64,000 bases of DNA from Cyathus striatus (Eukaryota; Basidiomycota; Agaricomycetes; Agaricales; Nidulariaceae): contig JAOVFP010000007.1 of assembly GCA_025738555.1 (NCBI GenBank), positions 2,418,001 to 2,482,000 of the forward strand, in the 5' to 3' direction. Positions 1 to 64,000 of the stretch are shown piece after piece. Each line of letters opens with the position of its first letter. Within the stretch, counting starts at the first letter, position 1. The notes beneath the pieces are model-generated. The model saw only the letters and a program-made list of their open reading frames with translations. It did not search any database and was not told the origin of the DNA. The translations under genes and the position numbers were made by a program.

Positions 1-747
1 TAAGGTAGTACTGGACCCTGATAATTGACGAATGAAACAGCGGTACATATTAGACTCAAGAGGGTAATATGTTTGTATATTTAAGATAATTGTAGTGTCA
101 GTCGATGGGACAGGAATATACTTACTTCGGTACAATGAATCAGGGTACAGCACCTTCGCCTAAAGTGTTTATTCAATTGAATTCAACAATACCCAGATAT
201 TGTGGTAGGGTAACCAAGTAAATGTACAATAGAAAAGTGTGGGTAGAACTGTCATTAAGCTGTTGTATTTTTTTTTACGATTTTGGTTGTTGAGGCGCTG
301 AAGCCTGAAAGAAGGACGACAAATTTGGACAAAATGAAAAGGCACAAGTGTCCTATTGTTCTCATATGGCATTCAGACCCACACTCCAAAGCTCCCGCAT
401 AACACACTCAAACAGAGGCTGTGCATTAGCACTGTCATCCTCCGCTGGGCGCCGTTTTCGGAACCCACAGGCTCAGTGGGAACGCTGAGAAGGCGTTGAA
501 ACGCTCATGCACAAGAACAGGGCGATGTGCTTCGATGGCAACTCATCCAGTGTCATTCTTGTACAGCTTGTACAGGTCTTTGTTCTTTGCCAGCTTTTTG
601 CTTTATTACCTCGAGTGTACAGGCGACTTCGTTCCCCCCTCCCAACAACACCAACACTGCAACTCGACAATACCCGCTGCAAGAACTTACTTATCAGATA
701 CGTTATCGAAGGAACAATAGGATAAGATAGGATAGGATAGGATAAGA

Positions 748-2046
748 ATGAACAGTGTGTATTCTTTTCATTCGGAGCGTGGAGCAGAGATACTAATCTG
801 ATCAACAGACGATCTGTTCCACGCATTCCCTGGCGCACGACAGCAAAACAGTTTCATCCCTCCTCCCTCTCAAGCTCAAGCACCGTACGTCCCCTCTCCT
901 CTTCCCTCGATCTCATTCACACTCACACGATTCATCTACAGACCATGGTCAGCACCCCCAGGCGCACCGGGGCCTCAATCCGGCTGGCCCAACCCCACAT
1001 TCGGTCCCTCCACCTCAGCAGGCAACGCTCCTGCCCCACACTCGCCCTGGCCGCCCACATCCCCATCCCCATGGCAAGCGTCCTCTGCTCCCTGGAATGC
1101 CCCCTCCTCACCGTGGCATCAACCAACCTCCTGGCCAGCGCCACTCCATACACCGGCAAGCCCAAGCGTATGGGATATACCACCCCTCGTCTCCGCTCCC
1201 CCACTATCGCACTCCAACTCGGCCCCGGTACCGCGTTGGCTTGCTCCCCCTCCACAGAGTCCGTTTGCCAGGCCAGCGAGTGCTGGCGCGACGTTGGGTG
1301 AGGGTTCGTGGGGGAGGCAGGATGAGCCTCCTTGGGTGCAACACAATGGAGATATGGGAGGGGGAGGAGGAGGAGGAGGGGGGGTGTATCAGCCGATGTT
1401 CTTTGCTCCTCCTAACTCAGCGGGACTCCATCGATCTATAAGTGCGCCTTGGAGTCGGAGTCGAACGAGAGGCACAGACGCATTCAGCGAGGACAATCTC
1501 GCGAAGAGGCCTAGAGACTGGAGAGATGATTACACTGCTCCCTCTCTCCGAGGACGTTTTCGATTCCCCCTCAGAACACGCTCACGCTCTCGCTCGATAT
1601 CAGTGGCGCCTCGAGAAGCCAAATGTACAATATCGCCATACCTAGACACGGGAGGACAGCATAACATATCATACGACCTACGCCTCTCACCACCCCCCAG
1701 CATCCCCCAAATAACACTATTCCAACTAGCCCTTCTACCACCTCTTCAATCCCTCTCCTTAACCCACCCCCTCCTACCCTGGTCCATCCCTATACGCGCA
1801 TCAACTCCCTCGGGTATAACAATCTCCAACCTCCTCCTATGCCTGTACGAAGAACTTCAAGAACCTATTCGATAGGGGGAGTATTACACAGACGCAGTAG
1901 GTGGGAAGGAGAGGGAGGCACTGGGTCGCGCTGCGACTGTCCGATGTGCGGGTGATAGTGGGTTACTCGGACGCGGAGTCTTGAGAGTCGATTTTTTGGG
2001 CGAGGATTGCATTTTTGCGGGGGTTGTGGATGGGCGTGGGGGGTGA
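748..2046 (+). pseudogene. DUF6699-type protein gene, left-arm copy 1, broken by a late stop
   Basis: Three-exon model: 748-754 (7 coding nt), 809-884, then 942 onward, with introns of 54 and 57 nt (donors GTGTGT and GTACGT). The N-terminus reads MNNDLFHAFPGA, followed by about 150 residues rich in Pro, Trp and Ser, a Gly run, and an Arg/Ser-rich stretch. The last part (about 1,650-1,875) has the DUF6699 pattern: a YDLR-like strand, LPW near 1,779, and a short helix before the stop. TAG at 1873-1875 replaces CAG of the right-arm twin. Beyond it the frame stays open to TGA at 2044, where an extra G also differs from the twin. DUF6699 has no established function that I know of. The family call rests on pattern recognition. 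Confidence 0.7.
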
Positions 2047-3474
2047 GAGTTCAAGACGCAACAGAGATGAAGCATTTTCGTGTGTAATGTGGGGAGAAGA
2101 AATGAAGAACGGCACTGAGGTTTTTCATGGTCGTTGGGAGCAATGGACGGTGGTCTGTGCGTTTTTCGCCGTCACGTGATCTGAAATGAACGTTGATAGG
2201 AAACGTATCCGTACGTCCATTTTACTTTATTCTATCATTGACCTCTTCGCAATTTCCTTCACACATCGATGATAGATATGACAATACTGATGTCAAAGCA
2301 TGTAAGTGACCGCTTATACCATCATGAGATCATCAGTGCCGGATGAATCGCCCAGACAAGAATATATTACTATTCGTACGTTTCGGTTCTGATCGCTGCT
2401 ACTGTACATACACTTATGCAAGGACCACCATCTTTTACACTTCGAGGATTGTTAACGATCCGCAATCGACAACGGTAAGACATGGTGTGAAGTTCAGGCC
2501 ACTGGCTTGACGCGTCAGTAGTAGCCAAGGATCTAGTAAGTGGACAACTGTTAATATGGGAGAATATAATGTCGAATGATTGTGGTAGAAGGAAGAGTGG
2601 GTAGGTGTGATAGGTAGGATGTTCAAATGCGTAAATTAGACCTATGTTGATGGGTGTCTGAATGTGGATACGCTTACTTCTAACAATAAAGCACGAGGTT
2701 CGAGGGCTCCTTGCATGCTATTGCTCAACTACTGAAAATGTAATATCTCGATCATACCGAACCACAAAACCTAAATTCATCTCCCTCCGTAAATGTAAGC
2801 CGTTATCGTTACTCTATTGGTATTATAGGTACCTTAACATTCTACTTGTTCAAACAATGCACTCATAATGGCCCGGTTCGTGGGTTCGTCTGGGGTGGGG
2901 TGTAACGTTCAATAGTTTCACCTTCTGCATCGAACACACTGACAGCGTCGTTAATTCTTGCTATCGTCCAGTCGTGAGTTGCTTTCTTTTCTAGCCTAAA
3001 AAATTCGATCTATATCTTCGACACTGCGACACCACTATCTTGGTAGACCATTGGAAGCACCCCACTTTTAACTTCAAGAGTTTATGTGATTTCTGCACGA
3101 TCCGTGGAGTGGACCGCCTCCAACGCCGACTCTACATAGCTATGTTACTTAATACTAAATTCTCAAATAAACATATCGCTGGAAACTCACAAGTAATATC
3201 GAGTGTTGAGGGTACGAAAAATGATGTTGAAACGATGGGAAATAGTTGACAAGGTCTTGAGAAGTTGTCATATTAGCTACAGTACGAATCATACGGGGCG
3301 TACAGTACTACTGCTTTGAACACCAAAATAGGACGATGAGGGTTATCGTAGCGTTCCAACGTTACTACGAATATTTAAATACCGAAACAGGATGCTGTTA
3401 TAGAGAGCTGCACCATGTAACGGTAGAGAACATAAGTTGTGGTGGTTAAAGATAGAACAAAAGAGACCCACTGA
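2047..3474. other. No gene recognised
   Basis: I see no convincing coding frame. The stretch is mirrored at about 21,950-23,530 with several indels. An A/T-rich segment with a few short ORFs shows no family resemblance. It may hold the promoter or terminator of flanking DUF6699 copies, but nothing specific is visible. Confidence 0.5.
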
Positions 3475-3995
3475 TGCCTTTAGTCCGGTCAAACTCGTTG
3501 ACGTTTTAGTATATCGTTCCTTATGCTGTCCCACCTCTGTCCCCCACTGTGGGACCTGACTGGGACACCAAAAACATCCAAGGACTCATAAGAAAGATCT
3601 ATGTGAGGTTAAAATGTTGAAATACCATGAAAATGTTGTAAAATATGTGGGGTAATAATGTAACAGCTTACTATAGCAGTATTGTACTGGTTTCAATTCA
3701 GAGCTCATGCACTACTCCTTTTTCCACTATTATACCTAATATTTTCTCTGAAATATATACAGGAACTAATACTGTATGTAGGTTAAAGAATAATAGGGTA
3801 TATTGTACATGAGGGAGGGAGGAGCATTTGGAGAAGGCAAAGGGTAAGGAACGCTACACCAAAACCTTAACGAGTTTGACCGGTCTGCCTATCAACGAGA
3901 TAGCCCACGCGTCCTCACGTGAAAAAAAGCGTGATCTCGTTCCCAGGATAGGCAGACCGGCCTCCGGTCTATGATGCCTTCACTGACTTCCCGTT
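3475..3995. mobile_element. Left-arm-only insertion with nested inverted repeats (foldback-like)
   Basis: The right arm lacks this block: there, the sequence matching left-arm 3,465-3,474 is followed almost directly by the sequence matching 3,996 on. Inside, CCGGTCAAACTCGTT (about 3,485) is inverted at 3,870-3,884, and a strong hairpin spans 3,880-3,960 (CCGGTCTGCCTATC paired with GATAGGCAGACCGG, extended by AACGAGAT/ATCTCGTT). No ORF. A non-autonomous foldback or MITE-like element is the likeliest reading. I could not define a target duplication. Confidence 0.55.
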
Positions 3996-4189
3996 TGCGT
4001 AATTCATGATCACGTGACCATTCCAAACGCACTGACCACCGTCGATTCATCCATTGTTCCGAACGACGATGAATCCATCACGCCAGGCCCCACACAACAA
4101 CCTCCCCGATCCTACAGTAGCTTCTTCCACTCCTACACTATACTTCCTTCCACAATCCCCCAAACATGCTTTTGAAGAGATATAGCAGG

Positions 4190-6302
4190 AGATCAGACAT
4201 GGTTATGCCTGAGGGTGCGGAAGCGCATGTGGGGATAGGCCAGGGCAGGAGGGGGTGTGAGGGGGAGAGAGACTGGAGGCGGAGGCGGAGGGCGAGTTGA
4301 TATAGTGTGATTTAGGAGATACTGGGGGAAGGGGGAGGCGCAGGTCGTAGGATATGCTGTGGTGGCCTCGGTACGGGGAGCTTTAGCACGAGCGAGCTCG
4401 GAGAAGAAAGCAAAAATGGCCACATAAAGAGAGGGAAGTGTAAGTAATCCTCAAGTCTTTCGGACGCTTCTCTCAAGATTGTCATCGCTGAATTCGTCAG
4501 TGCGCCTTGCTCGACCCATACTTCGTGGTGCGCTAATAGATCGATACAGTCTCCTGAATGAGGGGTAGTGCAGAACACTTTCCCTTCCTCATTCTGCTGA
4601 AGCACGCTGAACCCAAAGCGGCTCCCCACCCCAACCCCATGGACTCTCGCCCAACCTCCTATCCGCACACGCACACGTAGGCCTGGCGAACGTTCTCTGC
4701 GGAGGTGGCTGGACAAGCTACAGCGGAGCGGTGCAGCCGAGCGGGGGACGTCCCATACAGTTGGACTCGTAGGCGTGTGGACTTACGCTCGGTGCTGGCC
4801 AGGAGATTAGAGGATGCCAGAGGCCACGTAAAGAGGGAGAAATGTGGTCTCCGCTCGGGTCTCTCGGACATTTGGCGAGATTGTGTTCACTGAACCTGTC
4901 GGTGCCTCGTCCGATTTGAACTCCGTGGTGCGCTGATGGAACGATACAGCCCTCCCCCTTCAGCTAAAGCATGCTGAACCCAAGACAACTCCTCCCACCG
5001 ACCCTATGGACTCTCAACCAACCTCGATCCCGCACTCGCAGGCCGCAAAAATGGATTATGCTGCAGAGGAGGAACTAACCAACCCAGCCCATGGGCCGAG
5101 TTTGAACGTGATAGCGAGGAGCATATACGAGGGGTAGTGTAATATCCATATCGTTGGACTGGTAGGCGATGTAATGTCGTTAGCTAGGAGCTATGTGAGT
5201 GCCAGGGCCTAGCGGGAGCAAAACCGGGTCGGGAATAGAGTGGTACGTATAGGTACACTGTTGTCTCCTGCGGAAGGACCGACTTGGGGAGCTACGCTGG
5301 CGGGGGCTTATCATGATCTGCGGAGCGATTTAGTGTGATTGCGATCGAGGGAGGGAGGGGGTCGTAGATGTGCTTGAGGGCAGGAGGTCGGATTGGTAGA
5401 GCGTTATGTGCCAGGAAATTGTAGGGAGCAGTGGGAGGCGGAGGTCGTAAATAAGATGTACTGTAGTGCCCCCCTTCCTCTAGCTACGGGGACATTGTGC
5501 GTTGGAATTCGAGTGAGCTGGGAGACAGAGCATGAGCATGACGGAGCGCGGTTGTGGAATTGCAACGTACTCCTCCTTCCAATTCCTTGAGCGTTACACG
5601 AGGTTACCGTCGCTGAATGCATTAGTTCCCGGTTCCAACTCCAGCTTCCCGGATCACCAATCGAACGCTGCAACGCCTGTGAAGAGGGGTCGTACCCTTC
5701 CCGAAGTACGTACAACCCACGGCGGATCCCCCTGACCTCAAGGACTACACCTCTCACCATACCCCAACATCGCACCAGCACTAGCCGGCCTCGCAAACTG
5801 ACTCGTTCGCGGTGGTGGGAGGACAAGCTAACTCGGTACCAACGCAGAAAAGATAGGGGAATGTCTGATACTGTTGGAGTTGGTTGCAGGTGTGCGAACT
5901 GTCGCCGACCAGGAACTAGGTGGGTGTCATGGGCTATTGAGAGTATTCCGTGGTGTGGATGGAGTTTGTCATGAAGTAGCTGGTATGAGATATGGTGGCC
6001 AGAGAGTTTGGGGTGCGTATGGGCTGTTGGCTCCCGTGGAAGGGCCAAATACGAGGTTGGGCCAGTCGGATTGTGATGCACCTGCGAGAGCTTATCACGG
6101 CCTGTGCGTGAAGTGTGTGAGCGTGATTTCGATCGATGAAGAGAGGGGGTGGGATGCGAGAGTGGGGTAGAAGGGGGGAAGGGAAGGAACGTACGACGGT
6201 TGACATTGAGCTTGGGACGGAGGAAGGTTGTCTATGCACAACCAGTTTGCTGTCGAGTACTGCGAAATGATGATATGTTTGGATCAAATTCAGAACAGCC
6301 AC
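4190..6302 (-). pseudogene. Mosaic of decayed DUF6699-type gene fragments, left arm
   Basis: Several fragments lie on the minus strand. Around 4,193-4,420 is a C-terminal piece resembling the PSISQITL...ALAYP...RTLRHNHV part of copy 1. Around 4,440-4,870 are middle pieces with the 'sAHHEV..gqgAltdS' spacing of the family. Around 5,404-6,300 is an N-terminal and proline-rich piece. Frames change repeatedly and stops interrupt them, so none of it is a functional gene as written. The matching right-arm block is 19,454-21,756. The different fragment order suggests old rearrangement before the palindrome formed, because both arms share it. Confidence 0.55.
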
Positions 6303-7044
6303 TTACTGCTCATCTATCCGTATCCACCTTCCAAGCATCCATCTGAGTGTGATTCATGCATTCGTGTCACGCAGGCGTTTGATATGCATATGATCATCGA
6401 TCATCTGTTGCAAAGTTTATTCTTGAATATAAAAAGAGTTATATTGTGACGTACAGAGCTAGAGAGAAAGAAAGTAGAGGAAAGCAAAGTGAACCGTGGT
6501 GAGAGAACGAACAGACTTAGCAGAGGAAGGGTTGAGGAAGGGCGGTGTTGGGCCGAGGACGGGCGTTGCCGAGCGTGTGATTTTCATCACGGGCCGAATA
6601 TTTATTTAGGTACTATTCCAATAACATTCACATTTTGTGCCAAAGAGTGGTATTGATTCTTAAGGATGAACCAAATCAACAAGACCTCGGGATGATCCAC
6701 GTTGAAGTACATCTTGAAAACTGCTCTAGGTAGTCAAACACAACTTCGTAATGCGGAGAAATTTTCGTCTGGATAAAGATATAACCCCACCTTATCCGAC
6801 AAGATATGTCCGGAATATTGATCAAAGAAAAGTGCCTTTCACTGCTTAATCAATTCCGCCATATGACCATCAAATGAGAAGCTAAATATAAACAGCCTGC
6901 CATTCATCCGTATGCTATGCTTTTGGATTGACATATACACACAGCATGTATATCGATAGCATCACGGTTTACATATATACGTGCCGCTAAACAGTAAGAC
7001 TCCCTCCCCATCGTATCATACGTAATACGCTCAACCGCATAGCA
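6303..7044. other. Intergenic; upstream region of the 467-aa gene
   Basis: No coding frame stands out. Near 6,600 the right arm carries about 1 kb of extra sequence (18,158-19,150) absent here. The final 100 bases contain TATATATA-like and pyrimidine-rich tracts compatible with a fungal promoter for the gene starting at 7,045. Confidence 0.4.
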
Positions 7045-8551
7045 ATGTCTCAATCATTTAAGAAAGACACAAATCAAGACACCGCAAAGTCTTACTCGCT
7101 CGATGTCGGGGTTCCTCCATCCGATGTAGGAGTGGAATATCATTCCCTTCGACCTAACAATGAAGCATCAAGTATCACTTTGTTCAGTGCACCAAAGGTA
7201 ACATCAATTAGTTGTTTCATTAACCGATATATATCTTACGTAACACAGGAAAAGAACACTGTTAGAAACAATGCAGGATCTGGAGCATTTAGATCGAGTG
7301 TCTTGAATATTGGGATAAGTGATAATGCAAAATTTCATACCATTTCTCCCGAGTCAACCAAAAGGATTTTTCCGAATAGGCCTAGAAAAGTAGGAGATAT
7401 GTTAGCAGACAAGTTGAGCCCAGTCTTTTGTGCTCCTTCTTCCTATGTAAACGAAAATAGTCCTGCTTCAGCAGAAAACAGAGACGATCATTCCTTTCCG
7501 GATTCAACAGAAACCAGAGAAAGGCATTACACTCCTCCCTTTTCAGTAAACCGACATGGTCCTTCCGCTTCAGCTGAACCCAGAGATGACCATTCCTCTC
7601 CATCCAATTCCATAACCCCACCCGTGGCAACACGCAGGCGTTACAGTAACCGTGCTCACCAGTATACTGTAAACTATAGCGAAGTACAGGAAGTCGATAG
7701 CGATGGCAGACTTCGAGAGGTCATCATAATCGAGGATACTCCTCCACCTTCACCAACAACTACCGACAACGGAGCCTATTCAGCATCCCATGATATGTCA
7801 AATGGTGGTCCTGAGAGGCAAAATGCGGACAGTTCAGATGTCACTTATGCGAATGCCCAAATGCATGGAACATCATTTAAAGACGCTCATCACTTTAACA
7901 TGTATAATCCGTCGTTCTCAGATCAAACTAATGTTTACGGTAAGTTTCCTGCATAGAATAGTGGATGATGAATCTTAATATTTGTTCACAGTATCTGGCA
8001 GAAGCGGATTCATACCAGGCGTTGCAACTGGTATGGTGGCAGTAACCGTGCTCAATTCTCAGATGGCGGTCTCTCCGCCATCATCACTGCCGCCAGTGCA
8101 CACTGCATTACCATCTCCGCCTCAGTGTGTTACCGTGAAAACCTATTCAGATGGGAGTAGTGGCTTTTCGAATGAAATAATGATGCTAAAAAACATACCC
8201 ATTCAATCGGAACAGGAGAGCGAAATGACAATTTATTTACCACATAGTGCAAACCAAAGCTATTCCCCACTCCACATGAATTTTCACCCGTGTAAAATTG
8301 GACATGTCGATAATAGCGACTCGAAAGCAAAGCCGTCGGATACAGCGGCTGGTGGTACAGACTACACGATTGACGTAGATATGATACAAAATACGTACGG
8401 AACCGGGATACAGTCCTGGCAATTTGCCCTATACACTCGGAGGTTGAAGAACTTCACATCCGCAAAGTCCTTAGCGCTGTGGGGTGTCGTTCTTTCTGCG
8501 ACAATTCTTCAGACCACATTCCATGGTTTCCAAAGCTTTAATAGATTATAG
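7045..8551 (+). CDS. Three-exon gene, 467 aa, with a conserved acidic 'VIIIEDTPPP' motif; function unknown
   Basis: Exons 7,045-7,197, 7,249-7,939 and 7,992-8,551; introns are 51 and 52 nt with GTAACA...ACAG and GTAAGT...ACAG. Intron 1 keeps frame if unspliced, but the right-arm copy has an in-frame TGA in it, which supports splicing. The protein is hydrophilic and Ser/Pro-rich in its first half. Near its middle comes YTVNYSEVQEVDSDGRLREV followed by IIIEDTPPPSP. I associate this block with N-terminal regions of some basidiomycete protein kinases, but no kinase domain follows, so the resemblance is weak. The C-terminus ends in a mildly hydrophobic ALWGVVLSATILQ segment. It is the only long gene in the palindrome that stays open. 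Confidence 0.75.
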
Positions 8552-9008
8552 TACTCACTTACTTACTTTACCATGTTTCTTCACACTTTTTCTCTTTCTC
8601 TTTCTCTTCTTTCTACTTTGTCGCCATTTGCGTTATTCTTTCGTAGCTGAGCTGTTCGATTGAATTTATACCATATATATATACCCTTTAAACATGTACA
8701 TGATATGAAGCCTTGCAGATTTCGATACCACCATGAAAGAAGACCCACACTAACCTTCCGCTGCCACTCCAGAGTCCAAACGACGACGAAGTGAAACAAC
8801 CACCACGCCTCACAACTTTGAATCTGTTCTCCCCATTCCATAAACAAACTCCACAGCCTACCCCGTGGACTTTTCACTTCCCGTCCACAAATCTCACAAA
8901 CATCCCTCGCGCAAGAAACCGACCCCCAAAATACCCTATCAAAATAACCCCTTATCATCCGCACAACTACCAGTCGCTGTTCCACTCACAGGTTCTCCCT
9001 TCCTACTG
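8552..9008. other. Region between the 467-aa gene and the next DUF6699 fragment
   Basis: A pyrimidine-rich tract (CTTTTTCTCTTTCTC near 8,586) and a (TA)n run near 8,675 lie just downstream of the stop codon. The rest has a minus-strand frame of 134 aa (8,581-8,985) also kept in the right arm (15,829-16,233). I do not recognise it, and it may be the degenerate 3' end of the DUF6699 copy beyond it. Confidence 0.4.
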
Positions 9009-10095
9009 TCAACGCGTAATCATCACCCTGCCTAATCCGTTCTTGGAGCTCTTCGTACGAACTGTAGACATGGAAAAAGATCGGATACGATTATGCCGCT
9101 GGGTGTATGAGGGTGATTGATTAGACAGCCTGGAATTGGAGAACGAGCCGGTGTAATGTGATTTGGGGATAGAAGGGGGAGGAGTCGTATGCGATGCAGT
9201 GGTGGACTCCTGCGTCCAAGTACGAGGATATAGTAATTCGGATTCTCGGGAGACTAGGCATATCGAGCGTGAGCGTGATTCTTGAGTTGGAAGTGAAAAC
9301 AGACATGTAAAGAAGGAGCAACGTAATCCTCCATCCAATCGCTCGGCTGTTTCGTTAATGTCTCGGTAAACTCTTCGTACCCCCGTCCGACACTGACCCC
9401 GTGGTGAGCAGATCGACCTATACAGCTCCTCGGAGGAAGGGAAGTATGGCATGGGAAGATACATTCCTTCCCCTCTTCCTCCTCAATGTTGCACCCAAGG
9501 CAGCCCCTCACTCCTCCAAGACGTATACCCTTCACCGTGTCCTAACCTTGAACTTGCGTTCGTAGGCCCCACAAATGGACTCTTCTATGAGCTGACCAAC
9601 TCAGCACGAGCGCTGAGTGCGAGAGGGAAGGTGATTGACGGACGTACGGAAGAATGTCGTTATCGTTGGACTTTTCGGTGTCTGGAGTACCGCTGGCCAC
9701 GACTTAGGTGGGCACCATGACCTAACTGGGGCGTTCCATAGTAAGGAGTGACCAGGGAGTATTAGGCGCATTGGCTTGGAGGATTGCTTCCTTCGGAGGT
9801 TGAAGGGCCTACTGTGGAGTTGCGCCGATTGGGGGACTGCGCTTGAGGGGGCTTATCATAGTCTACGAAGAGTGTGAGCGACAGCTGCCATTGAGATTGA
9901 GGGAGGGATGGAATGGGAGAAGACGTGGGAGAGGATGTGGGGGATGGAAATGGAAATGAAAAGAACGTACAGCACGTGAGCTTAAGGGGAAGAAGGGAAG
10001 TACGCATGTTTGCCGGGAACGCGGCTAATAGATCTTCTGTTGTACGATAACATCAGCGTTGGCGGTAGAGTGGGGGAAAAGCACGTACCACTCAT
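9009..10095 (-). pseudogene. DUF6699-type gene, left-arm copy 4, decayed
   Basis: The start is at 10,095: ATGAGTG, then a 5' splice GTACGT and acceptor CAACAG give MSEDLLAAFP, the family N-terminus with the same tiny first exon as copy 1. A one-base loss after AAFP shifts the frame relative to the right-arm copy, which reads AAFPGEHAYFPSS. Further along (9,254-9,535) comes the conserved middle 'EEFTETL.KQPSDWMEDYVAPSL', and to about 9,010 the domain end. Frames shift at least twice. Partner: 14,714-15,830. Confidence 0.6.
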
Positions 10096-10269
10096 CCAAA
10101 CAGATCCCTCTTCTAGACAGCTACAGTATCTGAGAGTGAGCCATGCGTGGTTCCAGCGTCGAGTTCGAATGCGATAAAGGGGTAGTATCGCTGGACATAA
10201 AGGCGTATGCACAACCGCTGGCCACTAAGCCAGGTGAGTGACAGAAAGAGGAGAGAACATGCGTTGTCG

Positions 10270-10670
10270 AGATGGAGCGTTCTATCGGGGTGTGGGTGGC
10301 CAGGGCGACCATGGGGTGTATGGGCTTGGGGTTGCGGCGTTGTTTGTTTCATGCTGAGGTGAAGGGACCGAGTACGGGGTTAGGCAAGCCTGATGGGGTG
10401 GCATTTTGTTTGGGGCGGCTCATGGTCTGTCAATGTGGACGTAAGCGTATGGGAGAGAGAGGGGAAAGAGTAGGAGATGTCGTTGGAGAGGTGGGGAGGG
10501 ATTGTACGAAGACGTGCGAGAGAGAAAAGGGAGAGGGGGGGAGGGGGAAGAAGGACGTACGGAGCTTGAGTTTGAAAATGTGGAGGGATGTAGTCGTTTT
10601 GCTATCATACGCTAGGAATGCGTCCTCTGTTGTACGATTAGATCAGTATATGTCGCAAAATGAGAAATAA
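10270..10670 (-). pseudogene. DUF6699-type gene N-terminal fragment, left-arm copy 5
   Basis: Minus-strand sequence corresponding to the first exons of the family: acceptor GTACAACAG near 10,638, then a DAFLAYDSKTT-like stretch and the proline-rich part. The conserved domain end is missing, because copy 4 begins immediately after. Partner in the right arm: 14,124-14,520, which is better preserved. Confidence 0.45.
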
Positions 10671-10851
10671 ACACGTACTCCCAGCCTAATCTTATCCTAA
10701 CCTATCCAATACTGCCCTCCCTTCGACTAGGTATCAGAGGAGTATCTTCTGTTGTGGGGTTCGGGGGGCATATCGGCGTGTGGAGTGTTGCTGTCCACGA
10801 GCTAGAATGATAGGATGAAAGGGGCGGGATGGACGAAAACTGACACCATAC
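10671..10851. other. Short palindrome segment with a left-arm deletion
   Basis: Matches 13,430-14,090 in reverse, except that about 0.54 kb of the right arm (13,440-13,985, carrying a further DUF6699 N-terminus) is missing here between GTTTTCGT and TTCATCCTATC. Confidence 0.6.
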
Positions 10852-10928
10852 ACGGTGTAAATTTCAGTTTGCGGATACAAATAGCACCGGAAGAATGAAC
10901 AGCCGTGTCAAAATTTACACCGTGTAGC
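10852..10928. repeat. 77-bp inverted-repeat mini-element at the inner edge of the left arm
   Basis: TACACGGTGTAAATTT at 10,852 is repeated inverted (AAATTTACACCGTGTA) ending at about 10,928. The same motif pair occurs closer together at 13,394-13,423. The palindrome arms stop within these motifs. This looks like a very short MITE with near-palindromic ends, but no target duplication was established. Confidence 0.65.
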
Positions 10929-10997
10929 TTTCGAACTAGAATAAATAAGTGTTTCTTTAATTATGTAACCAGATTATGTAACTAGACTTGACATATA

Positions 10998-12020
10998 ACA
11001 CCGCGGGAGGTGGCTTATATGAGTTAAGAATATAGTGTGAGCATTTGATAATTAAACCAGAAAAAATATCAGATTTTAATCTCAGAGCTTATGGCAAGTA
11101 TTTATGTATTATATTCTTTGATATGAACAATTTTTATCTCAAAGATTTATTTAAAATATCTTCAGCATATTGCTTTATGATCTTAAAGAGAATATTTTAG
11201 TAATTTGTCTTACATATGTCTCATGATTAATTTGTAAATAAGATCATGGAATAAAATATCAATAAACTCTCAGGTCTTATTAATGAGAAACAGTCAGAAT
11301 ATATATAGAAGATATATGAAAATTAATCAAAACTTACTCAGGATATAACCCCAGAGTATATTGTGATCAGGGGACAGGCGCATCAAGGTATACTTTTCCA
11401 TTTCCGGCATTCCCCTTGTTTTTGTTCCTTTTAGAAGCACTACACCGAAATAGGCACCCGTTTCTCGTCATTGACATGTCTATCGGCTCGTACCACGTCT
11501 CTCTCTCGAAGACACGGTGTGATTAGTCCGCGAAGCAGGCATTGAAAGTGTGAAGCTTGCTTCAGGATACTATCAATGTCAGGTTATTGCAAAAAGACTC
11601 AAGGGGAGTGCTATAAATGGAAGATTATACATTGATGCGCCTGCCCACTAATCACAATATACTCTAGGGTTATATCCTGAGTAAGTTTTGATTAATTTTC
11701 ATATATCTCCTATATATATTCTGACTGTTTCTCATTAATAAGACCTGAGAGTTTATTGATATTTTATTCCATGATCTTATTTACAGATTAATCATGAGAC
11801 ATATGTAAGACAAATTACTAAAATATTCTCCTTAAGATCATAAAGCAATATGCTGAAGATATTTTAAATAAATCTTTGAAATAAAAATTGCTCATATCAA
11901 AGAATATTATACATAAATACTTGCCATAAGCTCTGAGATTAAAATCTGATATTTTTTCTAGTTTAATTGTCAAATGCTCACGCTATATTCTTAACTTATA
12001 TAAGCCACCTTCTGCAGTGT
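10998..12020. mobile_element. 1.02 kb foldback element in the palindrome spacer
   Basis: Two arms of about 389 bp (10,998-11,386 and 11,633-12,020) are inverted copies separated by 246 bp. The outer ends read ACACCGCGGGAGGTGGCTTA and, in reverse, ACACTGCAGAAGGTGGCTTA. The inner ends meet at GCGCATCA/TGATGCGC. The arms are very A/T-rich, while the central part is more G/C-rich with no ORF. This is the form of a foldback transposon or large MITE. I found no clear target duplication. Confidence 0.8.
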
Positions 12021-12092
12021 AACAGGTTTATAATAATTTTAAAAAATGTAGTCCGGTACAAGGTAAAAGTTGTTATGAATGCTATGTTTACA

Positions 12093-12183
12093 AAGGCACA
12101 TAGCCTAGCGGTAAGTGATTCAGATAGATATATTCCTTTGTTCAATGGGTAGGGGTTTGATTCTCCCTGGGTACATTTTTTTT
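12093..12183 (+). ncRNA. tRNA-like Pol III segment (SINE head or decayed tRNA)
   Basis: TAGCCTAGCGGTAAG at 12,101 fits an A box and GGTTTGATTCT at 12,154 fits a B box, with a 5-bp T-stem (AGGGG/CTCCCT) around it. A run of eight T at 12,176-12,183 follows, as for Pol III termination. The acceptor-stem halves do not pair, so it is not a working tRNA. A tRNA-derived SINE head is the likeliest reading. Confidence 0.45.
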
Positions 12184-13393
12184 AACTTCTCTATTTAAGA
12201 GTTGTATCCACTCGTGTGAACATCATGGCATGCCATGAATGCTCTCAGGAGACCGGTGCCGATTCATCCTGGAAGCACATTAACGAGGAACTTGCGACTT
12301 TCAAACTCCCCGTCTCATCTAAGAGTCTTTTCTTCATTTCATGAGGGTTCTTGACTTCAGTTAGCGCCACGTTGGTGTCAGGTTATTCATGACGAAGGCG
12401 AGAATGGTGTTGGAATCCAAGCCACCACATTCACCCCACACCAACGACATCTCTACACCTCTCTCCTCTTCATCATCACCAAACACGATATACCTAGCCT
12501 CGTCATCTGGAACGCAGAATTGTTCCCTCTACTGTGTAAATGTATTCCCCATCAAAGTGCCCATGCTCAGTGACGCCTTCCTACGTGAGATGTCATTCCT
12601 CCTACAAGTAATGGGTCACGAAGGCGTCGCAGAGCCCAAGAACATATTCACTGCCCATCTATGTTTCTGTTCTTGTAACACTGAAGAGGAGTACGGGTTC
12701 ATAGTGATGCAGGAGTGCGACGGACACTGTAACATCTCGTCGGGACCTTGTGCACATGCTAGTTATACTCCGCTTTAGACGTTGGTCGTGCCGCCAGTTC
12801 TGCTGGGACTAAGACTCGGTTGATGCGTTGAGGATTCGGGTTAGGACTGTGCCCTGCGTTGTGCTATGGGCCCTTCAAATCAAGGCTGTATCTGTGTTGC
12901 TTGGAGTCTACTGAACCATCCCGCTCTTACCCCCTCATTATCAAAATGTTACATTCACAAGCTATCGGTACAGCCAGAGACCTCCGTTTTCTCGTTGTCT
13001 ATCCTCTGTCTAACTGCAGTCAACATTCGGTCAACATCGCAGTATTTCGCGGGATTTCAACGGTGTTCGACGGCAACATGACAGGATTACGCTGGTTGGT
13101 TGGTGTGTGGTCAACTAGGGGCTCAGAAAGGATAGGTTTTGCAGATACGTACGTGCCGTGTCGTTACATTCAAATTACATTTTAGATGACGTAGCTTAAA
13201 GCAGAATGATGGTGAAAGTGGGAAAGTGTCGGGGAAGCGTAGTCGTACATCGTCCTCGAAATTTTCAGGTTTGTTTCTCATTATTTACCATATCTCATTA
13301 TTTTCCTACACATTTTTAATCAAGTGTTATCTATGTAATTTATTAAGTACCGTGGGAAATTTTATCTTGAGCTACATGGTGTATCGCTTACAC
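12184..13393. other. Rest of the palindrome spacer, with one small unknown ORF
   Basis: This stretch is unique in the window. A 129-aa ORF (12,389-12,778, plus strand) contains several Cys (CFCSCN, CDGHCN..PCAH) but matches no family I know. A 108-aa ORF at 12,859-13,185 is also unrecognised. No introns or promoter elements could be tied to either. They may be parts of one captured or host gene fragment. Confidence 0.35.
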
Positions 13394-13423
13394 GGTGTAA
13401 AGTGAAATTTACACCGTGTATGG
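13394..13423. repeat. Short hairpin at the inner edge of the right arm
   Basis: TACACGGTGTAAA followed within a few bases by TTTACACCGTGTA. It shares its motif with the ends of the 77-bp mini-element at 10,852-10,928, so both inner borders of the palindrome carry the same sequence family. Confidence 0.65.
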
Positions 13424-13666
13424 TGTTAGTTTTCGTACCTACCCCTCTGACTCACACGCTTCGCAACGCCCATCACGGTCCTGCCTCCACCCGTCTGTTC
13501 GTCTTTCTCAACGCAATTTCCTTCCTCTCTGATGTCTCTTCCACCCTCTAGACCCATAGCCGTACTACATTTATATTCAACAGCAAATAATACACATACG
13601 AAACATCTGCATGGTGCGAATGCGTGAGTCACTCACAAATAGCTGCTTGGAAGGGGACTTGGAACA

Positions 13667-13985
13667 ATGAGTAGTACGTGCTCCCCTACCACTTTACCGC
13701 CTAAACTGATGCTACCGTACAACAGATGATCTGTTCGCAGCGTTCCCCTGCGTACGACAGCAAAACAACGGCATCCCTTCTCCTCTTCCATCTCCATCTC
13801 CGTCTCTCAGGTCTTCTCGCACCCTCTCCCTCTGTCGATATCAGTCACACTCTCACGCTTCACAGACCACGGTCAGTTCTCGCAGGTGCAGCATCCCAAT
13901 GCGCACCACCAAGTTCATACGCGCAACACTCTCCCTGGTAAGCGCTCACTTCACTGTGGAACGCACCTGCTTCGAGTCGCGGCAG
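13667..13985 (+). pseudogene. DUF6699-type gene N-terminal fragment, right arm only
   Basis: ATGAGTA (13,667-13,673), a 52-nt intron (GTACGT...CAACAG) and an exon from 13,726 give MSNDLFAAFP, the best preserved family N-terminus. It then reads about 20 residues of Gln/Pro/Ser before meeting the intron-like C/T tract, and no conserved domain end follows. The left arm has lost this block. Confidence 0.55.
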
Positions 13986-14123
13986 GCCTCCTTCCTCATC
14001 CTATCATTCTAGCTCGTGGCTAGCAGCACTCCACACACCGTCAAGCCCCCAAACCCTACGATAGAAGATAGTACTCTAATACGTTATCGAAGGAAGGGCA
14101 GTACTGGATAGGTTAGGATAAGA

Positions 14124-14520
14124 ATGGGTTGGCAGTACGTGTTTTCTTCTCACTTTACGACATATACTGATCTAATCGTACAACAGAGGACACATTCCTG
14201 GCGCATGGTAGCAAAACGACTACATCCCTCCACCTTCTCAAACTCAAGCTCAGTACATTCTTCTTCCCCCTTCCTCCCTCTCCCCTTTCCCTCTCGCACG
14301 TCTTCGTACAATCCCTCCCCACCTCTCCAACGTCTTCCCCCACTCGCTCTCCTCCTTTTCCTACACACTTACGTCCACATCTACAGACCATAGGCAGCCC
14401 CAAACGAAATGCCACCCAATCAAGCTTGCCGAACCCCGTACTCGGTCCCTTCACCTCAGCATGAAACAACGTCGCACCCACAAGCCCATACACCCCATGG
14501 TCGCCCTGGCTACCCACACC
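14124..14520 (+). pseudogene. DUF6699-type gene N-terminal fragment, right-arm copy 5
   Basis: ATG at 14,124 is followed by a GTACGT donor and a GTACAACAG acceptor (about 14,187), then a proline/serine-rich coding piece. It mirrors 10,270-10,670. The domain end is absent because copy 4 starts at 14,714. Confidence 0.45.
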
Positions 14521-14713
14521 CCGATGGAACGCCCCCTCCTCGACAACGCATGTTCTCTCCTCTCCCTACTACCCACCTAGCTAGTGGCCAGCGGCGGTGC
14601 ATACGTCTACATGACCAGTGATACTACCCCTTCATCGCATTCGAACTCGACGTTGGCACTACCCATGGCTCACTCTCAGATACTGTAACTGTTTAGAAGG
14701 GCGATCTGTTTCG

Positions 14714-15830
14714 ATGAGTGGTACTTTGCTTTTCCCCCGTTCTACCGCCTACGCTGATGTTATCGTACAACAGAAGAACAGAAGATCTACTCGCCGCATT
14801 TCCCGGCGAACATGCGTACTTCCCTTCTTCCCCTCAAGCTCACGCGCTATACGTTCTTTCCATCTCCATCTCCCTCACCCTCTCCCACTTTTCCCATTCT
14901 ATCCGTCCCTCAATCTCAATGGCAGTTGTCACTCACACTCTTCGTAGACTATGATAAGCCCCCTCAAGCGCAGTCCCCCAATCGGCCCAACTCCACATTA
15001 GGCCCTTCGACCTCTGCAGGAGGCAGTCCTCGAAGCCAATACGCCCGACACTCCCTGGTCACTCCTTACTATGGAACACCCCAGCTAGGTCATGGCGCCC
15101 ACCTAAGTTGTGGCTAGCGATACTCCAGATACCAAAAAGTCCAACGATAACGACATTCTTCCGTACGCCCGTCAATCCCCTTCCCTCTGGCACTCGGCTC
15201 TCGTGCTGAGTTGGTCAGCTCACAGCAGAGTCCAATTGTGGTGCCTGCGAGGACAACTTCAAGGCTAGGACACGGTGAAGGGTATACATCTTGGAGGAGG
15301 AGCGTGGGGCCGTCTTGGGTGCAACATTGAGGAGGAAGAGGGGAAGGAATGTATCTTCTCGTGTTGTACTTTCCCCTCCTCCGGGGAGCTGTATAGGTCG
15401 ATCTGTTCGCCACAGGGTTGGTGTCGGACGGGGTACGAAGCGTTTACCGAGACGTTAGCCAAACAGCCGAGGGATTGGATGGAAGATTACGTTGCTCCCT
15501 CTTTACATGGCTATTTTCACTTCCAACCCAAGGGTCACGCTCACGCTCGATATGTCTAGTCTCTCGAGAATCCAAATTACTATATCCTCGTACTTGGACG
15601 CAGGAGGCCAATGCTGCATCACATACGACCCCTCTCCCTTCTATCCCCTAAATCACATTACACCGGCTCGTTCTCCAGTTCCAGGCTGTCTAATCAATCA
15701 CCCTCATACACCCAGCGGCATAATCGTATCCGATCTTTTTCCATGTCTACAGTTCGTACGAAGAGCTCCAAGAACGGATTAGGCAGGGTGACGATTACGC
15801 ATTGACAGTAGGAAGGGAGAACCTGTGAGT
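14714..15830 (+). pseudogene. DUF6699-type gene, right-arm copy 4, decayed
   Basis: ATGAGTG at 14,714 and the acceptor near 14,772 lead to EDLLAAFPGEHAYFPSSP, intact here but frameshifted in the left arm. The middle part (15,275-15,559) reads GxEAFTETLAKQPRDWMEDY, and the domain end (15,492-15,805) carries YLDAGGQCCITYD and the RHNRIRSF tail in different frames. Several frame changes make it a pseudogene as it stands. Confidence 0.6.
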
Positions 15831-16262
15831 GGAACAGCGACTGGTAGTTGTGCGGATGATAAGGGGTTATTTTGATAGGGTATTTTGGGGGTCGGTTTCT
15901 TGCGCGAGGGATGTTTGTGAGATTTGTGGATGGGAAGTGAAGAGTCCACGGGGTAGGCTGTGGAGTTTGTTTATGGAATGGGGAGAACAGATTCAAAGTT
16001 GTGAGGCGTGGTGGTTGTTTCACTTCGTCGTCGTTTGGACTCTGGAGTGGCAGCGGAAGGTTAGCGTGGGTCTTCTTTCATGGTGGTATCGAAATCTGCA
16101 AGGCTTCATATCATGTACATGTTTAGAGGGTATATATATATGGTATAAATTCAATCGAACAGCTCAGCTACGAAAGAATAACGCAAATGGCGACAAAGTA
16201 GAAAGAAGAGAAAGAGAAAGAGAAAAAGTGTGAAGAAACATGGTAAAGTAAGTAAGTGAGTA
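15831..16262. other. 3' flank shared with the left arm
   Basis: Mirror of 8,552-8,985. A 134-aa plus-strand frame (15,829-16,233) is conserved between the arms, but without a recognised family, and a (TA)n run lies near 16,130. Confidence 0.35.
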
Positions 16263-17736
16263 CTATAATCTATTAAAGCTTTGGAAACCATGGAATGTGG
16301 TCTGAAGAATTGTCGCAGAAAGAACGACACCCCACAGCGCTAAGGACTTTGCGGATGTGAAGTTCTTCAATCTCCGAGTGTATAGGGCAAATTGCCAGGA
16401 CTGTATCCCGGTTCCGTACGTATTTTGTATCATATCTACGTCAATCGTGTAGTCTGTACCACCAGCCGCTGTATCCGACGGCTTTGCTTTCGAGTCGCTA
16501 TTATCGACATGTCTAATTTTACACGGGTGAAAATTCATGTGGAGTGGGGAATAGCTTTGGTTTGCACTATGTGGTAAATAAATTGTCATTTCGCTCTCCT
16601 GTTCCGATTGAATGGGTATGTTCTTTAGCATCATTATTTCATTCGAAAAGCCACTACTCCCATCTGAATAGGTTTTCACGGTAACACACTGAGGCGGAGA
16701 TGGTAATGCAGTGTGCACTGGCGGCAGTGATGATGGCGGAGAGACCGCCATCTGAGAATTGAGCACGGTTACTGCCACCATACCAGTTGCAACACCTGGT
16801 ATGAATCCGCTTCTGCCAGATACTGTGAACAAATATTAAGATTCATCATCCACTATTCTATGCAGGAAACTTACCGTAAACATTAGTTTGATCTGAGAAC
16901 GACGGATTATACATGTTAAAGTGATGAGCGTCTTTAAATGATGTCCCATGCATTTGGGCATTCGCATAAGTGACATCTGAACTGTCCGCATTTTGCCTCT
17001 CAGGATGCTGAATAGGCTCCGTTGTCGGTAGTTGTTGAAGGTGGAGGAGTATCCTCGATTATGATGACCTCTCGAAGTCTGCCATCGCTATCGACTTCCT
17101 GTACTTCGCTATAGTTTACAGTATACTGGTGAGCACGGTTACTGTAACGCCTGCGTGTTGCCACGGGTGGGGTTATGGAATTGGATGGAGAGGAATGGTC
17201 ATCTCTGGGTTCTGCTGAAGCGGAAGGACCATGTCGATTTACTGAAAAGGGAGGAGTGTAATGCCTTTCTCTGGTTTCTGTTGAATCCGGAAAGGAATGA
17301 TCGTCTCCGTTTTCTGCTGAAGCAGGACTATTTTCGTTTACATAGGAAGGAGCACAAAAGACTGGGCTCAACTTGTCTGCTAACATATATCCTACTTTTC
17401 TAGGCCTATTCTGAAAAATCCTTTTGGTTGACTCGGGAGAAATGGTATGAAATTTTGCATTATCACTTATCCCAATATTCAAGACACTCGATCTAAATGC
17501 TCCAGATCCTGCACTGTTTCTAACAGTGTTCTTTTCCTGTGTTACGTAAGATATATATCAGTTAATGAAATAACTAATTGATGTTACGTTTGGTGCATTG
17601 AACAAAGTGATACTTGATGCTTCATTGTTAGGTCGAAGGGAATGATATCCCACTCCTACATCGGATGAAGGAACCCCGGCATCGAGTGAGTAAGACTTTG
17701 CGGTGTCTTGATTCGCGTCTTAAATGATTGAGACAT
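16263..17736 (-). pseudogene. Right-arm copy of the 467-aa gene, frameshifted
   Basis: The start codon at 17,736 is kept, but near 17,715 a 4-base loss relative to the left arm (AAGACGCGAATCAAG against a longer left version) shifts the frame after six codons. The intron between exons 1 and 2 holds an in-frame TGA (harmless if spliced). Another small loss removes several codons after IIIEDTPPPS, and about 35 codons differ before the next exon. The last exon (16,263-16,830) is fully open and almost identical to the left copy. Confidence 0.8.
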
Positions 17737-18157
17737 TGCTATGCGGTTGAGCGTATTACGTATGATACGAAAGGGAGGGAGTCTTACCGTTTAGCGGTAC
17801 GTATATATGTAAACCGTGATGCTATCGATACACATGCTGTGTGTGTATATGTCAATCCAAAAGCATAGCATACGGATGAATGGCAGGCTGTTTATATTTA
17901 GCTTCTCATTTGATGGTCATATGGTGGAATTGATTAAGCAGTGAAAGGCACTTCTCTTTGATCAACATTCCGGACATATTTTGTCGGATAAGGTGGGGTT
18001 ATATCTTTATCCAGACAAAAATTTCTCCGTATTATGAAGTTGTGTTTGACTACCTAGAGCAGTTTTCAAGATGTACTTCAACGTGGATCGTCCCGAGGTC
18101 TTGTTGATTTGGTTCATCCTTAAGAATCAATACCACTCTTTGGCACAAAATGTGAAT
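17737..18157. other. Upstream region of the right-arm gene copy
   Basis: Mirror of about 6,620-7,044. No gene recognised. Confidence 0.4.
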
Positions 18158-19150
18158 GTGCCTAGTGATTCTAGGGTGATTCTTTATATATAATTAAATG
18201 CTCCCTTATGCTCGCAACGAGGCGGTGATAAAGACCCACATCCGTCAATACAGCGTCAATAGGTGGGTCAACTTTAACCATGCTGTGGTGGCTTCCTTCG
18301 TTCAAGTATGGGGATACCGGTATTCCCTAGATAACGACCGTCCATTGTATTCTTGAAAAATCACGTACCGTAGGGCCTCCATATGCATACGAGCCAGCGA
18401 CAAGAAAGAGGTTGTGATAATAGGGAGTCAGGGATATCGAAGATGGAGATGGGGGCGGAACGAAGAAGGGACATCCGTGGTTGTTAGGGCTGGAGGTTGT
18501 AATTTGGGGAGTGGACCTATGTAGAAAGTTATCGGCATGTAGGTACATAGATCTTCCTTTTCTGCAAGACGTCCGAGGGTTCTTCGTGGGTGTACTTGCT
18601 CAAATATCGAACTGGTAATCTCTCTCTATTCAGACGTCCTGCTTGCCTAGCTATCCTTCTCTAACGGGCCACATGTCGATCGTAAATGTCCTACTGTAGG
18701 GGTGAGACGTGTCTACGTTCTGCAGGTATGTGCAGCGAAATTCAAGATTTTCCCCAAGAAATGTTTCATTCGAGCCCTCTTACTACAATTGCCATAGAAT
18801 CTTCTCCATTCATTCTGGCGCGCATTTGGCACGCATTACGTTGCTACTCTGAAGCCACAAAATTGATGATCATGTCTTCATTTCTATAAAATACGATACA
18901 AGTACGATACTTTACAGAAGTACAAGAAAACCTGAACGATACGCTCAGTGAGCAAGCATTGAAATGAGAGAACTAAATTATATAAGCAACTGAACTTTAC
19001 TTACTGGTTTTTTACCGGTAGCTCCCATCGATATTTGTGCTACGACATTTCTTTCAACAGTCCTAAAGCCCTTAAATGCATATGTTCCACTGAGGAGAAG
19101 AGAGGAGGCACGAGAGAGCCTATACACTGCATTAGCGCCGGCGGTCTCAA
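18158..19150. other. Right-arm-only block of about 1 kb
   Basis: Present between two stretches that are adjacent (within about 30 bp) in the left arm at about 6,600. It has no convincing gene. A 73-aa minus-strand ORF (18,327-18,548) is proline/serine-rich and might be another DUF6699 N-terminal remnant. No terminal repeats or target duplication were found, so insertion here or deletion in the left arm are both possible. Confidence 0.5.
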
Positions 19151-19453
19151 TTCGGCCTGTGATGAAAATCACACGCTCGGCAACGCCCGTCCTCGGCCCA
19201 ACACCGCCCTTCCTCAACCCTTCCTCTGCTAAGTCTGTTCGTTCTCTCACCACGGTTCACTTTGCTTTCCTCTACTTTCTTTCTCTCTAGCTCTGTACGT
19301 CACAGTATAACTCTTTTTATATTCAAGAATAAACTTTGCAGCAGATGATCGATGATCGATGATTATATGCATATCAAACGCCTGCGTGACACGAATGCAT
19401 GAATCACACTCAGATGGATGCTTGGAAGGTGGATATAGATAGATGAGCAGTAA

Positions 19454-21756
19454 GTGGCTGTTTTGAATTTGATCCAAACATATCATCATTTCGCAGTACT
19501 CGACAGCAAACTGGTTGTGCATAGACAACCTTCCTCCGTCCCAAGCTCAATGTCAACCGTCGTACGTTCCTTCCCTTCCCCCCTTCTACCCCACTCTCGC
19601 ATCCCACCCCCTCTCTTCATCGATCGAAATCACGCTCACACACTTCACGCACAGGCCGTGATAAGCTCTCGCAGGTGCATCACAATCCGACTGGCCCAAC
19701 CTCGTATTTGGCTCTTCCACGGGAGCCAACAGCCCATACGCACCCCAAACTCTCTGGCCACCATATCTCATACCAGCTACTTCATGACAAACTCCATCCA
19801 CACCACGGAATACTCTCAATAGCCCATGATACCCACCTAGTTCCTGGTCGGCGACAGTCCTCACACCTGCAACCAACTCCAACAGTATCAGACATTCCCC
19901 TATCTTTTCTGCGTTGGTACCGAGTTAGCTTGTCCTCCCACCACTGCAAACGAGTCAGTTTGCAAAGCCAGCTAGTGCTGGTGCGATGTTGGGATATGGT
20001 GAGAGGTGTAGTTCTTGAGGTCAGGGGGAGCCGCCGTGGGTTTTACGTACTTCGGGAAGGGTACGACCCCTCTTCACAAGCGTTGCAGCGTTCGATTGGT
20101 GATCCGGGAAGCTGGAGTTGGAACCGGGAACTAATGCATTCAGCGAGGGTAACCTCGTGTAATGCTCAAGGAATTGGAAGGGGGAGTACGTTGCAATTCC
20201 ACAACCGCGCTCCGTCATGCTCATGCTCTGTCTCCCAGCTCACTCGAATTCCAGCGCACAATGTCCCCGTAGCTAGAGGAAGGGGGCACTACTGTACATC
20301 TTACTTACGACCTCCGCCTCCCACTGCTCCCTACAATTTCCTGGCATATAACGCTCTACCAATCCGACCTCCTGCCCTCAAGCACATCTACGACCCCCTC
20401 CCTCCCTCGATCGCAATCACACTAAATCGCTCCGCAGATCATGATAAGCCCCCGCCAGCGTAGCTCCCCAAGTCGGTCCTTCCGCAGGAGACAACAGTGT
20501 ACCTATACGTACCACTCTATTCCCGACCCGGTTTTGCTCCCGCTAGGCCCTGGCACTCACATAGCTCCTAGCTAACGACATTACATCGCCTACCAGTCCA
20601 ACGATATGGATATTACACTACCCCCTCGTATATGCTCCCTCGCTATCACGTTCAAACTCGGCCCATGGGCTGGGTTGGTTAGTTCCTCCTCTGCAGCATA
20701 ATCCATTTTTGCGGCCTGCGAGTGCGGGATCGAGGTTGGTTGAGAGTCCATAGGGTCGGTGGGAGGAGTTGTCTTGAGTTCAGCGTGCTTTAGCTGAAGG
20801 GGGAGGGCTGTATCGTTCCATCAGCGCACCACGGAGTTCAAATCGGACGAGGCACCGACACGTTCAGTGAACACAATCTCGCCAAATGTCCAAGAGACCG
20901 GAGCAGAGACCACATTTCTCCCTCTTTACGTGATCGCTTTCGTTTTCTAATCTTCAGGCCGGCACTGAGCGCCACTCCACACGCCTATGAGTCCCACCGT
21001 ATGGGACGTTCACTGTCGTATTCGAACTCGTCGCCCGTGCTGAGTTAGCTTGTCGCACCACCTCCACAGAGAACGTTTGCCATCCCTACGTATGCGTGTG
21101 CGGATGGGAGGTCAGGCGAGAGTCCATTAGGTCAGAGTGAGGAATCGCCTTGGGTTCAGGTGCTTCAGCAGGATGAAGAGGAAGGGGAGGTGTTGTTCTA
21201 CACTATTCCTCATCCAGGAGAGTGTATCAATCCATCAGCGCACCACGAAGTAGGGGTCGGACAAGGCGCACTGACGGATTCAGTGATGACAATATTGAGA
21301 AGCGTGCGAGAGACTGGAGGATTACTTACACTTACCCCTCTTTAAGTGGCCGTTTTTGCTTTCTTCTTTGAGCTCGCTGCGACCTACACTTCCCCTCTCC
21401 CCAAGTATCTCCCAAATCACACTAAATCAACTCGCCCTTCGTCTCGCCCCCCAGTCTCTCTCCCTCTCACCCCCTCTCCTGCCCTGGCCTATCCCCACAC
21501 GCGCTTCCACACCCTCGGGCGTAACCATGTCTGATCTCCTACTATATCTCTTCAAAGAGCTAGAAGAGTGGTTTTGCCAGGGGATGTACTACACGGAAGC
21601 ATTACGGAGCAGGGAGAGCGACGAACTGGGTTGAGCTGTGACGGTGAAGTATGCAGGGATGGGGCACCTTGGACGGGGCGATGGGGTGCGCTGAGCGTGG
21701 ATTTCTCGGGCGAGAAGTGCATATTTATGGGGGTTGTGGGAGAATGTATAGGGTAG
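19454..21756 (+). pseudogene. Mosaic of decayed DUF6699-type gene fragments, right arm
   Basis: Mirror of 4,190-6,302. Pieces recognisable by similarity to copy 1 are an N-terminal proline-rich part (19,454-20,250), a second N-terminal part (20,330-20,480), a middle 'RSI..P....RGT' part (about 20,810-20,960) and a well kept domain end (21,356-21,634) with SPSISQITLNQLAL, the LPW motif, and VTMSDLLLYLFKELEEW, which fits the DUF6699 end. These are in different frames and separated by stops. Confidence 0.55.
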
Positions 21757-23537
21757 GAGTTGAAGAAGGTTACCGTAGGATTGGGGAGGTGGTTGTGTGA
21801 GGACTGGCGTGGTCGGTTCGTCGTCGTTCGGAATGATGATGATGGTGGTCTGTGCGTTTGGAACGGTCACGTGATTTTAAATTACGCATCGGTCGACGAT
21901 AGGTCTCTTTTGTTTTATCTTTAACCATCACAACTTATGTTCTCCACCGTTATATGGTGCAGCTCTCTATAACAGCATCCAGTTTCGGTATTTAAATATT
22001 CGTAGTAACGTTCGAAAGCTACGATAACCCCCATCGTCCTATTTTGGTGTTAAAGAGGCAGTAGTACTGTACGCCCCGTATGATTCGTGAAATGACACTA
22101 AATTACGTTTTGCTACATATACTTATGAATACTCTATAGGATACTGGACGTGCGGCACTGCCAAGCGCATATCGTATGTCGTATCTATACTACTGTTTTG
22201 CTCTGTATATTATTGCTTTATTATAGCGTAACGGTGTCCTAGATGGCACCCATACTTGACTTCCATCTGTCACGTTAAATCGTCGACAAAGTTTCGATTG
22301 ACCAATAATCTGCTAGTTTATTGAACATTCGGTTTCTGGGCGCTGACTACATACTGTACCTAATATGACAACTTTTAAAGACCTTGTCAACTATGTCCCA
22401 TCGTTTCAACGTCATTTTTGGTATCCCCAACACTCGATATTACTTGTGAGCTTCCAGTGATGTTTATTTGAGGATTTAGTATTAAGCAACATAGCTGTGT
22501 GGAATCGGCGTTGGAGGCGGTCCACTTCACAGATCGTGCAAGGGTCACATAAACTCTTGAAGTTAAAAGTTGGATGCTTCCAATGGTCTACCAAGATAGT
22601 AGTGTCGCAGTGTCGAAGGTATACATCGAATTTTTTAGGTGAGAAAAGAAAGCAACTCACGACTGGATGATAACAAGAATAAACGACACTGTCGGTGTGT
22701 TACGATGCAGAAGGTGAAACTGCTGAACGTTATACTTCACTCTAGACGAGCTCATAAATCGAGTCATTATGAGTGCATTGTTTGAGCAAGTAGAATGTCA
22801 AGGTGCTTTCGAACTTTTGTCCACGTTCCGATATTCACTGAGCACTTGATCATGCGGATGGAACATTGGTATTCCTGGTACCTCAAATGCCTCTACAATA
22901 CCAATAGAGTAACGATAACGACTTACATTTACGGAGGGAGATAAATTCAGGCCCCATGGTTCGGTATAATCGAGATATTGCGTTTTCAGTAGTTGAGCAA
23001 TAACACGCAAGGAGCCCTCGAACCTCCTGCATTATTGTTAGAAGTAAGCGTATCCACATTCAGACACCCATCGACATAGGTCCACTTTACACATTCGAAC
23101 ATCCAACCACACCTACCCACTCTTCGTTCCACCACAATCATTCGACATCATTTTCTCCCATATTAACAGCTGCCCACTTACTAGATCCTTGACTACTACT
23201 GACGCGTCAAGCCAGTGGCCTAACCTTCGCACCATGTCTTACCGTTGTTGATTGCGGCTCGTTAACGATCCTCGAAGTGGAAAAGATTGTGGTCCTTGTA
23301 TAAGTGTATGAGCTGTAGCAGCGATAAGAACCGAAACGTACGAATAGTAATATATTCTTGTCAGGGCGATTCATCCGGCACTGATGATTTCATGATGGTA
23401 TAAGTGGTCACCTACATGCTTTGACATCAGTATTGTCATATCTATCCTTGATGTGTGAACGAAATTAAGAAGAGGTCAAAGTTAGAATAAAGTAAAATGG
23501 ACGTACGGATACGTTTCCTATCAACGTTCATTTCAGA
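21757..23537. other. No gene recognised
   Basis: Mirror of about 2,050-4,190 minus the left-only insertion, with some extra right-arm sequence near 22,090-22,390. No family-level coding signal. Confidence 0.45.
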
Positions 23538-24962
23538 TCACGTGACGGCGAAAAACGCACAGACCACCGTCCATTGCTCCCAACGACCGTGAAAAACCTC
23601 AGTGCCGTTCTTCATCTCTTCTCCCCACATTACACACGAAAATGCTTCATCTCTGTTGCGTCTTGAACTCCCACCCCCACGCCCATCCACAACCCCCGCA
23701 AAAATGCAATCCTCGCCCAAGAAATCGACTCTCAAGACTCCGCGTCCGAGTAACCCACTATCACCCGCACATCGGACAGTCGCAGCGCGACCCAGTGCTT
23801 CCCTCTCCTTCCCACCTAATGCGTCTGTGTAATACTCCCCCTGTCGAATAGGTTCTTGCAGCTCTTCGTACAGGCATAGGAGGAGGTCGGAGATTGTTAT
23901 ACCCGAGGGAGTTGATGCGCGTATAGGGATGGACCAGGGTAGGAGGGGGTGAGTTAAGGAGAGGGATTGAAGAGGTGGTAGGAGGGCTAGTTGGAATAGT
24001 GTTATTTGGGGGATGCTGGGGGGTGGTGGGAGGCGTAGGTCGTATGATATGATATGTTGTCCTCCTGTGTCTAGGTATGGTGATATTGTACATTTGGCTT
24101 CTCAAGGCGCCACTGATATCGAGCGAGAGCGAGAGCGTGCTCTGAGGGGGAATCGAAAGCGTCCTCGGAGAGAGGGAGCAGTGTAATCATCCCTCCAGTC
24201 TCTAGGCCTCTTCGCGAGATTGTCTTCGCTGAATGCGTCTGTGCCTCTCGTTCGACTCCGACTCCAAGGCGCACTTATAGATCGATGGAGTCCCGCTGAG
24301 TTAGGAGGAGCAAAGAACATCGGCTGATACACCCCCCCTCCTCCTCCTCCTCCCCTCCAATATCTCCATTGTGTTGCACCCAAGGAGGCTCATCCTGCCT
24401 CCCCCACGGACCCTCACCCAACGTCGCACCAGCACTCGCAGGCCTGGCAAATGGACTCTGAGGGGGAGCTAACCATCTCGGCACTGGCGCCAAGTTGGAG
24501 TGCGAGAGTGGAGGAGTAGAGACGAGGGGTGGTAGATCCCATACGCTTGGGCTTGCCGGTGTATGGAGTGGCGCTGGCCAGGAGGTTGGTTGATGCCACG
24601 GTGAAGAGGGGGGATTCCAGGGAGCAGAGGACGCTTGCCATGGGGATGGGGATGCGGGTGGCCAGGGCAAGTGTGGGGCAGGAGCGTTGCCTGTTGAGGT
24701 GGAGGGACCGAGTGCTGGGTTGGGCCAGCCGGATTGAGGACCCGGTGCCCCTGGGGGTGCTGACCATGGTCTGTAGATGAAACGTGTGAGTGTGATTGAG
24801 ATCGAGGGAAGAGGGGAGGGGACGTACGGTGCTTGAGCTTGAGAGGGAGGAGGGATGAAACCGGTTTGCTGTCGTGCGCCGGGGAATGCGTGGAATAGAT
24901 CGTCTGTTGATCAGATTAGTATCTGGTCCACGCTCCAAATGAAAAGAATACACACTGTTCAT
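23538..24962 (-). pseudogene. DUF6699-type gene, right-arm copy 1, frameshifted in a G/A tract
   Basis: Start at 24,962 with the same 7-nt first exon and GTACGT second donor as the left copy. The Pro/Trp-rich region (PWPPASPSPWQASSAPW...) is open. One base fewer in the GGA-rich tract around 24,331-24,356 shifts the frame just before the Arg/Ser-rich part. After that the domain is intact: it reads through CAG where the left copy has TAG, and continues MRVDFLGEDCIFAGVVDG to a stop at 23,538. Each copy is therefore broken at a different place. An assembly error in the homopolymer would restore this copy, so it may be functional. Confidence 0.7.
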
Positions 24963-25436
24963 TCTTATCCTATCCTATCCTATTGTTCCTTCGATAACGT
25001 ATCTGATAAGTAAGTTCTTGCAGCGGGTAGTGTCGAGTTGCAGTGTTGGTGTTGTTGAGAGGGGGGAACGAAGTGGCCTGTACACTCGAGGTAATAAAGC
25101 AAAAAACTGGTAAAGAACAAAGGCCTGTACAAGCTGTACAAGAATGACACTGGATGGGTTGCCATCGAAGCACATCGCCCTGTTCTTGTGCATGAGCGTC
25201 TCAGCGTCTTCTCAGCGTTCCCACTGAGCCTGTGGGTTCCGAAAACGGTGCGCAGCGGAGGATGACAGCGCTAATGCACAGCCTCTATTTGAGTGTGTTG
25301 TGCGGGAGCTTTGGAGTGTGGGTCTGAATGCCAAATGAGGACAATAGGACGCTTGTGCCTTTTCATTTTGTCCAAATTTGTCGTCCTTCCTTCAGGCTTC
25401 AGCGCCTCAGACAACAACCAAAATCGTAAAAGAAAT
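24963..25436. other. Outer flank of the right arm
   Basis: Mirror of about 270-747. Contains the short repeat TAGGATAGGATAGG (reverse strand) just upstream of the DUF6699 start. No gene recognised. Confidence 0.4.
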
Positions 25437-25577
25437 ACAACAGCTTAATGACAGTTCTACTTACACTTTTCTATTGTACATTTACTTGGTTACCCTACCA
25501 CAATATCTAAGTATCATTGAATTCAATTGAATCACCACTTTAGGCGAAGGTGCTGTACCCTGACTCATTGTACCAAA
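25437..25577. repeat. 141-bp repeat, copy 1 of a tandem segmental duplication
   Basis: CAGCTTAATGACAGTTCTAC... recurs at about 26,533-26,665 in the same orientation, and once more inverted in the left palindrome arm (about 140-265). In both right-hand copies a TPR gene end follows a few hundred bases later. Confidence 0.75.
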
Positions 25578-25701
25578 GAAAGTATATTCCTGTCACATCG
25601 ACTGACACTACAATTATCTTAAATATACAACATATTACCCGCTTGAGTCTAATACGTACCACTGTTTCATTTGTCAATTATCAGGGTCCAGTACTACCTT
25701 G

Positions 25702-26163
25702 TTTGAACAGATGTACGTGTTGTTTCATTTATTTTTTGTTGATGCCATCCATTGACCAGGTGAATAGGTGGACAGATCAACATGGCTCGCTGTTTTGGTT
25801 CTGTATTGGCTGGCGGACTCTATGTGCGATGATTTCATTGTATCTAACTACCTAAACGTTGACAAATATCATGCTACACCTCGCTTTCATCTATTTACAT
25901 GGCTACCTAGTATGCCTGGCATCATCCTTTCATTATTCAACTCCCTGCTCTTTTTATTGTGTCCCTTGTCTCATCACTTTTTCTTTACTTCTTACTCACT
26001 CTTCAATGTTACCCCTGTGTTCAACTTTTTATTTCTAAATACATGAGTAATTTAGTAGTTAGCTGTGCTGGGTCTGCTTGTTGGCCCTATCTTTATTATT
26101 ACATAGACATTAAAATGTAAAATGAAGTTTTAGATTATTGAACCACCACTTCCTATTATTCAA
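25702..26163. other. No gene recognised
   Basis: T-rich sequence between the palindrome and the first TPR fragment. It contains short ORFs only and appears to be an insertion relative to the second unit of the duplication. Confidence 0.4.
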
Positions 26164-26400
26164 CCTTTTTAATTTTTGCAGTGTTTCTGTATGTGTTTGC
26201 AAGATCAGCCATAATCATAAGGGTTTTAGAGTGCTCTTTTCTCAGAATTCAGATACTAATTTCTAGTGATGATGCTCCTAATTTCTCTGCTTCTTTCCAT
26301 TTTATAAGGTCTCCATATGTACATGCAAGATTAATCACACTTGAAAGGGTGTCAGGATGCTCTTTACCTACATCAGGGAAAAGACATGACAACATGGAGC
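26164..26400 (-). pseudogene. TPR gene 3' fragment, copy 1
   Basis: Reading leftward: GKEHPDTLSSVINLACTYG, KWKEAEKLG, EISI, a TGA stop, then RKEHSKTLMIMADLANTYRN and a stop. These are 42-residue tetratricopeptide units of kinesin-light-chain type. The TGA sits where its neighbour has Arg, consistent with CGA to TGA. It is a diverged copy of the end of the gene at 26,699-27,365. Confidence 0.7.
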
Positions 26401-26532
26401 TACATAGTTCATGTAGCAGTAATATCTCTTATTGGAAAGTTCCCTTTATATTGATCCATATAGACTTGTGCCAATGCACCATAGACTTACATAGATCAAC
26501 ATAGCCACAGTGGTAGCACAATAGTTGTAGAG

Positions 26533-26665
26533 CAGCTTAATGACAGTTCTACCTACATCTCTCTATTGTATATATACTTGGTTACCCTACTACAGCATCT
26601 AAGTATTATTGAAACAATTCAATCAAATTGCCACTTTAGGTGAAGGTTTATCTAATTGAGTCAAG
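26533..26665. repeat. 141-bp repeat, copy 2
   Basis: Second direct copy of 25,437-25,577, marking the start of the second unit of the tandem duplication. Confidence 0.7.
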
Positions 26666-26698
26666 AAATCTTAGAATGAAATTTGGTTTAAGGAACTA

Positions 26699-27365
26699 CT
26701 ACATCCAATAATTCAGCCTTTTCAATATTTCAATATTTCTGTATGTATTTTCAAGATTACCCATAATTCTAAGGGTTTCAGAATGATCCTTTCCCAGAAC
26801 TCTTGTACTTATTTCTAGAGCTGACACTCCTAACTCCTTTGCCTCTTTCCATTTTCCAAGGCTTTCATATGTAAATGCAAGATTTGCCATAATTCTAAGG
26901 GTTTCAGGATGTTCTTTTCCCCAAACTCTGGTACTGATTTGCAGGGCTAGCACTTCTAATTCCTCTGACTCTCTCAGATTTCCAAGGTTTGCATATGTAA
27001 GTGCAAGATTTGCCATAATTCTAAGGCTTTCAGGATGCTCTTTCCCAAGAGCTCTGTTACTGATTTCTAGGGCTGGCACTTCTAATTCCTCTGCCTCTTT
27101 CCATTTCCCAAGGTTTGTATATGTCCATGCAAGAATGACCATACTCTTAAGAGTGTTAGGATGCTCCTTTCCCAGTACTCTGGTACTGATTTCTAGGGTT
27201 GACACTTCCAATTCCTCCGCTTCTTTAAATTTACCAAGCCTTCCATATGTACATGCAAGATTTACCATACTCTTAAGGGTGTTAGGATGCTCTCTTCCTA
27301 GTACTCTGGTTCTGAATTCTAGTACTTGCACTTGTAATTTCTTTGCTTCTTTCAATTTTCCAAGG
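26699..27365 (-). pseudogene. Kinesin-light-chain-type TPR protein, 3' part, cut at its 5' side
   Basis: About 220 residues carry five 42-residue TPR units of the pattern LGKEHPxTLxSMxNLAxTYxxLGKWKEAEELEVxxLEISTRV. In fungi such arrays commonly close NB-ARC or NACHT receptor-like proteins or stand alone as adaptors. The nucleotide-binding part is not present here. Coding similarity stops abruptly at 27,366 in the middle of a unit (LGK), exactly where an LTR-like sequence starts, so the upstream part was lost or displaced. It ends KRLNYWM and stop at 26,699. Confidence 0.75.
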
Positions 27366-28085
27366 TGTTACATACTGATTCTCTTCCTGTTTAGAAACGA
27401 ATGCGAAGACACCCGGAGGGCATGGGAGAACTATAATGGAAACCCAAAGTGAGTACGGGTGCGGAAACATAGAGTGGGAGTGTGGAAAGAACCGTGGCTT
27501 CAGCTTGTGTGCTGTGCTGCCTGGATATCCCCAGGGAATGGTTCGTATTTCGAGGAAGATGATATTCAACAAAGGAAGACGTTCCAGAGTATAAGAGAAG
27601 GCTTCGCCACTACACTAGGTAGCAGGAGAGAAACCCAAAGGAAAACCTGGAGTGGGTTTCGGAACTTAGAAGTAGGAAGATGTGTATGAGGTTTATACAA
27701 ATACTGAAGACTACTTATTACATCTGGAAGACTACTTATACTAAGTAGGAACCTGTAGATATGAATGTAGAAGTATAATACAAAGGACAAGTCAAAGGAG
27801 TAAGTAGGAAATGAAGTCTGGGCAAAGTGGAGTAGGGGCGCAAATGATGTGCTCAGAATGAAGAATAAGGAACTAATCTACAAAGGACATAATGAAATGT
27901 ATAAGTAGGAATGGAAGAGAGGAGTAATATAATGATGATGCAGTGAGGCCATCATAAGAGAAAGTACGTATTCAGGATACCTGATGGAAAACCTGATGGG
28001 TTCCAGGTATGTTCCCGGGTGGGAACGTCAGGAAGTATAAACCCGAAGCAGGTACATTCTGGGAATGGACCAGGTATGTTGGAAG
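27366..28085 (+). mobile_element. LTR-like sequence interrupting the TPR gene
   Basis: It begins TGTTACATAC directly at the break of the TPR frame. It shares with the solo LTR at 43,977-44,638 a block around GGCTTCAGCTT...GTGCTG and a general purine-rich composition. The right end is not defined: no matching TG...CA end or 5-bp duplication was found, so it is probably truncated or rearranged. No coding part is present. Confidence 0.5.
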
Positions 28086-28086
28086 G

Positions 28087-30080
28087 TCATGTGGGAATGT
28101 CGACACGATGTATCTGGACACAGATATAACAAATCTCCTCATCTTCTGAATCCTCTTCTGCATCTTTCTTAGCAGCCTTCTGCTGTTTCTCAATCTTATT
28201 AAGAATTGCCTTTAACATGTCTTGAGTTTGTGACTTTCCTCTCCAAACCTCATAATCAGAAATGCCTTCTTTTCCCTGAAGCCAAAGCTCCATTTGAGGA
28301 TAAAGATGAAGTCTCACAAATACACCCTTCCACCTGTAGTATGCCGGTACTGACATAAATATTGGTGCAATGACATATATACCAGGCAATTTTCCTTTCC
28401 ATTTTCCACCAGAAACTAATGATGGAAGTTGCTTAATAATATTTTCAATGAATAACCATTTGGCATAGTTCAAATGTATATTCACATTCACAATACCATA
28501 GTCACATAAAGCACTGGGAATCTTAAATAGATCAATTAACTTTTGCTGATCTGAGCTTGTTTCCCTTAACTTAGAGGTGGAAGGTGTTGAAGTATCCACA
28601 TTGGAACCTGATGGAACACTAGATATATTTGATGTTTTTGTTGTACCAAAACCATCCTAAATTCCAGTTAAGTTATGTACTAGTTCTTAAATAAATTGTA
28701 ACTTACAAGTAAAATCTTGCAATATGTATTTTTATTTATATCTAAGTTCCATTCTACTTGCTGGTTTGTATCACTTAATAACTCTGAATATTGACCAGCA
28801 AAATTCCATCCTTCACTTTCCCATAAAAATACATATGGATTGGATACTTCAATCAACTTATACTTCTGCCCAATATATTTCAAAATCTTAGATAGAAGAA
28901 CTTGAATTTCAATTTTTTGAAATGAAAATATTGGATCAGAAGCTGAGAAATCATTGTAAATATATAGTGTTCCAGTGGATAAAATTGCATTAGATGCAAT
29001 CTCTGATGTTGTATCACTATCTCCAATATTATAGTTATTTCCAATTGCATTCTGGCGACTGTGTCCACCAGTAATCTTTGAGGCACCTTGAAGATCCAAA
29101 GATATATCATCTTCAGAAATATACTCAAATTGTCTCATAAAATTTTCTAATTGCATTGGATCATGGAGCAATTCATTTTGGACAAGTTTATCAGATTCTG
29201 AAATAGAACTTCTGGATGAAGTTCTGGATGCAGAATGGCTTGAAGTAGATTGACTGAATGCAGAATGGTGTGAAAGTGACCTTCTGCTAACCTTTGATGA
29301 AGAACTCATTGTAGGAGAATCAGGGGACTCAGATCTTTCCCTCTTATCAGCAAGTTTACAAGGAGTAGTTTCCACTAGATCATAATGCTCAAAGTCCATC
29401 TCTTCTTCTTGAATTTGAAGAGGATATTTTGATTGTGAAAATACAGCTGAGCTCTCATTGTCATTAAACAAATTGTCCATATTTCTGGACAGAGTATTAA
29501 ATGAGTCTTGAGGAATAGATCTGTGAACCAAAGTTGCAGGTGTCACTGTTCCTGAGCGCTCACAGTAGTGGGGTGGAGGAGCAACTGAAATGTTGCTATG
29601 TTCTAGAATTCTTTCTGCACTGAAAGTCAAATAAAATGTTAGAAATACATATAGATAAATAAATAAAATGTACTTGGTTAGTTTTCTTGGTGGTCCAGCA
29701 GCCACATTGCGCTGGTCTTCTTCAAGACGTTGAACAGAGGTAATTCTATAAGTGTGTAAGATCATTGAAATTATATAGACATTTTTACTTACTTATTCTT
29801 CTTTCTGATCACCACTTTTTTCATCTTAGAACTCACCTCCTTCACTTGTTCCTCCCCCTGTTGTTCCGTTTCAATGTCTACTTCTCTCCAAGCCATCACA
29901 ACCACATCTTCTTCCTCTTCCTCTTCCTCTTCCTCTTCCTCTTCCTCTTCCTCTTCCTCTTCCTCTTCCTCTTCCTCTTCCTCTTCCTCTTCCTCTTCCT
30001 CTTCCTCTTCCTCTTCCTCTTCCTCTTCCTCTTCCTCTTCCTCTTCCTCTTCCTCTTCCTCTTCCTCTTCCTCTTCCTCT

Positions 30081-30112
<32 letters not shown>

Positions 30113-30316
30113 CTCACTCACAACCCTTCTTCTCCCTCTGCCCTTTCTCCCACCTTTACTAACCTCTCCTGACTTACTTGCACCTCTCTTAGATCTGGAA
30201 ATAGCAGCTTGAGGCCTGGCTGTTTCAGAAGTGCCAGAGTTGGTCTTAGACCTGGTAGAAGTGGCAGGAGCAGCAGCAGCAGCAGCTGTTGCAGATCTGA
30301 GAGCTCTGGGAGGCAT
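28087..30316 (-). CDS. Unknown 692-aa protein with a long poly-Glu tract (gene family A, intact copy)
   Basis: Four exons: 30,316-29,793, 29,745-29,674, 29,619-28,707 and 28,656-28,087, with introns of 47, 54 and 50 nt; all phases fit. The basic, Ala/Ser-rich N-terminus MPPRALRSATAAAAAA suggests nuclear location. It is followed by about 75 Glu from a CTCTTC hexamer repeat, a basic KKVVIRKKNK patch, SVQRLEEDQRNV, and ISVAPPPHY. The middle has a Ser-rich segment, then TGGHSRQNAIGNNYNIGDSD and a globular-looking part with GWNFAGQY. The last 190 residues have Trp/Tyr motifs and a Lys-rich coiled end. It is homologous to the broken gene at 50,492-52,517. I know no function. Its position among transposons suggests an element-borne gene. 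Confidence 0.75.
29886..30113. repeat. Hexanucleotide (CTCTTC)n microsatellite coding for poly-Glu
   Basis: About 35 tandem CTTCCT/CTCTTC units inside exon 1 of the minus-strand gene. Translated on the minus strand they give an unbroken Glu run. The length is likely to vary between strains. Confidence 0.95.
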
Positions 30317-30600
30317 AGAAGTTGAAGTACAAAAAAGCAGAGGTTAAATGATGCACTCTGATGGGGGGGAAGGGAAGGAACTTGATAATGCAGGTGCTTC
30401 TATATAATAGATACAGCAAGACATCACAAGATTCAATTTATAAATAGCATGTGGCAAAAGATCATTCAACTTTCCATATAGGTCCTGCTATTCTCATCAA
30501 CTGACAACTGTCAGGACAAAAATACAACAGGACCTAAAGAAAGATCTCTGCCGAAGCAGAGAAGACAAAAAATTTACCCACACACAAATGTGTAAGTGGG
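30317..30600. other. Upstream flank of the poly-Glu gene
   Basis: No coding signal seen. The likely promoter of the minus-strand gene lies here, but no motif stands out. Confidence 0.4.
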
Positions 30601-31600
30601 ACTAATATATCTCATGCACCGAAGTGCACATTGCACAGCACAACAAGAATACAGCAAGGGGGAGTAAACACAGACAGGGGGGGAGGACATAGAATAAGGG
30701 GGGGTATATACAGTACAATGAGAACAGTGAGGGGGGTACATGCCAACAAAGGGGGAGTATGGTACATGGTATAATGAGAACATGGTGATGGGGGGGTAAG
30801 CATGGGTGAGGGGAGAACAGTGTGCAGTGTAACAAGAATACAGCAAGGGTGGGTACATGCAGGCAAGGAGGGATGGTGATGGCATAACGAGAACATGGCG
30901 AAGAGGGGTATGTGCCAACAAGGGGGGAGAACTGTGCACAGAGTAATGAGACCACAGTGAGGGTGGGTACATGCAGACAAGGGGGTGGTGCACGATGTAA
31001 TGAGAACACGGTGAGGTGGGTATGTGCAGGTGAGGCAGGGATAGTGACAGTGTAACGAGAACATAATGAGGGAGTTACATGCAGATGAAGGGGGATGGTG
31101 CATGACATAAGGAGAACATGGTGAAGAGGGGTACATGCCAATGAGGGAGGAGAACCACACACAGCATAATGAGACCACAGCGATGGTGGTTATGCACAGA
31201 TGAGGGGGGTGGTGCACGACATAACAAGAACACAGTGAGGTGGGTACATGCAGGCAAGGGGGGATGGTGACGGCATAATGAGAACATAGCAAGGGGGTTG
31301 TGCACAGATGAGGGGGGTCATGCATGATGTAAGGAGAACATGGTAAAGAGGGGTACATGCCAATGAGGGAGAACCTTGCACAGTGTAACGAGACCACAGC
31401 TAGGGTGGGTACATGCAGACAAGGGGGATGGTAACGGCATAACAAGAACATAGTGAGGGGGTTATGTGCAGATGAGGGGGGTTGGTGCATGACATAAAGA
31501 GAACATGGCAAGGGGGGACACGCCAAAGAGGGGGAGGACAGTGTGCAGCATAACGAGAATATGGCAAGGGTGGGCACATGCAGTGTTTGCGCTACATGAC
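30601..31600. repeat. Minisatellite of about 65-bp units
   Basis: Roughly 15 diverged units share the pattern ATAAxGAGAACAxGGxxAxGGG then a GTACATGC step and a run of G. Long ORFs on the minus strand (up to 375 aa) arise only because the unit length and composition lack stops; the translations are repeats of His, Cys, Pro and Leu and are not taken as genes. Confidence 0.85.
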
Positions 31601-32390
31601 AGAATCGCACATGCATATACCGGCATATGCTGTGCCAGTGAAGATACACGCCTGCCATTGTATGACAGAATTGCCCCCACATGTACCAGCACATGATATC
31701 CTGTCGAATATATACATCTCCTAAAAAAAAACAACACAAGAGAGCGAATGAAACATAAAAAAAACATACATTGTTGCCCTATCACACAACCCTCAACCCT
31801 CCATCATGCTTGTAGTGTACGATGCTATGGGACAACAGAATAAACAGGACTAAAAAGCAAACAGTGGGGCCAGGGAAAAAAGTGGGAAAGGGCAAAGGGG
31901 GGGAAGAAAGGGGAGGAAGAGAGGGGAGGAGCGAGTAACAAGTCCAAATAATTCCACCAAACTCGAATACCACACACAGACCATTTGTGCACAGACCATG
32001 TCACATGACCATTACAGTAAAAGCCGAAATGACATATGAAAAGCGCACAGACCCTGACACGTGATCGTTGCGCACAGTCCATTCACATGGTCATGTGACC
32101 GCTTCGGTGCGGAGAGATCTTATCATATGTTGTGTGGGAATTTGTGACAAGAGAGGTAAATGTCAGAGACTGTACTGAGAGTCCAGTGACTTACTCTCAG
32201 TAGATTCTCATTGGACTCTCTAAGATTCATCTCACTATAGTATCACTGGACTCTATGAGACTCTCACTCAATGAGAATTTACTGAGATTTTAGTGAGATG
32301 AAAATTGTTCATTTTCTCAATGTAGTCTCACCAATGTCTCACTAATATCTCTCTACACTCTCTGAAATACCACTAAAATTAACCTGGATT
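31601..32390. other. AT-rich stretch with an internally repeated segment
   Basis: No gene recognised. Around 32,160-32,420 short repeats of GACTCTC, TCTCACTGG and inverted versions (AGTGAGA) occur many times, probably subterminal repeats of the adjoining Plavaka-type element. Confidence 0.45.
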
Positions 32391-34214
32391 CTCACTGGAT
32401 TCTACTGAGACTGTGGGTCAGTGACATGACCTTGAAAAGATGAGCACTTCTATGAATGTTAGCCACAGAAATAATACTACATAGTGGCTTGCCAGATTGG
32501 TCTTTGGCTGCAGCAACCTTGTACAATAAATGTTTTGGATCAGGTTCAGGTGAAGATTTTGTGAACCATTCAATGTAAGCTAGATGCTGTGGTACTTTAG
32601 TAGTAGATGTAAACAAATAGCTTTTTGTCATTTCTGTGAGAGAAAAAATAAGTCTTACTCACCCAATACAGTAACCTGGAAATTCTAATGTAACATCATT
32701 TTATACTGCAGTAATAAAAATTCATACCATCTGTACCAGTATTGATTCCAGTTCCATCATTAATGTATGCTGTATCAAAGCAGGAATGACTTGATGCTTT
32801 TTGTTTGTGTATTGAGGACGTGCATGAATAGAGTCTGCAGTGTAGATCTGATTTGAAAAGGGATCTTTGCGAGTAAATCTTATGTAGTGCCATATTTGGA
32901 ACTTCTGTGTAGACAAATGTACGTTCCAAAGATCATGTTCAAGCTGTGCAGTTGAATCAAGTTCAGGATTATTAGTCATTGTAACAAATTGAGCAAGTGC
33001 ATCTCTGAAAAATTGAGCACCATATTCCTGAGTAATTTTATCAATTGTAACTGCACAACAACTTGGATGTTTTGATAAGTGAACAATATGATCAAGTTCA
33101 AGACCAGGAGGTTGCCATATTTTTTTATCAACTTGTGGGCATCCAGTAAGCTGCCAAGTAATATACTGTTCATGGCAGTGAATCTTCTCTTTTCTGGATA
33201 GCCAGGTTGTCATTTGTGCAAACTCATCCTTATGATTTGTAGCATGATATGCATTTTTGGCAAGGTCAATATGAAGTCTCTCAGTATATTCAGTATTGAA
33301 ATTGTCTGTTGTGCCATACAGTTTAATGAGTCTCTTGTAATGACTCATGAAATGAAGTTTTGGAAGGTTAAAGTTTTCATGTATACCAAGATCACAAATA
33401 TTGATTTGTTTGTATGGAACTGACTTAGAGCATGATCAAGAAGAAGAAGTGTATCATCTGTATGAATTGGATATTGGGCAAAAAAAAGAGAATCAAGAAT
33501 GGCCTGAACAGCACAGATAAGACAGGTATATGAGACCATCAGGGAGTGGAATATCAATAACAAGTCCAAGTAAGATACAAGCCATTTGACTGTGCTCCTG
33601 ACCTGTGATATGTGATAGTGAGCTGATTCCTTTCATAAATAGATGAATATTATGATTTGGAGGAAGCCATCGGCAGCATGCATTAATTTCAGCTGAACCA
33701 CATGCAGCTATTATCCATGAAATGAGATGTTTTACAATTCTCTGATATAGCTGGTGAAGAACATCTGGAGTAATAGATTGATATATATTAATGTATGGTA
33801 GATTTTTCCAAAATGGTTCAGCAACAGGTTTGATTCCTGCTTCTTTGCAAACTTGTAAAAATCCAGCAGGATCAGTATCAAATGATGACAGAGTATCTAC
33901 TATGTATTCAAGGTTATGAAGCTGTGCAGAATTTTGTGAATTGTATTCACCCAGCTTCTTATTCTTTGTGGGACATGTGGCACAATCTCCAGTTTGTGTA
34001 CATATTGTAAGAACTTGCTCTGGGTAGTCTCCATTAAATGTAGCAAATATTGGATGATTTCTGTGAACATCTCCAGTTGCTGTAGCCATAAGAACACCTT
34101 CAATTCCTGCAGGTATAATAGGCTTAAGTACCTGATGCATGCATACATGATACAAGTTTGCAAGCTGTTGATGGCAGGATGCATTATTGCAGTACTTATC
34201 CCTTCCCCACCCTT

Positions 34215-34450
34215 TCACATAAACTTCACATGAATTTCATGTGAATTTCACATGAAATACACATTAAAGTAACATTTTCACATGAAGTCCACATGAATTT
34301 CACCTTCATCTAGGATGTTCCGAAATCACAAAAATTTGGTGAAATTCAAGTGAAGTTCAGGTGAAAACTAAGTGAAATTTAAATATGAAATTCATGTGAA
34401 ATTCACATGAAATACACATGAAATACACATGAAATACAAGTCAAGTTCAT
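34215..34450. repeat. Short tandem and inverted ACATGAAATTCACATGAA-type repeats
   Basis: Many copies of TTCACATGAA and its inverse ATTTCATGTG lie in the left part of the hAT-like element. They may act as subterminal transposase sites. Confidence 0.7.
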
Positions 34451-34619
34451 ATACATGGGCACACATCACTTGCACAAATGTGTTAATAGTGCATAACAAG
34501 CATATTTGCAAGAACAAAGCACTGTGCATCATGAGTATCAATTGAATGTATTATAATAATCTACAAGGTGCAAGAACAAAGTATTGTACATTGCTAACTA
34601 AGCCTCCCATCATCACATT

Positions 34620-34915
34620 GCTCCCTCACTATGTGCATTCAATCCCCCCCTCACTATGCACTATCAATTCCCCCCCTTGCTATGTGCTATGTGCTATCCA
34701 TCCCTCCCTCTGCACTATCCATCCCCCCCCTCACTATGTGCTATCCACCCCCCCTCATTATCCATCCCTCCCTCCCTATGTGCTATGCACTATCCATCCC
34801 CCCACCTCACTATGCACTATCCATCCTCCTTGCTCTCCATCCCCCCTTCACTATGCATTATCCATCCCCTTCATTATCCATTCCCCCCCTCACTATGCAT
34901 CCTCCTGCTGTGTGC
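34620..34915. repeat. C-rich tandem repeat (CCCTCACTATGTGCTATCCAT type)
   Basis: Diverged units of about 20-30 bp inside the hAT-like element. The three overlapping ORFs here are shadows of the repeat. Confidence 0.8.
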
Positions 34916-36309
34916 TGTGTGTTAGCATCAGGGTGAGACGAGATGGATGACAGTGTCCTCACCAGCTGAGTGGCATGACGTCGTTGTCCTGTTGCAATGA
35001 AAGGGGGGAACGGGGGTGCAGGGAGAGACAAGACATGCAGGAGAAGACACCTCCTCACTGGCTAGGCAGCATGGCGTTGTTGCTGTCACGACGCAGAGGG
35101 GAAGATGGTGGCACATGGAGATACGAGATCACCCTCACCAGCTAGGTGGCATGGTGTCACTGTGTTGCAACACAGAGGGGAGGACAGAGCGCTGGGTGAG
35201 GTGGGATGTGTGGGGGTGTTGTGACACAGAGGGGAGGAAGTGCTCAGTGAGATGAGATGCATGGGGAGAGGAAGGTGTCCTCACTAGCTGGGTGGCATGG
35301 CGCTATTGTACTGTGATGCAGAGGGAGGATGGGGGCACTGTGAGACATGGTGGGGATGAGACATGTGGGGAGATGAGATGGAAGACAGTGCACTTATTGG
35401 CTGGTTGGCAGGAGTCATTGTCATTGTGATGCAGAGGGGAGAACAAAAGTTCGCGTGAAAAGGGTGGGGGAGGGTAAAGACCTCCATTATTGGTAACATT
35501 TTCAAGATGAGTAGTAGGTAGATATCCAAGTAAGACATAAGCATGTGCAGAGGGCTTGCAGCATATCTCTTTAGGAATATTGCCAATTGTAAGATAAATT
35601 GGATAAGCACTTTTATTTCAAAATAGTGTTAGCTGAGTTTTATCAGTTGATATAATAATCAGTACAATTGTAGCACCCAGTTTGCTCTTTCCAAAGAAGT
35701 CTAACACAAGGATTAATGTTTGAAATTAGCAAATATATAAATGGAGATAATCAATCATGGTTATGTCTCACCTGCAATGTCCACCACTATTTACCAGTAT
35801 GCATGTCATGATATGACTGTATGGTCATTGTTTCATCTGTATAATGCTTCTCTGGTGCAAATACTAGATATGGAGCAAATTCTGGATTTCTAAACAGTGC
35901 CTTTACACATGCCAGTATGTCTCAAAAATATACTTCACAGACTTCCCCTCCTACCATTACCTCACATTGCACAAAAGGTAGATGACCTGGAAGGTGTTCA
36001 TCAATAATTTTATTTAGTTCATTTGCATTTTTGAATGAAAGACCCAAATGTTCCACTACTCCATCAATTTTCATTAGATCTTTAAATGCTGTTGAGCTAG
36101 GGCCACATAGTTTAGCCCATTTTGCAATTTCCCATTCTAATTTTAATGAAAATGGTGTGTATGGATTTTCAACATCATCAGAGTTCATTAAATATTCTTC
36201 ATTTTGTCCATCTGTTTGATTTCTCAGAAGGACTTCACCAGCACGCTGGCCAAATTTGCGAACAAATGGTATGTTAAAGTACCTAGTTTAGTGCAACATA
36301 GTGTAAATG

Positions 36310-37255
36310 TAAATATTAATAATAAAACTCACACTACATACACTCACTAAGAAAGTGCTTGGTGGGTAAGACTCGGATGCAAGGTGCTTCTGGGCGAAGT
36401 AAAGTAATAGAAATGGTGTTGAAAACTGACATTCGAGAGGGAGTACACACTTAGTGAACACTTTGATGTGTGTTTTGATGCACGTTCCTTAATCTCGGAC
36501 TTAACACGGGCTTATGACTTCACACTTTGCATTGCACTTAGAATCTCAAAGCTCACACAAATACTAAAGCACGATGCTAGATGGTATTTTTCAGGGCACA
36601 GGAGACTGCTTCTCATACTACTCTACTCTACCTATTAAATATCATACAGAACTACGGCTAGAGAAACTATATAGTTGATACAAATACAGTAATTTACACA
36701 TTAGCTAAGCAGTAAGGTAGACGTTTAGACTGGATACAGGTGTCTGGGATGGACCAGAGTAAATCACGGATAGCCAAACATACGAGCGCCAAGAATGTGT
36801 CCATATGGGACGATAGCAAAGGACAATTACTTGTCCTGCAGGAAGAACGCTCCATACGGAGGCCTGATGCCACACACTTTGATGTGTGGAATGGGAACTG
36901 CTGAATCAGCCTGCCGGGAATGCCGGGTCTCAGACCTAGCCAGGTGCCTATGACGTGCTGATGTACAGTGCTGGTACAGTGTGGTTAGATAGCGGCACTT
37001 GCCATGGGTCTGGTCCTCATGCCTTTTCCTATGACGCAATAACATTGCTTCAATAATCTATTATTAGAATAGACGCATGCTTAGCTCGATCTCCAGCCTT
37101 ACTGGTAATTATCTCTCACTGATGTCAAGAATAAGCTCTGACCTCGATGTTTCTATTCTTAGATGCTTTCCTACTTAGGCTAGTAATGTCCCTTATTTAG
37201 CACGGATCATTCCCACGCTAGCTGACCTCTACCTTAGCTACTAATTACAACCCAG
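36310..37255. other. GC-richer block inside the Plavaka gene, possibly an old insertion
   Basis: Lies between the acidic N-terminal exon and the VENPYTPF exon of the dead transposase. The composition (CTAGCCAGGTGCCTATGACG etc.) differs from the AT-rich surroundings and it has no transposase similarity. A 72-aa minus-strand ORF is unrecognised. It might be a solo LTR, since on the minus strand it begins TGTAATTAGTAGC, but no matching end or duplication was found. Confidence 0.4.
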
Positions 37256-38227
37256 ATATATTATACTGTTTGTAAGTAGTGTGTAGAATATAGAAATAAT
37301 GTTTTTATAGTAGGTAGAAGTACACTAGGCATATTAATGTTTTTAAGTTCTTTTTCATATCCTCCATGTAAATGTGCCTCTGGAGGTACTGGAATTTGTT
37401 CATTATTTGTATTATTCCAACTTTCAGTTGCCATAGGTAATAGATCCTGCTCTGGTTCAAAGCAATGTTCATCTGCAGCATAAATCTCATCTTCCTCTTT
37501 CATCTGCAGTGTTTCATCTTCATCATCACTATTAAAAGTATCATTGTTATTTGAGCTTAAGTCTTCATTTCCCTGAGTATTGATTTCTAGATCCATTGAT
37601 GAGAAGTCCATGTAAGATCCAAATATATCTCCATGTGGATCAACAACAATTGGCTGGTTTGAAGAGCATAAAAATGTTTGTACATCTTCATATTCATTAT
37701 CAGACTCTTCACTATCTGATAGCATAATATTAGAAGATATCAGGGGGTCTGAACCCTCATGATCACTCAGATCATCTTGTTTTTGGTATTCTGCAGCACA
37801 ATAAGGATTACCACTAAGTCGTCTGTGAGACTCCAGTCCACATTTCTTGAATGCTTTTCCACAGCCATTGCATATTGAGGACATTTTGGTCAGTAAAGTT
37901 ACAGTGAAGAAAATGAGGTGAAGTGATAATGATGAAGCAATAATGATGAAGTGATATGATGAAGTGATAATGATGGAGTTATATATGTAAGAGGTGACAG
38001 TAGTGGGTAAAGCGATGGCAAACATCAATATCAAAGTGCATGTGCACTTGTTTGGTAATACAGGTCCAAAATGGTCCATGTGCATGTGGGAATTTTCTGT
38101 GTGTGTGTGAACACCACTGATTCCATGCCCCAATTTGCCAACACATCACTCATGGCATTACACCTCTTCATTACACTCCTTTAACTCGCCTTTAACTCTT
38201 AATACATTCTTTTTTCTATCACTTATG

Positions 38228-40370
38228 CCCTCAAAGTCCACCAAGCCAAAGGTTCAGCCAGCCACCCACAAAACTACAGTGAATACTCGAAGCAGGATGA
38301 AGGAAGCAGCATCACAGCATGTTTCTGAAGGACAAGGTACATCAATCACTGCTTTAAATACATTGATACTAACCATTTTGATATGTACTGTAAAAGCTCC
38401 AAGAATCGATCTGTGAACTGTCAAGCCAAAACAGAACTCTGGCCAACATTTGAAATGTCCAGTGTCACCAGCTGCAAGTTTGAAAAGCAAGAAAGTCAAA
38501 TGTAAGTTACATTTCTATTATTTTCTTGTTATATCACTTACATGCTATGCTGTAGCTACAAGCACCCAATCAGTGCAGTCTCCAAAGCTCCCAATCATTC
38601 TTTCTGATTCGGACACATCAGATCATGAGAAGACTCACACACACTCAGATGCCCTGGCTGGTGGCAACAAGTCCAATGAGCTAGATGGGATGGGTGCCAT
38701 GGAATTGAAACGCAAGCTGCTGGCAGAGGTATGTGATATTTGCTTCCATAGATATTGTAAGCTGACAATACTTTCCTTTACATCTTTTTTAGCATGCTTT
38801 ATGGGGTACTCAAAAACCAAACAGCACTGCTGATGCAGCCGAAGGCCAGGAAGATGATCATGAGGACACAAGTGTTAATGAGCCAGCAGCAGTCAATACA
38901 AATGCCTATGATGCTGCTGACAGCACTCTGCATATGGACATAGACGAGGACAGGGATTTGGAATGGTATATGGGTGAGGACTTCGATCCCAATGATGATG
39001 ATAATGCTGACACTGAGCCTGCAATAAATGAAGAGGATGACAAAGAGAATGACGAAGTAGAAAGTAGTGGGGTACAGGTGCTTTGAAAATCTAAAGTATG
39101 TATCATTTAAGATTATACATGAATCTACTAATATCTTTGTTTAGAGTCATGCTGATGCACACCATGCAGAGGTACCTACTTGGGACAGTACTCCTCTGAA
39201 ACCCTGTCATCCAAAGAATTTGGTGAATCTCGTTATGTATAACAAACAGTTTATGTCCTATTCTCACTCTTTGTTTTCATTTAGATATCAAATTAGTACA
39301 TTAAGGCTCATAAGCAGCATCATAACTCTGGTTGGAGACGATGCTGTGCTTCATGCAACACACACCCGCCATTGTAACAAAGAGTGGCATGAAAGGTCAC
39401 ACTATGTGCTGCCTTTCCCTAGCTGTGTATACATAAAGCTGATGGATCAGCCTTTGAATCTTCAGACAACCATTCAATCATCGATTCAAGAGGTTGTAGG
39501 TGATACACTCTTCAAGAATGCATTTCCTAGCTTGGATGACAGCTACAAACCCTTCCATAAAGTGCTTTATGCCACCGCTCAACAACTCAAGTACTCCCAT
39601 CTCACTCATCATTTTACAAAGGACCCTGATTTCAGCAAGCAAGTTGCTCGCTTGATATGTATGTCATTGATTTCAGCTCTTTGGAGTTTGACATATGTTT
39701 TACAGATTGCACAGTGCTTGGCTGATATTCGTGGAAAATTGAAGAACATGGCCGATGATAAGGTTCCTGCTATATATGGACTTGAAAAACTTAACCACGA
39801 CAAGTGCCGAAAATGTGTTCATGATTTGATAAAGCAAACCTCATACATTTATGTGAGAAAGTTGGTGCATAGTTTTATCAATTCATTTCGCATTCTTGCC
39901 TCTAACATAATAATAGACTGGCGAGATCGACGGTGGAAAGCCATTCCAACACCCTGCTATCATCTCACTACTGCGAGATGGGATCTTCCAGGCAAAACAG
40001 AAGTCTTTAATTGCTGATCATGTACATTGTTTCAAGTCCACAGTTACAGATGGTGTTAGTAAGAATGAGTTCGAAATTCTGGCCACAATGCTTGCTCTTA
40101 TTGCAACAATGGTATGTGCTATCTAGAGTTTTATTTTTGTATTATATTTACTATTCTGTTACTTAGGTATATGCATGTCTTATTGATTGGCAAACCAGGG
40201 AGTGAAATTCATGCAGTGATTTTAGTGCTGATTTTCGCACTGACATGTACAAGGACCATATCAAATTCCTAGGCAATATCCTAGATAGGAGCAAGGTGAA
40301 GTATCACTGTATGATGCACAACATCTATACTATTGCTGCATATGTCATTTTACTACCTACCCTTTCTTAA
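38228..40370 (+). pseudogene. DUF6532-type protein gene, inactivated
   Basis: ATG at 38,228, divergent from the Plavaka gene 344 bp away. Several exons are joined by introns of about 50-65 nt. The start MPSKSTKPK is basic, then comes a Ser/Asp/Glu-rich low-complexity part (MDIDEDRDLEWYMGEDFDPN near 38,940). The last 300 residues (39,330-40,370) have the DUF6532 layout: RGKLKN..DDKVPAIYGLE, a segment with YIYVRK, an HPAII-like exon, the MLALIAT..YACLIDW helix and DFSADF...HIKFLGNIL. TGA at 38,414 and at 40,203 break the frame. Function of DUF6532 is unknown. Homologues are abundant in Agaricomycetes. Confidence 0.7.
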
Positions 40371-42835
40371 TGTTTACATATTTCGATGCAGTACATGCTC
40401 AAAAGGCTCCCTTCCAGCCTCTAATAATGCTATAGGTCTCTTAAATTTTGATGAGATGGAGGAGTAATTAGTATGCTGACTTTGTAATAATGTGCCAACT
40501 ATAATTTTCTGCTTGGACTTCATACTATAATTAATTCTACTTAGAATTACCTTGGACTCACAGATTAATATCGTCATTATGCAATACATCGATTTAATGT
40601 TTCTACTTTGGGTGAATTTGATTCCACTGTACCTATACACCCTAGAGTATTGAATAGATGATGAATATGCTATGAAAATTTCGAAAATTTTATGAAGATT
40701 TTCGCAGATCCTCAATAGTTTAGTTTAATACTTGCAGGCTAATAGCCCAAGTACTTTTTTAAGAGAATAGGAATAATTCATATAATCACAGTCATACATT
40801 TAGTAGTGTTAATCTTTGCTATATATTGAAAATCTGAGTAAATAACTGAGGATTTTGTTATATTATGCTAAGTTATACATCTTGGATTTTCCTGATGTAT
40901 GCTCGATGAAAAACCAGAAGAAGGCAAACTGGTCAAACTTGAAGACACTGAAGCCAAAGATGATTCCAGGAGGGCAGGATCGATATCAGATTAACTTCAA
41001 TGTGTGGTGGAATGTGGTGTTTTTGCTTTAAGTGGTTTCCTGGGTTTGGAACATTGGCTGGTGGGCCATTGCAATTGTAGAACAATGAGTGGGTAAGGTT
41101 GGTAATCTCATTAGGATTAGTAGGTGCTCTTGGTGTTCTGTGTACTATATCCCTGTGTATTAGCTAAAGTCAAGATGATACTTAGTATTAGGGGAGTTCA
41201 AAGTTGGCTGTTTTGTAGTGTTGCTACCTGTTGCTACAGGTCCATTCACTACAATCTTGCCGAAAATCATGATCAGAAATTTAAACAGAGAATTTCAGAG
41301 TATTCATGCACTAAGTTTTACTTTTTCCTACCTCTGAATCTCATTATAAATTTCAAGGTTGGGTAGATATTACTACTTTCAAACAACATATTTAATAATA
41401 ATAAAAGATTCATAAGGCAAAAGGATATGGTTAATGTATGTAGTATCTCAGTGTTATCAACTCTGAACTGATTGCCAATCTTTTTCCTTAGAAACAATAC
41501 AGAGATTAGCATAGCATATCACGTTACACCAACTTTGAATTCCCCTAGTAACTATGTGACATAATGTATCAGGAACTAAAGCACTCTTGGGCTGATGATA
41601 CCTATCTGGACATTGACAGTCAAAAATTTCAGATGTAAGATCCCTGTCCAGACAAATACTAAGTGACTGAATGTTCATTGATCATCTGTCACTTTCTCCA
41701 ATCACTGAATCTCACTGTGGCCAATGTTTTCAATCATTCCCTATTATATACCTGAATGAGCACTGTACCGACAGTTCACTCATCTCCTCGAGCCACCAAA
41801 ATCATAGAGAGGTATTTCTTGCCAGCAGCACAGCCTGAGCTTGGATAGGCTTGGGATATGGCAACTACTTACCTATGGCTGCCCAATGACTAGACAAGAC
41901 ATTCAACATTTAATTTTTCTAGCCATTTCATCCTTTCCTTGTTTTCATAATATCATTACATTCATTCACTCTCCATTCTTTCACTCAAGGATGATCTATA
42001 CCTCTGTAATGCAGTACTCATGTTCAGCCTTATCTTGTTTTATTCCATTATATAAACTGCTGTATTTGTTCAGGAGAAATTCAACCAATAATTATCCTGC
42101 ATCTCGTTGTCAGCCTGCACTCTATTTCTATTGTTTCATCCATTTCTATATTGGTTACTTTTCACTCACTACATTGTCCTATTATCACTGACAACCTTTT
42201 ATTTCCATAGAACCTATAGACCCACTTAGAATATATATCAGGTTCCCTTACCTGCATAATGAACAATGATACAATTATTATCATCAATGAAGATGAGTGA
42301 GAGTTTTGTGAGTCTGATCAGATTGACTGTGGAAAATCATTTCCAACCTGTAGTGTACCAGCATACATTGCCAAAGCAGTTGACTGTAAACTAGCCATCC
42401 TACTCCGAGCTAGGACAGAGCTGCTGTTGCAAGACACTGCTTCAGTTCATGATGTCCTTAATTTTTCAGTACATCAACAGGCTAAGGAACTACTGCTATA
42501 TGACGAGTCAGAGTGGTACAACAAAAACCCACCATTAAGCAGACTTAATATTCTTTTTCATTACCCAATCCTACCTACTAAGAAAGTCTGATATTGGCCT
42601 TACCTTGAATAGCAAATCCTATATGGATGTATTTTGGAATTTTCAATCCCAAAAGGTTCAACTCGCAGCAGCACTAAAGATTTTTAATAGTAGGACAGAA
42701 AACAACAATATTTCTGATGATGATGATTAGAATATACATAGCTCCGAAAAATTTGTGTCTACTTCATTCTAATATACATAGATTGTTGGTTTACATCTTC
42801 TGGAAGCTTTATTTCGCAAAATTGAAGAAAAAAAC
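40371..42835. other. AT-rich region without an intact gene
   Basis: Possible gene scraps include plus-strand coding-like text at 40,905-41,030 (NQKKANWSNL) and 42,260-42,590 (SVPAYIAKAVDCKLAILLRA with one TGA stop after NEDE). Neither matches a family I recognise. The rest has only short ORFs. Confidence 0.4.
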
Positions 42836-42839
42836 GAAA

Positions 42840-43012
42840 ATACTGATTTTTTGAACTTAGAACACTCAATCCGGACAAATCCTGAGCCCAGTGGGTGAAC
42901 CTAGATGCTCTCCGGACAAAATTTCAAAATTTCATTGATGACAGTCTGGACAAAAATTATTTTTTGAGGGACTAACTGTTATAGGGATCATCAGGGGTCC
43001 GACTAGTATCTG
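42840..43012 (+). repeat. Dispersed repeat, copy 1 (GGACAAA-rich)
   Basis: A block with GATTTTTTGAACTTAGAAC, several GGACAAA steps, and an end ACTAACTGTTATAGGGATCATCAGGGGTCC recurs in the same orientation at 46,715-46,880 with about the same order of motifs. It may be a SINE-like or LTR fragment. Confidence 0.6.
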
Positions 43013-43214
43013 GACCAAATCTGGAACATGCAGTCATCAAACCATAGTTTGTGCTTTCCAGCTTTCACTTTCCATGTGCCGTCCCACTCTCCCCTTACTG
43101 TCTGCTTTTAAATACTGCCTACTGAGCTCCAACAAATGCCTTAATATACACCAGTAATTAAGGGCATTGCAACATGCACTAAGTGCTCTGACGACACCCT
43201 GACCGCAATAGAAA

Positions 43215-43690
43215 TGTCCTTGAGCATGAGTGTGGTATTCCTATTCACACTCACAAGTATTACACTCACACTCAATGTCCTTTAACTTGAGCATGGGCAT
43301 GATTGGTATTCTTACTCATGCTCACAAATATTACACTTGCATTCAACTTGAGTGTGAGTATAATTGGTATTCCTATTCATGCTCACAAATATTACACTTG
43401 CAACTTACTTTTCCTCCCACATGTAAGTGAAGCCAAAATATAAATGTAACATATAATTTTTTTGTGAGCATGAAGTAAAGACTTTGAGCATGAGTTGACA
43501 GACCTTGAGCATGAGTTGATGACCTTGAGTGTGAAAACTTAGACCCTGTGCATGAATGTATGGACCCTGTGCGTGAGATGTTGACCCTGAGCATGAAGTA
43601 AAATCTTGAGTGTGATGTGTGCGTGCACACTCAATCCACACTCACACCTTGAGTGTGAACATGAGTGTGCACACACATGTTTGAGCATGA
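43215..43690. repeat. Tandem repeat with TTGAGCATGAGT motifs
   Basis: At 43,230-43,410 three units of about 75 bp carry TTGGTATTCCTATTCATGCT and CACAAATATTACACT. At 43,480-43,690 shorter units CCTTGAGCATGAGTTGA repeat. No gene. Confidence 0.8.
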
Positions 43691-43976
43691 AGTATAAATA
43701 TTATTCTTCAAGATTTGACTTTATATCTTGATTAGAAATATCACTCACATTCAAAATATGGCACAGCCATACAACACCAGTATGTACATTTGATTTACAC
43801 TCTTTTTGACCCACAAATGGGCCATTTAGAACTAAAATAAATACCTTGAGTGTGACATGCTCAATCATGCTCACTTTTGTGCATGCCAGGAATTTTCTAT
43901 GTGCCCATTTTTGTGTCATCTATAAATTCCCTGTACCTACCCCCATCAAATCCCAGTGAAATTTCCCCACTACCAG

Positions 43977-44638
43977 TGTCACGACCGTGCCCCTAGCCTG
44001 ACTTGGCGGCGGAGTATGAGAGAGTGACTGCGGAGAAATGAGGGGTGAGTGTAAGACGAAAGCGGAGAACGATAACTCAGGGGGTAGGACTTCGGCTTCA
44101 GCTTATGTGCTGCGCCCCTGGGATTCCCGGTCCTGGATTTCGGAGTAAGGGCAAGCCCTTCGGAGGAGACGAGAGACGGAAGACGAGAGGTGTAACTCAA
44201 GTCAGACGAAAGGGTGAGGACGTAGTTCAATACGAAACTAAAGTCTAAGTACAAATCGAGTACTACTTAAATACTAGAAACTCGGAGTAAGTAAAGGCCG
44301 CTGGCCTTGGCCAGCGGAGAAGTACGGTCAGGGTAGGCGTACGTAGAATGAAGACTATAACTAATTAAACATAATAAAACGCGTCGGAGAAGTGAGCGCG
44401 TATGGCAGTGTAAAGTAAAACTGATAGTGGCGCACTTAAGAATGATAAGTGACTCACTATGAGATGTATACTACAATACTGAGGGGATAGCTCAGTAGAA
44501 CGGAAGAAAGGAAACAAGAGTAATCTATGTACAGTAATCAGTATGTAATACTAAGAGCGTAATCAAAGTTCGGAGTAAGCAAAGGAAAAGGCGGAGTAAA
44601 GCATAGGAGTCCGGAGGTAGGCGATACGGGATATGACA
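43977..44638 (+). mobile_element. Solo LTR (Gypsy-like), 662 bp, with target duplication
   Basis: Begins TGTCACGACC and ends GATATGACA, so TGTCA...TGACA form inverted ends. It is flanked by the exact 5-bp duplication ACCAG (43,972-43,976 and 44,639-44,643). No internal coding region: this is the product of recombination between two LTRs. The TGTCACGACC start is one I associate with Gypsy-type elements of basidiomycetes. ORFs inside it are shadows. Confidence 0.95.
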
Positions 44639-44643
44639 ACCAG

Positions 44644-45640
44644 TTGCAATTTGAGTCTTTTTTCTTGTGCTCTATGATATCAAAACTAAACTAAGCAAGC
44701 TGTCTAGGCATTAATTAAATGAAAGCAGGTCTATACAAAAGGTTCTATTACCCCTGAAGTCTATGAACTTATCAGTGAAGCACATGTATCAGCCATATGA
44801 CCACTCCAATTGGACAATTTTGGTTTTTTTTTCATCTCCAGAAGAGTTTGCATTGGTAAATGTTAGTTGATACATTTATTCATTCAACATACAATGGAGT
44901 AAAATAAATTCTTTATAGTGATGACAATGTACTTGAAAACTGGAGGCAAATATGGAAATTATGTTTCTATAACAGACTCATCATCCGTTTCCACCATTTC
45001 AAAACTTGGTGTTCAAGTCTTTGAGAATTTTATTGCAAATACTTTCAGTGCTACTCTGCAGGCAAGAGCTCTTCTGGATACAAATTATTTCCAGCTTATT
45101 ACTTCCATTCAGTTCCTAATGGTTCTCCCTACCTCCTCCATTATCATACAGAATAACTGTGGCTTGGTATTGGATAATGGCTACCTTATGAGCATAATTT
45201 TAAATCACAAGCATCAGGAAATGCCCATATCACAAATTTAGACAATTAAGGTTGAAAAAAGCTTGGTTTAAGGTAAATTTAGTCGGAAAAAGTACCATTA
45301 GCTGTTTTAGGTAAATAAGCTGAGGTCCCATACTTATTTTAACTAAAAAGATCGAAGTAAGGAGTGATTAGCTTGAACTTAGGTGATTTAAATTGTGAAT
45401 TAATATAATTTTATCACACCATCCCACTTATGTCATAGCATTAAGCGAATATTAGGTAGGTTCTTACAATATAAATTGCATATAAAGAGGAAATAGCTTG
45501 AGATTAGGTGGACTTAACACACAAGAGATTACCAATAAACATCCATAACTCTATATTTTCCACTAAACTAAATACAATAACTACAACAAAAGCAGCAACA
45601 ATTATCTATGTGTAATTGACAAGGGACAATGAGGAAATAA
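44644..45640. other. AT-rich, one unrecognised ORF
   Basis: A plus-strand ORF of 107 aa (44,918-45,241) has no family I know. The remaining sequence is AT-rich with TTAGGT-type short repeats. Probably old transposon debris. Confidence 0.35.
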
Positions 45641-45649
45641 AGGAATTAT

Positions 45650-46110
45650 TCTGAGAGCATTGGGTTGTAGAAGCAGCAGAGGGTAACAGCGAGAATGTGT
45701 ATGTGAGAGAGCAAGAGGGTACATGATAGTGTGTGCGAGATTGAGACAGTGTGTATGTGAGAGAGCAGGAGCACACAAGAGACAGCATATGTGCGAGAGA
45801 GTTGCAAGAGAGTGTGCGAGAATGCATGTGAGGGTGAGAGTAAGAGAGGTCAGAGCACACAAGAACAAGAGAGAGTGAGAGTGCATGCAAGCATGAGAGT
45901 GAGTTGACATGCAGAAGAAAATGTGAGTGCAAGAGCGAGAGAGAGGGCATGTGAAAGAGAGTGCAAGAGTGAAAGACAAGGTGATAGCATTTGTGCAAGA
46001 CAAAAGAGAGTGAGAGAGCGAGAGACAGGGTAATAGCATTTGCGCAAGATGAAAGAGAGTGCGAGAGTGAGAGACAGGGTGATAGCATTTGCACAAGAGG
46101 GCCAGAGTGT
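45650..46110. repeat. GAGA-rich tandem repeats
   Basis: Units built from GTGAGAGAG and GTGCGAGAG, and a 45-60 bp higher unit (GACAGGGTGATAGCATTTGCGCAAGA) repeated about four times at 45,970-46,105. Long Ser/Leu/His/Cys ORFs on the minus strand are artefacts of it. Confidence 0.85.
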
Positions 46111-46714
46111 TTGTGTGAGAGTCTTGTGGTTGAAGAGTCTCTGTAGCTAAACCCCAAGCTCAAGCTTTAACAGTGGGATATTGGTAAAGAGAAAGGGGAC
46201 TTACTGGTATGGACTCCTATCTTGATAAAACATGAACCGAATACACCCAGAAGTCAGAACAGAAGACAGTACATGAAAGGTCTGAAGAGGTATTGAGGGA
46301 AGAGGACAATAATAAATGTGTGCAGAGAGAAAGGGATGAGGGATAGGAGGGGAAAAGCAAGGGGAAGGTGGGGAAAGTTCAACAAGTTGTTGACATTGAA
46401 AGAGTTCAACACTGAACGTGAATGTGTTCATGACGTGGAATATATCACATGATAACTGCATCAGCTTCCCAATGATTTGATTGGCTGCAAACTCATTTCG
46501 GCTTAACCTCCATGGCAGCTGTCACATTTGGTGGCTTCGGTGCATTGACTTTGCCATTTCATTGTAGTGCATTACAACTTCAAGCCCGATAAGGAGGAGT
46601 ATTTCCCTATGAAGTCTGGTGGCTGCCTCTTGTTCTCTTGCAATAATTTTACACTTACTTGGCAGTAAATATGTTGTATTTGTGGCTAGAGACATTATTA
46701 CATGGTAAATAAAG

Positions 46715-46880
46715 GAAATATGATTTTTTGGAGTTAGAACATAAAACCTGGACAAAAATCGGTTTCGGACCCCAACATAGACACATTCTGGACAAAATTC
46801 ATGATATATTGTCCAGACAAAAATGACCAAATTTCGAAAAATTTTCAACTAACTTCTGTAGGGATATTCCGGGGTCCTAT
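46715..46880 (+). repeat. Dispersed repeat, copy 2 (GGACAAA-rich)
   Basis: Second copy of the 42,840-43,012 block, sharing GATTTTTTGGAGTTAGAAC, GGACAAA steps and GTAGGGATATTCCGGGGTCC. Both lie in the same direction, 3.7 kb apart, on either side of the solo LTR. Confidence 0.6.
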
Positions 46881-47194
46881 GCATGCTCGTTTGAGCGTCA
46901 CATCGGTTACCTTCCTAATCAGGTAAGTAATCAGCCGATGTGGCAGCGCCAGCTGCTTGCATCAATTTCATTTATGTTGGCCTCTCGGGTCATTTTACCG
47001 CTTCCATGTGAACTCATGACTCTCTTTCCTTTCTTGCTTCATTTGCCCCCTTCTCGCACTCTCCCTCTGTCTTGCTGTCTCATTGTCTCATTGTCTCATT
47101 GTTACTCTTCAAGTTCGCTAGTCTCATGTCTGGTTGGAGCAGGATCTAGGTCTCTGGTTTTTTTAGTAAGTCATTGCTTACAGTATATTGAGGT

Positions 47195-47640
47195 CCCCCA
47201 CGAAATCAGGTGGACTTCAGGTAGAGTCCAGAAGTCTATCTGGACTACATGTGATTTCCAGGTAGACTCCAGGTAGACTTCTGGACTCTACCTGGACTAC
47301 AGGTAGACTTCTGAACTCTACCTGTACTCTACCTGAACTACAAGTAGACTTCTGAACTCTACCTGTACTCTACCTGGACTACAAGTAGACTTCTGAACTC
47401 TACCTGTACTCTATCTGGACTCCACCTGGACTCTACCTGGACACTACCTGGACTTTATATCAACTTCATGCTAATGTGATACATGTTCATTACCTGTACT
47501 CCACATGTACTCTACCTGTACTCTACCTGGACTCTACCTGAACTTTATATCAACTTCATACTAATGTGATACATGTTCATTACCTGTACTCCACCTGGAT
47601 TCTACCTGGACTCTACCTGGACTTTATATCAACTTATAAC
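47195..47640. repeat. Tandem repeat CTCTACCTGGA/CTACAGGTAGACTT
   Basis: Dozens of copies of an 11-12 bp core TGGACTCTACC with larger units of about 50-110 bp. Both the core and its inverse (GGTAGACTC) occur, so hairpins can form. It lies just downstream of the KDZ gene and may be its subterminal repeat region. Confidence 0.85.
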
Positions 47641-47771
47641 TGTACAAAAAAGGCAGGCAGATGCTGTTGAGACTGTGAGATTCTTAGTTTGCTGAAAGGA
47701 GGAAATTGCAAATTTTAACACTAAATTGATATATTTATTTTAACAGATCTTTACATTAGCATACATGCAAC

Positions 47772-50066
47772 CTAATCAACTCTATTAATTTCAACTCCAT
47801 CTTCCTCAATTCCATCCTCATCTCCCTGTTGTTCTGACTGTATTTGTATTTGTTGATTTTGTTTTTTGATTTGTTTTTGAATAACTCTTTGGGTATGAAT
47901 AAAAAGCATTGCATGCAATGTCCAGTTGAAGTTATCCACAGTCATCCTATTAAGTATACTTTGAAAGCCCCCTAACCAAGCATTTAGTTGTTCACATGCC
48001 TATATAACAAATAGTTATAAATTGCAAATGAGACTATATTAAACATACCTGAGTATTAAATGCTCATTTATAATGCTCATTACCCTCTATATCTCTCTCA
48101 ACAACAACTAGATTTGGTGCTGATCCATTCAAAGGACTAGGATTGCAGTAAGTGCGACATAGGTAATCTGACACTCTGTGATTAATATAGTGATAAGAGT
48201 CTACAACAAATCTTGTAGAGGCTTTCCAAATATTCCAATTATGGGAGTTGATTAAAAATTTCAGGACTACACATGCTTTATCAATGCATACATAGCTTGG
48301 TCTAGTTTCTTGCATTGGATATACATTTTCCAGAAACTCCACAATTTGATGGGCACCTTCTGACTTTGTAAATTTTGTCCATGCAATTACAACTCCACAT
48401 GGCACACAAATTGTTTCAACACAATAGAAACGAGGAGCCACAAAGTAATTATCTGGTTCCTGTGGTTCACAATTTGGCTGGTCATGTTGTGGATTAATTC
48501 TTCTTCTCAATTGCTGTGTCCATGATAGTGCACCTTCTTCAGTTCTTCGGATAAGTCTTTGAATGCCAAGTACAGATTGTCATCCAAATCTAATAACATG
48601 ATTATACCAGTTTTGTCTGTGGTTTACACATGTTTGAGAATTTTGTTCTTTAATATTATAACACCTTTTCATTCAGCATAGTCCTTCATGTTGACTTTCA
48701 TGTCTTAGACAAAATACTCCTGTTCGTGCATTTGCCAATTTTTCAGAACAATTCTGATAGGCACAGTGATTTGACCCCATAACAATGCCATCAACCACTA
48801 TCATTTTAACTTTTGGTTCTGGAACAAGATCTGTTTCCATTGCATTATCATCCATATCTGCATATTCTGTATTTTCAGCATCTTCTCGTAATATTGGTAC
48901 AGTGTGATTTTCATCTATTCCAACTACTGCAGCATTGTCATCAGCATTAATATGATCAGCTATTGCTTTATAATCATGTGTGCATTCTTTACATGAATGG
49001 TTCAAAGCATCTCCAATAATACCCTCTTGTCCCAACTTCAAATATGCCTGTTTAGCTATTTGCTGTATTAATAAGTTGTCAGGCATCACTAGAGTTTTAT
49101 TCATTGAAACAGATATCTGTCTAGTTGTTTCATGTATGAAGGCTTTCCATATTTGCTGTCTTGAAATAGGTGGGTACTCATTTTCATCGCCCAGATACTT
49201 TTTCCAATTTTAATATATTTTGCTTTATTGAAAATTATGCAATCTTTAGGACTAACATCTGGATTACATTGTGAAGCTTCAGAGTTGGAAGGAGTGGCAA
49301 GACTTTTATGATCTGCATAATATATAGCTTCACATTTTGTACAAAATCCAGATACAATCTGAGCATTTTCATATAGTTTAATTCCCTTTATAAGTGTAAC
49401 TTTTGTTCTATCACATTGACAAATATTGATATGCAATGCTCTTCCAATACAAGCTTTTTCAGGTGTTGAACATGTGATGTGAGCAGGACCAATAAGCAGT
49501 ACTGGCTCAATTTCACTAGTAGAAACAGATTTCAAAGGTTGTAAATTTTCTCCTTTTCTTTCATAAGGGTCTAAGTCCAATATAGACAACAATCTATCTA
49601 GCTTTTTAGAAATTACAGATATTTTTGATGACCCTAAAATTTCTGGCCTTTCATATGAATTAAATAGCTGTGTATCCTTCATTTCTGCAGGGTTAATTTT
49701 TGCATCTAAGTGAGTTTGTATAGCAGTAGCAAGTGCTTTAATCCATCCATTAGCAGTTACAGAATATTCATCTTCATGTATGGAATGTTTTGCTCATGCA
49801 TGGAGATTAAGAATATCAGTGTTATTCAGCAATGAGAACAGAATTGTCAATACAGTTGCCAAAGTAATATCTGAACTGAAATTGAGATGAATAAATTCAG
49901 CAAACAGCTTGAATGGAATATTTGGAAATGGATCTTCAGATTGAACTGCATTTACTTGAGGTATAAAGGACAATAAAATGCATATTGTCCATATTTTAAA
50001 ATAAAGCAGGTAAGTTGAGCTATAAAAAATAGAAAGTTTCATTAGAAAATTGTTCTCACAATTCAC
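47772..50066 (-). pseudogene. KDZ transposase with CxC5/CxC6-like cysteine clusters, inactivated
   Basis: Read leftward from about 50,066. An N-terminal helical part (WIKALATAIQTHLD near 49,720) is followed by a first cysteine cluster (ICQCDRT...GFCTKCEAIYYADH, 49,290-49,480; CxC5-like). A second follows (VVDGIVMGSNHCAYQNCSE...FCLRHESQ...LC, 48,670-48,800; CxC6-like). The KDZ core then has FYCVETICVPCGVVIAWTKF, YVCIDKACVVL, VVDSYHYINHR and the YCNPSPLNGSAPNLV block, with a final exon CEQLNAWLGGFQ. TGA stops at 49,794, 48,580 and 48,064 each stand where Arg (CGA) is expected. KDZ proteins are RNase-H-fold cut-and-paste transposases. This copy is dead, but its motifs are otherwise well kept. 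Confidence 0.9.
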
Positions 50067-50084
50067 AGAATCACAACAAAATTT

Positions 50085-50470
50085 ATAGCCAGCATATAGC
50101 TGTTGAAAGCCAATAGTTGTACATACATGAAGTTAAAAATACTGTTGAAGTATTTCAACTCTACATAAAATAAAGAGTAGCAGAAACATTCAGCTACTGA
50201 AACCAAATAATTGTACATACATGAAGTTGAAAATACTATTGAAGCATTTCAACTCTACATAAAATGAAGAGTAGCAGAAACATTCAGCTGTTGAAAGCAA
50301 ATGATTGTACATGAAGTTGAAAATACTGTTGAAGTATTCTCAACTTTACATAAAATAAAGAAATACAAAATCAATGGCTGTTGAAAGCCAATTACTGTAC
50401 AAGGATTGAAAATACTGTTGAAGTATTCCAATCCACAACAATAGAATAAAAACAAAAACTCAACTATTGA
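50085..50470. repeat. Four-copy tandem repeat of about 95 bp
   Basis: Units TGTTGAAAGCCAATAGTTGT...GTTGAAGTATTTCAACTCTACATAAAATAAAG... lie between the KDZ gene and gene family A copy 2. They contain GTTGAAGTATTTCAAC, a short palindrome. Confidence 0.8.
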
Positions 50471-50491
50471 AAGCAAGTAATAACAAAACTC

Positions 50492-52517
50492 TTACAATTT
50501 TTTGGACTTTCCCTTGTCCTTCTTGTGTGACTTCTTACTCTTTCCCTTTCCTTTATTTTCACTCATATCTTCTTGATCTTTCTCCTTCACTCCCTCCTCA
50601 TTATTATCTGTCTCACCCTCTTCTCTTTCCTTGCCCTTTCCCTTACTTTTTTGATTTTTATGATCTTCAGCTGCTTCAGCTGCTGCTTCTTTGCCTTTTA
50701 AAATCTCATATAAGGTTGAAAATCCTGGCTTCTTAGATCCCCAGACACTTTTCTTATCAACTCCATCTTCATTTTTCAACCAAGATAACATTTGTGGATG
50801 GTATTTAAGAAGGGGAAAAGATTTGTAAGGATAAGTATAGTATGTTGAAGGTGACATAAAGACACTAATAAGAACTTTCTTATCAATAGTAGCTTTGACA
50901 GATGTTTGAATGATGCTGAGAGATGCTTTTTGTTCTCCCATATATCCTCAATCATTTCAAACTTTTCATACACAGCACGTATATCTTCCTTCCCCTTACT
51001 TTTAATCAAATGCTCAGGGATATTGAAATGTGAAATAATTAAATGTTTCACAACTTCCTCATCAGTACTAGAAGATCCAGATGGTGCTGCCATTGTTGTA
51101 ATGTCATTCTTATCTGCACCATCTGCTAATATTTCAAGATAATAAATGTTCTTATCATCCACTTGCCATTTGGCAGTTTGGACTTTTTTCTCCTTAATAT
51201 TCATGTAGCAGCCTTTAATGCTCCAGTTTCCATTCTCATGCAAAGATATTCTAGGATTTTTCTCTGTTTTAATTATCAGATGATATTTCAGATGATAAAT
51301 AGTAATAATAACATACTGGATATGGGTGAATAAACTTCACTCATATTCTCTAGTACTTCTTGAAGATCAGATAATGGCTCTTGGTCTGTTATAATGAAAT
51401 CAGGCTTTGGTGCTTCAGGCTTCAGAAACAGGTGAATTTGTCCTTTAATATTTTCTGAAGGCATGGTGAATGGATCTATGCATATGAATATTTAGCTACC
51501 AAAATCTCATAATTATAACTATTATTCTTACCATTTTCATCATCACCATAGTTATATACATTTCCAATAGCTCTTCCACGAGAAAATCCACCAGTTGTAC
51601 ATGATGCTCCTTGAAGCTCATCCTTACTAAGAGAAGACGTGGCTGAACTGTGGGACTCTGAGTGCTTAGACACTTTACTTCTAGAACAGTGAGCATCAGT
51701 TGAATCAGTTGGACTAGATGGAGCTCGACCACACTTTAGAGTGGGAATTCCTTTCTTTGGTGTAATGTCTGTGTCAATATTCATAGATTATTTTTCAGCA
51801 TCTGACTCTGTCTCACTATCATTCTCTTTACTAGAACTATTATAATTTTTATCTTCAGATTTATCAGCATCAGTGTCCTCTTCTTCAAACTCATCAGAGA
51901 TATTAGCAATAATCTCCATAGAATTTTCAGACTCTTCCAAAGACTGATCAGAAGTATTGGAAGCACTCATAAAGTTCAGATCCATATTTTCTAACTCAGA
52001 ACCCAGTGGCATAGAGCCTTCCAGAGATTTATCAGGAGCATCAGCAGCACTTATAAGGTTCAAATTCATGGTTTCTAATTGAGAACCCAGTGGCATAAGA
52101 GTCTCATCTTCATTAAGCAAGTCACCAGTCTCTCCCACTAGAACTTGAGTAGACTCTCTTGAAGAAAAATGAGGAGGTGGGGCAACAGATGTGTTCTCCT
52201 CCATAAGAACTTGCTCTACTCTATAAAAATATAAAAATATAATAAATATATAGTAAAACAAGAGTTACGGAGTAAATTTCTTTGGAATTTCAGCATTTTG
52301 ATCATCTTCAAGTCTATCCACTGAGGTTTTCCTTTATTTCCAAATTTTAAATGTAGTAGTTCAATATGGATCTAAATATTACTCACTTATTAGTCTTATT
52401 CTTGGTCTGTTTAGCTCCCTTTCCATGTGTTGCAGATGCTTTTGAACCAGATTTAGTTGCTCTCTGGTCACTGTCAGCCTTTGCAGCAGCACATGATGAT
52501 TTTCTAGTATTAACCAT
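50492..52517 (-). pseudogene. Gene family A, broken copy (paralogue of 28,087-30,316)
   Basis: ATG at 52,517. Exon 1 (52,517-52,387) gives MVNTRKSSCAAAK and a basic tail; exon 2 is 52,331-52,269 (TSVDRLEDDQ); exon 3 starts at 52,220 (TSVAPPPHF). The matching intron positions and phases in both paralogues prove common origin. Shared later blocks are TTGGFSRGRAIGNVYNYGDD, the GNWSIKGCY part and the FMSPSTYYTYPYK part. TAA near 51,785 is in frame (CAA to TAA would explain it), and a one-base shift in the A-run near 50,930 separates the last 149 codons. There is no poly-Glu tract here. The Lys/Glu-rich C-terminus suggests nucleic-acid or protein contacts. Same strand and adjacent to the KDZ gene, so both may have belonged to one element. 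Confidence 0.8.
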
Positions 52518-52519
52518 GT

Positions 52520-52828
52520 TTGAAATTTGTATGAACTGTGGTGACAACAGGTGAATAGTAGCCTGAGAAGTGGGTGGAAGGGAAGAAAGAAGTTATCTGG
52601 GCACATGCTTGTATATATGAAGATCACATCACACCTATAATTGCCACTTCGACCTCACTTAATCCATGTGTACATCTATTAATAAACCTTTATTTAACTA
52701 TATACAGACATAAACTATTTATATGTAGGTAGATTTCTCATGGAGGCGACAAAGGATGAGGGGAAATCAATAAGGCATTCCAATAGTGGAATACCTTATC
52801 GATTTCCCATAAAAATAGTACAAGAGTG
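52520..52828. other. Intergenic; first hairpin-bearing unit
   Basis: Contains TAAGGCATTCCAATAGTGGAATACCTTATCG (about 52,770), a palindrome repeated about 100 bases on. No gene. Confidence 0.5.
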
Positions 52829-54302
52829 CCCTCATCACTTGCGAGACGAGGGCAAGATAATATGAGAAGGAAAATCGATAAGGCATTCCAATAGTGGAAT
52901 GCCTGATCAATCTCCCATAAAATAGTGTGGGAGCGCCCTCGTCACTTGCAAGATGAGGGCAATGGCGAGGGAGGAGGGAGAAGGCAAGGGCAAGGGCAAG
53001 GGAAGAAGTGAACCACCCTCGTTACTTGTGAGACGAGGGCAAGGGCAAGGGGCCAGGTGGAAAGGCACACACCCTCGTCACTTGTGACACAAGGGCGGAG
53101 AGACAGCACACATCCTCATCACTTGCAAGACGAGGGCATAGGAGGGGTGGAGGAGATGGAGATGGAGATGGAGAAAGGTACACGCCCTCATCACTTGTGA
53201 GACGAGGGCATAGGAGAGGGGGAAGGGGAAGGCAGCACCCTTGTCAGTTGCGAGATGAGGGCGAGGGAGAGGAGGAAGGAGAAGGCAGCACCCTCATCAG
53301 TTGTGAGACGAGAGCGGCAGAGAGGGGGATGGGGGAAGACAGCATCCTCGTCACTTGCGAGACGAGGGTGAGGGTGAAGGACAGGGTGAGGGGGGAGATG
53401 TGAATCGTCCTCGTCACTTGTGAGATGAGGGTGAGGGCGAGGGTGAGGGAGAGGGGGAGGGAGGGAGAGGGGAAGAATTGAATCACCCTCATCACTTGTG
53501 AGACAAGGGCGAAGGAGAGGGAGACGGGGGAAGGCATGCGCCCTCGTCACTTGCAAGACAAGGGCGGAAGAGAGGGAGATGGGGGAAGGCACACACCCTT
53601 GTCACTTGCGAGACAAGGGTGGAAGAGAGGGAGATGGGGGAAGGCACACACCCTTGTCACTTGCGAGACAAGGGTGGAAGAGAGGGAGATGGGGGAAGGC
53701 ATGTGCCCTCGTCACTTGCGAGACAAGGGCGGAAGAGAGGGGGAAGACCGGGGGAAGGCAGCATCCTCGTCACTTGTGAGATGAGAGCCAAGGGTGGAGG
53801 AGGTGGAGATGGAGGAAGGCACATGCCCTTGTCACTTGCAGACGAGGGCGAGAGAGAGGGACCAGGAAGAGACACTTGCCCTCGTCACTTCTGAGATGAG
53901 GGCAAGTGGGAACAGAGGGGAAGACACACGCCCTTGTCACTTGCAGACAAGGGTGAGGGAGAAGGAGCCAGGAGGAGATGCTCACCCTCGTTACTTGCAA
54001 AACGAGGGTGAGTGGGAATGGAGGGGGAAAGCACGTGCCCTCGTCACTTGCAGATGAGGGCGAGGGAGAGGGGCCAGGAAGAGACATCCACCCTCATCAC
54101 TTCTGAGATGAGGGCGAGTGGAAATGAGAGGGGGAAGGCGCACGCCCTCGTCACTTGCAGACAAGGGGGAAGGCGCACACTCTCGTCACTCGTCACTTGC
54201 AGACAAGGGGGAAGGCGCATGCTCTCATCACTTGCAGACGAGGGCGATGGAGAGGGGACCAGGAGGAGATGCCTGCCCTCATCACTTGCGAGACGAGGGC
54301 AA
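52829..54302. repeat. Array of about 26 hairpin-forming repeats with G-rich spacers
   Basis: A 25-bp core CCCTCGTCACTTGCGAGACGAGGG (variants included) recurs about every 54-60 bp. Its ends are complementary (CCCTCGTC and GACGAGGG) around an 8-base loop ACTTGCGA or similar. Spacers are purine-rich (GAGGGAGAGGGGGA) and vary in length. In some units both stem halves change together (CCCTTGTC with GACAAGGG). The ORFs across the array are shadows. I see no cas gene and no leader, and the context is fungal, so it is not CRISPR. Confidence 0.9.
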
Positions 54303-55501
54303 GTGGAAATGAGAGGGCGAGGACCGTCGATGAGAGGAGAGGTGAAGCCGGATGGCTGTGCTCTTCACTTGCTGGAAAGAGGCGGAGGAGGAGGAGGGAG
54401 AGGTGGAGGTGGAGGAGAAGGAGAGAGGACAATGCAGTGCTCGTCATTTGCAAGATGAAGGATGTGGGTGGCAGCGAGAGGAGGGAGGGAAGAGGAAATT
54501 GTACATTGTTGGTGATGATGACAATGCGACAGAAGCGTGCTGGCAGTTGTGGCAGTGTGCGCAGCATGTGAGATGGATGTTTGACAATGGCTATAGGGTG
54601 TTGGTTCACTTAGTTAATAATGCCTGTTTGGCATAACGGTAAAGCTGCAGTGTTGGTGCTTGTTAGGCGCCGGTTATGCGTGAAGTCTTAACTTACATTT
54701 CGCCAATCGAAAGAAGCAGTACAACGACTGTGAAATATCAGAACGATGAATAAACATTCGACTTACTTAATCACACGTAGAGCGTACAATTAACCACCTA
54801 AATTTGATTCTATAAGTTATTATTGAAGATTGTCAGTATACCTCTGGAAACGAATCGAAGTGCAATACAGCTTTGGTTCATAATTTTCGTAGCAATACAA
54901 GAAGTGCCCACTATGTATGACTTCAATATATCTCAACGAGTTGCTTCTTAGTAATATAGCGGCATTGCCAATATCTAATTCAGATGAAAGTTTCCGGAAT
55001 ACATTGTAACATTGACAGCTATGGTACTACTGTTACTGTGGGAAGGAACACGTACTGATTTATCATACCTATATCAGAACCGTGACAATAGAATGATTTG
55101 TACCATTCTTAGTGCACATATGCGTGATTTGGTTCAATCGTATATATATATACAAGGCATTGTGGACTTATTATGAACGTTTGCTAGAGGTATGCATCTT
55201 GACATATGAATAGTAGATGATTATACTGCTATTCTCCACTACCATCCGCTTCTATATGCCTCATCAAATGATATGTCAATCAACGAGAGCTAATTCATGT
55301 GTATATAATACCCTCCATACACACACGCGCGCGCACTATTCCTATTCTTTCTCCTCTTCACCTACCGCCAGTCACTTTATTACAATCTACCAATAACCTC
55401 TAGTTCCTATTCCGATAGATCGAACGAGACTGCCAGTGTGCACACTGAAGTCGATTTAACATTAATGCTACTGACCAACCCCGTCTATACGTGTAGTGTC
55501 A
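54303..55501. other. Transition from repeats to host-like sequence
   Basis: The first 300 bases are purine-rich debris. Near 54,626-54,690 TGGCATAACGGTAAAGCTG with GGTTATGCGTG resembles Pol III A and B boxes weakly. Upstream of 55,502 lie a (CA/CG)n run (about 55,315) and a C/T-rich tract, the likely promoter of the next gene. Confidence 0.45.
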
Positions 55502-56282
55502 ATGTCCACCATCGCAACTGAGACTGCGCTATCGCTGGGCACTTCTTCGACTCTTACCCAGTGGATCACCCAGGAATCATCGGGCCCCGACCTAACTGCT
55601 ACATCCATTGAAAATAGTAAGTACAGGAATAATATACATTTCCAAGATTCCGACAATTGAACTTTCTTAAACTTATATTTCATCACCTACTTCAGTTGGA
55701 ACTGAAACGGCCCATCCAGTACCTACGACAACATCATCAACCACATCTTCATTACCAACCTCATCCCCAACCACCACTTCATCACTAACCCCATCATCAA
55801 CATCACCACCACCCGCACAGTCAGCAATTGCCACCCAACCATCCTCCAGTAGCAGCAGCACAATCATCAAACCAGGAATAATAGCGGCGATAGCAATCCC
55901 AAGTGCTCTCCTCATCCTCGTCTTAACAATATTCCTCACGCTCTACTTCCACAAAAAACACTTACAAAAAATGAATCATCTTACCGGAGAACATACAACG
56001 CGGACGTCGTATTCGTTCTTCACTTCTCGCAAAGCGAAGTTGACTCCGTTCGTTCGCGGGACTAATCTGATAGCATTAGATCAAGTAAACGAACCTCGCA
56101 TGGAAAGAGTTGCCGAGTTAGAGAATGGTGCAAGTGATGGTATAGTTGAGAATGAAAGTCAAGTATCGTATTCGACGTTACCTCCTCCATATCGAAGTGG
56201 TTCGGATGCGGAAGTGCAGGATGTGTTGCGGATTGATGTCGAAGAGGAAGTGAGAGGGGAGGCGAGGAGAAAGGAGGGTTAA
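55502..56282 (+). CDS. Small single-pass membrane protein with Ser/Thr/Pro-rich ectodomain
   Basis: Exons 55,502-55,616 and 55,696-56,282 joined by a 79-nt intron (GTAAGT...TTCAG) give 233 aa. Residues about 40-90 are almost all Ser, Thr and Pro (O-glycosylation-type). A hydrophobic segment GIIAAIAIPSALLILVLTIF (about residues 103-122) is followed by the basic stop-transfer FHKKHLQK, and a soluble tail with PPPYRSGSDAEV. There is no cleaved signal peptide, so it may insert with the tail inside. This architecture is common in basidiomycete cell-wall sensors, but no conserved sensor domain is present. Codon use and GC match a host gene. Confidence 0.8.
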
Positions 56283-57583
56283 TCAGGTTAGGTGCTGTGA
56301 ATTAGGATACGAACTCTTCCATCGAGGACTCTTTTACTAGAGCGCTAAAGGTATATTAGCGCCATCATATACATTATACTGTACCCTATAACATCAAGTC
56401 GATACCACCAACCGCACAAGAGAAAAAAAGTATTAATTGCATAAAATGTTGTACTCTATTCCCAGAGCGCTGAAGCTAAAGGAATATCAGCGCCCTATCA
56501 TACCAAGCAGACACCAAGTCATAGATAAATACATCGGGCCATGACCAGAAGAAAAACAAAAACTTCGCTTCCGAATAGTAGTTAAGTAGATAACGGTCAG
56601 ATAGCGGGCACCCGGTCTGTTTATGTCTGCGCATCGGTATTATGTACATATTATAAGCTATACCAATTTTAAAGTGTCCGAGAACCACTAATATTTCTTT
56701 CGATGTAGATAGCCCACCGAATAAAGTCCAAATTTTTCGAAGTAATAGTATGTAAAGGTTAAAACTACATTACCTGACATTTCACAATATATACAACGGA
56801 AGCCGATTACAGTTATGCTAATTGGTTTTCAATACTGATATTATTGCTGCGCACCATAACGGCAGATTCTTCATGGCGCTAGCCATTATCCAGAATGCGG
56901 AACCATGAAACATAATAAAATATGTTCCGAAAAGCTATATCCCATAATCCATCTTCATTTCCCAGAAATAATTACCATACTGTAAGTCTGTAAGTGTACC
57001 GGACATAAGTAATTACCATTCTGCGCAAACTGATTTAAACTGTGTAAATCCCAATCACTGTATGCTGATACACAGTAAGTTTGCAGTAAATATTCATTTT
57101 AATTCCAGTCGTAGGTAATATATTGTTCGTGTAAAATTATACTGTATACTACGTGTATTAATCTACTGTAAGTATGTTCATCTAACTTTGATATCAATTA
57201 GATATGTACATAGTATCGGGCGGCGGCCCCGATGGCGCACACCAAGGGGCTGCCATTACTGCAATTTCCAAAAGTAGCATATCCCATGACCCCGTGGGAA
57301 GTGGCTGTGGCCGCTCGCGGAAACTGATCGTAACCGGTAGCCGGTAAGTCACATGACTTCGACGCGCGCGTCGCACAAAGTGTATTACTATTCATCGATC
57401 CACGCACTGTAATTGAAGCATTTCTTGTAAATCACAATCGATAAATGCATGTAGAGTTAAATTAAATTAATTAATAGACACTATTCGCATATTTCGCTCA
57501 CTGAATCACTATAAAACTAGTGTAAGAACCTGATTACCCCAGGAATACCCCCCTGCTTAACCTCTGCTCTTGCTGATTGCAAC
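56283..57583. other. Intergenic, AT-rich, with a GC-rich patch
   Basis: No gene seen. A GC-rich patch at about 57,215-57,375 (CGGGCGGCGGCCCCGATGGCG) contrasts with the flanks. AGCGC..TAAAGG-like text occurs near 56,339 and 56,465. This region must include the promoter and left end of the element carrying the next gene, but I found no terminal repeat. Confidence 0.4.
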
Positions 57584-60500
57584 ATGCCTCTTCCTGTTAA
57601 AAGGACAAAAACTCCAGTTACATTTAAACTAGATGAGTTATCTCTGACAACAACTATTGATCCTAGTACTGGATGTCACTTTGTTGTGTGTAACAGATGT
57701 GAAGAAACTGTTAGACTTACAGTAACTGCCAATTTTGACCCTATGAACAAACACAGAAATGGAAAAAAATGCAAGCACTATGCTTTAAAAAAGGGCCTTA
57801 ATTGGAATTATGATCTATCTTGTGAAAGAATTGAAGAAGAATCTGGAGCTTCTGAGAACCATGTTAAAAAGTCAGTGGCATATATTTCCTGTCCAGGCTT
57901 GGCTATTTCTTGGAATCCTGGTTCAATTTGGACAACATACCCATATCATAGACATGGATTAAGTTCACTCCCATGGGTACCAATTAAATTTGACCATAAA
58001 AAGCAGAAAATATTTATGAGGTCACAGAAATGTATTGAAGCAGAAGACAAAGAAAATAATAATAATAATAATTTGGTACATCCAGGTGAAACACCTTGCT
58101 TAAATTGCCAGGGAATCCCAAACATAAATGCATTTAAGAAGTTTATGGAGCAAGCAGAAAGTACAAAAGAAAATAAATCTTGGGATCATCTCAACTATAT
58201 GCAACTCAAATCTGCTATGACAAAAATGAGAAAGCAATTGGATACATTATATGTAAAGGTAAGTAAATAAATCAGAGCTATATGTTGCAATTGAATATTA
58301 ATTACATTTAATTTACTTCAAGTTAAACAATGCAGAAAAAAAATTCAAGACATATGAGCAAAAGGTTGATGATCATCAACGAATTGTAATGCTGATTGAA
58401 AACAATGAAATAGCTGGACTGAGACGACTAATATCAGCTGAATTGAGACATGGAGGGTCTCCTAAAAGTATAATTGATAAGATCCAAAAGTGTCTTAGTG
58501 GGCTATATAGTCCTCGAGGTGGCTTTACAGAACAGGACCTTGATATTGGCTTCCTTGTAAAATCCATTAGGGGACCAAAATTGCTTTATGCCCTTTCCAA
58601 ATCACATGGTCTAGCTTCAGATACTACACTTCGCCACCATAAAAAGATACCTCGCTTATTAGCAGCTATTTCTACCCCATCATCTGAGGAAAATAATCAT
58701 AATATATCAACATTTCTTGACCCAGATATTCATCCATCTCCTCTGCCTATCAGAGGTAGAACTCCAGGAAATGTTCTCATGTTTGATGGTATTGCACTTG
58801 AAACAAGATGTCATTATTGTTCCCAGCGAAATCAAATAATGGGTCTTTGCCGGGAACATGCAGAAAATGTTAAAACAGAAGTCACAGATTATCAAGTTAT
58901 TGAAGATGTACGTAGAAGATTACTTAATACTTCTGGTGAGAATGATAAGAAAGTATGCTTAGGAAAAGAAGCTACAGTTGTTGCATTGACTCCATATTCA
59001 CATCTCAATCATTACCAACCTGTTCCTTTAGTTGTGTCTGCAACTGACAAAACAGAGAAATGGGTACAGTTGAAGTTATGGATGGAAACATTCTTACATA
59101 ACTATAAAACACATTCATTTGGAGAAGCACTTAATGGGCCAATATGGTCTCTTGCAAGTGATGGTGACTCAACATACCGTCGTGCTAAGCATGAAATTTG
59201 CTCACAGTCAGTGATTCAAAATGATTCAGAGATGGGTAAAATACTTTCAAAGTTATCAGGATTAAATTTATTCACATCTGTTAATGGTATTACATGGACA
59301 TGTGATCCAAAGCATATATTCAAACATTTTGCAACATTACTCCGAAGTAAGGATGGTGTAATGGTATGTGATACAAATATCACTTCAGTTGATATTATAC
59401 TGCATTTATCTCAGCTACCAGACATGACACTTCAAAAGGCAATTACTCTTCTTGATCCAGCTGACAAACAAAATGTTCCAAAGGCTGTATCTCTTATACA
59501 GCATCTCTTAAAACTTGAATCACTTCCCATGCCTTCAAATCCAGCAGAAATAAAAAAAAGAAAAGCTATAAATTTTTTTGCACACTTTCTTGGGTGCTTT
59601 ACACTTCCTTTCATTGATATAAATATGTCTCTTGAAGAGCAGTTAAAATCCTTATGTAAATTTGCACATTTGGCTGTTGCACTTCATCACAAACATGGAG
59701 TATGTAGCCTTACAGGTACACTATATATAGACTCACAATCAACTATCAAGAATATTATCATTACTACTGCACACTTACAATTAATTAGTCCTGATCTTGC
59801 ATTTTATATTCTTGATGAAGGAACAGACAGACTGGAAATGTTGTTTGCTGATTGCCATACACAAAATCATGCACGTAACTTTGATATTGAAGAACTTAGT
59901 GGAAAGCTTAGTGTTGCCACTTTGGTAAATAGTGCATTCATGCGAAATCCTGATATTCACAAAGGTACTAGGCGTCTAGATTTAAAAGATGTCATTGGTG
60001 TTGATCATGTAAATCCCAAATCATGGAAAGGCACAGTGACAGTTGGTGATCTTGATCTGGAGACTATATGGAAAGATAGCTGTAAAGTAGCAAATGATAC
60101 CTTAATGAGATATTCCGAGAATACTTGGTATTGTGATTTTGAGAATATCTTTTTAAAAAAAGATCATGATATTCTCCGTCCTTCAGGAAAATATGTGGGA
60201 GTTCAATTCTCTGAGAAATCCTCTGAGAGTGAGAATAGATCTGAAATTGAGAATCCAACACTTCAAATGGAATTAACAGAGAATAACTTAATAGCTTCTG
60301 CTTTGAATATAGAAAAGCAATCTGCACATTCTATTCTGTCCACTTCGACTTCTAATCATACTCACACCTCACTTGTTGCAAGTCTTACATTAAACCGTTC
60401 ACAGAAAGTTACAATGCGGCCTTTGCATGCACAAGGAATGGCAATTGAGGATCTCTACAAGCAATCAAAATTTCAAAATGTAGCAGTACCTTCTGCTGAA

Positions 60501-61841
60501 AACTCTGCTGCCTGCATGAAAAGTACTGACCTATGTGCTTTTTTATCACGGGTTGGAAAAGAAATATGTCTTGCAGTTCTTGCAGTTGTAGGTTTCAGAT
60601 ATAAGGAAAAAGATGCACAGACAAGATCTATAGCAACTTTAGAGGATCTCTCTGATTATAAAAAGGGAGTAATTGTTATTGGGCAAGTCATTCAACTGGT
60701 GAATATTGAATCAAATATCTGGGAATGGACTGGTAAATACCTACCTATTGCTACTTTCTCAGAAAACTCACAAATAAGTAAAGCTCTTTATGTACTTGAG
60801 CTTCCATCTATTCTGACTCATCCACTCCATCAATATGTAAGGAAAACTTCAACAGGTAAAGTTACTTGGGGTGTGGATGGTGATGAACTGTCAAATATAG
60901 TTACCACTTTATGGCAGGCATGCAACTTAGCTAGTTCAGGTCTTGAGACTCTTAAAAATATTCAAATACTTCCTGAAATAAAGAATGAAGATTCACTCCC
61001 TTATATCTCTTCATCTGGTAAGTTGTACTTGTTGATAATTAAATAAATCATAGTAATATATATTTAGGACAAAAATGCTTCATTGTTGATAATATTCCTG
61101 AAACTCTAGTGCCTAATGACAAGTTAGAAAGTGATGAGGTTGTTCACTGCCATATATGTGGAGATGAGAAGATGCTTAAACAAATGCGTGAACATGTAGG
61201 CCACCATGTTCTTGCAAAGTTTAGAGGAAAGCTAGACAGGGGACTGCTTCAAGAGGTATGTCTCCTCCTTTCTAATTAGAATACAGAACAAATGCCTGAA
61301 TACATTGTAGATTGAAGTAGAACCATGTGGATTTTGTGGAAGAGAAGATGTTTGCATAACAACTCTTACAAAGAAGAGAAATGGAGCTGGATCTATAACA
61401 TCTACCTGTGAATATCAAGATATAAGCATGAAATACAAAGCTACAACAATCTGTAAACCTTCAAACCATTGCACCAATGTTCCTATTCACTGCCCATTTT
61501 GCCTACCATCCATATCTGGTGTCCCAAAAACCATCTGGAAATATAATGCAATCAATCATTTTCTTATATTTCATGGAATAGAAGATCCCTCACAGCCTGG
61601 AAAATATTTAAATACTGAAATATCTGGGCAGCTATTGGTAGACATTTTCATTTCAAAAGAAGAAGAAAGACTAATGAATATTCCTTATGAGGCAATACTA
61701 TTTTTTAGAGATGAATATGGGATAGGAAACAGTGATGACATTGTACATGTTCAGAATGATTTGAAAGACAAGAAGAAAAGAATAAGATCTGTAAGTGATC
61801 AGCAAGCTGTTCCAAAAGGAAAGAAACAGAAAAATAAATAA
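57584..61841 (+). CDS. P-element-like transposase, 1,362 aa, intact reading frame
   Basis: Exons 57,584-58,258, 58,323-61,017, 61,068-61,255 and 61,311-61,841; introns 64, 50 and 55 nt; all phases fit. N-terminal zinc-finger pattern C36-x2-C39...H57...C63. A coiled coil of about 45 residues spans the first junction. A helix-turn-helix-like SIRGPKLLYALSKSHGLASD then TTLR follows. The RNase-H-like part has D380 (VLMFDGIAL), an inserted C-x2-C...C-x2-H cluster (388-404), D505 (SLASDGDSTYR), CDPKHIFKH (about 552-560) and, after an alpha-rich insert, D727/E730 in GTDRLEMLF. This order matches P-element transposases (FDE, DG, DPxHxxK, D-x2-LE..F). C-terminal fingers: CHICGDEKML..H..H (exon 3) and CGFCGR, CPFC..NHFLIFH (exon 4). 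I infer cut-and-paste transposase. Alternatives are a domesticated descendant or an unnamed related family. Confidence 0.75.
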
Positions 61842-62203
61842 TCAGTAGTTTAGGTATATTTATGTATTATACTGTGTATAAAAATTACTTGTAGCCTTGG
61901 TGCTTGAACCGGGGTTGAGTGTTTTGCACGGACACGGTCGGATAGATCGGATAAGTATCTTCCTCGAGAGCTTTCCTCGAGGCTCGATTCGGCTCTCACT
62001 GGTTTAGAGCAGCAATCCAGTTGTTCCATCTAATGATGTGGGCAAAATGTCGCCGTTTCGCCTTGCCAGGCGGCGAAACTGCCAGTGATGAAGGGGAGTG
62101 GCGATACCCAGCAATATTATTATGGTCCCATTTTTCTTATGCAATTATGTAATTAAAAGTGTCAACATAGGATTGTCCAAGAAAATATATTCTGCAGCTG
62201 CAA
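61842..62203. other. Spacer between two transposase genes
   Basis: Contains a GC-richer segment with CCTCGAGAGCTTTCCTCGAGG (about 61,960) and GTTTCGCCTTGCCAGGCGGCGAAAC (about 62,055), both hairpins. One may mark the right end of the P-like element or the left end of the hAT element. No ORF. Confidence 0.5.
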
Positions 62204-63466
62204 ATGGCTAAAAAAAAAGGAGGACAACCTGCTGATGAGTGCATATACCAGCATTTCGACAGGAAAGGCTATTTGGAGAGCACTAGATGACGGAATGTTG
62301 TCTGCAAGTACTGCGCAACACAGATTGTGCACAGGGATGGCCGCTGTGGAATACATCTGGTAGAGCAGTGTCCAAATGCTTCAGAACAAGTAAAAAAGGA
62401 TGCAGGCTCATATCTTATTGCACATGGTGGAGGGGCTCAAATAGATGTTTCAGACTCAGAGAAGGAAGAGGTCTCAGGTGTTGCTGAAGCTGGTTCTTCT
62501 CAAAAAAAGCGCAAGGATATATCTGGGAAAGCAGTGGTGGTTAACCATGGGATGGAAAGCTATGTTGATAGAGCACTTACAAAGAAGGAGCAGGATAAAG
62601 CAGATACATGGCTCTTGAAGTAAGTAGGCTCAGAAGTTTTGATACTGTCATACATCACTACTGATGCATTGGCAATTGACAGATGGTTCATTCATGGGAA
62701 TATCCCCTTTAGCCAGGCCAACAATCCCTTCTTCACTAAATGGGTAGAAAGCATCCAGCCCTGTTACTCACCAGCATCTCAGTTTGTTCTCACAATGAGA
62801 ATTCTGCCGGCAGAGGAAGCTCAAGCCTATGAAGATGATCTTAAACATTTGAAGAATAAGGAGAACATGACATACCTAATGGATGGCTGGGAAGATAGTA
62901 TGTGAAGATGTCTATATGGGTGCCTTCTCACTGAAGTGGGTGAACACCTATTTATACTTGGCTTGAAAGAGTTTACTGGAGTGCGAGCAACAGCAGATAA
63001 TCTGCTGGATGTTGCAAATGAAGCTCTGAAGCGAAAATTGATTGCTCCAAGGTCTATTATTGCAGTGTGTACAGATAACCCAACCACTATGCAAGCATTT
63101 TGTCATAAATGGACAATGGAAGGGAGCTATCCATGGATTCTTGTAAGTGTTATACATGTATGAAAGTGGTATGCAATTTACAAGTTAATCCAATAGCAAC
63201 TCCCTTGTTTTATGCATAGCATAAATACAATCATGGGGAAGGTGTCAAGCTTTCCAGCTATCAAGAAGCTGATTTCTAAGAATGTCAAGATCGTTTCCTT
63301 CTTTAATGCATCACACTATTGGGGGGGACAACTTGAAGAGCTCGTAAAGGAGCATAAAGTCACTTGGGGTTTGAAGAAAAATACTGAAACAAGATTTTAT
63401 GCTGTTATACTGCAGGCTATCAGTATTCAAGAACATAAGCAAGTCTTGTACAAGCTTTGCTTATGA
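62204..63466 (+). pseudogene. hAT-type (DUF659-like) transposase, decayed
   Basis: ATG at 62,204. A BED-type finger (CKYC...HLVEQC, 62,308-62,365) is followed by a spacer, then, after a probable intron 62,619-62,681, IPFSQANNPFFTKW and a helical part to LMDGWEDSM. The next part reads CLYGCLL..VGEHLFILGLKEFTG, IAVCTDNPTTMQAF and PWIL. After another intron come QLPCFMHSINTIMGKV, VKIVSFFNASHYW and KKNTETRFYAVI. This order is that of fungal hAT elements with the DUF659 core. TGA at 62,288 and at 62,903 (Arg or Trp expected) interrupt it. The C-terminal dimerisation domain is not seen before the stop at 63,466. Confidence 0.85.
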
Positions 63467-64000
63467 GATTGATAAGACTAACTTTTAGAGAATGTTTATT
63501 TATGTAGTATTAACACCACCAACAAAGAACATAAAGTTCAAGTTAGTTTATATTTAGTTTGAGGGCACAAGAGTTTCATGTATAGTAAAGTGAACTAAGT
63601 GTTTAATAGTAGATAGCGCAATTGCCTTCAGGTACTTTCAGAACAGACTTCAGACTTCAAATTTGTACTCGGAATCCAATATCAATTTCAGAATGTACTC
63701 TACTGCAAGAACAGAAGTACAGCCAGTGCAGTGCTTAAGGTATTCTAAAGGTATGTCTAACTACTTATATATTTAATTACATGGCAGCGGTCTCATGCAC
63801 AATGGTATAGGTAAAGTAAATAGTATATCATAATGTACTAGTGCATCCTAATGGTCAAAGAGGTATGGTCAACCCTCCATACAAGAATCCATGAGGGTGT
63901 GCTCAGTTTCAGAGATGCATCAAGTGCTGCACCATGCTATTAATAGACACATGTCAAGACATGCACTAATACATGTGCTAATCCTGGCCAAGTACTTGGA
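63467..64000. other. No gene recognised at the window end
   Basis: AT-rich. May include the rest of the hAT element, but no coding signal or terminal repeat is visible. Confidence 0.4.

Follow-up and report, generated by a model that had tools for sequence, protein, structure and literature searches.

Gene Structure at the Locus

The analysed window is a 64,000-nt stretch of the Cyathus striatus genome (107 Mb in 24 contigs; window at C7:2418001–2482000), and positions 57584–61841 of its forward strand carry the gene described here (Table 1). A first-pass annotation, made from the sequence alone, had read this gene as an intact P-element-like transposase of 1,362 uninterrupted codons. The ATG-to-stop frames of at least 80 codons in this interval are instead 228, 885 and 137 codons long, and a product of 1,362 aa requires the splicing of four exons across three introns (58259–58322, 61018–61067 and 61256–61310), all with GT-AG borders. 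One alternative splice choice at the last intron keeps the frame too, the product then being 1,361 aa. The motifs MFDG, SDGD, CDPKHIFKH and GTDRLE are all present in the spliced product, and the catalytic candidates D380, D505 and E730 fall on exactly the residue numbers originally assigned to them. Several features are defined by comparison with a sister copy elsewhere in the genome, referred to as the C3 copy.

Table 1. Features of the gene and its element, in window positions; residue numbers refer to the 1,362-aa product.
Feature	Position	Strand	Remarks
Left terminal inverted repeat	57243..57370	+	Starts 5'-CAAGGGGCTGCC; 94% identity to the C3 right repeat
Exon 1, 225 codons	57584..58258	+	N-terminal finger and second Cys cluster
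N-terminal finger, exon 1			C-x2-C-x17-H-x5-C; ligands C36, C39, H57, C63
Second Cys cluster, exon 1			C103, C150, C172, C175
Exon 2	58323..61017	+	RNase-H core with helical insertion, then strand-rich C-terminal part (predicted)
Long first helix and helical region, exon 2			Structure alignment sets these opposite the coiled coil and helix-turn-helix of P
D380, first catalytic Asp (MFDG)	58785..58787	+	Within strand; aligns to P D230
C388-x2-C391...C401-x2-H404 motif	58809..58859	+	Directly after first catalytic strand
D505, second catalytic Asp (SDGD)	59160..59162	+	Directly after strand; aligns to P D303
D553-x2-H556, [C/D](2)H motif	59304..59315	+	Directly after strand; aligns to P D339-x2-H
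Mostly helical insertion	59307..59825	+	Separates the D553/H556 strand from the last catalytic helix; positioned like the P GTP-binding domain
E730, third catalytic residue (GTDRLE)	59835..59837	+	Within helix; aligns to P E531
Junction of 195-bp (65-codon) in-frame deletion	60367..60368	+	Relative to the C3 copy
Exon 3	61068..61255	+	First C-terminal finger: C1151, C1154, H1166, H1170
Exon 4	61311..61841	+	More conserved Cys/His clusters; stop codon
Breakpoint	61899..61900	+	C3 homology stops; right 203 bp of C3, with the right inverted repeat, missing from the window copy

Relatives and Conserved Residues

Of 7,992 scored database candidates, 188 are homologous to exon 2 at E ≤ 0.01, and the best of them spans the whole exon at 51% identity. 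Among the 120 homologues listed, identity to exon 2 is 33–58%, none carries a Pfam domain, and the sources named (Pholiota, Mycena, Agaricus, Ganoderma, Exidia and others) are all Agaricomycetes. A profile search returned 174 proteins; the 120 listed are of the same kind, one being fused to an oxidoreductase domain. These hypothetical proteins, for example those of Pholiota molesta, Mycena and Agaricus, form a common family with the window protein and share its motifs and fingers. In an alignment of 37 rows including the window protein, D505 and E730 are each conserved in every row, D553 and H556 in all 36 rows having a letter, and D380 in 35 of 36.

Terminal Repeats and Target Duplications

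The C3 copy matches window positions 57243–61899 at 97.5–99.1% DNA identity, except for two extra stretches in C3. It ends in 127-bp inverted repeats, 93% alike and starting 5'-CA[A/G]GGGGCTG, and is flanked by the same 8 bases at both sides. Genome searches with the C3 right end and with the window left end gave at least 42 matches each, which we read as 15 element-like pairs; at about 1–2 kb, 12 of these cannot accommodate the gene and are therefore non-autonomous. Flanks were compared in the ten pairs with both ends in hand. The flanking 8-mers are identical in six (C3 twice, C18, C8, C2 and C1) and agree at 7 of 8 bases in the C20 pair, while the remaining three (C17, C7:862k and C21:1179k; 5, 5 and 3 of 8 bases) have no matching 8-bp duplication. 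Seven of the ten pairs thus carry 8-bp duplications, and their sequences are varied.

The P element makes an 8-bp target duplication and has inverted repeats. This combination is found in the C3 copy and related copies, as a proposed genome check had anticipated, and is not found in the window copy. The suggestion of recent activity accordingly holds for the family, given its identical 8-bp flanks and repeats up to 98% alike (the left repeat of the C18 pair against that of the window), and is not supported for the window copy, where one inverted repeat is gone.

Relationship to the P Superfamily

The predicted fold of exon 2 aligns to the P transposase with Z 20.5 over 427 residues at 12% identity, ahead of Transib (Z 10.8) and Hermes (Z 6.7). 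The alignment to 6pe2 covers residues 9–549 of the exon-2 model. In the model's own numbering, D162 lies in strand 157–166, D287 just after strand 281–286 and E512 in helix 509–516, in register with P D230, D303 and E531 by profile alignment; the prediction is thus of an RNase-H fold with Asp in β1, Asp at β4 and Glu in the last helix. D335-x2-H338 follows strand 331–334, and helices are predicted between residues 362 and 495. A [C/D](2)H motif directly after β5 is the P-superfamily criterion given in excerpts of PMC8230255, which also place the D, D, D-x2-H and E of hTHAP9 at 304, 374, 414 and 613. The order is the same in THAP9/Pdre2 and in the fungal enzyme; however, the first and second Asp are 70–73 residues apart in the former and 125 in the latter, and the surplus falls within the stretch containing the Cys/His motif.

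For profile comparison, a P transposase query segment, identical to PDB 6p5a at 454 residues, gave 125 relatives at E ≤ 0.001, 36 of which were aligned. The family profile matches the P profile with E 6.5e-4 and a probability of 27%, and the match lines up a KQ-x-V motif as well as the catalytic residues; its score of 45.0 compares with at most 21.6 in 14 reversed or column-shuffled controls, and other column settings give E 7.1e-6 and a probability of 84%. Exon 2 also matches at least 57 stretches of the genome (50 of 105 candidates scored), many of them at 23–36% identity. A length filter left 12 ORF pieces from 19 loci of a second, diverged group, and 11 of them, after removal of one fragment, were used for a bridging profile. 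This profile matches the P relatives between the second Asp and the Glu with E 4.5e-11 and a probability of 97% (score 95.2; at most 19.6 in 11 controls), and the window family with E 1.2e-92. One member, L036, matches P by itself (361 columns, E 3.5e-4); its CMDEM motif at the first Asp stands opposite AFDEM of P, and it has DDILERLFGRVRMAGG at the position where P has NQDIVEHFFGSMRSRGG.

The second P-like group (L036:3018–5630 and loci L012–L030) is mostly 23–36% identical to exon 2; it has many matches in the genome, some of them long open frames, and its profile fits animal P elements better than the profile of the window family does.

A search against the Pfam P-element models, suggested together with the structural comparison, was negative: the TNP-like RNaseH and GTP-binding models match none of the 37 family rows at E ≤ 10, HMMER filters discarding the majority of weak matches, and PF21787 and PF21789 have no match anywhere in the genome in a search run without a positive control. 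A PDB sequence search gave no convincing match. These Pfam models describe the animal branch and do not define the superfamily; kinship to P is nevertheless remote, because none of them matches any family row or the genome. The fold, the direct profile match, the bridging family and the 8-bp duplications of related copies together uphold the proposed kinship, and by its catalytic domain the family is part of the P superfamily in the broad sense, as a fungal branch differing from THAP-type P elements. We found no description of such a branch in the open-licence literature searched, which omits key surveys.

The likeness to P could also stem from an RNase-H architecture common to another superfamily (KDZ, CACTA/Transib-like, hAT or Kolobok), which we regard as improbable. 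hAT elements make 8-bp duplications, the D(2)H motif is common to other superfamilies, and specificity for P rests on the fold comparison because P was the sole superfamily profile compared; against this stand the lead of P over Transib and Hermes in that comparison and the strong match of the bridging profile. Kolobok has TTAA as its target duplication, unlike the varied 8-bp duplications seen here. KDZ transposases (Kyakuja, Dileera, Zisupton) likewise occur in fungi, and excerpts of PMC12730594 report 8-bp duplications for Zisupton and a Dileera element, but the KDZ profile (PF18758) matches none of the 37 rows at E ≤ 10, and none of its places among the genome matches listed is this gene. 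The same excerpts describe C-x2-C between the second Asp and the Glu in the CACTA/Transib clade; the window protein has no C-x2-C between D505 and E730.

Compared with the Drosophila P transposase (PDB 6P5A, 6PE2), the fungal enzyme is alike in its predicted fold, D/D/E triad, D-x2-H motif and helical insertion domain. It differs in its non-THAP first finger, in the Cys/His motif that follows the first catalytic strand, in a long C-terminal part with fingers and in the lack of a visible D444 counterpart. The terminal repeats of the fungal element are 127 bp long, those of Drosophila P 31 bp.

Fingers, Core Insert and GTP Site

Ligands C36, C39, H57 and C63 of the first finger are retained in 32, 34, 36 and 29 of 40 aligned rows; the model of the exon 1 part has pLDDT 84 and pTM 0.53. 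The THAP zinc finger is of the C2CH type, and a THAP assignment was rejected on the different ligand spacing of the fungal finger and the lack of a Pfam match for exon 1, so that on these two grounds no THAP domain is found in the fungal protein, unlike THAP9/Pdre2.

The C-x2-C...C-x2-H motif after the first catalytic Asp, whose ligands are retained in 28, 32, 36 and 37 of 40 rows, probably binds zinc. In the C-terminal part, 13 of 18 Cys/His positions counted are retained in 25–38 of 40 rows (C1151 in 36). The insert and the C-terminal fingers are conserved across the family and are therefore family traits.

According to excerpts of PMC8230255, P D444 is a GTP-contacting residue indispensable to the fly enzyme. 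In the profile alignment it stands opposite a gap in the fungal family, and window residues 643–657 contain no conserved Asp (D657 is found in 12 of 37 rows), which suggests that the fungal enzyme may not use GTP. We tentatively put forward, as a possibility that we ourselves consider doubtful, that mushroom-forming fungi harbour a large P branch with a non-THAP finger, a zinc-binding core insert and no GTP-site Asp, encoding a GTP-independent transposase. If true, such an enzyme would reveal the role of a GTP-binding domain without GTP.

State of the Window Copy

The window copy retains its left repeat, and its homology to C3 ends 58 bp past the stop codon. The remainder of the window lacks the right 203 bp of C3; among the best candidates listed, no C3 right end occurs downstream on the contig before C7:3239359, 0.76 Mb away, and the nearest upstream match besides the left repeat itself is 64 bp long and 0.28 Mb away. 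With one repeat missing, the window copy is unable to move by itself. The 195 bp deleted from it form an open coding stretch in the C3 copy, acidic and with GKKYLKS at its end; without them the linker is 71 residues long, the shortest of 40, whereas all 39 homologues have 87–151. "Intact" therefore holds only in part. The C3 gene is itself broken by a stop at codon 116, a frameshift, a 770-bp insert and the loss of two splice sites, and retains both ends.

In the coding sequence, the two copies differ by 58 nucleotides in residue-changing codons (one of them to a stop) and by 14 silent ones. When differences were polarised with two further copies as outgroups, 21 were assigned to the window copy and 35 to C3; 14 belonged to neither, and for 20 no assignment could be made. 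The window-assigned coding changes are 12 replacement and 3 silent, small numbers that would about match the roughly 3:1 ratio expected under drift. Residue 560 is His in the window protein and Arg in 33 of the 36 rows having a letter; residue 737 is His and Arg in 35 of 36.

Domestication as a host gene, raised as one option by the first-pass annotation, would account for the open spliced frame, the lost right inverted repeat and a best full-length database homologue only 51% identical, but it is very unlikely: against it stand the nearly identical sister copy, the 12 replacement to 3 silent changes since the split from it, the replacement of both conserved arginines and the 65-codon deletion. 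The locus is, with high probability, a damaged cut-and-paste transposon encoding a broad-sense P-superfamily transposase, as judged by the catalytic domain, of a fungal branch apart from the animal THAP-type P elements.

Proposed Mechanism and Significance

The family protein most likely works as a cut-and-paste transposase. Its first long helix may serve dimerisation, the fingers and the helix-turn-helix would bind the 127-bp repeats, and the RNase-H triad would cut and join DNA, leaving the 8-bp duplications. The window copy could at most supply transposase in trans to short copies, with repeats up to 98% identical to its own.

These results extend the P superfamily, famed as an animal transposon group, into fungi, and tie to it a large set of fungal "hypothetical proteins". 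They also show that one fungal genome holds at least two P-like families, and provide a profile for annotating such elements in Agaricomycetes. As natural variants, the fungal enzymes lend themselves to studying the fly enzyme's requirement for GTP, and the short derivatives with the inverted repeats of the window family could serve activity tests.

Sequence Context

The genome has 159 matches to the KDZ profile, copies split into exons being counted more than once. Directly downstream of the gene, a finger-bearing stretch with interrupted frames (62190–63500) resembles a decayed transposase of a different type; a 110-aa open piece within it has no Pfam match. The insert of about 770 bp in the C3 copy (L031:3664–4425) is flanked by an 8-bp near-duplication (7 of 8 bases) and is possibly another transposon.

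The observed/expected CpG ratio is 0.16 in the gene body (57584–61841), 1.15 in the inverted repeat (57243–57370) and 0.59 in the whole window, a pattern that would fit long-standing methylation of the body but not of the ends. A CpG transition accounts for only one of the 21 changes assigned to the window copy.
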